From assembly GCA_031290515.1 (NCBI GenBank), contig JAITNK010000026.1:1-39848 (forward strand): 39,848 nt of DNA. The letters run 5' to 3'. The DNA comes from Oscillospiraceae bacterium. Lineage in GTDB: Bacteria; Bacillota; Clostridia; Oscillospirales; Oscillospiraceae. Within the stretch, counting starts at the first letter, position 1, and every line of letters starts with the position of its first letter. Positions 1-39,848 of the stretch are shown here, in pieces. Position numbers and translations under genes: made by a program. Under the pieces are notes generated by a model. That model saw nothing but the letters and a program-made list of their open reading frames with translations, was not told where the DNA came from and did no database searches.

Positions 1-20
1 GCGCGGGGACAGCCCCGCGC
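1..20. terminator. GC-rich hairpin downstream of the minus-strand zinc-ribbon gene; possible terminator, cut by window edge
   Basis: GCGCGGGG-acag-CCCCGCGC inverted repeat just beyond the 3' end of the 52..1644 minus ORF; no T-run visible within the window. Confidence 0.35.
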
Positions 21-51
21 GCAGCTTTATTGTGATTGTCTGTGAATCCGC

Positions 52-1644
52 CTACTTCGCGGAGGGGAGGTTCAGCACCGTAATCAGCACCGCGGAAGCG
101 AGTCCGAGCACAAGCACCGCGTTGACCGTCAGCACGGTCACGAACGCGGCTCCGGAACGGCTTCCGGTTCGCTCGACGCGGTTTTTCGCGAGAAGTCTTA
201 GGATAATCGAAGCCGCAAGCGTGAGGATACCCGCGCCGAGTACGGCAAATCCGGTGAACATAACCGGCGACGAGAACGCCGCGGCGACACGCAGTACGGT
301 CGAGGACTCGAACTGCGAGGAAAACACGAGCGGCGCGAGACTGCCGAGCGTAAGCGGCAGTCCGACCGCGAGAAACGGCACCGACGACGCGAGCAGCGCG
401 CGGCGCGTTCTGCGGCGGTTCAGGTAGAAGATGTTGAACAGCACGAGAGCCGTCAGCGCGGCGGCGGCGATAAACGGGTACCACACGCCGAGCAGATACG
501 GTACGGCGGGGTTGATGTTTGCCTTTTCGAGGATCCCGTCAACGCTGTAGTCGTCGAGCAGACGGCTAAGCTCCTCGTCCTCTTCAAGCGCCTGTTCAAG
601 CTTTGCGTAGTCCCTGTCCGTAAGCTCGTATCCGGTTTCGCTCTTGATAAGTTTCGCGTTGTCCCGGACGAGCTTGACGATGTCTTCGCGGCTCAGCTTA
701 AAGTTGCCGTCGCCGTCGAACAACGCCTGCGCGTAGTCCGTGAAAAGCGCGGCGAGCTGCTCCTTGACCTCGTCTCCGGAGAGCAGTTCGAGTATTGCTT
801 CCGCGTTGATTTTCTCCTGCGCCTCGGCGGTCAGCGACTCGCGTATCTTTATGTCGATTTCGTTGTCGAACACGAATTCCTCGACAAGCGTCTCATAGCC
901 GACGGCGTCGAACAGCACGGCGAACGCGTCCGAGTCCGACAGTCCGGAAACGTAAACGCGCGCCAGCCACAGACCGGACGCGGCGAGAGTCGTGATAAAC
1001 AGCGCGACCGCAAGCAGCAAGGTGACGATTTTCAGTCCGGTTTTGCGCGGCGCGGGGGGAGGCGCGAATTCGTCGCCGTACAAATCGGCGTAGTCCGGAG
1101 TTTCGTCGCGGCGCGGCGCGGCGGGTTCACGAGCGACCGGCGGCTCCTCGGTGTAAAACGCGGGAACGGTGAGATTCGGCTCCGGACGGCGCACCGCGTC
1201 AACGTACTGCGGCGGCGCGGCGGCGACCGAAAACGCGGGTTCGCGCGCGCCGTAATCCGGCACCGGTGCCGGAGTGAAGCCGGACATACCCTCGGTAACG
1301 TTTTCGTCCGGAGGAACAGACTGCGGCGCGGCGTATTCAACCGGGACGGCAGGCGCGTCAGGTTCGGTTCGTCGCGGCGGCGGCGCGGCGGGCTTGCCGT
1401 GCGGAGTAAAAATCTCAGTTTCTTCCGCATAGTCGGCGTACGGCTCCGCGTACGTCACGGGTGCGGGAGGCTCCGCAAACGCCGGAGACGGCGGTGCGGG
1501 CGACTCCGCGTACGTTACGGGTGCGGGCGGCTCGGCAAACACCGGAGACGGCGGCGCGGGCGGCGGCGCGTCAAGTTTCGTTCCGCAGGTCGTGCAGAAT
1601 TTCGCGGTATCAGAAAGCGACGCGCCGCAATTTGTGCAAAACAA
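52..1644 (-). CDS. Zinc-ribbon domain membrane protein, function unknown
   Basis: 530-aa ORF; N-terminal MFCTNCGASLSDTAKFCTTCGTKL zinc ribbon, Pro/Ala-rich linker, several hydrophobic segments near the C-terminus. Confidence 0.8.
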   Translation of the reverse strand: MFCTNCGASLSDTAKFCTTCGTKLDAPPPAPPSPVFAEPPAPVTYAESPAPPSPAFAEPPAPVTYAEPYADYAEETEIFTPHGKPAAPPPRRTEPDAPAVPVEYAAPQSVPPDENVTEGMSGFTPAPVPDYGAREPAFSVAAAPPQYVDAVRRPEPNLTVPAFYTEEPPVAREPAAPRRDETPDYADLYGDEFAPPPAPRKTGLKIVTLLLAVALFITTLAASGLWLARVYVSGLSDSDAFAVLFDAVGYETLVEEFVFDNEIDIKIRESLTAEAQEKINAEAILELLSGDEVKEQLAALFTDYAQALFDGDGNFKLSREDIVKLVRDNAKLIKSETGYELTDRDYAKLEQALEEDEELSRLLDDYSVDGILEKANINPAVPYLLGVWYPFIAAAALTALVLFNIFYLNRRRTRRALLASSVPFLAVGLPLTLGSLAPLVFSSQFESSTVLRVAAAFSSPVMFTGFAVLGAGILTLAASIILRLLAKNRVERTGSRSGAAFVTVLTVNAVLVLGLASAVLITVLNLPSAK

Positions 1645-1661
1645 GTTCTCTACCCCCTATA

Positions 1662-3215
1662 TCAATAATCGAATTCTGTGAAGTTCTTGCCGTCAGAGCT
1701 TATGTAAGCGGAATCGCCGTCAATGTATACCCAGAAGCTGTCCGCGTAAACATAGTACACGTCGTCGCTGACCTTGGAGACCTTTGTACCCTTGCCGCCG
1801 TTTTTGGAAACGTACAGCTCGTCGTCCTCAATGTAGAAGCAGTCTCCGGTTTTGTAGAAGACCGCGAAGTCGGACGAGCTGTCAAGCTCCGCTATGGAGC
1901 CTTTCGCGGACTTGGAGCCGGTCTGGTACTTCAGATCTTTGTCGGTGGTGGAGTAGTAGAACGACTTCCCGTCGAGGCTCGGGGCAAAGTAGTAAACGTC
2001 GTCGTCGCAAAGCTCGACCGGCTTCGCGCCGCTCTTTGACGCGTTGACCCTGTACACGCTCTCTTTCTTGATATACAGGACGGTTTTGCCGTCCTTGCAG
2101 AGGAACGGACTTTTGATACTCGAGTCGATTTTTTCCGGAGTGTCGAGCTTTTTGTTCAGATAGCCGAGCGTGTCGCCGTCGTTGTATGTAACCGCGACGC
2201 CCTTGAAGCTCTTAACGCCCGAATATCCGTCGGGAATCAGCACGGAGGTGTCCGTCCGGAGCTTTTTGCCCTCTTTGCCGTTGACCGAGATATACGACGT
2301 GCCGCTTACGGAATAGATAACCTCGGTGCCGTCGGAATTGTATTCAGTGATGCTGCCCTCTTTGAGCGAAAGCGCGTCGCCCTTGCCGGACTTGACGTAC
2401 AGCTTGCTGTTTTTCGTATAATATATGTACTTTCCGCCGTCGGAGATAAGATTAGGCGACGCGTTCTTATCGAGCTTTTCGGACTTTTTGCCGTTCCAGA
2501 TGTAGCCGGTAAAGTCGCCGTCCTCATAGTCCGCGGTGTAGCCCACGGTCTTGCCGTCGGTCGAGATAACGTAACTGAGTACGCCCTCGGACGCGATTGT
2601 TTCCGCTTTTCCCTTGCCGCCGGTCGAATAGTTAAGCGTACCCTCGCTGTTTTCGCGGTCGGTGATGAAAGCGACGGCGGAGCCGGAATCGGCGAGGCTG
2701 AAGCTGTAAACGTCGTCGCTGATTTGCGTAGATTTGCCGCCGCTGATAAAATAGAGTGTTCCGGGGTCGCTGTAACCGGAGTCCTCCTCCTTGACGAGAG
2801 CGGCTGTGACTTTGCCGTCGAGACTGTAATCGTAGGTGTAGAGTTCGCCGTCGAGCTTGATTTCGGTCTTGCCGCTCAGATAAGTGACTTCGTCGTCGTC
2901 GGACTGGACGACAACCGGCAGCTGGTCGCGCTTAACGTAGTTGCCCGAGCCGCCGCCCTTGAACAGCGACGCGAGCAGGACGATAACGAGCACGAGAACG
3001 ACGACTCCGCCCGCGCCGATTGCGAGCGTCTTGGGTTTGACCGGAAGCCGGGACAGGAACGATTTCTTGCCGCTGCCGGCGGGGAAATCGTCGGCGCGGC
3101 TCTCCGGTGCGAACTCCGAGGGCGCGGAGCCGTCCGACTGTTCGACCGGGGAGCTGCAATTGCCGCAGAACTTTGCGCCGTCCGGGAGGTCGGCGCCGCA
3201 TACTTTGCATTTCAT
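1662..3215 (-). CDS. Zinc-ribbon protein with one TM segment and a beta-propeller-like extracytoplasmic region
   Basis: MKCKVCGADLPDGAKFCGNCSSPV zinc ribbon; TM LAIGAGGVVVLVLVIVLLASLF; repeated Gly/Ser/Asp-rich 'DGKxVxY' blades. Confidence 0.8.
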   Translation of the reverse strand: MKCKVCGADLPDGAKFCGNCSSPVEQSDGSAPSEFAPESRADDFPAGSGKKSFLSRLPVKPKTLAIGAGGVVVLVLVIVLLASLFKGGGSGNYVKRDQLPVVVQSDDDEVTYLSGKTEIKLDGELYTYDYSLDGKVTAALVKEEDSGYSDPGTLYFISGGKSTQISDDVYSFSLADSGSAVAFITDRENSEGTLNYSTGGKGKAETIASEGVLSYVISTDGKTVGYTADYEDGDFTGYIWNGKKSEKLDKNASPNLISDGGKYIYYTKNSKLYVKSGKGDALSLKEGSITEYNSDGTEVIYSVSGTSYISVNGKEGKKLRTDTSVLIPDGYSGVKSFKGVAVTYNDGDTLGYLNKKLDTPEKIDSSIKSPFLCKDGKTVLYIKKESVYRVNASKSGAKPVELCDDDVYYFAPSLDGKSFYYSTTDKDLKYQTGSKSAKGSIAELDSSSDFAVFYKTGDCFYIEDDELYVSKNGGKGTKVSKVSDDVYYVYADSFWVYIDGDSAYISSDGKNFTEFDY

Positions 3216-3286
3216 AACTAAAAACTCCTTTTTTATAAGCCGCTCTTTTAATGATGCGGCGTTATTGACTGTAGAGGCGTAATCGC

Positions 3287-3303
3287 GTCCCCGCGCCGGG
3301 GAC
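3287..3303 (-). terminator. Hairpin immediately after the lipoprotein stop codon
   Basis: GTCCCC-GCGCC-GGGGAC; no strong T-run. Confidence 0.4.
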
Positions 3304-4608
3304 CTAAGCGACGGGAGGCTTCGCCGACCGGGCGGATGCCGACCAGGCGGATAGTAAAGTAAACCACGCTTTCAGCGGCTCGGCGTCCGCGGCGAAACGC
3401 TCGCCGCGCGCGGTGTTCTCCGCGTCCGTACTGTCGGTCGGGTTCCACGCGTTCGCAGGGTCGAAAGACGGTACGACGACCGCCGCCGCGCCGGGTTTAA
3501 GCGTCGCCGTGAGCTTGAACAGCTCCGCGCCGTAGGCTTTGACCGAAGCCGCAACCGAAAGCGCGCCGTCTGTCTCCGCGATATTCGCGGCAAGCTCAAA
3601 CCGCGTCCGCGAGTTCTCGGTAAGCGTCGCCTCGAAAGACGCGTTGCTGCCGTCAAGACTTCCGGACGCGTACAGCGACGTGCCGTCCGCGTCGGCGGTC
3701 AGCTCGAAGCCCGCGAAGCCGGGTTCAAGCGACGAGAAAGTGAACTCCGCCGCGGGAAGCTCTTCGCCGTCGAGCCGAAGCCCGAACACCGCGAGTCTGC
3801 CGCCGATAAGTCCGTAAGACACGGTAGCGGTCGCGTCGTATGCGTCAAGCCCGCCGCTTCCGAGAGTTTCGTTGATTGCGTCGAGTTGTTTTTCAAGCTC
3901 GGCGGTTACGTCGAAGCCGGGTATGGACAAACCGTCCGCAAAGCCGGTCAGAACGCCGCTCTGAAGCAGAGTTTCAAGCGTTACGCGAGCTGTTTCGGCG
4001 GCGAGCCGCGCGTCGATTTTAACGGTGTACAGGTCAACTTCGGCGGTGTTGCCGAACCTGTCGCTGACGGAAAAACCGGTTTCGACGGTCTGATTTTCCT
4101 CGAACAGGGGCAAAAGCCCGTCCGAGAGCGACTGAAACAACGCCGCAAGCTCGCCGGGGTCAAGCTCCGGAAGTTCCTGCGGGTACGATGCGAGCGCGGC
4201 GGATAAATCGTCCGCCGAGAGCCGGACGTAAACGTCCGAAAGCTCCGGGAACGCGGCGTACGCGACTCCGCCGTCCGCCGCGAGCTGTCCGCGAATCGTG
4301 CCGCCCGGAGAGATGAAATTCAGCTCCGCGAAAGCCTTTGCGGCGGAAATGTCAAGCGTGCCCGCGACGGATACCGTTCCGCCGGAGAAGAGCGCGCCGC
4401 CGAGTTCCGCCGTGAATTCGACCGCCGCACCCGCGGTAATCGCCTCCGCTGCGGACTGAAGCGCGGTCTTTTTCGACAGCTCCGCGCCGACCGGGGGCGC
4501 GGTGTCGGAAACGGACGGGGCTTCGGGGACTTCCGCGTCCTTTTTCGCGCAGGACGCGAGCGCGAACAGCATTGCGAGCGCGAGGACGACCGCTATAGTT
4601 TTCTTCAC
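3304..4608 (-). CDS. Putative lipoprotein
   Basis: 434-aa ORF; signal peptide with lipobox MKKTIAVVLALAMLFALASCAKK. C-terminal residues ARSAKPPVA are encoded by a dispersed repeat copy. Confidence 0.75.
   Translation of the reverse strand: MKKTIAVVLALAMLFALASCAKKDAEVPEAPSVSDTAPPVGAELSKKTALQSAAEAITAGAAVEFTAELGGALFSGGTVSVAGTLDISAAKAFAELNFISPGGTIRGQLAADGGVAYAAFPELSDVYVRLSADDLSAALASYPQELPELDPGELAALFQSLSDGLLPLFEENQTVETGFSVSDRFGNTAEVDLYTVKIDARLAAETARVTLETLLQSGVLTGFADGLSIPGFDVTAELEKQLDAINETLGSGGLDAYDATATVSYGLIGGRLAVFGLRLDGEELPAAEFTFSSLEPGFAGFELTADADGTSLYASGSLDGSNASFEATLTENSRTRFELAANIAETDGALSVAASVKAYGAELFKLTATLKPGAAAVVVPSFDPANAWNPTDSTDAENTARGERFAADAEPLKAWFTLLSAWSASARSAKPPVA
3308..3336 (+). repeat. 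Dispersed PTER repeat copy inside the lipoprotein 3' end
   Basis: gcgacgggaggcttcgccgaccgggcgga. Confidence 0.85.
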
Positions 4609-4692
4609 AATAATACCTCCGTTTATTCGGCAAATCGCCGCCGGATATTTCGCGGCGCGCCCGCCGCGAGGTTAATTGACACTTTACCCATA

Positions 4693-4721
4693 ATTATACA
4701 ACGAAATACGTCGGTTGTCAA
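4693..4721 (-). promoter_or_regulatory. SigA-type promoter for the lipoprotein gene
   Basis: On minus strand: TTGACA (4721-4716), 17-nt spacer, TATAAT (4698-4693). Confidence 0.8.
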
Positions 4722-4744
4722 CGAATAATCGACACAAAAAAGCG

Positions 4745-4773
4745 TTGCAAACCTCGTCCGCCTGTGGTATAAT
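4745..4773 (+). promoter_or_regulatory. SigA-type promoter, divergent from the lipoprotein promoter
   Basis: TTGCAA, 17-nt spacer, TATAAT. Confidence 0.65.
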
Positions 4774-4942
4774 ATCCGCAGACCGCCGGGCAAAGCCCTT
4801 CGGGTCTGCTCAAGATTATATACCGCGGCGGCACTTCGTGCCTGTGGTATAATGCCACCGGACAGGGGACGGCACCCATTACGAAAAACAGCGTCCGCAC
4901 ATTAAACCGCAGACGCGTCACTGTGCGAGCTTGCGAGTACGG

Positions 4943-4972
4943 AGCGACGGGAGGCTTTGCCGACCGAGCGGT
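4943..4972 (+). repeat. Dispersed PTER repeat copy
   Basis: agcgacgggaggctttgccgaccgagcggt. Confidence 0.85.
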
Positions 4973-5790
4973 TAATGGCATTTCGGCAAAGGCGCGTCAC
5001 GCCCGCCGTTTTGCCGAAACTTGAGCGTCGGGAGGCTTTGCCGACCGAGCGGTTAACAAGGGGGGTTGCACCCATCGAAAAGAATCGCAGGGAGAGCGGC
5101 GCGGCAAAGACCGTCGCCGTAACGGACGAGTTCGGAATCGCATACGAGCCGACGTACCCGAAAAGGGCGCGCGGACTCGTGAAAAGCGGTCGGGCGCGTT
5201 ACATTAACGAAAAAACAATATGCCTGACGCGTCCGCCGGAATTAAAAACGGAGGACGACAAAATGTCGAACAATAATAAGACCGCCGAAACGGGCGAAAA
5301 CACCGTATACACAGCGGAACCGCAGGAAAACGCAGTACCCGCCGCCGAGGTCGCGCAGGCGGCGCAGTCTGCCGAAATAGTCAAACGTCTGGACGCGATA
5401 ACCGCGGACAACGCGCGGCTGAAACGTATGTACGCCGGCGGGAATACGCCGCGAACCGAGGCGGAGGACGACGACTGGCAGTCCGGCGACGATGTACAGT
5501 CGCTGCGCGAGCAGATGGTGTGGAAAGCGCAGATTCGCAGTAACTTTGAGAACTGGGCTAAGAGTTACATCGATTACTCTCCGGGCGACTACGCGGTTGC
5601 GCGGAAAAGTTTCGCGCAACTCACGAGGATTGAGCTGATGCTGAACCCGGATGTCCCGTCGCACAACGAGCTGTCGAAAGCGTTGAGCGACGCGACCGAG
5701 GGCAGGTCGGCGGACGACTTCGGCAAAAATTCGCAAACTGTTTACGAGATAACGCAAATCGTGAAGCGGGTGCTGAACGAGCCGCGGTAA
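4957..5790 (+). CDS. Hypothetical protein with N-terminal 'TDEFGxxYEPTYPKRARGLVKSGRAR' motif; start uncertain
   Basis: 277-aa ORF; the first ~40 codons run through two copies of the dispersed repeat (PTERL...LPTERL), so the true start is probably internal. Confidence 0.55.
   Translation: MPTERLMAFRQRRVTPAVLPKLERREALPTERLTRGVAPIEKNRRESGAAKTVAVTDEFGIAYEPTYPKRARGLVKSGRARYINEKTICLTRPPELKTEDDKMSNNNKTAETGENTVYTAEPQENAVPAAEVAQAAQSAEIVKRLDAITADNARLKRMYAGGNTPRTEAEDDDWQSGDDVQSLREQMVWKAQIRSNFENWAKSYIDYSPGDYAVARKSFAQLTRIELMLNPDVPSHNELSKALSDATEGRSADDFGKNSQTVYEITQIVKRVLNEPR
4977..5056 (+). repeat. Composite dispersed repeat (hairpin plus PTER unit)
   Basis: GGCATTTCGGCAAAGGCGCGTCACGCCCGCCGTTTTGCCGAAACTTGAGCGTCGGGAGGCTTTGCCGACCGAGCGG. 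Confidence 0.8.
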
Positions 5791-5802
5791 CCGAACAACA
5801 AA

Positions 5803-5832
5803 CAACGGCGCAGTCGTATGACTGCGCCGTTG
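5803..5832. terminator. Bidirectional hairpin between convergent genes
   Basis: Perfect 13-bp stem CAACGGCGCAGTC-GTAT-GACTGCGCCGTTG. Confidence 0.7.
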
Positions 5833-5844
5833 ACCGTTGCGTCT

Positions 5845-6255
5845 CTAAAACGTCACTGTTTTCGGTTCGCCGAAGAGCGACTCGAACTTCGCCGTCGCGT
5901 CCGCGAGGTATACGACGTGCGTCTTGTCGTCGTCCGCCGAGAACCAGTCGCGCAGCAGCGGATTCGCGTCAATCATACTCTGCTTCGGAGCGATCCGGTC
6001 GTCGTTCACCGCGCGCGCGCTGATACGGCACCAGACCTCTCCGTCGTAGGCGATAAGCTCGACGTTGCCGTTCGCGAAAAGCTGACGCGACACGTCCTTA
6101 GTCTTGTTCGTTTGCAGATAGATTCTGCCCTCGAACAAGTCGGTGTTGCTGAAAATACGGACGCGCGGCAGGTCGCCGTCCGTCGTCGCGAGATAGAAAT
6201 TCCCGACCTTTTTCAGGAAGTCATACACTTCCCGCACGGATTCGTTTGCGTTCAT
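5845..6255 (-). CDS. Pyridoxamine 5'-phosphate oxidase family (FMN-binding split-barrel) protein
   Basis: 136 aa; VYDFLKKVGNFYLATTDGDLPRVRIFSN...LYLQTNKTKDVSRQLFANGNVEL-type signature. Confidence 0.8.
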   Translation of the reverse strand: MNANESVREVYDFLKKVGNFYLATTDGDLPRVRIFSNTDLFEGRIYLQTNKTKDVSRQLFANGNVELIAYDGEVWCRISARAVNDDRIAPKQSMIDANPLLRDWFSADDDKTHVVYLADATAKFESLFGEPKTVTF

Positions 6256-7506
6256 TCAGTTCACCGCCGATTTGAAAGTCGGAGTTAACGGTTCGAGGTC
6301 CGCGCCGCCGAGGTCAAGCACGTTCGGAATGACCGGGCGCAGCATATAGACAAGGTTCGCGAAATTCGTCTTAGCCGACGAACGGTAGTTTTTGAGTATG
6401 CGCTGAAGCACCATTTCGCCGGTCTCGTATGTGGTCGCCGGGAGCAGCGCGAGATACTGCATAGGGCTGTACCGGGTGAACAAATCGCCGACGCGCAGCG
6501 AGGTTTTGATTACCGACCGCAGACGCTCCATCGTGTCGTCCATCTGAACGTTGAGCTTTGAGGGTTCGTCCTTTGAAACGTCGCGCCTGAGCGTCAGCAG
6601 GCAGACGTACACAACCTGCCCGGTGCGCGCCGCTGTGCGCGCTTCAAGCTGGTATATGTTACGGAACGCCTCAAGGTCGCAGTAAAAGCCGCCGGACGCG
6701 AGTCCGGATTCTTTCATTTCGTTTATCACGTCGTCAATGCTGTCCGCGACTTCGTAGGACGAGCGGGCAATCGAGCGGTACAGCGCGGTAAGCTCCGCCG
6801 ACGGCGACACGCCGAGCTTCGAGTAAAACAAACCCGACAGGTACGAATAATGTTCGAGTGCCTGACGGCGCATTCCGCGTTCGAGCATAGACGCGAGATA
6901 GCGGTAGTGCAACGCTTCCTCGAACTGTTCGAGCGCGATTGCGCGGCGGCAGATTTCGACCGCCTCCTCGAAGCGTTTGTCTTCGGAGAGCAGGTCGGCG
7001 GCTTCGCACACCGCCTCGACGTAGCGGCTGCGGTACCTTGCGGACACCGGCATAACCCAGATTTCAAGCGCGTTCGTCGGCAGAAACTCGCCTTTGTAGC
7101 AGTCGATAGCTTCAAGCAGCAGCCTTATTTTGTCGCCGCGCTGTGCGACGGCGGCTTCGGCGAGCTTTCCGTCGAACAGTTCGTAGTCGCTTTCGACGGT
7201 CTCGTCCGGGTCGAACGTGTACGCGCCGCCGCGGAACATAATGACCCGCCGCGCGTCCGGAACGCCGCACAGTTCGAGGGCTTCGCGCGTTCTGAACAGC
7301 ACCATTTTCAGCGTGTTGTCGGGATTGTCGATTTCGCGGTCGCCCCAGAGTACTTCGATAATGGCTTCTTTCGTGAGACTTCTTCTGCGGTTTGCCACCA
7401 GATACGCGAGCAGATTCAACAGACGTTTCGAGCGCATAAGCTGCGCCGTAACGTCTGTGCCGTTGTATTTGACGGAAAACGTTCCGAAAGTGCGAATTTC
7501 GAACAC
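6256..7506 (-). CDS. BTAD/SARP-like transcriptional regulator
   Basis: Winged-helix N-terminus (FEIRTFGTFSVKYNGTDVTAQLMRSKRLLNLLAYL) plus bacterial transcriptional activation domain; likely GTG start at 7506 (ORF open to 7593). Abuts the PNPOx gene. Confidence 0.7.
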   Translation of the reverse strand: MFEIRTFGTFSVKYNGTDVTAQLMRSKRLLNLLAYLVANRRRSLTKEAIIEVLWGDREIDNPDNTLKMVLFRTREALELCGVPDARRVIMFRGGAYTFDPDETVESDYELFDGKLAEAAVAQRGDKIRLLLEAIDCYKGEFLPTNALEIWVMPVSARYRSRYVEAVCEAADLLSEDKRFEEAVEICRRAIALEQFEEALHYRYLASMLERGMRRQALEHYSYLSGLFYSKLGVSPSAELTALYRSIARSSYEVADSIDDVINEMKESGLASGGFYCDLEAFRNIYQLEARTAARTGQVVYVCLLTLRRDVSKDEPSKLNVQMDDTMERLRSVIKTSLRVGDLFTRYSPMQYLALLPATTYETGEMVLQRILKNYRSSAKTNFANLVYMLRPVIPNVLDLGGADLEPLTPTFKSAVN

Positions 7507-7736
7507 TATGCCGGTACTCCTATACACAAACTGCGAATGAGCGCGAAATGTAACCGGATATGTAACTACACCATAATTTAGCACAAAAATCAAAATTATG
7601 CAAGCGTTTTACGGAACAAAAGCCGTAAAAATTTATTAACCGCTATGCCTGCGAAGTATTCCGCGCTAAAAGCTGCGGCAAAACGACGGTTGCGGGAGCC
7701 GCTGCCGTGCCGGAACCCTGTCTCGGACCGCGGCAG

Positions 7737-8561
7737 TTATTTCCGCAGGAACCATACGGCGGCGACGGCGAGCGCGAGCGCAATCCGGTACGCGCCGAAG
7801 CCGGTGAAGCTGTGCCGTTTCACGAAGCCGGTCAGGAACCTTATCGCGAATACGGACACGAGGAACGCCGTGACGCAGCCGGCGGCGAGCACCGCAAGCT
7901 CGCCGTGCGTGAACGCGAAGCCGAATTTCAGCAGTTTCAGCAGTCCCGCGCCCGCCATTACGGGTACCGCGAGGTAAAACGTGTACTCCGTCGCGGCGGA
8001 GCGCGAGCAGCCGAACAGCATAGCGCCGATGATTGTCGCGCCGGAGCGCGAGGTGCCGGGAATCAGTGCGAGCAGTTGGAAAAGTCCGATGAACACCGCG
8101 GTTTTCACCGGGACTTCAAACACGGAATCACATTGCGCGGCAATGTTTTTGCGTCCGAGTTCGAGGAAGATGAACACCGCGCCGTAGACAAACAGCGCGG
8201 CGCAGATGGTCGGCGCGTTGAAGAACAGCGCGTTGATTCGGTCGTCGAACAGCAGTCCGATAACAGCGGCGGGTACGCACGAAATCAGGATTTTGCCCCA
8301 CAGCCGGAGCGAGCGGCGGCGTTCGGCGGCGGGAACGCCAGGCAGCACCGGCGCGGCAAGCGGGCGGAAGCGCAGCACGACGACGGCGAGTACCGCGCCG
8401 AGCTGTATGACCACGAGAAACATTTCGAGAAATTCCGGAGACACGCCGAGCGCGAAAAATTCGTCAAACAGCAGCATATGCCCGGTACTCGACACCGGAA
8501 GCCACTCGGTGACGCCCTCGATAACGCCGAGAACGAACGACAAAAACAGGTTTATGAGCAT
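7737..8561 (-). CDS. uppP: Undecaprenyl-diphosphatase (BacA/UppP family)
   Basis: MLINLFLSFVLGVIEGVTEWLPVSSTGHMLL and PGTSRSGATIIGAML signatures. Confidence 0.95.
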   Translation of the reverse strand: MLINLFLSFVLGVIEGVTEWLPVSSTGHMLLFDEFFALGVSPEFLEMFLVVIQLGAVLAVVVLRFRPLAAPVLPGVPAAERRRSLRLWGKILISCVPAAVIGLLFDDRINALFFNAPTICAALFVYGAVFIFLELGRKNIAAQCDSVFEVPVKTAVFIGLFQLLALIPGTSRSGATIIGAMLFGCSRSAATEYTFYLAVPVMAGAGLLKLLKFGFAFTHGELAVLAAGCVTAFLVSVFAIRFLTGFVKRHSFTGFGAYRIALALAVAAVWFLRK

Positions 8562-8566
8562 TGTTA

Positions 8567-9325
8567 TCAGCCTTTCCGCGAGAATACGCGGCGTACGCGT
8601 TTGCCGGCTTCGGTGAGCGCGTCATACTCGCCGCGGGAGATGCGCGCCGCGCGCCGCGCCTGTTTGCGCTTTATAAACACGAACACGAACGGACATATTA
8701 CGGCGGCGAGTCCGGCTGCCGCGAAAATGTCGATAATCGAGTGCTGTTTGATGAGTACGGTCGCGGCGCAGACGAGCAGACAGAACGCGCCGGCGGGAAT
8801 AAGCACCGCGGTCCGCCGCGACAGGCGGCAGTCCGCAAGCGCGACGAACGCGACGATTGCGGCGTAAACGTGCATACTCGGAAGTACGTTCGTGTTCGTG
8901 TCGAACGCGTAGAGTCCGCGGAGCATATTGCCGGATACGGTGACGGGAATCAGACCGTCCGCCGGACGCAGGTTCTGACCGGACGGGAATATCACATAAA
9001 ACCCGAGACACAGGAACATACCGAGCATCAACGCCCAGACGTACCTCCGGAATACCGGAGCGTCCGCGAAAAGCAGGAAAAAGCCGACCGTTCCGAGCAG
9101 CGGGAACCACCCGTAGTAAAACCAGATGAACTGCGGAACGAACGGGATATAGTCGTCGAGCGGCGAGTAGGTGACGTAATACGTCTCATTGGTTACAAAC
9201 GCGTTGAGCAGCAGGAAAGCCGTGATAAAAGCTGCGACGAGGACAGCCCACAAGATGTGCTTGTGCGCATAGGCGAACGCTTTGACTTCGGCTCTTGTGA
9301 TTTTGCGTGAATTCTTCTTTTGCAT
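8567..9325 (-). CDS. PAP2-superfamily membrane phosphatase
   Basis: Multi-TM; NVLPSMHVYAA and KQHSIIDIFAAA motifs; likely start MQKKNSRKITRAEVK at 9325 inside the longer ORF. Confidence 0.8.
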   Translation of the reverse strand: MQKKNSRKITRAEVKAFAYAHKHILWAVLVAAFITAFLLLNAFVTNETYYVTYSPLDDYIPFVPQFIWFYYGWFPLLGTVGFFLLFADAPVFRRYVWALMLGMFLCLGFYVIFPSGQNLRPADGLIPVTVSGNMLRGLYAFDTNTNVLPSMHVYAAIVAFVALADCRLSRRTAVLIPAGAFCLLVCAATVLIKQHSIIDIFAAAGLAAVICPFVFVFIKRKQARRAARISRGEYDALTEAGKRVRRVFSRKG

Positions 9326-9367
9326 AATAATTACCTGTATCCGTCCGGGGGAACGCCGCCGCCGCAG

Positions 9368-9422
9368 CGGGATGCGCAATAACGCGCTTTTCGCGAAAAA
9401 GCCGCAAAAGGCAGAGTTTGCC
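9368..9422 (+). repeat. Second dispersed repeat family, copy 1
   Basis: agcgggatgcgcaataacgcgcttttcgcgaaaaagccgcaaaaggcagagtttg, cf. 22467..22520. Confidence 0.65.
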
Positions 9423-9511
9423 GATTCGGTTTCGCGGGAGTACGGACGCAATTGCGGCGCGCGGAGCGGTTAATCCGCGCGTCCTTACGCGTCCGGTCCC
9501 GCGCGCCGAAG

Positions 9512-11356
9512 TTACTCCACGGTGACGCTTTTGGCGAGATTGCGCGGCTTGTCGATTTCGGTTCCGCGCTCGAGCGCGCAGTAGTAGGCGAACATCTGAA
9601 GCGGGATAATCGCGAGCGACGGCAGAAACAGCTCCTCGAAGTCGGGGATCGCGATGCAGTCGTCAACCGCGTCGCGGTTCGATTCGACCTTCTCCCGCAG
9701 ACTTTCGGTGGTGACGGCGAGTACGCGCGCGCCGCGCGACTTGACTTCAGCGGCGTTCGACAGCGTCTTGTCGAGCAGGGGAGAGTACGCCGCGACCGTG
9801 ACTACCGGAGTGCCGTCCTCAATCAGCGCGATTGTGCCGTGCTTAAGCTCGCCCGCGGCGAACGCCTCGCTGTGAATGTACGAAACCTCTTTCAGCTTGT
9901 GGCTGCCCTCGACGGCGAGCGCGTAATCCACGTTGCGCCCGATAAAGAACATATTGTCCCGCGACGCGTACCGCGAGGCGAGATACTGGATTTGCTCGCG
10001 CAGCGGAAGCGTCGCGGCAATCGCGTCCGGAAGCGTCGCCAGTACGCGGAGCAGTTCCGAAAAACGCTCCGGCTCTATCGTGCCGCGCACCTGCGCGAGC
10101 TTCAGCGCGACGACGTACGAAAGCGCGAGCTGTGTACTGTACGCCTTTGTGCTTGCGACGCAGATTTCGGGGCCGGCATAGGTGTACAGCGTCCAGTCCG
10201 ATTCCTCGGCGATGACGCTGCCGACGACGTTGACGATAGACAGCACTTTCGCACCGCGTCGTTTCGCCTCGCGGAGCGCGGCAATCGTGTCCGCCGTCGT
10301 GCCGGACTGCGACAGCGTGATAACGAGCGTGCGGTCTGTGATAATCGGGTCGGAATAGCGGAACTCCGACGCGTAAACAACCTCGGTCGGCACCCGCGCG
10401 AGCTTTTCGACGACGTACTTCGCGACGAGACCGACGTACGACGCGGTGCCGCAGGCGGTGATATATATGCGCTCTACGCTTCGCAGGTATTCGTCTGAAA
10501 TGCCGAGTCCGTCGAGGTATATGCCGCCGTCCCGGAGCCGGGGAGAAAGCGCGGCGCGGACGCAGTCCGGCTGCTCCGTAATCTCTTTGATCATAAAATG
10601 CTCGAAGCCGCCCTTTTCGGCGGACGAAACGTCCCACCCGACGGTCTCGGTCTCGCGGGTGAACTCGTCAAGCTCGGAGGTAACGAGCGTAACCCCGTCT
10701 TTCGTAAGCACCGCGATTTCATAGTCGCGCAGGCGTATAATCGTGCGCGTATGCTCAAGCACCGCCGTAACGTCGCTCACAATGAAGTTTTCCCGTTCTC
10801 CGACCGCGATAAACAGCGGCGCGTCGCGCTTCGTCGCGATAATCGTGTCGGGAGCGTCCTCGCAGATGATTCCGAGCGCGTACTGCCCCTCCATACGGCG
10901 CGCGGCGGACGCGACCGCGTGCAGAACGTCGCCGGACTCCGCGTAAAAATACGCGATGAGGTTGACGGCGACCTCCGTGTCGGTCTGCGTGAAAAATTCG
11001 TAGCCCTTGGAAACGAGAAAGTCGCGGAGCCGCGTATAGTTCTCAATCGTGCCGTTATGTACGACTGCGATTTTCCCGCCGTCCGAGATGTGCGGGTGCG
11101 CGTTCGTCTCGTTCGGCTTGCCGTGCGTAGCCCAGCGCGTGTGTCCGAGTCCGACCGTGCCGGGCAAATCCGCGCCGCCGTGTACGGCTTCCGACAGATT
11201 GCTGATGTATCCCGCGGCTTTCGTTATGCAGAGCTTTCCGTCCCGCGCGACGACGAGTCCCGCCGAGTCGTAGCCCCTGTATTCGAGCCGGCGCAGCCCG
11301 CCGAGCAGTATCGGCGCGGCTTCGCGCTCTCCCGCGTAACCGATTATTCCGCACAT
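9512..11356 (-). CDS. glmS: Glutamine--fructose-6-phosphate aminotransferase (isomerizing)
   Basis: 614 aa; MCGIIGYAG N-terminal Ntn amidotransferase, SIS domains, C-terminal KPRNLAKSVTVE. Confidence 0.97.
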   Translation of the reverse strand: MCGIIGYAGEREAAPILLGGLRRLEYRGYDSAGLVVARDGKLCITKAAGYISNLSEAVHGGADLPGTVGLGHTRWATHGKPNETNAHPHISDGGKIAVVHNGTIENYTRLRDFLVSKGYEFFTQTDTEVAVNLIAYFYAESGDVLHAVASAARRMEGQYALGIICEDAPDTIIATKRDAPLFIAVGERENFIVSDVTAVLEHTRTIIRLRDYEIAVLTKDGVTLVTSELDEFTRETETVGWDVSSAEKGGFEHFMIKEITEQPDCVRAALSPRLRDGGIYLDGLGISDEYLRSVERIYITACGTASYVGLVAKYVVEKLARVPTEVVYASEFRYSDPIITDRTLVITLSQSGTTADTIAALREAKRRGAKVLSIVNVVGSVIAEESDWTLYTYAGPEICVASTKAYSTQLALSYVVALKLAQVRGTIEPERFSELLRVLATLPDAIAATLPLREQIQYLASRYASRDNMFFIGRNVDYALAVEGSHKLKEVSYIHSEAFAAGELKHGTIALIEDGTPVVTVAAYSPLLDKTLSNAAEVKSRGARVLAVTTESLREKVESNRDAVDDCIAIPDFEELFLPSLAIIPLQMFAYYCALERGTEIDKPRNLAKSVTVE

Positions 11357-11485
11357 AAAGTACCTCCTTATTGATACGCTCGGTCGGACAAGTCCTTCCT
11401 CGCTTCGCGCTTCGCACGGGGACGCCGCTGCGGCTGCGGCTCGCGCTGACCGCGCTCGCGGCGGGTGACGCAGTTGCGCGCGCAG

Positions 11486-12856
11486 CTACAGTACGGGGTA
11501 ATCTTCGGTGAAGCACGCGTCGCAGCTTCCGCAGGCTGAGTCGGGGATTATGGATTTCAGACTTCCGACGGACAGGAAGCCGACCGAGTCCGCGCCGACG
11601 ATTTTTGCGATTTCCTCCTCGGAATGGCGCACGGCTATCAGGTTGTCCTTGTCCGGAACGTCGGTGCCGTAATAGCACGGAGCGAGAAACTTCGGCGCGG
11701 TGGACAGCAGGTGAACCTCGGTCGCTCCGGCTTCGCGCAGGAGCCGGATTATCTGCTTCGCCGTGGTGCCGCGCACAATCGAGTCGTCGATGACGACGAC
11801 CCGTCTGCCGCTGACCGTGGCGCGCATAGGGTTCAGCTTGAGTTTGACGGCGCGCTCGCGCGTGTCCTGCCGCGGCTTGATAAACGTGCGCTGAATGTAG
11901 CGGTTTTTGATAAGTCCGTCGTTGTAAGGTATGCCGGTTTCGAGCGCGTAACCCTTTGCCCCGACAAGCCCGGAGTCGGGTACGCCGATTACGACGTCCG
12001 CGTCCACTGGGTGTTCCCGCGCGAGACACGCTCCGGCGTTGAGCCGCGCGTCGTACACGCTCTGCCCGTCGATTATGCTGTCCGGGCGCGCGAAGTACAG
12101 GTACTCGAATACGCAGAGGCGCGACGGCGGCGGGTTCTGCATCCGGATACTGTGCAGCTCGCCCTCGTATACCCAGACGACCTCGCCGGGCAGTACGTCG
12201 CGGACGAACGATGCGCCGACCGCGTCGAGCGCGCAGGACTCCGACGCGAAGATGTAAGCGTTGTTGCGTTTGCCGATGCAGAGCGGCCGCAGTCCCCACG
12301 GGTCGCGCGCGGCGAGCAGCTTCCGCGACGACATAAGCACAAGCGAATACGCGCCTTTTAAGTATGGCATCGCGTTCATAACAGCCTGCTGTATGCTGCC
12401 GGAGTTGAGCCGTTCCTGCGCGATGATATAGGCGATGATTTCGCTGTCGGTCGTCGTGTGGAAGATTGCGCCGCGGTATTCGCGGTCGGTGCGAAGCTCG
12501 TCGTAGTTGACAAGGTTGCCGTTGTGCGCGAGGGCGAGCGAGCCTTTGACGTATTTCAGCGTAAGCGGCTGAGCGTTTTCGCGTCCGCCGCCGCCGGTCG
12601 TGCTGTAGCGGACGTGTCCGATTGCCATAGTGCCGTTCAGGCGGTCGAGGTCTTCCTCCGTGAAAATGTCTCCGACGAGTCCGGCGTTTTTATGCACCGA
12701 AAGCTCGAGGTCGTTTATAGTTGCGATTCCCGCAGCCTCCTGACCGCGGTGCTGGAGCGCGAACAGCGCGTAGTAAGCCGCTCTGGCGCAGTCGCCGTCC
12801 GGGTGATATATGCCGAAAACGCCGCATTCTTCCCGAAGACCCGTGTTAAAGCTCAT
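11486..12856 (-). CDS. purF: Amidophosphoribosyltransferase
   Basis: EECGVFGIYHP catalytic Cys region, PRPP motif VVVIDDSIVRGTT. Confidence 0.97.
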   Translation of the reverse strand: MSFNTGLREECGVFGIYHPDGDCARAAYYALFALQHRGQEAAGIATINDLELSVHKNAGLVGDIFTEEDLDRLNGTMAIGHVRYSTTGGGGRENAQPLTLKYVKGSLALAHNGNLVNYDELRTDREYRGAIFHTTTDSEIIAYIIAQERLNSGSIQQAVMNAMPYLKGAYSLVLMSSRKLLAARDPWGLRPLCIGKRNNAYIFASESCALDAVGASFVRDVLPGEVVWVYEGELHSIRMQNPPPSRLCVFEYLYFARPDSIIDGQSVYDARLNAGACLAREHPVDADVVIGVPDSGLVGAKGYALETGIPYNDGLIKNRYIQRTFIKPRQDTRERAVKLKLNPMRATVSGRRVVVIDDSIVRGTTAKQIIRLLREAGATEVHLLSTAPKFLAPCYYGTDVPDKDNLIAVRHSEEEIAKIVGADSVGFLSVGSLKSIIPDSACGSCDACFTEDYPVL

Positions 12857-12955
12857 AATTCTCCTTTTGCAGGTAATAATATGAAGCGATCCGTGAAATA
12901 ATGTTAACTGCGGCGGCGTTAAGCCGGAGCGGAAAACCGAAAGGAGCGCGCGGTA

Positions 12956-13633
12956 TTGGTAATCTCCATATGCAGAACGATAATCATATACCTCTTAATG
13001 GTCGTGTCTATGCGCGTAATGGGAAAACGGCAGCTCGGGGAGCTTGAGCCGACGGAGTTCGTCGTCGCCGTGCTGATTTCGGATATAGCGGCGAACCCTC
13101 TCGCCGACCCGGGAACGCCGCTGCTTTACGGCGTGGTGCCGATCATAACGCTGATATTCTGCGAGGTAATGCTGTCGTTCGGGGTGCTGAAGTCACGGAA
13201 AATCAGAAGCGCGGTCTCGGGCAACCCGAGCGTCATCATCGAAAACGGCAAGATTCTTCAGAACGAAATGCGCCGCAACCGCTTCACGATTGACGAGCTG
13301 ATTGAACACCTGCGCAAGCACGGAGCCTGCGACGTCGGCGGGGTGAAGTACGCCGTGCTCGAAACGGACGGCTCGCTGTCTGTGATTCCGTATGCCGCGC
13401 GGTCGCCGGTAACGCCGCTTCAGATGAACATCGAGACCGGAGAGGCGGAAATTCCGCTTGTGCTCATATCCGACGGCGAAGTTATCCGCGAGAGCCTGCT
13501 CGGCATCGGCAAAGACCGCGAATGGCTCGAAGGGAAGCTCTCCGAAAACGGCTTCGGCGACGCGAAAGAAGTGTTTATTATGACGGCGGACTGTCTCGGC
13601 AACTGCTTTTTCGCCGCGAGGGAACCGGCGTGA
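12956..13633 (+). CDS. DUF421 (YetF-like) membrane protein
   Basis: RVMGKRQLGELEPTEFVVAVLISDIAANPL signature; RBS aaggag; TTG start. Confidence 0.85.
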   Translation: MVISICRTIIIYLLMVVSMRVMGKRQLGELEPTEFVVAVLISDIAANPLADPGTPLLYGVVPIITLIFCEVMLSFGVLKSRKIRSAVSGNPSVIIENGKILQNEMRRNRFTIDELIEHLRKHGACDVGGVKYAVLETDGSLSVIPYAARSPVTPLQMNIETGEAEIPLVLISDGEVIRESLLGIGKDREWLEGKLSENGFGDAKEVFIMTADCLGNCFFAAREPA

Positions 13634-14010
13634 AGAAAGAAATCGCGGTTTCCGCCGTGTTCGCGCTGCTTATTTTTCTTGCGGTAATGAACGTGCGGTT
13701 TATAGGGAAGCTGACTTCGGAAATCAAGTCGATGACCGAAGAGACTATGACGCTCGCGCAGCGCGGCGAGTGGGACCGCGCGGAGAAGCTCGCCCGCGAA
13801 GCCGCGGAGCTTTGGGAGAAGAGCGACGCGCGTACGCACCTTGTCCTGCGGCACACCGCAATCGAGAACGCCGACATCGTACTCAACGCGCACATCGGCT
13901 TTATGTCCTCGCGGAACCAAAAGGAGGCACAGGGTTCCGCGAGAAGCGTGCGCTCCGTTATCAACGGTATCCGCGAGCTTGAATGCTTCCGTCTCGGCAG
14001 TATTTTCTAA
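13630..14010 (+). CDS. DUF4363-like small membrane-anchored protein
   Basis: GTG start overlapping the upstream stop (gtga): MKKEIAVSAVFALLIFLAVMNVRFIGKLTSEIKSM... Confidence 0.7.
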   Translation: MKKEIAVSAVFALLIFLAVMNVRFIGKLTSEIKSMTEETMTLAQRGEWDRAEKLAREAAELWEKSDARTHLVLRHTAIENADIVLNAHIGFMSSRNQKEAQGSARSVRSVINGIRELECFRLGSIF

Positions 14011-14016
14011 CGTGTA

Positions 14017-14122
14017 TTTTCCGCTCGGTCGGCGGAGCCTCCCGCGCTGTGTTTTCCGCTCGGTCGGGCAAGCCCTCCCGCGCTGTATTTTCCGCTCGGT
14101 CGGGCAGCCCTCCCGTCGCTCA
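14017..14122 (-). repeat. Three tandem ~36-bp copies of the dispersed repeat (PTER repeat)
   Basis: ttttccgctcggtcggcggagcctcccgcgctgtg / ttttccgctcggtcgggcaagccctcccgcgctgta / ttttccgctcggtcgggcagccctcccgtcgctca. Confidence 0.9.
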
Positions 14123-14245
14123 ATATTTTTCGCCGCGCAGCGGCTCAAAAAACGCCGCTGCCGTTCCGTATGCTCGCGGTGCGCCGCTCGCTGACGGAAC
14201 GTTACTCGCGGCGGCGAGCGCATTATGCGCTCGCTCACGTTATTT

Positions 14246-14318
14246 GCCGCTCGGTCGGCGGAGCCTCCCGCGCTGTATTTTCCGCTTGGTCGGGCAAGCC
14301 CTCCCGTCGCTCCGTGCT
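14246..14318 (-). repeat. Two further tandem copies of the dispersed repeat
   Basis: ccgctcggtcggcggagcctcccgcgctgtatttt / ccgcttggtcgggcaagccctcccgtcgctccgtg. Confidence 0.85.
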
Positions 14319-14346
14319 CACTGCGTTCGCACAGGGAACGCGCCGC

Positions 14347-14802
14347 TTATTTGCCGTTGATGATTTTCTGAATCTCTTCCATAAAGCTGTTGACGTCCTT
14401 GAACTGCCGGTACACAGACGCGAACCGGACGTAAGCGACCTCGTCAATCTCTTTAAGCTTGCGCATAACAAGCTCGCCGACGTCCGTACTCGGGATTTCG
14501 TTTTCGAGCATATTTTGCAGTTCCATCTCAATTTCGTCGGCTATGGCGGTAAGCTCCGCGAGGCTGACCGGGCGGTTCGCGCACGATTGCAGCATACCGC
14601 GAATCAGCTTCTCTTTGTCGAACGCCTGACGGCTGCCGCCCCGCTTGACAACGATAAGCGGCAGCCGCTCGACGTTTTCGTAAGTAGTAAAGCGTCTGCC
14701 GCAGTTGATACACTCGCGGCGGCGGCGTATAGTCGCGCCCTCCTCGGCGGGGCGGGAATCGACGACGCGGCTGTCCGGGTGCGCGCAGTAGGGGCATTTC
14801 AT
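14347..14802 (-). CDS. nrdR: Transcriptional repressor NrdR
   Basis: MKCPYCAHPDSRVVDSRPAEEGATIRRRRECINCGRRFTTYE; start at 14802 inside the longer ORF. Confidence 0.95.
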   Translation of the reverse strand: MKCPYCAHPDSRVVDSRPAEEGATIRRRRECINCGRRFTTYENVERLPLIVVKRGGSRQAFDKEKLIRGMLQSCANRPVSLAELTAIADEIEMELQNMLENEIPSTDVGELVMRKLKEIDEVAYVRFASVYRQFKDVNSFMEEIQKIINGK

Positions 14803-14978
14803 AGTGCAAATTCTCCTTAGAGCAGAAGTCAGATGTGACGTGGCGGAAGTCAGGCGCGCCGGAAAGTACGAGTCAGGACAATACGGACGGTAAGTATAAA
14901 TAATTATAACATACCGCGCCGTGCAATGCAAGTACAGTTATTCGCCGGAAGACCGCCGCGATTTATTACAAATAACTC

Positions 14979-15007
14979 TTGACAACCGGAAAACGCTGTG
15001 CTACAAT
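14979..15007 (+). promoter_or_regulatory. SigA promoter for rpmG-secE-nusG-rplKA
   Basis: TTGACA-17 nt-TACAAT with TG extended -10. Confidence 0.85.
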
Positions 15008-15098
15008 ACCTGTACCTGTCAGCAGACAGGTTAATTTTGTGTTGCAAACTTGTCTGCAAATTCAGCAGGGAGGCAAGTATTTAAGGAGGAACGCCGAA

Positions 15099-15248
15099 AT
15101 GCGGGTTAAGATTACCCTGCGCTGCACGGAGTGCAAACAGCGCAACTATGACACAGTCAAGAACAAGAAGAACACCCCCGAGAAGCTCGAGCTTAATAAG
15201 TATTGCCGCTTCTGCCGCAAGCATACGGTTCATTCGGAGACGAAGTAA
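15099..15248 (+). CDS. rpmG: 50S ribosomal protein L33
   Basis: [52 protein letters not shown] aaggagg. Confidence 0.96.
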
Positions 15249-15279
15249 GGGCGTTGCGCACTCTGTACCCGGAATGTAA

Positions 15280-15361
15280 GGCATTTCGGCAAAGCCGCGG
15301 CTCACGAAGCGGCGTTTTGCCGGAACAAAAGCGACGGGAGGCTTCGCCGACCGAGCGGATA
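15280..15361 (+). repeat. Composite dispersed repeat (hairpin plus PTER unit)
   Basis: GGCATTTCGGCAAAG...GGCGTTTTGCCG...GCGACGGGAGGCTTCGCCGACCGAGCGG; shared with 4977..5056 and 24259..24338. Confidence 0.8.
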
Positions 15362-15379
15362 GTAAAGGAGCATAAATCT

Positions 15380-15712
15380 ATGTCCGACGACACGTTTGAA
15401 GACGAATCGGAAGAAATCGAAGAATCCGAAGCCAAGCCAATACGTCCGGTTAAAACCGGCGGGGCGGACAAGTCCGGAAAGTCCGGTAAGCCGGCGCGAA
15501 AGAAGAAACCCGGCAGAAAAGGAATCGCAAAGTGGTTCCGCGAGATGCGGAGCGAGCTGAAAAAGGTCGTCTGGCCGACCCGCAAACAGGTTCGGCAGAA
15601 CACTTTCGTCTCGCTCGTCGTTATGGCGGTTTCCGCCGTTGTGCTGTGGGCGGTCGATCAGAGCGGCACGCAGATTTTTGTCGCGATCACCAAGCTGCTC
15701 AAACGCTCGTAA
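15380..15712 (+). CDS. secE: Preprotein translocase subunit SecE
   Basis: WFREMRSELKKVVWPTRKQVRQNTFVSLVVMAVSAVVLWAVD. Confidence 0.93.
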   Translation: MSDDTFEDESEEIEESEAKPIRPVKTGGADKSGKSGKPARKKKPGRKGIAKWFREMRSELKKVVWPTRKQVRQNTFVSLVVMAVSAVVLWAVDQSGTQIFVAITKLLKRS

Positions 15713-16266
15713 TGGCTGAGAGCAAAGCGGAGTGGTATATAGTCCACACCTATTCGGGCTATGAAAACGCGGTCGCCTCGACGGTGCTGAAAGCCGCCGA
15801 AAACCGCGGAATGATGAAAACCGAGGAAAGCCCCAACCCCTCGAACGAGGTGATATTCGACGTTACGATTCCGGTCGAAACCGTCACGGAATACGTCGAA
15901 GGCAAGGAGAAAATCTCCGAACGGAAGGTTTTTCCGGGATATGTGCTGATTCGTATGGCAATGACGGACGAGTCGTGGCACCTCGTCAGAAACGTGCGCG
16001 GCGTCACCGGGTTCGTCGGCAGCGGAAACAAGGCGGTTCCGCTCACCGAGGAGGAGGTGCGCTCGATAGGACTCGAAAAGCGCGTCGCCGTCGCCGTGGG
16101 GTACGACGTGGGTTCCGCCGTCAAGATTGTGGACGGTCCGTTTGACGGGTTCATCGGCAAGGTCGAGAGCGTCGATAAGGCGAACGCGCGCGCGCAGGTC
16201 ATCGTATCTATGTTCGGGCGCGAAACGCCGGTAGACCTCGAGTTCCGGCAGATTCAGGCGGTATAG
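15712..16266 (+). CDS. nusG: Transcription termination/antitermination factor NusG
   Basis: AEWYIVHTYSGYENAV, FPGYVLIRM, VRGVTGFVG, VDGPFDGFIGKVE; TAATG overlap with secE. Confidence 0.96.
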   Translation: MAESKAEWYIVHTYSGYENAVASTVLKAAENRGMMKTEESPNPSNEVIFDVTIPVETVTEYVEGKEKISERKVFPGYVLIRMAMTDESWHLVRNVRGVTGFVGSGNKAVPLTEEEVRSIGLEKRVAVAVGYDVGSAVKIVDGPFDGFIGKVESVDKANARAQVIVSMFGRETPVDLEFRQIQAV

Positions 16267-16365
16267 CCGGAAGCGGACCGGGAAACCGGTATGCGCCGGG
16301 ACCGCAAAATAAAAAGGCACCGCAGCCGCACCGCGGCTTTGTTGCGCCGCGCTTTGTGCGGCAAA

Positions 16366-16404
16366 GTGGGAGGAGTCCGGGAAACGGACTCCGCCGAAAA
16401 CCAC
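16366..16404 (+). promoter_or_regulatory. Probable ribosomal protein L1-binding leader of the rplKA mRNA
   Basis: GTGG-GA-GGAGTCCG-ggaaa-CGGACTCC-GCCGAAAA-CCAC: two helices around an asymmetric internal loop just upstream of the rplK RBS. Confidence 0.65.
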
Positions 16405-16424
16405 ATCAGGAGGAAATTTAATAA

Positions 16425-16850
16425 ATGGCAGCGAAAATCACAGGGTACGTCAAACTTCAGATTCCCGCCGGAAAGGCGACTCCCGCGCCGCCCGTAGGAC
16501 CCGCGCTCGGACAGGCGGGCGTTAACATCACCGCGTTCACGAAGGAATTCAACGAGCGCACCGCGAAGGACGCGGGAATGATGATTCCGGTCGTCATAAC
16601 CGTTTACGCCGACCGCACTTTCTCCTTCGCGACGAAAGTTCCCCCCGTTCCGGACCTGCTTCGCCGTGCGACGGGCATCGAAAAAGGCTCCGGCGTTCCG
16701 CAGCGCGACAAGGTCGCGAACATTTCGTCGGCTGACGTTCGCAAAATCGCGGAACAGAAACTTCCGGACACGAACGCCGGTTCGGTCGAGGCGGCGATGC
16801 GTATGGTCGCCGGCACAGCCCGCAGTATGGGCATCGTGGTCACGGACTAA
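16425..16850 (+). CDS. rplK: 50S ribosomal protein L11
   Basis: [27 protein letters not shown]. Confidence 0.98.
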
Positions 16851-16866
16851 GGGGAGGAAAAGACGA

Positions 16867-17559
16867 ATGTTCAGAGGCAAAAACTATAAAGAGAGCGTAA
16901 AGCTCATCGAAAAAACGCAGCAGTACGACTCCGCGGAGGCGTTCGACCTCGTAATCAAGACCTCGAAAGCGAAGTTCGACGAGACGGTTGAGCTTCATAT
17001 CAAGCTCGGAGTAGACTCGCGTCACGCGGACCAGCAGGTGCGCGGCGCGATAGTCCTGCCGCACGGCACCGGAAAAGTCCGCCGCGTACTCGTGTTCTGC
17101 AAGGAAGAGCGCGTCCAGGAATCGCTCGACGCGGGCGCGGATTACGCCGGAGGGCAGGAGCTTGTCGAGCGTATTCAGAAAGAGAATTTCTTCGATTACG
17201 ACGTCGTCGTCGCGACCCCGGATATGATGGGCGTCGTCGGACGGCTCGGAAAAATCCTCGGACCCAAGGGCTTGATGCCGACCCCGAAAGCCGGTACGGT
17301 CACGGCGAATATCGCGCAGGCGATTTCGGAAATCAAAGCGGGTAAAATCGAGTACCGTCTCGACAAGACGAACATCATTCACTGCCCGATCGGTAAGGTC
17401 TCGTTCGGCGTGGAGAAGCTGAACGACAACTACGCCGCGCTCGTTTCGGCGGTAATCCGCGCGAAGCCCGCCGCCGCGAAAGGGCAGTACATCAGAAGCT
17501 GCGTCACCGCGAGTACGATGGGACCCGGCGTTAAAATCAACGCGCAGAAGCAGATATAG
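16867..17559 (+). CDS. rplA: 50S ribosomal protein L1
   Basis: Start MFRGKNYKE at 16867; [41 protein letters not shown]. Confidence 0.97.
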
Positions 17560-17572
17560 GATAGCGCAATAT

Positions 17573-17607
17573 AAACGACCGGCGGGGCATTGCTCCGCCG
17601 GTCGTTT
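17573..17607 (+). terminator. Intrinsic terminator-like hairpin after rplA
   Basis: AAACGACCGGCGG...CCGCCGGTCGTTT stem with GC-rich core. Confidence 0.65.
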
Positions 17608-17618
17608 GCTGTCAGCCG

Positions 17619-17743
17619 CGCGGAGCGCGGGAGCGCGTCGCCCGACCGGGCGGCAGATAAGCCGACAGCGCCGGCTCCGCGTCCGCAGACGCGTACCCCG
17701 TGCGAGCGCGGAGCGCGGGAGGGCTTCGCCCGACCGGGCGGCA
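17619..17743 (+). repeat. Two copies of the dispersed repeat
   Basis: ggagcgcgggagcgcgtcgcccgaccgggcggcag and ggagcgcgggagggcttcgcccgaccgggcggcaa. Confidence 0.75.
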
Positions 17744-17843
17744 AAAAAGTGATTTGCGTTGCGAGTATCCGGGCGTAAAACGGCGAAAACAAGAGCTGTG
17801 CGCCGATAGCGACTTTTGAGACGCGAATTTCTCAAAATTGTTC

Positions 17844-17872
17844 TTGACATACCGTGCCGTTTGGGTTTTAAT
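17844..17872 (+). promoter_or_regulatory. SigA promoter for rplM-rpsI
   Basis: TTGACA-17 nt-TTTAAT. Confidence 0.75.
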
Positions 17873-17929
17873 TATCGGGCTGCAATTTAAGAACAAAAAC
17901 AGGCAAAAACCCGAAAAGGAGATATTTAC

Positions 17930-18373
17930 TTGTCAACAACACTTGCAAAACCCAATGAAGTCGTCCGCAAATGGTATGTGCTCGACGCGAAAGGCGAAAG
18001 CCTCGGACGCACAGCCGTCAAGGCGGCGGTACTGCTCCGCGGAAAGCACAAGCCGGACTACACGCCGAACGTCGATACCGGAGACTTCGTTATCGTCGTA
18101 AACTGCGCCGAGGCGGTGCTGACCGGAGACAAGCTGCGGCAGAAGTACTACCGCCGCCATTCCGGCTGGATCGGCGGACTGAAAGAAATTCAGTACAAGC
18201 AGATTATGGAGACGCGTCCCGAATTCGCGATGACGGTCGCGGTTGACGGTATGCTCGCGAAAAACAGTCTCGGACGCGCGCAGGCGAAGCGGCTTCGCGT
18301 GTTCGCCGGAGCGGAGCATATCCACGCGGCGCAGAAGCCCGAAGTCATTGCGAATCAGGGGAGGACGAAATAA
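17930..18373 (+). CDS. rplM: 50S ribosomal protein L13
   Basis: VRKWYVLDAKGESLGRTAVKAAVLLRGKHKPDYTPNVDTGDFVIVVN; TTG start. Confidence 0.97.
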   Translation: MSTTLAKPNEVVRKWYVLDAKGESLGRTAVKAAVLLRGKHKPDYTPNVDTGDFVIVVNCAEAVLTGDKLRQKYYRRHSGWIGGLKEIQYKQIMETRPEFAMTVAVDGMLAKNSLGRAQAKRLRVFAGAEHIHAAQKPEVIANQGRTK

Positions 18374-18778
18374 ATGTATCAGAGCAAAAAGCCCTATCTC
18401 TACGGCACCGGCAGACGCAAATCCTCGGTCGCGCGCGTACATCTGTTTCTCGGAGGCACCGGAACGATTACAATCAACGGACGCGACATTGACGACTATT
18501 TCGGTCTCGAAACGCTGAAGCTGCTCGTGCGTCAGCCGCTCGAAACGACCGGACTTTCCGGCAAGGTGGACATCGAAGCGACGGCGTCGGGCGGCGGAGT
18601 TACCGGGCAGGCGGGAGCCGTGCGCCACGGCGTAGCCCGCGCGCTGCTCCTCGCGGACGGAGACTACCGCGCCGCGCTGAAAGCCGCGGGATTCCTGACG
18701 CGCGACCCCAGAATGAAAGAGCGCAAGAAGTACGGACTCAAGGCAGCCCGCCGCGCTCCGCAGTTCTCCAAGCGGTAG
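18374..18778 (+). CDS. rpsI: 30S ribosomal protein S9
   Basis: [13 protein letters not shown] ... [14 protein letters not shown]. Confidence 0.98.
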
Positions 18779-18779
18779 T

Positions 18780-19352
18780 TTGAAACCCCTAACGGCTGCC
18801 GGAGAGACGGCAAAGCCGTCTCCGGGTAAGCGGCGTGACGGTTTTGCCGGACCGGGCGAACAAATAGACCTGCGCGAGGTCATCGGCGTTCCCGGAATGA
18901 CGCAGAGCTTCGGGTTCACGCCCGACCTGACCGCATTTCTCGGCGGAATGTACTCCGGGGTGCGCGGCACTCCGAAAGTTACGGGCAAAATCCGCAACAG
19001 CGCGGGGACGCTCTCGCTCGCGGCGCATATTGACGCAGTCGTTACCGCGACCTGTTCGCGGTGCCTGAAGGAATTCGGCTTCGTCATAGAGCGGGACATT
19101 ACCGCGTCTCTGTCCGAGAGTCCGGAAGCGGAAGAGGATTCCGAGCTGTACTGCGTTTCCGACGCGAAAATCGACGCGAACGAGCTTATAGTTACGGAGC
19201 TTATACTCGATTCGCCGCAAAGTCCGGTATGCCGCGAGGACTGCGCCGGGCTGTGCGTAAAGTGCGGAAAAGACCTGAACGAGGGCGAATGCGGTTGCGC
19301 CGGCGAAGCCGACCCGCGTTTCGCCGCGCTGCTCGGCTGGTCTGACGAATAG
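18780..19352 (+). CDS. DUF177 (YceD-like) protein
   Basis: IDLREVIGVPGMTQ, CSRCLKEF, CREDCAGLCVKCGKDLNEGECGC; TTG start; repeat-derived N-terminal extension. Confidence 0.85.
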   Translation: MKPLTAAGETAKPSPGKRRDGFAGPGEQIDLREVIGVPGMTQSFGFTPDLTAFLGGMYSGVRGTPKVTGKIRNSAGTLSLAAHIDAVVTATCSRCLKEFGFVIERDITASLSESPEAEEDSELYCVSDAKIDANELIVTELILDSPQSPVCREDCAGLCVKCGKDLNEGECGCAGEADPRFAALLGWSDE

Positions 19353-19483
19353 CTGTCCGGCGAGCGGCACCGTGACCGCAGTCGCGTACGCGTGCGAGCT
19401 TGCGAGCGGATAATACACCGGCGGATAATACAATCGCAGGCAGGGCTTTGCCCTGCCGAGCGTCTGACAAGGAGGTATAAAAA

Positions 19484-19663
19484 ATGGCTGTCCCGAAAAG
19501 TAAAACGTCGAAGGCCCGCCGCGACAAGCGGCGCAGCTCCCACTGGAAGCTCGCGGTTCCGGGCGTTGTCAAATGCCCGAAATGCGGCGAGTTCAAGCTC
19601 CCGCACAGAGCCTGCCGCGCCTGCGGCACATATAACGGACGCGACGTTATCTCGGTAGACTGA
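19484..19663 (+). CDS. rpmF: 50S ribosomal protein L32 (59 aa, absent from the supplied ORF track)
   Basis: [62 protein letters not shown] ggaggt. Confidence 0.96.
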
Positions 19664-19682
19664 TAGCGCGGCGCGTCTTACG

Positions 19683-19710
19683 AAAAAATGCGGGGATTCC
19701 CGCATTTTTG
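19683..19710 (+). terminator. Intrinsic terminator after rpmF
   Basis: AAAAAATGCGGG-gat-TCCCGCATTTTT. Confidence 0.85.
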
Positions 19711-19726
19711 CTTGACGAGGGCGGCG

Positions 19727-21058
19727 GTGAGCGGAGTGGCGGATTTTTACGGAAGCGTAATAACGGACGCCGCGGCGGGTTCCCCCGCTGCGGCGGCGGA
19801 CGTGCGCGCCGGAGACTCGCTCGTCCGCATAAACGGACATATAATCGAGGACGTGCTTGATTACCGCTACTACGCCTACGACGCGCGGCTTCTGCTCGAA
19901 CTCAGGCGCGGCGGGAAAATCGTGTTCAAGCGCGTCCGCAAACGCGACGGAAGCGAACTCGGGCTGACGTTTGAGACCTATCTGATGAACGGCGAGCGTT
20001 CCTGCGCAAACCGGTGCATTTTCTGCTTTATCGACCAGCTTCCGCGCGGAATGCGAAGCACGCTGTACTACAAGGACGACGACGCGCGGCTGTCGTTCCT
20101 GCAAGGGAATTACATTACGCTGACGAATATGTCGGAACGCGAAATCGGGCGCGTAATCGCGCTCCGCGTGTCCCCGCTGAACGTCTCGGTGCATACGATG
20201 AACCCGGAACTGCGGGCGTATATGCTCGGAAACCCCGGAGGAGCCGGCGGAGTTGACGTTATACGCCGTCTCGCGGCGGCGGGGATTACGCTGAACTGTC
20301 AAATCGTGCTGTGCCGCGGCGTGAATGACGGCGCGGAGCTTGACCGTACAATGCGCGGGCTTGCGGAGCTTTATCCCGCGGTCGCGAGCGTTTCGGTCGT
20401 ACCCGCCGGGCTTACGAAGTACCGCGGCGGACTCGCGAAGCTCGAGCCGTACGACCGCGAATCGGCGCGCGCGGAGGTCGAGCGGACGGAAGCGTTCGCG
20501 CAAAAGTGTCTGACCGAATACGGCTCGCGGATTTTTTTCGTCGCCGACGAGCTGTATCTCAAAGCGGGACTCGGTATTCCGCAGGACGCGGCGTACGAGG
20601 ACTATCCGCAGCTTGAAAACGGCGTGGGAATGCTGCGCTCGCTGATAACGGAGTTCGGGGACGCGCTCGAATCGGAGACGCTGCGAAGCACCGGAGCGGG
20701 TTTTACGGCGGTTACGGGGCTTGCGGCGGAAAAATTCGTGAACGAATTGTTATCGGACGCGCAAAGCTCCGGAAAGTATGGTACAATAAAGGGCAGGGTA
20801 CTCGGCGCGGTCAACCGCTTCTTCGGCGAGACCGTGGACGTGGCGGGTCTCGTCACCGGGTCGGACGTTATACGGACGCTGCGTGAAAATCTCCCGGTCG
20901 GGGAGCGTCTGCTGATACCGCGCAATATGCTGCGGCACGGCGGGACGATGTTTCTCGACGACGTTACCGCGGAGGACGTTGAGCGCGAGTTCGGCGTCGC
21001 CGTGCGCGTAGTCGAAAACGACGGCGCGGACTTGCTCCGCGCGATGCTCGGACACTGA
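19727..21058 (+). CDS. DUF512 family protein (PDZ plus radical-SAM-like)
   Basis: PDZ-like GSPAAAADVRAGDSLVRINGH and CANRCIFCFIDQLPRGMR; likely GTG start 19727 (or 19736), since the upstream ATG at 19688 lies in the terminator. Confidence 0.85.
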   Translation: MSGVADFYGSVITDAAAGSPAAAADVRAGDSLVRINGHIIEDVLDYRYYAYDARLLLELRRGGKIVFKRVRKRDGSELGLTFETYLMNGERSCANRCIFCFIDQLPRGMRSTLYYKDDDARLSFLQGNYITLTNMSEREIGRVIALRVSPLNVSVHTMNPELRAYMLGNPGGAGGVDVIRRLAAAGITLNCQIVLCRGVNDGAELDRTMRGLAELYPAVASVSVVPAGLTKYRGGLAKLEPYDRESARAEVERTEAFAQKCLTEYGSRIFFVADELYLKAGLGIPQDAAYEDYPQLENGVGMLRSLITEFGDALESETLRSTGAGFTAVTGLAAEKFVNELLSDAQSSGKYGTIKGRVLGAVNRFFGETVDVAGLVTGSDVIRTLRENLPVGERLLIPRNMLRHGGTMFLDDVTAEDVEREFGVAVRVVENDGADLLRAMLGH

Positions 21059-21088
21059 AGCCGCAAACTAAACGCCGAAAGGTACTGA

Positions 21089-22408
21089 ATGAAACCGCTT
21101 ATCGCAATCGTGGGACGACCGAACGTCGGGAAATCTATGCTATTCAACCGAATAACCGGCAGGCGCAGCGCGATTGTCGAAGACACGCCGGGCGTTACGC
21201 GCGACAGACTTTACGGTTCGTCCGACTGGGCGGGACGCGACTTCGCGATTGTTGACACCGGCGGAATCGAGCCGAAAACCGATAATGAGATTCTGCTTTT
21301 TATGCGCGAACAGGCGGTTATCGCAATCGAAACGGCGGACGTTATTGTGCTTGTCTGCGATATTACGACCGGAGTCACCGCGGCGGACGGCGAAGTCGCG
21401 GCTATGCTGAAGCGTTCCGGAAAGCCGGTCTGCGTAGCGGTCAACAAAATGGACTCGATAGGACCGGACGACCCGGGGATTTACGAGTTTTATTCGCTCG
21501 GACTCGGCGACCCGGTTGCCGTTTCCGCGGTTCACGGTCACGGCACCGACGACCTGCTCGACTTCTGCATAAAGCATTTCCCGGACAACCGGGACGGCGG
21601 GGAAGAGGGCGACCGCATACCGGTCGCGATTATCGGCAAACCGAACGCCGGGAAATCGTCGCTGCTCAACAACATTCTCGGCGAGGAGCGCGTCATCGTG
21701 TCGGAGGTAATGGGTACGACGCGGGACGCAATCGACGCGGAATTTGAAAACGGATACGGAAAGTATCTGTTTATCGACACGGCGGGAATCCGCCGCCGCT
21801 CGCGCGTGGACACCGCAATCGAGGCTTACAGCGTTATGCGCGCGGAGGCGGCAATCGAGCGTTGCGCCGTCTGCCTGATTATGATTGACGCGACCGCCGG
21901 GGTTACGGAGCAGGACACCAAGGTCGCGGGACTCGCTCACGAGGCGGGCAAGGCTTCGGTAATCGTCGTCAACAAGTGGGACCTCGTCGAAAAAGAGACC
22001 GGCACAATGGAGAAAATGCGTCAGGAAGTCCTGCGCGACCTGCCGTATATGACGTACGCGCCGGTTGCGTTCATCTCCGCGAAAACCGGTTCGCGGGTAG
22101 ACCGGCTTTTTGAGCTTATCAACTACGTCGATAACCAGTCCGCGACGCGAATCACGACCGGAATGCTGAACGAAATTCTCGCGGACGCGGTCGCGCGGGT
22201 TCAGCCGCCGACGGATAAAGGGCGCAGACTTAAAATATACTATATCACGCAGACCTCGGTTCGCCCGCCGACTTTTGTAATGTTCTGCAACGACACGGAG
22301 CTGTTTCACTTCTCGTACAAACGCTATCTCGAAAACAGAATCCGCGAGACGTTCGGACTCGAGGGTACTCCGGTGCGGATAATCGTCCGCGAGCGCGGCG
22401 ACGAGTAG
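21089..22408 (+). CDS. der: Ribosome biogenesis GTPase Der
   Basis: Two G domains (GRPNVGKSMLFN; GKPNAGKSSLLN) and KH-like C-terminus. Confidence 0.97.
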   Translation: MKPLIAIVGRPNVGKSMLFNRITGRRSAIVEDTPGVTRDRLYGSSDWAGRDFAIVDTGGIEPKTDNEILLFMREQAVIAIETADVIVLVCDITTGVTAADGEVAAMLKRSGKPVCVAVNKMDSIGPDDPGIYEFYSLGLGDPVAVSAVHGHGTDDLLDFCIKHFPDNRDGGEEGDRIPVAIIGKPNAGKSSLLNNILGEERVIVSEVMGTTRDAIDAEFENGYGKYLFIDTAGIRRRSRVDTAIEAYSVMRAEAAIERCAVCLIMIDATAGVTEQDTKVAGLAHEAGKASVIVVNKWDLVEKETGTMEKMRQEVLRDLPYMTYAPVAFISAKTGSRVDRLFELINYVDNQSATRITTGMLNEILADAVARVQPPTDKGRRLKIYYITQTSVRPPTFVMFCNDTELFHFSYKRYLENRIRETFGLEGTPVRIIVRERGDE

Positions 22409-22466
22409 GCATACGGGCGGCGATTATGAAGAATTGCGGAGCCGCGCGCGGCGTACGAACCTGATA

Positions 22467-22520
22467 GCGGGACGCGTCGGATACGCGCTTTTTCGGGAAA
22501 AGCCGCAAAAGCAGAGTATG
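22467..22520 (+). repeat. Second dispersed repeat family, copy 2
   Basis: agcgggacgcgtcggatacgcgctttttcgggaaaagccgcaaaagcagagtatg. Confidence 0.65.
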
Positions 22521-22551
22521 GTTTGCGCGGAAAGGGGGAGCAAATGCTGCT

Positions 22552-23223
22552 ATGAATGAATATCTTACCTACGCGCTTATAGTCGTCGAGGCTTACATTA
22601 TCGGCGGCGTTAACGGCGCGCTCATCACGTCAAAATATCTGTACCGGCGCGACATCCGCGAATACGGCAGCGGCAACCCGGGACTTACGAACTTCTACCG
22701 GGTGTTCGGCAAGGCGGGAGTCCTGCTCGTCGTCATAATCGACGTTGCGAAAACGGCGGGACCCGTGTTTATAGGCTGGTGGCTCGCGGCGAAATTCGGG
22801 TGGTCGGGGCTTACCGGGCGCACAACGGCTGGAATCGGAGTCGTACTCGGGCACTGTTTTCCGCTGTTTTACAAGTTCAAGGGCGGTAAAGCGGTTCTCG
22901 CGCTCGGAGTGCTGCTGTTTACAATCGACTGGCACTGCTCGGTTATCGGCTGGGGTACTTTTCTCGTAATCGTCGCGGCGACGAGGTACGTCTCGCTCGG
23001 CGCGGTTATCGGCTGTCTCGGGTACCCGGCGGGACTGCTGCTGTTCCGCATCGGCAGACCGGTTGACTGGATAGTCGCGGCGGTTTCGTGCGGCATACTC
23101 ATAGCGCGGCACTCCGCGAACATTAACCGGCTCGTACACGGCGCGGAGCACAAACTGTCGCTCGGGCTGCGCGGCAAAACGCGCGGAAAATCCGGTGTAA
23201 AACGGGGGGAAAAGCAGCGATGA
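22552..23223 (+). CDS. plsY: Acyl-phosphate glycerol-3-phosphate acyltransferase
   Basis: YGSGNPGLTNFYRVFGKAG, GHCFPLFYKFKGGKAV. Confidence 0.93.
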   Translation: MNEYLTYALIVVEAYIIGGVNGALITSKYLYRRDIREYGSGNPGLTNFYRVFGKAGVLLVVIIDVAKTAGPVFIGWWLAAKFGWSGLTGRTTAGIGVVLGHCFPLFYKFKGGKAVLALGVLLFTIDWHCSVIGWGTFLVIVAATRYVSLGAVIGCLGYPAGLLLFRIGRPVDWIVAAVSCGILIARHSANINRLVHGAEHKLSLGLRGKTRGKSGVKRGEKQR

Positions 23224-24212
23224 ACACCGCGGTTCTCGGCGCGGGCAGCTGGGGCATAGCCCTCGCGGACAAGCTCTTTGAAAATGGACACTCCGTCGCG
23301 CTCTGGGCGAAGCCGGAGCTTTGCGCGGAGCTTACGAAAACGCGCGAAAACCCGCGGCTTCCCGGCGTGATTATTCCGGACGGAATCCGAATCACCGGCG
23401 AAATCGAGGCAGCAAGCCCGGCGGAGCTTATAATAATCGCGCCGGCGTCGTACTCTGTGCGCGATTATATGACGCGTCTGCGCGGCTGCGCGCGGGACGG
23501 CGCGGTCGTCGTCTGCGCGTCGAAAGGCATTGACGCGGCGACCGGCGCGCGCTTTTCCGAGGTCGCGGAGGATATATTCGGCGGCTCGGTGCGGTTCGTT
23601 GCGCTGTCGGGACCGACTCACGCGGAGGAGGTCGAGCGCAAGGTGCCGACCGCCTGCGTTGCGGCGTCGAAAGACGCGGCGGCGGCGGAGCTTACGCAGG
23701 ACGCGCTGTTTTCGGAGAATTTCCGCGTCTACACGACGGACGATGTGGTCGGAGTCGAAATCTGTGCCGCGCTCAAAAACGTAATCGCGCTGTGCGCCGG
23801 GGTTTGCGACGGACTCGGCTTCGGCGACAACACTATTGCGACGCTCGCCACGCGCGGACTGTGGGAAATCACAAAGCTCGTGAAAGCTCTCGGCGGGCGG
23901 AGCGAAACCGTGTCCGGACTCGCGGGACTCGGCGACCTGATAGTAACCTGCACGTCGCGGCACTCGCGGAACCGCCGCGCGGGAGTCTATATCGGCGAGG
24001 GATACACGGCTGAAGCGGCGATGGAAAAGGTCGGCGCGGTGGTCGAGGGCTATTTTGCCGCGAACGCCGCGCGGCTGCTCGCGGAACGCCGTTCGGTCGA
24101 TATGCCGATTTGCGCCGAAGCGTATCGGGTACTGTACGAACACAAAAATCCGCGTCAGGCGATACGCGAACTTATGTCCCGCGGGAAGAAAAGCGAGAGC
24201 GGAGAAAATTAG
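23220..24212 (+). CDS. gpsA: NAD(P)-dependent glycerol-3-phosphate dehydrogenase
   Basis: GAGSWGIALA, LSGPTHAEEV, GLGDLIVTCTSRHSRNRR. Confidence 0.96.
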   Translation: MNTAVLGAGSWGIALADKLFENGHSVALWAKPELCAELTKTRENPRLPGVIIPDGIRITGEIEAASPAELIIIAPASYSVRDYMTRLRGCARDGAVVVCASKGIDAATGARFSEVAEDIFGGSVRFVALSGPTHAEEVERKVPTACVAASKDAAAAELTQDALFSENFRVYTTDDVVGVEICAALKNVIALCAGVCDGLGFGDNTIATLATRGLWEITKLVKALGGRSETVSGLAGLGDLIVTCTSRHSRNRRAGVYIGEGYTAEAAMEKVGAVVEGYFAANAARLLAERRSVDMPICAEAYRVLYEHKNPRQAIRELMSRGKKSESGEN

Positions 24213-24258
24213 CAGCCGGTAATTGAGAAGCTGCGCGTCCGCACCGCAGTTTGCGGCG

Positions 24259-24338
24259 GGCATTGCGGCACAGGCGTGTCACGTCCGGCGTCTTGCCGAA
24301 CCGCGAATATCGGGTGGGATTCGCCCGACCGAGCGGCT
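24259..24338 (+). repeat. Composite dispersed repeat (third copy)
   Basis: GGCATTGCGGCACAGGCGTGTCACGTCCGGCGTCTTGCCGAACC...GGGTGGGATTCGCCCGACCGAGCGG. Confidence 0.75.
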
Positions 24339-24349
24339 AATCAATATGT

Positions 24350-24373
24350 AACGCCGTCCTTCGGGACGGCGTT
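24350..24373. terminator. Bidirectional intrinsic terminator
   Basis: AACGCCGTCC-TTCG-GGACGGCGTT between convergent genes. Confidence 0.85.
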
Positions 24374-24377
24374 TGCT

Positions 24378-25277
24378 CTACGCCGGGGTGAGAAGCCCCT
24401 CGACGCCCGGAAGGTCGCCGAGCCGGCTCGTATACTTCTCCATACTGCGCCCGAGCTTTATCGCTTCGTCGTAGACCTCGGGATAGTTCTCCTTTGCGTC
24501 CGCGAGGATTTCGTACACGCTGCGGTTTTCGCCGCCGGCGAACGCGTTGAACGCTTCGCACATCAGCTTGTTTTTGAGCTGCGTCGGCGTTGAGATCAGC
24601 TTTGTCCGCGTGACCGGCTGGCGGAGTTTCGGCTTCGTGAAGTATACGACCGATGTGTCGCCGTACGCGTACGCTTCTTCTTCGGTGTAACCGGCTTCGC
24701 GCGCCGCGTCGGTGAACGCCCTGCACATCGCCGGGTCCGGGAACCGGAGCGTCGTCACAAGCTCAAGGTCCCGCGGCTCGGAGAACTCGGCGAGCTTGAA
24801 GCCCGTGAGCCACCAGTGACGCCCGCGCCGCGTGAACAGCAGTTCGCCGTTCCGGTAGAGGCTCGCCGCCATATCGAGCAGCTCGCCGTCCGGGACGCTC
24901 TCAAACCAGCGCGTTCCGAGCAGGTTGTACCCGGAGTCGCGGTAGATGCCGACCTCGCAGCCGGTGGTCAGGTCGTACTGACCTTTCCACAGCTCGACGA
25001 GATAAACCCTGTCGTTGTAGATGAAGTATACCGGCTCGCAGTCGATAATCATACCGGAGAGAGCCGTTCCCTCGTCGTACAGCGAGCAGTAGCCGTACCG
25101 CCGCTGCCACGCGTCCACGCGCGTGTAGAAAACGTTCTGCGCCGCGTCGTAGCCGTATCCGAAACCGGCTATCAGACGCATTATTTCGTTTGCGCCGTCG
25201 CTGAGCGGGATGCCGGATTCGTCCGCCGGCGCGCCGTAACGCGGTCCCGCCGCGTCAGTCCGTGAACTTGCGTACAC
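24378..25277 (-). CDS. DUF4474 domain protein
   Basis: GYGYDAAQNVFYTRVDAWQRRYGYCSLYDEG...MIIDCEPVYF...LWKGQYDLTTGCEVGIY. Confidence 0.8.
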   Translation of the reverse strand: MYASSRTDAAGPRYGAPADESGIPLSDGANEIMRLIAGFGYGYDAAQNVFYTRVDAWQRRYGYCSLYDEGTALSGMIIDCEPVYFIYNDRVYLVELWKGQYDLTTGCEVGIYRDSGYNLLGTRWFESVPDGELLDMAASLYRNGELLFTRRGRHWWLTGFKLAEFSEPRDLELVTTLRFPDPAMCRAFTDAAREAGYTEEEAYAYGDTSVVYFTKPKLRQPVTRTKLISTPTQLKNKLMCEAFNAFAGGENRSVYEILADAKENYPEVYDEAIKLGRSMEKYTSRLGDLPGVEGLLTPA

Positions 25278-25686
25278 GAAGCTCGGGAGCTTTCGCGCCG
25301 TTGCCGTTCGCCTTGTACACCGGCGCGGGGGAGAACGGTATGCGGCTCCCCTGGTTTATGAGAGCGTACGTCTCAGGCGGCTCTCCGCCGTAACCGGGCT
25401 TGCCGGAGCCGTTGTCGGGCTTGCCGTAAACCGGGTTGTCGTAGCTCGGCTTGTTTCCGGGGGACTGCGGCGCGTTCGGATAGTCCGGCGGGCAGTCGGG
25501 CTTGACCGCGGGCGGAGGCTCGGGTTCCGCGGGTTTAAGCGCGGGCGGCTGCGGACGCGGCTTCGGAATCACAGGCTTTTTCGGTCTGCCGTGCAGAAAC
25601 TTCGTCACGCCCGCGCCGAAAACGGCCGCGAGAATGAACAGCCCCCAGAAAAGGGGGCTTGAGATGAGATAAACAAGTGCGCCCAT
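25255..25686 (-). CDS. Membrane-anchored Pro-rich hypothetical protein
   Basis: 143 aa; one TM at the N-terminus; overlaps the downstream ORF start. Confidence 0.6.
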   Translation of the reverse strand: MGALVYLISSPLFWGLFILAAVFGAGVTKFLHGRPKKPVIPKPRPQPPALKPAEPEPPPAVKPDCPPDYPNAPQSPGNKPSYDNPVYGKPDNGSGKPGYGGEPPETYALINQGSRIPFSPAPVYKANGNGAKAPELRVRKFTD

Positions 25687-25817
25687 ATCGCGTTTCTCCT
25701 GTCGTCGGGGGCGCGGCAGGCGCGCCCCACGGAATTTGCGCGGCTTACGCCGCCTCGCAGTTTATGCCGAAAACCGCCGCGGCGTTACGCGTATGAGCAA
25801 AATACGCTATGTTGCGC

Positions 25818-25846
25818 TTGCAACATCAAAAACGATGTGCTATACT
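25818..25846 (+). promoter_or_regulatory. SigA promoter with extended -10 for the VWA gene
   Basis: TTGCAA-17 nt-TATACT preceded by TGC. Confidence 0.75.
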
Positions 25847-25906
25847 GTGACCATAAAATTTCGCCGTAACCGGCTGTAAACCGCAAAAAGAGAGGTACGA
25901 AAAGGG

Positions 25907-28900
25907 ATGGGTAACGCGGGGATTCAGATAGCGGCGGGACTTGCGCCGCTTGTATTATTCTGCGCAGTCGCGGCTCTGGTCGCGAAGCGCGGGAAACTGC
26001 GGTTTATCGCGCTCGGCGGAGCCGCGCTCGTCATTGCGGCGGCGGTATTTTTCCCGTCGCTCGGGACGCTTAAAGCGAACGCGGCGGGCAGTCTCGACGA
26101 ACTCGGGCTGGTGTACGCCGTTGCGGACGCCGGGGACGACGCGCTCGCCCTCGAAATGCTCGGAGAGCTGCGCCGCGACACGATGTACAGACCGGAGTAC
26201 GCGCTCGCCGCGGCGCGGATAAGCGCGTCCGGCGGGGACACGGCGGCGGCGAAAGCGTTGTACCTTAAGACCGGAGCCGACTTTCCGAAGTCGTCGGGAG
26301 AGCTTGAAACCGTGACCGGGCTTGCCGCGCTCGACCTCGAGTACTACGGCGCGGCTTCGCCGGAGAATGCGGCGGACGCCGCGGCGCGGCGCGGCGAAGC
26401 CGTCAAAGCGGCCAAGGAGAGCTTCGCGGAGGTCATAGAGGACGCGATAGGCGAGGACCCGGACAAAAAACTGCAAAAGGCGGCGGGCTTCATCGTGGGA
26501 GCCGGACGCGCGCACTCGGCGTTCCTGAAAGGCGAGCTTGACGACACTTCGGAAACGTCGAAAGAACTTAAAAAGCTCGACAGCTTTCTCTCGGAAACGC
26601 CGGAGGGAGCCGCCTCGCCGCAGCTCCGTCTCGCGCGGCTGAAGTATCAGCTGCTGACCGAAAATTACAAGAAAATCGCGCAGTCGTCGGACGAAAACTC
26701 CGACTATAACGAGCTTCTGATCGTCTCCGAGCTTTACCTGAACGGACTCGTGAAAAACGGCGACTTTCAGGGCGAGTTCGGAAGCGCGAACCGCGAAAAA
26801 TACGAGACGGTGTACAACCGCCTGTCGGATATTTACACCGAAGATTACCAGACGAAGCCGCGCGAGGAGCGCAAGTCCGCAAGGTCGCTGCTTGACGCGC
26901 TCGGCACGGTAGCCGAGAACCCCGCGCTCGGCAGAATCGAAGAAAAACTGCTCGGCTACGCGGAGTCCGATAACGCGCTTGACGCGTCGAAAGTTTGGCT
27001 TCAGGCGGCGAAAATCGAACACGCGCTCGGCAACGACGTGCGCGTCGGCGAGTTCCTCGACCGCTCGCTCGACACGGTCGGCGACTGCGAGGACAGCTCG
27101 TTTACCGCGCCGATGTATCAGCTTGCCGGTATCATTTCCGACAAGGATTCGCCGGAGCGGCTGCGCGACGCTGCGAAGTACGCCGAAGCCGTGCTGTCAA
27201 ATAATATGACGGTGAAACTGCCCGCGTCGGTGGCGCAGGGGGTTGACAGCGGGTCGCTCGCCGGAAATATGAAAGAACAGCTCGAGACTTACGTCAGCCA
27301 GAAGCGTATGTCCGTCAAAATCGTAAACGTAGACACAACGGACTTCGGCAGCCGCGGCGAAATCCGCGCGACGGTGAACTTCCGCGACACGAAGTTCACG
27401 GACGCCGGCGCGCTTGCCGCGGAGCTTCAAATCACCGATTGCGGACTGCAAATCACAGACTTTGAGATTGAAAAGGTCAACTACGGCTCGGCGAATATCC
27501 TGCTGTGCGTGGACGTTTCGGGCAGTATGGACGGCGATAAAATCAAGCGGCTGCGCGAAGCCGTCGCGCTGTTCGTCTCCGGCAAGGAGGACATCGAGAA
27601 CATTTCAATTATCGCGTTTGACGACGGCGTGTCCGGCGAATGGCCGTTCGGCACGTCCGTTTCCGACCTTGAGGCGGCGGCGGACTCGCTCTACGCCGGC
27701 GGCGGAACGAATATGTACGGCGCGCTCATCGAGTCGATTGAGCGGTTTGAGGTTCGTCCGGGCGAAATCAACAGCATAATCCTTATGTCGGACGGGCAGG
27801 ACAACTACCCCGCGTCGTTCGAGGCGATAGAGCGCAACATCGGCGCGCCTTGCCGGGACAGGGGCATAACCGTATACTCAATCGGTTTCGGAAGCGACGC
27901 GGATATAATTTATCTCAATGAGCTTGCCTCGGTCACGGGAGGATTTTACCTGAACGCAAACGAGTCGGACAGTACGTCGAGCGTCAATCAGCTCAGCGAA
28001 TTTTTCGAGGGGCTGCGCGCGCAGATTCTGAACCAGTACCTGATTACGTTCAAAGCGACCGACACGCTCAGCTACTCGCGCGAACTTATCGTGCAGCTCG
28101 GCGCGTCCGGACTCGACTACGACAAAGCGGCGTATTATCTCGGCGGCGGCGGAAACTCTATCGCCGACCCGGACGTGGAGCCTGAAGAGTCGCCCGTGTA
28201 TTTGCAGGGAAAAGCCGTCTTCGGGTTCGAGCCGCGGCTGCTGTTCAAAAACGGCAAAACGCAGACCGTACTGCTTCGCGGCGCGGGTTTTGAGAGCGGA
28301 GACACGGCTTCCGTCACGCTCCGCGGCACGGTGACTGGAATGGAGTACAACCTCGGGGCGTCAATCGTTGATTCCGGCTCGGTTTCGGTGACGATACCCG
28401 CCGGAATCGCAGTCGATATTTACGACGCGGACGTTAAGATTAACGGAAAATTCGCGTTGCTGCGCAAAGGGTTCAGCGTATTCGTTCAGGGCGGAGAAAT
28501 CGTAACCGAGTTCGGGCAGTACAGGTTCACGTCGTACATAAAGAACGAGGATTACGGCGAAACCGTGCTGTCGGGCTTCGTGCGTATGAACGGCTGGCTC
28601 GATTTCAACGACGCGGTGAGACTCTCGGGGGACCTTGACGGCAGCGTCGCGTACCTGACGGATCTTTACGGTTCGCAGGTCGCGTATAACTCGCCGGGCA
28701 GTACCGGAATCGCGGCGACGCTCGCCGGGACGGGGCAGAAGCTGTACCTGCCGCCGCTCGGCGTGGTAGCTCTCGCGAACGACGCGGTTTACGAGAGCGC
28801 GAACGGCGCGGTCAGGGTCGAGGCGTTCCCGACATCCGGGATTCGCGTCGGCGGACTGTTCGCGTTCGGTTCGGGTCGGCTTTCGCTGTACCCGAACCGG

Positions 28901-29932
28901 CTCGCGCTCGAGGCGGACAGCTTCACCGCGTCTATGCCGTTCGCGGAGCAGATTCTGCAAAACAAGCTCGACCTGTTTTCGTTCAAGGCGAACGCTGCGG
29001 TTTCGATTTCAGCCGCGGCGATAGACTGGACGTTTGACCTTGAAACGAAGAAAAGCGCGATGCAGTCAAGCGCATACTCGCCAGCGTCGCTCGGCAATCT
29101 GCGGCTCCGCGTCGCGCCGGCGGACGCGGAAGTGCATATCGACACGCGCGCGAACCGCTACAGCTTCAAGTTCGGCGTTGACGTAGAGTTCTTCGGGGAA
29201 GTCGCGCTTCAGGTCGGCTGGGGCGGCGAGGGGATTTCAAACGGAATCGTACCGTCCGAAGTCATACTGTTCTATGACGACGACAAGACCGTCTTGGTCT
29301 CCGGCGTACCGGTTACGTTCAGCGACTTCAGCCTCGGAGTTAAGAACATCGATACGTCGAAAAGCATTGCGTTCTGGACACTGACCGGCGGGTGCGACGT
29401 TTCGGGAGCGAAGCTGTCCGCGCTCGGCGGCAATATGAAAGGGCTTGAGGAATGGATCGGCGACGTATCGATACTCAAAATCGACGACCTCAACTTTGAG
29501 TTCACGCTCGGAGACGCGTATTTCAAGGCGACCGGCGGTTTCAGGTTTCTTGAAGCAATCGACGTAGGCGGGTGCGAAATCGAAGCCGGGAGACTGAACT
29601 ACACGTCGCAGCTGCTCGGTATGAACGACGCCGCCGCCGCGGGACTGCGAATCGCGATTACCGCGGGACCGAGCCTGCATATCGGTTCAAGCTCGGTTAC
29701 GGTTCAGGGTACCGGCGAGCTTGATCTGCTGAACGCGTTCTTCGGACTGCAGCTGAAAGGCGTTATAGACGCGCGGCTTCAGCTCTGGATTATAGCGGTT
29801 GAAAAGAGTCTGCACGGCGAAATCGGGATCGGCTTCAGGCAGACGCCGGGCGGTCAGTACGCGTTCATAATCCGCACGATACCGAAGAGCATAGACGTAA
29901 CCTGGCCGAAAAACGTATCGGGAAAGCTGTAG
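25907..29932 (+). CDS. Large von Willebrand factor A domain protein (1341 aa)
   Basis: MIDAS LLCVDVSGSMDGDKI; N-terminal TMs; TPR-like helical region; beta-rich C-terminal half. Confidence 0.85.
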   Translation: MGNAGIQIAAGLAPLVLFCAVAALVAKRGKLRFIALGGAALVIAAAVFFPSLGTLKANAAGSLDELGLVYAVADAGDDALALEMLGELRRDTMYRPEYALAAARISASGGDTAAAKALYLKTGADFPKSSGELETVTGLAALDLEYYGAASPENAADAAARRGEAVKAAKESFAEVIEDAIGEDPDKKLQKAAGFIVGAGRAHSAFLKGELDDTSETSKELKKLDSFLSETPEGAASPQLRLARLKYQLLTENYKKIAQSSDENSDYNELLIVSELYLNGLVKNGDFQGEFGSANREKYETVYNRLSDIYTEDYQTKPREERKSARSLLDALGTVAENPALGRIEEKLLGYAESDNALDASKVWLQAAKIEHALGNDVRVGEFLDRSLDTVGDCEDSSFTAPMYQLAGIISDKDSPERLRDAAKYAEAVLSNNMTVKLPASVAQGVDSGSLAGNMKEQLETYVSQKRMSVKIVNVDTTDFGSRGEIRATVNFRDTKFTDAGALAAELQITDCGLQITDFEIEKVNYGSANILLCVDVSGSMDGDKIKRLREAVALFVSGKEDIENISIIAFDDGVSGEWPFGTSVSDLEAAADSLYAGGGTNMYGALIESIERFEVRPGEINSIILMSDGQDNYPASFEAIERNIGAPCRDRGITVYSIGFGSDADIIYLNELASVTGGFYLNANESDSTSSVNQLSEFFEGLRAQILNQYLITFKATDTLSYSRELIVQLGASGLDYDKAAYYLGGGGNSIADPDVEPEESPVYLQGKAVFGFEPRLLFKNGKTQTVLLRGAGFESGDTASVTLRGTVTGMEYNLGASIVDSGSVSVTIPAGIAVDIYDADVKINGKFALLRKGFSVFVQGGEIVTEFGQYRFTSYIKNEDYGETVLSGFVRMNGWLDFNDAVRLSGDLDGSVAYLTDLYGSQVAYNSPGSTGIAATLAGTGQKLYLPPLGVVALANDAVYESANGAVRVEAFPTSGIRVGGLFAFGSGRLSLYPNRLALEADSFTASMPFAEQILQNKLDLFSFKANAAVSISAAAIDWTFDLETKKSAMQSSAYSPASLGNLRLRVAPADAEVHIDTRANRYSFKFGVDVEFFGEVALQVGWGGEGISNGIVPSEVILFYDDDKTVLVSGVPVTFSDFSLGVKNIDTSKSIAFWTLTGGCDVSGAKLSALGGNMKGLEEWIGDVSILKIDDLNFEFTLGDAYFKATGGFRFLEAIDVGGCEIEAGRLNYTSQLLGMNDAAAAGLRIAITAGPSLHIGSSSVTVQGTGELDLLNAFFGLQLKGVIDARLQLWIIAVEKSLHGEIGIGFRQTPGGQYAFIIRTIPKSIDVTWPKNVSGKL

Positions 29933-29941
29933 GTGAGGCAG

Positions 29942-32104
29942 ATGAGAAGTATAATTAAAAAGACGCTCGCGGCTTTGCTTGTACTCGCCGCCGCGCTCTC
30001 GCTTCCGGCTTACGCCGCCGCCGCGGAGGAGACGAAAGAGCTTTTCACGATAGACCGCGAATACAATATGACCGTATCGGTCGTATACGACGCCGCGGAA
30101 CCGGCGGTATCGTTCACGGCTCCGAACGGCACGGTGATTCGGGGCGGTTCGCTCCGCGCGGAGCGCGGAGAGGGCTACGTCGTGTACTATCTCGACAAAG
30201 CCGCGCCCGGAACGTGGCTGATAACGTACGACAAGGGCGAGAACACGGTGTTCGAGGTAGTCTACGCGAGCTACACCGAGCCGGTTACGATCGGCGGGCT
30301 TACGGTCGGCGAGGTGAACGGTTCGTATCTCGACTATACTTACACCGTCTCGTCGGACGGCGGCGGGTACCTCGATTTCAAGCTGTTCGCCGTTATAACC
30401 GACGCTTCCGGAGCGGCTATCGGCGAGCGCGAGCTTGACTCGTGGCGGGACTACGACTCCGGCAATCCGGTTCAGCGGAACGTTTACGTCGGCGGTCTTT
30501 CCGATTACTCGCAGTACAGACTGCGGCTCGACGTTTCTATGCAAAACGGCGTCGAGGAGGTTTACGACTCGAAGGTGTCGGATCAGACGTTTGCGGTGAG
30601 TACCGGTTCCGCGCCGGCGGCGGTGGCGAACGTCCGCGCCGCGGTAAACGTGCGCGACGGCGGGCTGACGCTCGACTGGAGCGAGTGGGCTGTCCGGAAC
30701 GGCGAGTACATCGTCGCCGTGTTTCAGGGCGCGGCGGAGGAGCCGCTGTACTTCGCCGAGACCTCCGGCACGGACGCGCACGCGCTGTTCGACGCGGCGG
30801 GCGGCAGTCTGCGCGTCGAGCTTAGCTACAGGGACAACGGCAAAACCTCCGCGACGCTTACGAAGACGATTCCGGTTCCCGCGGGCGAGCCGATTCGGGT
30901 GACGACGCCCGAGCTTACGAACAGCGCGCAGGCAGTCGTCGAGTACAACCTCACGGGCGGTTCCTCCGGATACGTTTCGGTCAACGGCAGGGAAGAGCGG
31001 CTGAATTTAAGCGGCGCGGGCACCTTTTCCGTGCTTCTGCCGGAGGAGCGCAACGTGATTCTCGTCGGCTGTTACGCGCCCGGCGACGAATATATAAGCT
31101 ACGGCGCGGAGTACACGGTGACGGTGGACGGCGTTCCGCCGACGCTGCGTCTGCCGGAGAACAAGACGGCTCTGCGCGTGAACGCGGCGGAGTTCACGCT
31201 CGCGGGAGTAACCGAACCAGGCGCGACAGTCAGCGTCGGAGAGCAGACGGTCACGGCGGACGAAACCGGGGCGTTCGTCTGCGCCGTCGCGCTTGCCGAC
31301 GGGGAGAATATTATCCGAATCTCCGTGTCGGACGCGGCGGGCAACATTACGTCGCAGAGCGTCGTCATAACGCGCGCGAAGTCGGCGGACGCGGAGAAAA
31401 CCTCCGCGTTCAGCCGGATTTTGAAGTACATACCGCTCGCGGTTTCGGTAGCCGGTTCCGCGGCGGTCTTAGTCGCCGTACTCGTCATTACGAAGCGTTT
31501 CGGTGCGGCGGCGGACAAAAAGCTGTTCACGGTAAAAACGGTATTCGCGGTTTCGGTCGCGGCGTCCGCGATTCTCGCGGTAGTGTTCGGAATTATGCTG
31601 GCGAAATACCTGTCGCTTAAAAATCTGCTGAGCGGAGAGGAATACTTCGACCTTGCCGCAAAGTCTATCGACGAAGCCTTTGAGGCAATCGGCAGGAAAG
31701 ACGTACTGCGCGGACGCGCGGTCCGGAGCGGCGCGGCATTCGGCGCGGCGTTGCTCGTCGCGGGCGCGTCGTTCGCCGCGGCGCGTCTGCTGAAAAGCGG
31801 AAAGCTCGCGGGCAGGGCGGAGAAAGTCAAAAAGCCGGAAGACGCGCGCAAGCGTCCGTCCGCCAAAGAGCGTAACGGCGGCGAATTCGCCGGGAAAAAG
31901 CGGGACGTTTCGTGGCTCGACGCCGACGCGCCGACATCGGTAACGCAGCGCGGCGAGCCGCAGACGCCGGAAACCGAAGTCCCGGGCGGCGGAACCGCGT
32001 CCGCAGAAGACGCGGTCGGTACGCTGATATGCCCGAACTGCGGCGAGGCGCACGACGTTCCGGTCAAATTCTGCCGGAAGTGCGGACATAAATTGAACGG
32101 CTGA
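29942..32104 (+). CDS. Secreted/membrane protein with Ig-like repeats and C-terminal zinc ribbon
   Basis: Signal peptide MRSIIKKTLAALLVLAAALSLPAYAAAA; two TMs; C-terminal LICPNCGEAHDVPVKFCRKCGHKLNG. Confidence 0.8.
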   Translation: MRSIIKKTLAALLVLAAALSLPAYAAAAEETKELFTIDREYNMTVSVVYDAAEPAVSFTAPNGTVIRGGSLRAERGEGYVVYYLDKAAPGTWLITYDKGENTVFEVVYASYTEPVTIGGLTVGEVNGSYLDYTYTVSSDGGGYLDFKLFAVITDASGAAIGERELDSWRDYDSGNPVQRNVYVGGLSDYSQYRLRLDVSMQNGVEEVYDSKVSDQTFAVSTGSAPAAVANVRAAVNVRDGGLTLDWSEWAVRNGEYIVAVFQGAAEEPLYFAETSGTDAHALFDAAGGSLRVELSYRDNGKTSATLTKTIPVPAGEPIRVTTPELTNSAQAVVEYNLTGGSSGYVSVNGREERLNLSGAGTFSVLLPEERNVILVGCYAPGDEYISYGAEYTVTVDGVPPTLRLPENKTALRVNAAEFTLAGVTEPGATVSVGEQTVTADETGAFVCAVALADGENIIRISVSDAAGNITSQSVVITRAKSADAEKTSAFSRILKYIPLAVSVAGSAAVLVAVLVITKRFGAAADKKLFTVKTVFAVSVAASAILAVVFGIMLAKYLSLKNLLSGEEYFDLAAKSIDEAFEAIGRKDVLRGRAVRSGAAFGAALLVAGASFAAARLLKSGKLAGRAEKVKKPEDARKRPSAKERNGGEFAGKKRDVSWLDADAPTSVTQRGEPQTPETEVPGGGTASAEDAVGTLICPNCGEAHDVPVKFCRKCGHKLNG

Positions 32105-32139
32105 TTCGGACAAACCACAATATTACGGAGGTACGGTAT

Positions 32140-34584
32140 ATGGCATACACTTTAAGACCGGTTTCGGACAGAGTCGCGAAAATGCGCGCGAGGTACCGGG
32201 ACACGCAGCCGGAAATCTGCGTCGCGAGGTACAGGCTCGTCACGGAATTCTACAAGTCGCACCCGGAGCTTGAAGGAATGCTGCGGCGTGCGCTGAATTT
32301 CAAAAACATCTGTGAGAATATCCCGGTGCGAATCGACGAGGGCGAGGTCATCGCCGGCGCGCAGTCGTCGAAGTTCCGCGCCTGCGCGCTGTACCCCGAA
32401 AACTCGGTGGACTGGCTGCGCGACGAGCTTTCAAGCGGGCTTATTATGACGCGGGACATCGACCCTTACGTCATATCGGAATCAGACCGCGAATATGTGC
32501 TGGGAACAATCGACTACTGGCTCGGCGAATGTATGTCCCGCAAGGCGGACGCGCAGCTGCTCGACGAGTACCGCGCGCTCGCCGGTAACGGCGTGTCGCA
32601 GTTCGCGGAGTTCGGACAGGCGGCGGCTCCGGTGGGGCACTTCGTCGCGGGGTACAACAGGGCTATCCGCAAGGGCTTCGCGGCGATTAAGGCGGAGTGC
32701 GAAGCGAAGAAAGCGGAGCTTATCGCCGCCGCGCTGCCGGGCGGCACAATCGACCAATATAACTTTTACCGCGCGGTTTCGATAGTCTGCGACGGAATCA
32801 TCAAGCTCACGAAGCGGTACGCCGCGCTCGCGTCAGAGCTTGCGGAGCGCGAGGAGCGTCCCGGACGCCGCCGCGAGCTTGAAGCTATGGCGGAGTGCCT
32901 GTCGTGGACGGTCGAAAAGCCGGCGCGTAATTTTCACGATGCGCTGCAATGCCTTTTTATGTATCAGACCGCGCTCTGTCTCGACGCGAATATGCACGGG
33001 CTGTCGTTCGGGCGCGTCGATATGTACCTCGGCGAGTATCTGGAGCGCGACCTCGCGTCCGGCGCGGTTACGGAAGAGTACGCGCAGGAGCTTACGGACT
33101 TGTTCTACCTCAAGGTCGCGGAGATGAACAAGCCGTGGAGCTACGGCGCGACACAGTCGAACCCCGGCTACACGTCCGGTCAGCTTATGACGCTCGGCGG
33201 CGTCAAGCGCGACGGTACGGACGCGTCCAACGCCGCGACGTATATGATGCTGCAATCGTCCGGCAGACTGCTGCTGCACGACCCCCCTCAGGCGCTGCTC
33301 GTCCACCGCGGCACGCCGCCGGAGCTTTGGGAAGCGGCAATCGCCACGACGAAGCTCTGCGGCGGCGTGCCGACGTTCGAGAATCAGGACGTGATTATTC
33401 CCGCACTCGTTGCGCGCGGACTGTCGCTCGAGGACGCGCGCGAATGTTCGTGCGTCGGCTGCGTCGAGCTGTCAGGCACCGGAAACGACTGGCCCGCCTG
33501 CGGCGGAACGGGTACCGAGTCGTATATGAATCTCGCGAACGCGCTCCTGCTCGCGATTAACGACGGGTTTACTCCGGTGCCGATGATTTCCGCGTTTGCA
33601 GAAGCTCCGCCGGGAACGCCGAACAAACGCGTCGGCGCGGCGACCGGGTACCTCTACGAAATGACCTCAATCGAACAGGTTATGGAGGCGTTCCGGACGC
33701 AGCTCGACATCTTTGTGCGCTGGCACCATATGAACATAAACTCGTTCGAGTACATCGCACGGCAGATTCTCCCGCAGCCGCTTGTCTCCGCGACGGTGGA
33801 CGGCTGCGTCGAGTCCGGACGCGACGTTATGTTCGGCGGCGCGAAGTACAACAGTACCGGCAACTCCGGCGTCGGTCTCGGCAACGCCGCCGACAGTTTG
33901 TACATTATCAATCAGCTCTGCTTCGTCGAAAAACGCTGCACGACGCGCGAGCTGTACGACGCGGTTATGGCGAACTGGGTCGGCTTTGACGCGCTGCGCG
34001 GGTACATTATCAACGACTGCCGCCACTACGGCAACGGCTACCCCGAGTGCGACGCATACGCCGCTTTCGCCGCGCGCTGCTTCGCCGAGAGCGTACACCG
34101 CTGTTCGGGACCGCGCGGGGGCACCGCCGCCGGACTGTACCCGGTCACAATAAACGTAGTTTTCGGATATGTCACAAAGGCTACGCCGGACGGCAGACGC
34201 GCGGGCGAACCGCTCGCCGACGGAATCGCCGCGCCGCAGGGATACGACAAAAACGGTCCGACGCAGGTCATTGCGTCCGTCGCCGCCGTGCCGCAGTCGG
34301 AGTTCCCGAACGGCACGCTTATGAATCTCAAATTTCACCCGAACGCGCTCTCCGGCTCCGGGGGTACCGCGAAAATGACGCAGTTAATGCAGACGTACTT
34401 CGACCTCGGCGGTATGGAACTGCAAATCAACGTCGTCTCCGCCGAAACGCTCCGTGACGCGCAGAAGAACCCGGACAGGTACCGCGACCTCGTCGTGCGC
34501 GTCGCCGGATTCTCCGCCTACTTCACAGAGCTTCACCCAGACGGTCAGAACGACCTTATCCGCCGCACCGAGCTGAGCTTTTAG
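32140..34584 (+). CDS. Glycyl radical enzyme, pyruvate formate-lyase/diol dehydratase superfamily
   Basis: 814 aa; active-site region ARECSCVGCVELSGTG; C-terminal glycyl radical motif VRVAGFSAYF. Confidence 0.93.
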   Translation: MAYTLRPVSDRVAKMRARYRDTQPEICVARYRLVTEFYKSHPELEGMLRRALNFKNICENIPVRIDEGEVIAGAQSSKFRACALYPENSVDWLRDELSSGLIMTRDIDPYVISESDREYVLGTIDYWLGECMSRKADAQLLDEYRALAGNGVSQFAEFGQAAAPVGHFVAGYNRAIRKGFAAIKAECEAKKAELIAAALPGGTIDQYNFYRAVSIVCDGIIKLTKRYAALASELAEREERPGRRRELEAMAECLSWTVEKPARNFHDALQCLFMYQTALCLDANMHGLSFGRVDMYLGEYLERDLASGAVTEEYAQELTDLFYLKVAEMNKPWSYGATQSNPGYTSGQLMTLGGVKRDGTDASNAATYMMLQSSGRLLLHDPPQALLVHRGTPPELWEAAIATTKLCGGVPTFENQDVIIPALVARGLSLEDARECSCVGCVELSGTGNDWPACGGTGTESYMNLANALLLAINDGFTPVPMISAFAEAPPGTPNKRVGAATGYLYEMTSIEQVMEAFRTQLDIFVRWHHMNINSFEYIARQILPQPLVSATVDGCVESGRDVMFGGAKYNSTGNSGVGLGNAADSLYIINQLCFVEKRCTTRELYDAVMANWVGFDALRGYIINDCRHYGNGYPECDAYAAFAARCFAESVHRCSGPRGGTAAGLYPVTINVVFGYVTKATPDGRRAGEPLADGIAAPQGYDKNGPTQVIASVAAVPQSEFPNGTLMNLKFHPNALSGSGGTAKMTQLMQTYFDLGGMELQINVVSAETLRDAQKNPDRYRDLVVRVAGFSAYFTELHPDGQNDLIRRTELSF

Positions 34585-34777
34585 GACGCGGGGGAGCGAC
34601 CGCGTCCGTCAGCGGCGGCAGGTGTATTTTTGAGTAAGTGAGCCGACGGAGAGCAAAATCAAAACACATACGGAGGACGCCGAAGTGCCGAACAAGACGT
34701 TCGCCGAAGTCAATATAATCCGCCTGCGCAAGCGGCGGCAGCGGACGGAAGCGGGAGTGCGGACAGGACGCGGCGGT

Positions 34778-35167
34778 TTAGTCCGCGCAATGCGACTGTT
34801 CGAGGGTTTCTTTCGCGAGCGCGAGTTTTTCGCACAGAATTTGTTCGAGGCGGGCTATGTGACGGACAGTCTCGCTCACGGAGCGGTTGACCGCGATAAC
34901 CTCGCCCGGTTCGGACGCAAGCTCGAGAGTCTTTTGGATTTTCTCACCCTCGGCGTTCAAAATGTGCGCAACCGACGCCTCGGCGAGAGCGATACTGGCG
35001 ATTACATTCGCGCAGCCGTTGCGAACGTTTGTTTTGGAATCGCAGCAATTTTTCGCGCGGCAAACTATGTCCTCCGGGCGCACGGCAGGTCTGTATATGT
35101 GCATAGGCCAGTCGTCGTTGCGGCTTTTGGGATACGCGCGTCGGCAGCCGAAGCTTTTTTTCGCCAT
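34778..35167 (-). CDS. Small protein sharing an N-terminal-type helical domain with the collagen-like protein
   Basis: ASIALAEASVAHILNAEGEKIQKTLE, cf. [25 protein letters not shown] in 35260..36267. Confidence 0.75.
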   Translation of the reverse strand: MAKKSFGCRRAYPKSRNDDWPMHIYRPAVRPEDIVCRAKNCCDSKTNVRNGCANVIASIALAEASVAHILNAEGEKIQKTLELASEPGEVIAVNRSVSETVRHIARLEQILCEKLALAKETLEQSHCAD

Positions 35168-35191
35168 TTTTCGGGATACCTCCTTTAAGAA

Positions 35192-35229
35192 GCCGCGCCC
35201 CGGCTGCGCTTGAGATGCCGGGGCGCGGC
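35192..35229 (-). terminator. Strong GC hairpin between the collagen-like gene and its downstream neighbour
   Basis: 13-bp perfect stem GCCGCGCCCCGGC ... GCCGGGGCGCGGC; no T-run on the minus strand (possible attenuator). Confidence 0.55.
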
Positions 35230-35259
35230 ATAATTTGCGCTTGGCTTAACGGTGCGGGT

Positions 35260-36267
35260 TTAGGTGTTGTATCCCTCGACCGTCAAAAAGGCGTTACAGC
35301 CGCCGGGCGATCCCAGCGTGATTCCCCCAACGTCCACCTTGAACTGGATAGTTGCGTGCGGCGGGTATTTCGCTATCCAGTCAATCGAGTTTATGCCTTC
35401 GCCGCAGATCGGGACATAGATGCCCGTGCCGACGCCGTCCTGAATCATTTCAATCCTTGAATTCATAGCGAAGGTCTCCAGGTTCACTCCGAAGTGGATG
35501 CGGTGATAGGGCGCGGTGCCCAGGGTCAGCGTCTCTCCGGCGGCGTCCACCGTCATCCCCTCCAAGACAGCGGGTCTGCTGAACTTTATAATCGTCCCCT
35601 GGAGTATCTGACCCGGCTGGTCGTTCATCAGCGAAGCGAATTCGGTGATTCCGCTCGGACCCGCGGGTCCCGCGGGACCTTCTTTACCCGGAAGTCCCTC
35701 CGAACCCGGAGTTCCGTCTTGACCCGCAGGACCTATCGGACCCGTCGCGCCCGTTGCGCCGGTCGCGCCCGCCGGACCCGCAGGACCTGTCGGACCCGGC
35801 GCGCCTGTGAGACCCACAGGACCTGCCGGACCAGTTGCACCCGCCGGACCCGCCGGACCCGCTGCGCCCGCCGCACCCGTGGAACCCACAGGACCTGTCG
35901 GACCCGGCGCGCCTGTGGGACCCGCAGGACCCTCTGGTCCCGCTGCGCCCGCAGGACCTGCCGGTCCCGCCGGACCCGCGGGACCGGCAGGTCCGGGAAT
36001 CCCGGAGCCGCTTACCGCGGCGGCAAGCTTTTCTTTCAGGCTCTCCTCAATCGACGCGGCGTCGCCCAGCAGCTCGCGCACCGAGGAGTTGACTTCTATA
36101 AGCTCCGATATGGTGACGCCGGGAGCCGCGATTGCGGCTTGCAGTTTCTCCCCTTCGGCATTTATGATGTGCGAAAGCGCCGCTTCCTCGAGCGCGATCG
36201 AGGCGAGTATATGAGAGAGTGCCTGGTCGCGGTCAATGTCGCCGATTTCGATTTTTGGCATTGACAT
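35260..36267 (-). CDS. Collagen-like (Gly-X-Y) surface/exosporium-type protein
   Basis: Helical N-domain, ~35 [12 protein letters not shown] triplets, globular C-terminal domain ending [14 protein letters not shown]. Confidence 0.9.
35648..36003 (-). repeat. DNA encoding Gly-X-Y triplet repeat
   Basis: Repeating 9-bp units (ggacccgcc/gcgcccgcc) on plus strand. Confidence 0.9.
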
Positions 36268-36373
36268 TATATATTAACTTCCTTTCTGATTCGGTTCCTC
36301 AAAATATTGAGAGATTCGGCAGGCGAACCACCTGCTTACCGTAATAATATGATATGCGCGCGGTTCGGCTGCG

Positions 36374-36874
36374 TTACCCCGCAGACAGCGCGAAATATCT
36401 TTCGCGGAACAGGCGCACATATTCGTTATCGACGCGCTCGAACCCGACGTCCGCGAACGCGCGCTCGGCGGCGGTCCGCTCCGGCTCGAACGTGTCGGTG
36501 AGGTACGCGTACCCGAGTTCGCGGAACGCCTTATCGCAGACGAGACGCAGAGCCGCCTTGCCGTAACCGTTGCCGCGGTGCCGCGCTTCTATCGTTACGG
36601 AAACCTGATTTCCGAGCTTCGGGGAAACGGAAACCTCGCCTATCGGCTGTCCGTCAAGCGTCACATACGCGTAATAGCCGCCGGAAGCCGGGAAACGCGT
36701 AAACCAGTCGCGCAGATACTCCTCCGACAGGTACACGGTGCCGTCAACGACGTTGTCGCCGTGAGGCGCGTTGTGCGTCATTGTGTCCCGGTCGAGGCAG
36801 AGTTTTTGCCGGTACCGCCAATCGTCCGGAGCGGGAACGCGCAGGGCGAGCGTTGCGGGTGTTGCGTCAGGCAT
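36374..36874 (-). CDS. GNAT family N-acetyltransferase
   Basis: VSVTIEARHRGNGYGKAALRLVCDKAFRELGYAYLTDTFEPERTAAERAFADVGFE. Confidence 0.85.
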   Translation of the reverse strand: MPDATPATLALRVPAPDDWRYRQKLCLDRDTMTHNAPHGDNVVDGTVYLSEEYLRDWFTRFPASGGYYAYVTLDGQPIGEVSVSPKLGNQVSVTIEARHRGNGYGKAALRLVCDKAFRELGYAYLTDTFEPERTAAERAFADVGFERVDNEYVRLFRERYFALSAG

Positions 36875-37235
36875 TTTACGGCTCCTTCAGGTCATTTACT
36901 TCGGGGACAGCATACCCGAATTTCTCCGGTCTGTCAAGTTAAACGGCGGGGACTTGCGCGCGCGGTTCAATTAACGCCGACCCATCTGTTTTTTCCGGCG
37001 CGCTTGACGTCCCCTCCGCAACTGTTTCCGCGACGGCGTCCGCGCTTACTTCCGGCGGGGGCGTTTGCATTAACCGAGCGTCGGATTGCCGCGCGGCATT
37101 TTCCGCGACTTCCGGCGTTGCCGTTAGTTTCTCGGTTTTTCCTGTATGCTCTTGTCAATCGTTGATTGTCCTTCTTAAATACACGCCCGAAAGATGTTAA
37201 ACTATCCCGGAAAGCGAACGGGAGGGATAACATTT

Positions 37236-38078
37236 ATGAAGCGAATGACAATCACGGCAGGGACGCGTGCGGGGTTCTCGGCGGAGCTGCGGCGCGGGGA
37301 GAAGAGCGCGGCGACGGTTGAGAAATATCTGCGGTACGCGCGGCGGTTCTCGTCGGAGCTGTGCGGGGCGGAGCTTACGAAAGACGCGGTAATCGCGTAC
37401 AAGGCGCGCGTTGCGGAACGCTATACGGCGGCGGGCGCGAACGGAATGATTGCGGCGGTGAACAGTCTGCTCGTGTATCTGGGACGCGCGGACTTGAGGG
37501 TATCGCCGCTTAAAGTACAGCGGCGGCTGTTTTCGCCTCCGGAGCGCGAACTGAACCGCGGAGAGTTTGAGCGGCTCGTAGCCGTGACGGAGCGCGGCGG
37601 CGACGCGCGTCTGTCGCTCGCGCTGCGGACGATGTTCGCGACGGGAATCCGCGTCGGCGAGCTGCGCTTCGTCACCGTAGAGGCGGCGCGCGGCGGCAGA
37701 ACGGAAATTCGGCTCAAAGGCAAAATCCGCGAACTGTTTTTGCAGCCGAAACTGTGCAAACTGCTGCTCGGATACGCCAAACGGCGCGGAATCGCAAGCG
37801 GTTCCGTGTTTGTCACGCGGAGCGGCAAGCCGATAGACCGTTTCGCGGTCTGGCGCGGAATGAAGCGGCTCGGCAGACTCGCCGGAGTCGCGGCGGCGAA
37901 AGTGTTTCCGCATAACCTGCGGCATCTGTTCGCCAGGATATTCTACGCGAAAATCCCGAATCTCGCCGCGCTCGCCGACGTTATGGGTCACAGCGACGTG
38001 AACACGACGAGAATTTACACCGCGTCGTCCGGCGCGGAGTTGCGGCGGCAGCTCGATTCCCTGCGGCTGATTCTGTAG
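37236..38078 (+). CDS. Tyrosine recombinase (XerC/D-like integrase)
   Basis: SAM-like N-domain; catalytic TGIRVGEL, KGKIRE, HNLRHLF, GHSDVNTTRIYT; RBS ggaggg. Confidence 0.93.
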   Translation: MKRMTITAGTRAGFSAELRRGEKSAATVEKYLRYARRFSSELCGAELTKDAVIAYKARVAERYTAAGANGMIAAVNSLLVYLGRADLRVSPLKVQRRLFSPPERELNRGEFERLVAVTERGGDARLSLALRTMFATGIRVGELRFVTVEAARGGRTEIRLKGKIRELFLQPKLCKLLLGYAKRRGIASGSVFVTRSGKPIDRFAVWRGMKRLGRLAGVAAAKVFPHNLRHLFARIFYAKIPNLAALADVMGHSDVNTTRIYTASSGAELRRQLDSLRLIL

Positions 38079-38090
38079 CGCAACTAAAAA

Positions 38091-38116
38091 TACCACGGAA
38101 TTGTTATTCCGTGGTA
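38091..38116 (+). repeat. Candidate recombination site L: 10-6-10 lox-like
   Basis: TACCACGGAA-TTGTTA-TTCCGTGGTA, 12 nt after the recombinase stop. Confidence 0.85.
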
Positions 38117-38146
38117 ATACCGTGCCGCGCAGGTGCGGAAAGGCGC

Positions 38147-38177
38147 AAAAAAAGCGCGCCGGAGTTCACGGGCGCGC
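38147..38177 (-). terminator. Minus-strand intrinsic terminator inside the candidate invertible segment
   Basis: Minus strand reads GCGCGCC...GGCGCGC followed by TTTTTTT. Confidence 0.7.
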
Positions 38178-38227
38178 AAAAATGAGCGCGGAAAAGCAAG
38201 CCGGGAAAATTTTTTCTTCTCCGGCGT

Positions 38228-38254
38228 TAAAGTCCTGCGTATTTATGACGATAA
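38228..38254 (+). promoter_or_regulatory. Sigma28/SigD (FliA) promoter inside the candidate invertible segment, directed to csrA
   Basis: TAAA (38228-38231), 15 nt, GACGATAA (38247-38254); consensus TAAA-N15-GCCGATAA. Confidence 0.75.
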
Positions 38255-38318
38255 AATGTAACAGAGCGGAATATCTGCGGCTTCGCGCCGCATATGTACC
38301 GGAATATCGTTTCCCGGA

Positions 38319-38344
38319 TACCACGGAATAACAATTCCGTGGTA
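38319..38344 (-). repeat. Candidate recombination site R: exact inverted copy of site L
   Basis: TACCACGGAA-TAACAA-TTCCGTGGTA on plus strand = reverse complement of site L. Confidence 0.85.
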
Positions 38345-38360
38345 AAGACAAAACAACGCC

Positions 38361-38372
38361 GTACAGGGAGGT
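38361..38372 (+). promoter_or_regulatory. Putative CsrA-binding site overlapping the csrA Shine-Dalgarno
   Basis: GUACAGGGAGGU vs consensus RUACARGGAUGU (11/12). Confidence 0.6.
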
Positions 38373-38378
38373 ATCGCA

Positions 38379-38573
38379 ATGCTGCTGCTCAGCGTCAGGG
38401 AAGGCGACTACATAATGATAGGCGGCAACATCAAGGTCAAAATCATCGGCGGGAGCAGCGTCTCCAAAATCGGAATCGAGGCTCCGAAAGACATATCCGT
38501 TAAGCGGCAGTCCGTATACGAGCGCGAAAACGCCGAGGCGGACGGCGAAACCGAGACCGCGGCGGAGCTTTAG
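38379..38573 (+). CDS. csrA: Carbon storage regulator CsrA
   Basis: MLLLSVREGDYIMIGGNIKVKIIGGSSVSKIGIEAPKDISVKRQSVYEREN. Confidence 0.93.
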   Translation: MLLLSVREGDYIMIGGNIKVKIIGGSSVSKIGIEAPKDISVKRQSVYERENAEADGETETAAEL

Positions 38574-38574
38574 T

Positions 38575-39420
38575 ATGGAGAAAAGCTACCGGTTCCGGCT
38601 GTACCCCACGGCGGCGCAGGAACGGCGGATTCGGAGCGCGTTCGACGCGTGCCGGTTCGTCTACAACCGCTACCTCGCTAAGCGCACAGAGGCGTACCGC
38701 GACGGCGGCGGCAACCTCGACTACTACGCGTGTTCCGCGGACCTCACCAAGCTCAAGCGCGAACTGCCGTGGCTGCGCGCGGCGGACTGCACGACGCTCC
38801 AGTCGGCTCTGCGCGACCTCGACAACGCGTTCCGCACGTTTTTCAGGCAGTCCGGGTACCCGAATTTCAAGCGCAAGCGCGACCCGCGCAAGAGCTTCAC
38901 GAGCCGCAGGGTTCCCGGCAAAGAGAACGTCGCGGTCGGCGAAGACTTCGTCAAATTGCCGAAGCTCGGCGAAATCAGGTGCCGGGTGTCCAAGCGGATT
39001 GAGGGGCGCATCGTCTCCGCGACGGTGTCGCAGAGTCCCGGCGGCAAATACTTCGTATCGGTCTGCTGCACCGACGTTGAGACGCGGACGCTTCCCGCGA
39101 CCGAACGCAGCGTCACGGCGGAGGACTTCGCCTTTTCGCCCGACGCAAAGAAAATCGCGCGGCTGACCCGCGGGCTGTCCCGAAAGTCAAAGGACGGCAA
39201 AAACCGCGAGAAAGCCCGGCTCAAACTCGCGCGCGCGTACGAACGCGACGCGAACCGGCGGCGCGACGCGGCGCAGAAGCTCACGACGCGGCTCGTCCGC
39301 GAGAACGACGTTATCCGCGCCGGAGAATCGCAAAACCGCGAGCTGCTCCGTTACCTCGACTACAAGTGCCGCTGGTACGGCAGGGAGCTTATCCGCGGCG
39401 ACGCGCGCCTCTCGGCGTAA
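38575..39420 (+). CDS. TnpB-like protein lacking recognisable RuvC catalytic motifs; TldR-like candidate
   Basis: KSYRFRLYPTAAQERRIRSAFDACRFVYNRYL, SGYPNFKRKRDPRKSFTSR, GLSRKSKDGKNREKARLKLARAYE, TTRLVRENDVI, YKCRWYGRELI are TnpB-typical; GIDLG-type motif, VEDL-type motif, Cys4 zinc finger and DRDxNAA are missing. Confidence 0.85.
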   Translation: MEKSYRFRLYPTAAQERRIRSAFDACRFVYNRYLAKRTEAYRDGGGNLDYYACSADLTKLKRELPWLRAADCTTLQSALRDLDNAFRTFFRQSGYPNFKRKRDPRKSFTSRRVPGKENVAVGEDFVKLPKLGEIRCRVSKRIEGRIVSATVSQSPGGKYFVSVCCTDVETRTLPATERSVTAEDFAFSPDAKKIARLTRGLSRKSKDGKNREKARLKLARAYERDANRRRDAAQKLTTRLVRENDVIRAGESQNRELLRYLDYKCRWYGRELIRGDARLSA

Positions 39421-39513
39421 CCAAGCGGATAACACCTTACGGCGGGACGCGCCGGAATCTACGCCCGGGGAGTCCGCGGACTGCGAACCGGGAAGCCCGA
39501 AAGGGTGCGTCAA
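39421..39513 (+). ncRNA. Candidate omega-RNA/guide RNA scaffold of the TnpB-like protein
   Basis: Downstream of the ORF: CGGCGGGACGCGCCGGAATCTACGCCCGGGGAGTCCGCGGACTGCGAACCGGGAAGCCCGAAAGGGTGCGTCAA with three hairpins; resembles 3' RNA scaffolds of clostridial TnpBs from memory. Confidence 0.6.
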
Positions 39514-39533
39514 GAATATATACATACCTTTCT
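39514..39533 (+). other. Candidate guide segment 3' of the scaffold
   Basis: GAATATATACATACCTTTCT, AT-rich against a GC-rich background; exact boundary unknown. Confidence 0.4.
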
Positions 39534-39627
39534 TCTGTCATTTCCCCGGCGCGAATGCGCGTTCCGATTAGGGGTGCACACCTGAAACGAACCGCGCGGA
39601 CATACCGGGTAATGAAATATCCCAAAA

Positions 39628-39666
39628 CCGGGGGACGGACTCCCCCGGAAATACAAAACAAGGAAG
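39628..39666 (+). promoter_or_regulatory. CsrA-responsive leader of flagellin mRNA (two GGA sites)
   Basis: Perfect 8-bp stem CCGGGGGA-[CGGAC]-TCCCCCGG with GGA in the loop, plus ACAAGGAAGU over the SD. Confidence 0.75.
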
Positions 39667-39675
39667 TAACAAAAA

Positions 39676-39848
39676 ATGAGAATCCAGAACAACGTACCCG
39701 CGATTAACGCGCACCGCTACTACACGATCAACCAGAGCAATATGACCAAGTCCATCGCAAAGCTCTCGTCCGGCTACCGTATCAACAGCGCGGCGGACGA
39801 CGCGGCGGGTCTCGCAATCTCCGAAAAAATGCGCGCCCAGATTCGCGG
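39676..39848 (+). CDS. Flagellin N-terminus (truncated by window end)
   Basis: [57 protein letters not shown]; translated directly from sequence. Confidence 0.95.

Follow-up and report, generated by a model that had tools for sequence, protein, structure and literature searches.

A candidate tyrosine-recombinase promoter inverton upstream of csrA, a TldR-like gene and flagellin in an Oscillospiraceae bacterium

Introduction

In the hin/fljBA system of Salmonella, a serine recombinase inverts a promoter that drives one flagellin together with FljA, the repressor of the other. The RecV flagellar switch of C. difficile, which controls the flgB operon, comprises a tyrosine recombinase and inverted repeats (154 bp); it holds no functional promoter and acts by Rho-dependent termination after initiation (PMC7446863). 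Promoters that invert between inverted repeats are also known from gut bacteria, such as fimS and the invertons of Bacteroidales (PMC8748976, PMC11892184). According to the main text of a 2026 report, csrA-tldR-fliC loci of Oscillibacter and Flavonifractor carry hin and a FliA promoter inverting on about 120 bp, with inversions found in Flavonifractor plautii; binding of the flagellin 5' UTR by CsrA and targeting of alternative flagellin genes by TldR are reported there as well (PMC13418256). Literature on tyrosine-recombinase flagellin invertons and on Firmicutes invertons yielded no closer match.

The locus described here resembles the latter loci in several respects: an invertase adjoins a FliA/sigma28-type promoter that can invert, csrA lies downstream of this promoter together with a flagellin and a nuclease-dead TnpB and its guide RNA, and dual repression of an alternative flagellin is proposed in both cases. 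It differs from that description in its recombinase, of the tyrosine class with lox/dif-like 26-bp sites instead of a serine Hin, in the length of its segment (202 bp against about 120 bp) and in its predicted target, which lies in a leader here and in the ORF there. The recombinase upstream of csrA2 in the window is of the PF00589 tyrosine type, not a serine Hin, and the word tyrosine is absent from the main text of PMC13418256. With RecV, the locus shares a tyrosine recombinase and inverted repeats serving flagellar genes, but its segment holds a promoter motif instead. The likeness to Salmonella lies in the combination of an invertible flagellin promoter with a repressor, CsrA and TldR standing in place of FljA. 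From the promoter invertons of gut bacteria it is set apart by the csrA2-tldR-flagellin cargo and by the sigma28-type promoter.

Results and discussion

A recombinase with an adjacent pair of inverted repeats

The window, i.e., the whole stretch of 39,848 nt that was analyzed, from a gut-type member of the Clostridia, carries the features listed in Table 1 near its right end. An ORF with long collagen-like Gly-X-Y stretches was also noticed upstream, on the minus strand (35260-36267).

Table 1. Features of the candidate switch locus, with window positions.
Feature	Position	Strand	Description
Tyrosine recombinase, presumed invertase	37236..38078	+	280 aa, complete ORF; profile search
Site L	38091-38116	+	TACCACGGAA-TTGTTA-TTCCGTGGTA
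Invertible segment, 202 bp	38117..38318	.	related segments occur in both orientations
Intrinsic terminator-like hairpin	38147..38177	-	GCGCGCC..GGCGCGC then T7; sequence and fold
Sigma28-type promoter	38228..38254	+	TAAA-N15-GACGATAA; aimed at csrA2, ON as assembled; motif match
Site R	38319-38344	-	exact inverted copy of site L
Expected inverted-form junction			site L joined to TCCGGGAAACGATATTCCGG, the inverted inner right flank
csrA2, second divergent CsrA	38379..38573	+	64 aa; PF02599 profile match
TldR-like, nuclease-dead TnpB derivative	38575..39420	+	281 aa; begins right after csrA2 stop
Guide-RNA scaffold	39439..39513	+	homologous to mobile-TnpB omegaRNA; covarying helices
Predicted guide	39514..39529	+	GAATATATACATACCT; starts after conserved GTCAA scaffold end
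Flagellin gene, cut by contig end	39676..39848	+	truncated ORF

The original prediction placed two exact reverse-complementary sites beside a tyrosine recombinase. Sequence comparison confirmed that site R matches the reverse complement of site L at all 26 nt, with a 202-nt spacer between them, and the identity, when followed in the inverted register, ends exactly at 26 bp on both sides, as had been claimed. Across the window, searched in 720-nt tiles, this pair is the only inverted repeat of at least 16 nt at a spacing of 100-500 nt. Site L starts 13 nt past the stop codon of the recombinase gene, which proved complete and matches PF00589 (profile search, E=7.6e-22); the closest solved structures are XerC-like/XerA and XerD. 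The layout of the sites could be refined. The dyad symmetry of the window copy itself reads 11 bp, 4 nt (TGTT) and 11 bp, but the proposed 10-bp arms around a 6-bp core (10+6+10) agree more closely with the comparison across loci, because the variable middle in relatives is 6 nt wide (e.g., ACAATA in G001:C326).

Sixty genomes were sampled within the genus, the family and the order, and 19 of them contained relatives of the recombinase. One scan of genome contigs yielded just three relatives. Downstream repeats were sought at 19 recombinase loci, the window's among them, whose sequence continues for 500 nt or more past the gene. In 14 of them, the region directly downstream of the recombinase has inverted repeats that match perfectly over 16-26 nt at a spacing of 192-441 nt, and in 15 a repeat of at least 13 nt is present; the other four showed no downstream repeat of at least 13 nt. 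Among the controls, a length of at least 16 nt was reached in 1 of 1900 dinucleotide shuffles and in 2 of 584 other regions of the same loci. The cores of the sites vary by locus (TTGTTA, TTGATA, TCCGTA, ACAATA, TTGACA and others) yet match within every pair, which is the pattern expected from a recombinase needing identical crossover cores. Besides, the arms near csrA2 have a common motif, ACCACGGAA/TTCCGTGGT, that is almost unaltered even in another family. The gene order recombinase-segment-csrA2-flagellin is common to three species of the genus, and the order recombinase-segment-csrA2 was also found in another family. As judged across these loci, the recombinase and its adjacent inverted-repeat pair form a module that is conserved in the order. 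Several contigs (L046, L047 and L140) end within or beside such segments, in a manner resembling assembly breaks at variable junctions, which is suggestive only.

One genome of the same family (G031) contained 15 matches to the recombinase, suggesting many switches per cell.

The segment carries a predicted promoter, and related segments lie in both orientations

The cargo of the segment, a point missed by the original prediction, is a sigma28-type promoter plus a terminator, as recognized from their motifs; also missed were the genes that it would control, csrA2, the TldR-like gene and flagellin. The sigma28-type pattern has a single match in the window, against 0.04 expected, and this match lies inside the segment. 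The other flagellin gene of the same genome, on contig C88, has the same promoter form (TAAA-N15-TCCGATAA). A relaxed form of the pattern matched eight times when about 104 kb of sequence, from the genus and related, was searched: six of the matches fell within segments of this kind, one belonged to the C88 flagellin and one lay elsewhere. In six loci, each segment holds one sigma28-type promoter, which is directed toward the downstream gene (ON) in the window, G001:C83 and G097:C64, and points away from it (OFF) in G010:C68, G001:C326 and G001:C30. In the comparison of orientations, made between species and paralogues with one genome per species and segments that are partly alignable, the window segment gave its better score against that of G010:C68, also upstream of csrA2-flagellin, as the reverse complement (50 vs 30, with no shuffle above 28), while it aligned directly with that of G001:C83 (45 vs 25). 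The segments of G097:C64 and G001:C30 gave no alignment with the window beyond chance, agreeing with it in promoter motif and position alone.

From these comparisons, the ON and OFF forms are taken as natural states across species and paralogues. Inversion of the 202 bp at sites L and R, which the original prediction had put forward in preference to excision, is well supported across species by the conserved module, the paired cores and the opposite orientations.

Promoters were also seen in segments that are not flagellin-linked. In four loci (L031, L040, L041 and L042), a good sigma-70-type promoter faces the downstream gene, and in L039 the best sigma-70-type match of the segment faces away, so that a general family of switches is possible. 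The OFF paralogue of G001:C326 (L058), in the same genus, lies upstream of an ORF that is glycosyltransferase-like by reading, not by profile search, and possibly concerned with flagellin glycosylation.

The downstream genes: csrA2, flagellin and a TldR-like protein

The product of csrA2 matches PF02599 at 58.7 bits, above the cut-off; since it scores beneath the NCBIfam equivalog cut-offs, it is regarded as a divergent CsrA. Within the genus, a second csrA occurs only in the three switch-bearing species, where it adjoins the inverton, the remaining species with a CsrA match having one csrA apiece. In G001 and G010, flagellin comes directly after csrA2; the window species is alone among the three in having a TnpB-like gene between them. 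The window (at 39848) and contig C88 (G000:C88, at 10005) stop at the same point in near-identical flagellin 5' regions, which is an assembly collapse of two flagellin paralogues. A search for the missing ends of both truncated flagellin ORFs found none. Close to its start codon, the C88 leader contains CAAGGAGUG, which is similar to a motif given in PMC13418256, CAAGGAUG.

The TldR-like ORF has lost each of the three acidic segments of RuvC (D, E and the C-terminal D) as well as the zinc-finger end, and these losses are in-frame deletions when judged against mobile TnpBs at 46-53% identity. In the tree, the protein falls among mobile TnpBs, whereas the TnpB-like proteins of the hin-linked loci L123 and L131, together with that of L129, form a separate clade (support of 1.000), share 25-29% identity with it and have their catalytic residues substituted rather than deleted. 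Relatives of hin adjoin flagellin in the same order (L123, L128, L131 and L139), most of them with csrA or a TnpB-like gene. Given the tyrosine class of the recombinase and the separate lineage of the TldR, the two appear to have been separately recruited, making the locus a convergent variant and not a Hin-type member.

Eight TnpB omegaRNAs, with GTGTCAA at their ends, could be aligned to the guide-RNA scaffold. The folding energy of the guide RNA on its own is unremarkable (z of -0.46), hence covariation was counted instead. In the three named helices, 94.8% of the cells pair and seven pairs are altered on both sides, a level that none of 500 shuffles reached (nine sequences, with no control for relatedness). 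Pairing falls to 28-50% when the partner columns are slid by 1-3. Rfam gave no match in the guide-RNA region. By these sequence features the protein is TldR-like: the RuvC active site has been lost and the guide-RNA scaffold kept.

In a whole-genome search with 18 nt and at most three mismatches, a region at an RpiR-like regulator was the only match besides the guide itself; it was rejected as a guide target. The left-end flanks of five relatives point to TTTAT (4/5) as the motif (TAM). The guide begins with GAATATA, and the predicted TAM plus this 7-nt seed, TTTATGAATATA, is found once in the 1.96-Mb genome, in the leader of the C88 flagellin. It lies there about 90 nt past the promoter, with about 100 nt remaining to the start codon. 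Agreement between guide and target runs for 7 nt after the TAM, then stops (9/16 overall). As this seed match ends at 7 nt and was spotted before the TTTAT motif was derived from relatives, it is suggestive. The C88 leader is thereby a possible target of the TldR guide; both flagellin ORFs, the place of the published targets, are truncated.

Proposed switch and alternative explanations

Taken with the leader match, the invertible promoter and the csrA2, TldR and flagellin operon make the locus resemble a flagellin phase switch in the style of Salmonella. We consider it very probable that promoter inversion driven by the recombinase toggles csrA2-tldR-gRNA and flagellin. The recombinase would bind both 26-bp sites and recombine them, inverting the segment reversibly in cells. 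In the ON state, the sigma28-type promoter, if active, would read via site R into csrA2-tldR-gRNA, and transcription would probably continue beyond the guide RNA into flagellin. CsrA2 would then repress translation of the other flagellin, the transcription of which would be stopped by the TldR and its guide at TTTAT+GAATATA in the leader, and the downstream flagellin would replace it. In the OFF state, the promoter would be aimed back at the recombinase, and the terminator, brought by inversion between the recombinase gene and csrA2, would face plus-strand traffic and meet incoming transcription. With the promoter and the terminator so placed, the operon would be silent.

A rather unlikely alternative, albeit one deserving attention, is that the inverton is real but governs csrA2 and flagellin only, the TnpB-like gene being an insertion in decay that regulates nothing. 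It would agree with the sister species having recombinase, switch, csrA2 and flagellin but no TnpB-like gene, and with a guide-target match of just 7 nt. Against decay, the ORF is intact and adjoins the csrA2 stop, its catalytic residues were lost by in-frame deletions, the scaffold helices are preserved through two-sided changes, and the TAM plus seed occurs once in the genome, in the leader of the other flagellin.

It is distinctly improbable that the switch is a relic whose sites persist while inversion has ceased, locking the promoter ON. A single segment orientation is indeed all that the assembly holds. In another genus, moreover, the csrA2 locus L121 (G166:C18, csrA2 at 4614) retains one degenerate site just upstream and no recombinase relative was detected on its contig; this possible relic implies that switch loss does occur. 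In the window, by contrast, the two sites have kept a perfect match at all 26 nt, and nothing interrupts the ORF of the recombinase.

Very little credence is given to the sites being only terminators or RNA hairpins, at the recombinase end and before csrA, without recombination. Each site does fold into a perfect 11-bp hairpin, and on the minus strand site L is followed by TTTTT. However, the plus strand has no U-tract, and termination does not call for asymmetric loops that are identical or for exact inverted pairing; nor would terminators account for cores that are the same within loci and divergent between them, or for relatives in opposite orientations.

Finally, an origin as a MITE-like insertion, or as some other mobile element bounded by inverted repeats, which the original prediction had set against its own reading and which the short segment with inverted ends could recall, is hardly tenable, as the 1,955,107-base assembly has just these two copies of the 26-nt site with up to three mismatches allowed, their place right after the recombinase gene is kept in many genera, and the flanks have no evident target duplication.

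Returning to recombinase-driven promoter inversion, the broader reading is that an RNA-guided phase switch for flagellin was assembled here a second time and independently, in which a tyrosine recombinase takes the place of Hin, a separately domesticated TnpB serves as repressor, and one inversion would coordinate the repression of one flagellin, translational by CsrA2 and RNA-guided transcriptional by TldR, with expression of another. We hold the chances of this broader reading to be evenly balanced.

Similar switches are already known, and what appears to be new here is the unrelated recombinase class combined with a differently derived repressor. If this reading is true, the same circuit would have evolved at least twice, with recombinases of different classes and TnpBs of different lineages. 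This would argue that these Clostridia favor flagellin switching in which DNA inversion is combined with CsrA and with RNA-guided repression. The module also gives a simple route to phase-variable genes in the order, by inspecting the sequence just downstream of this recombinase family.
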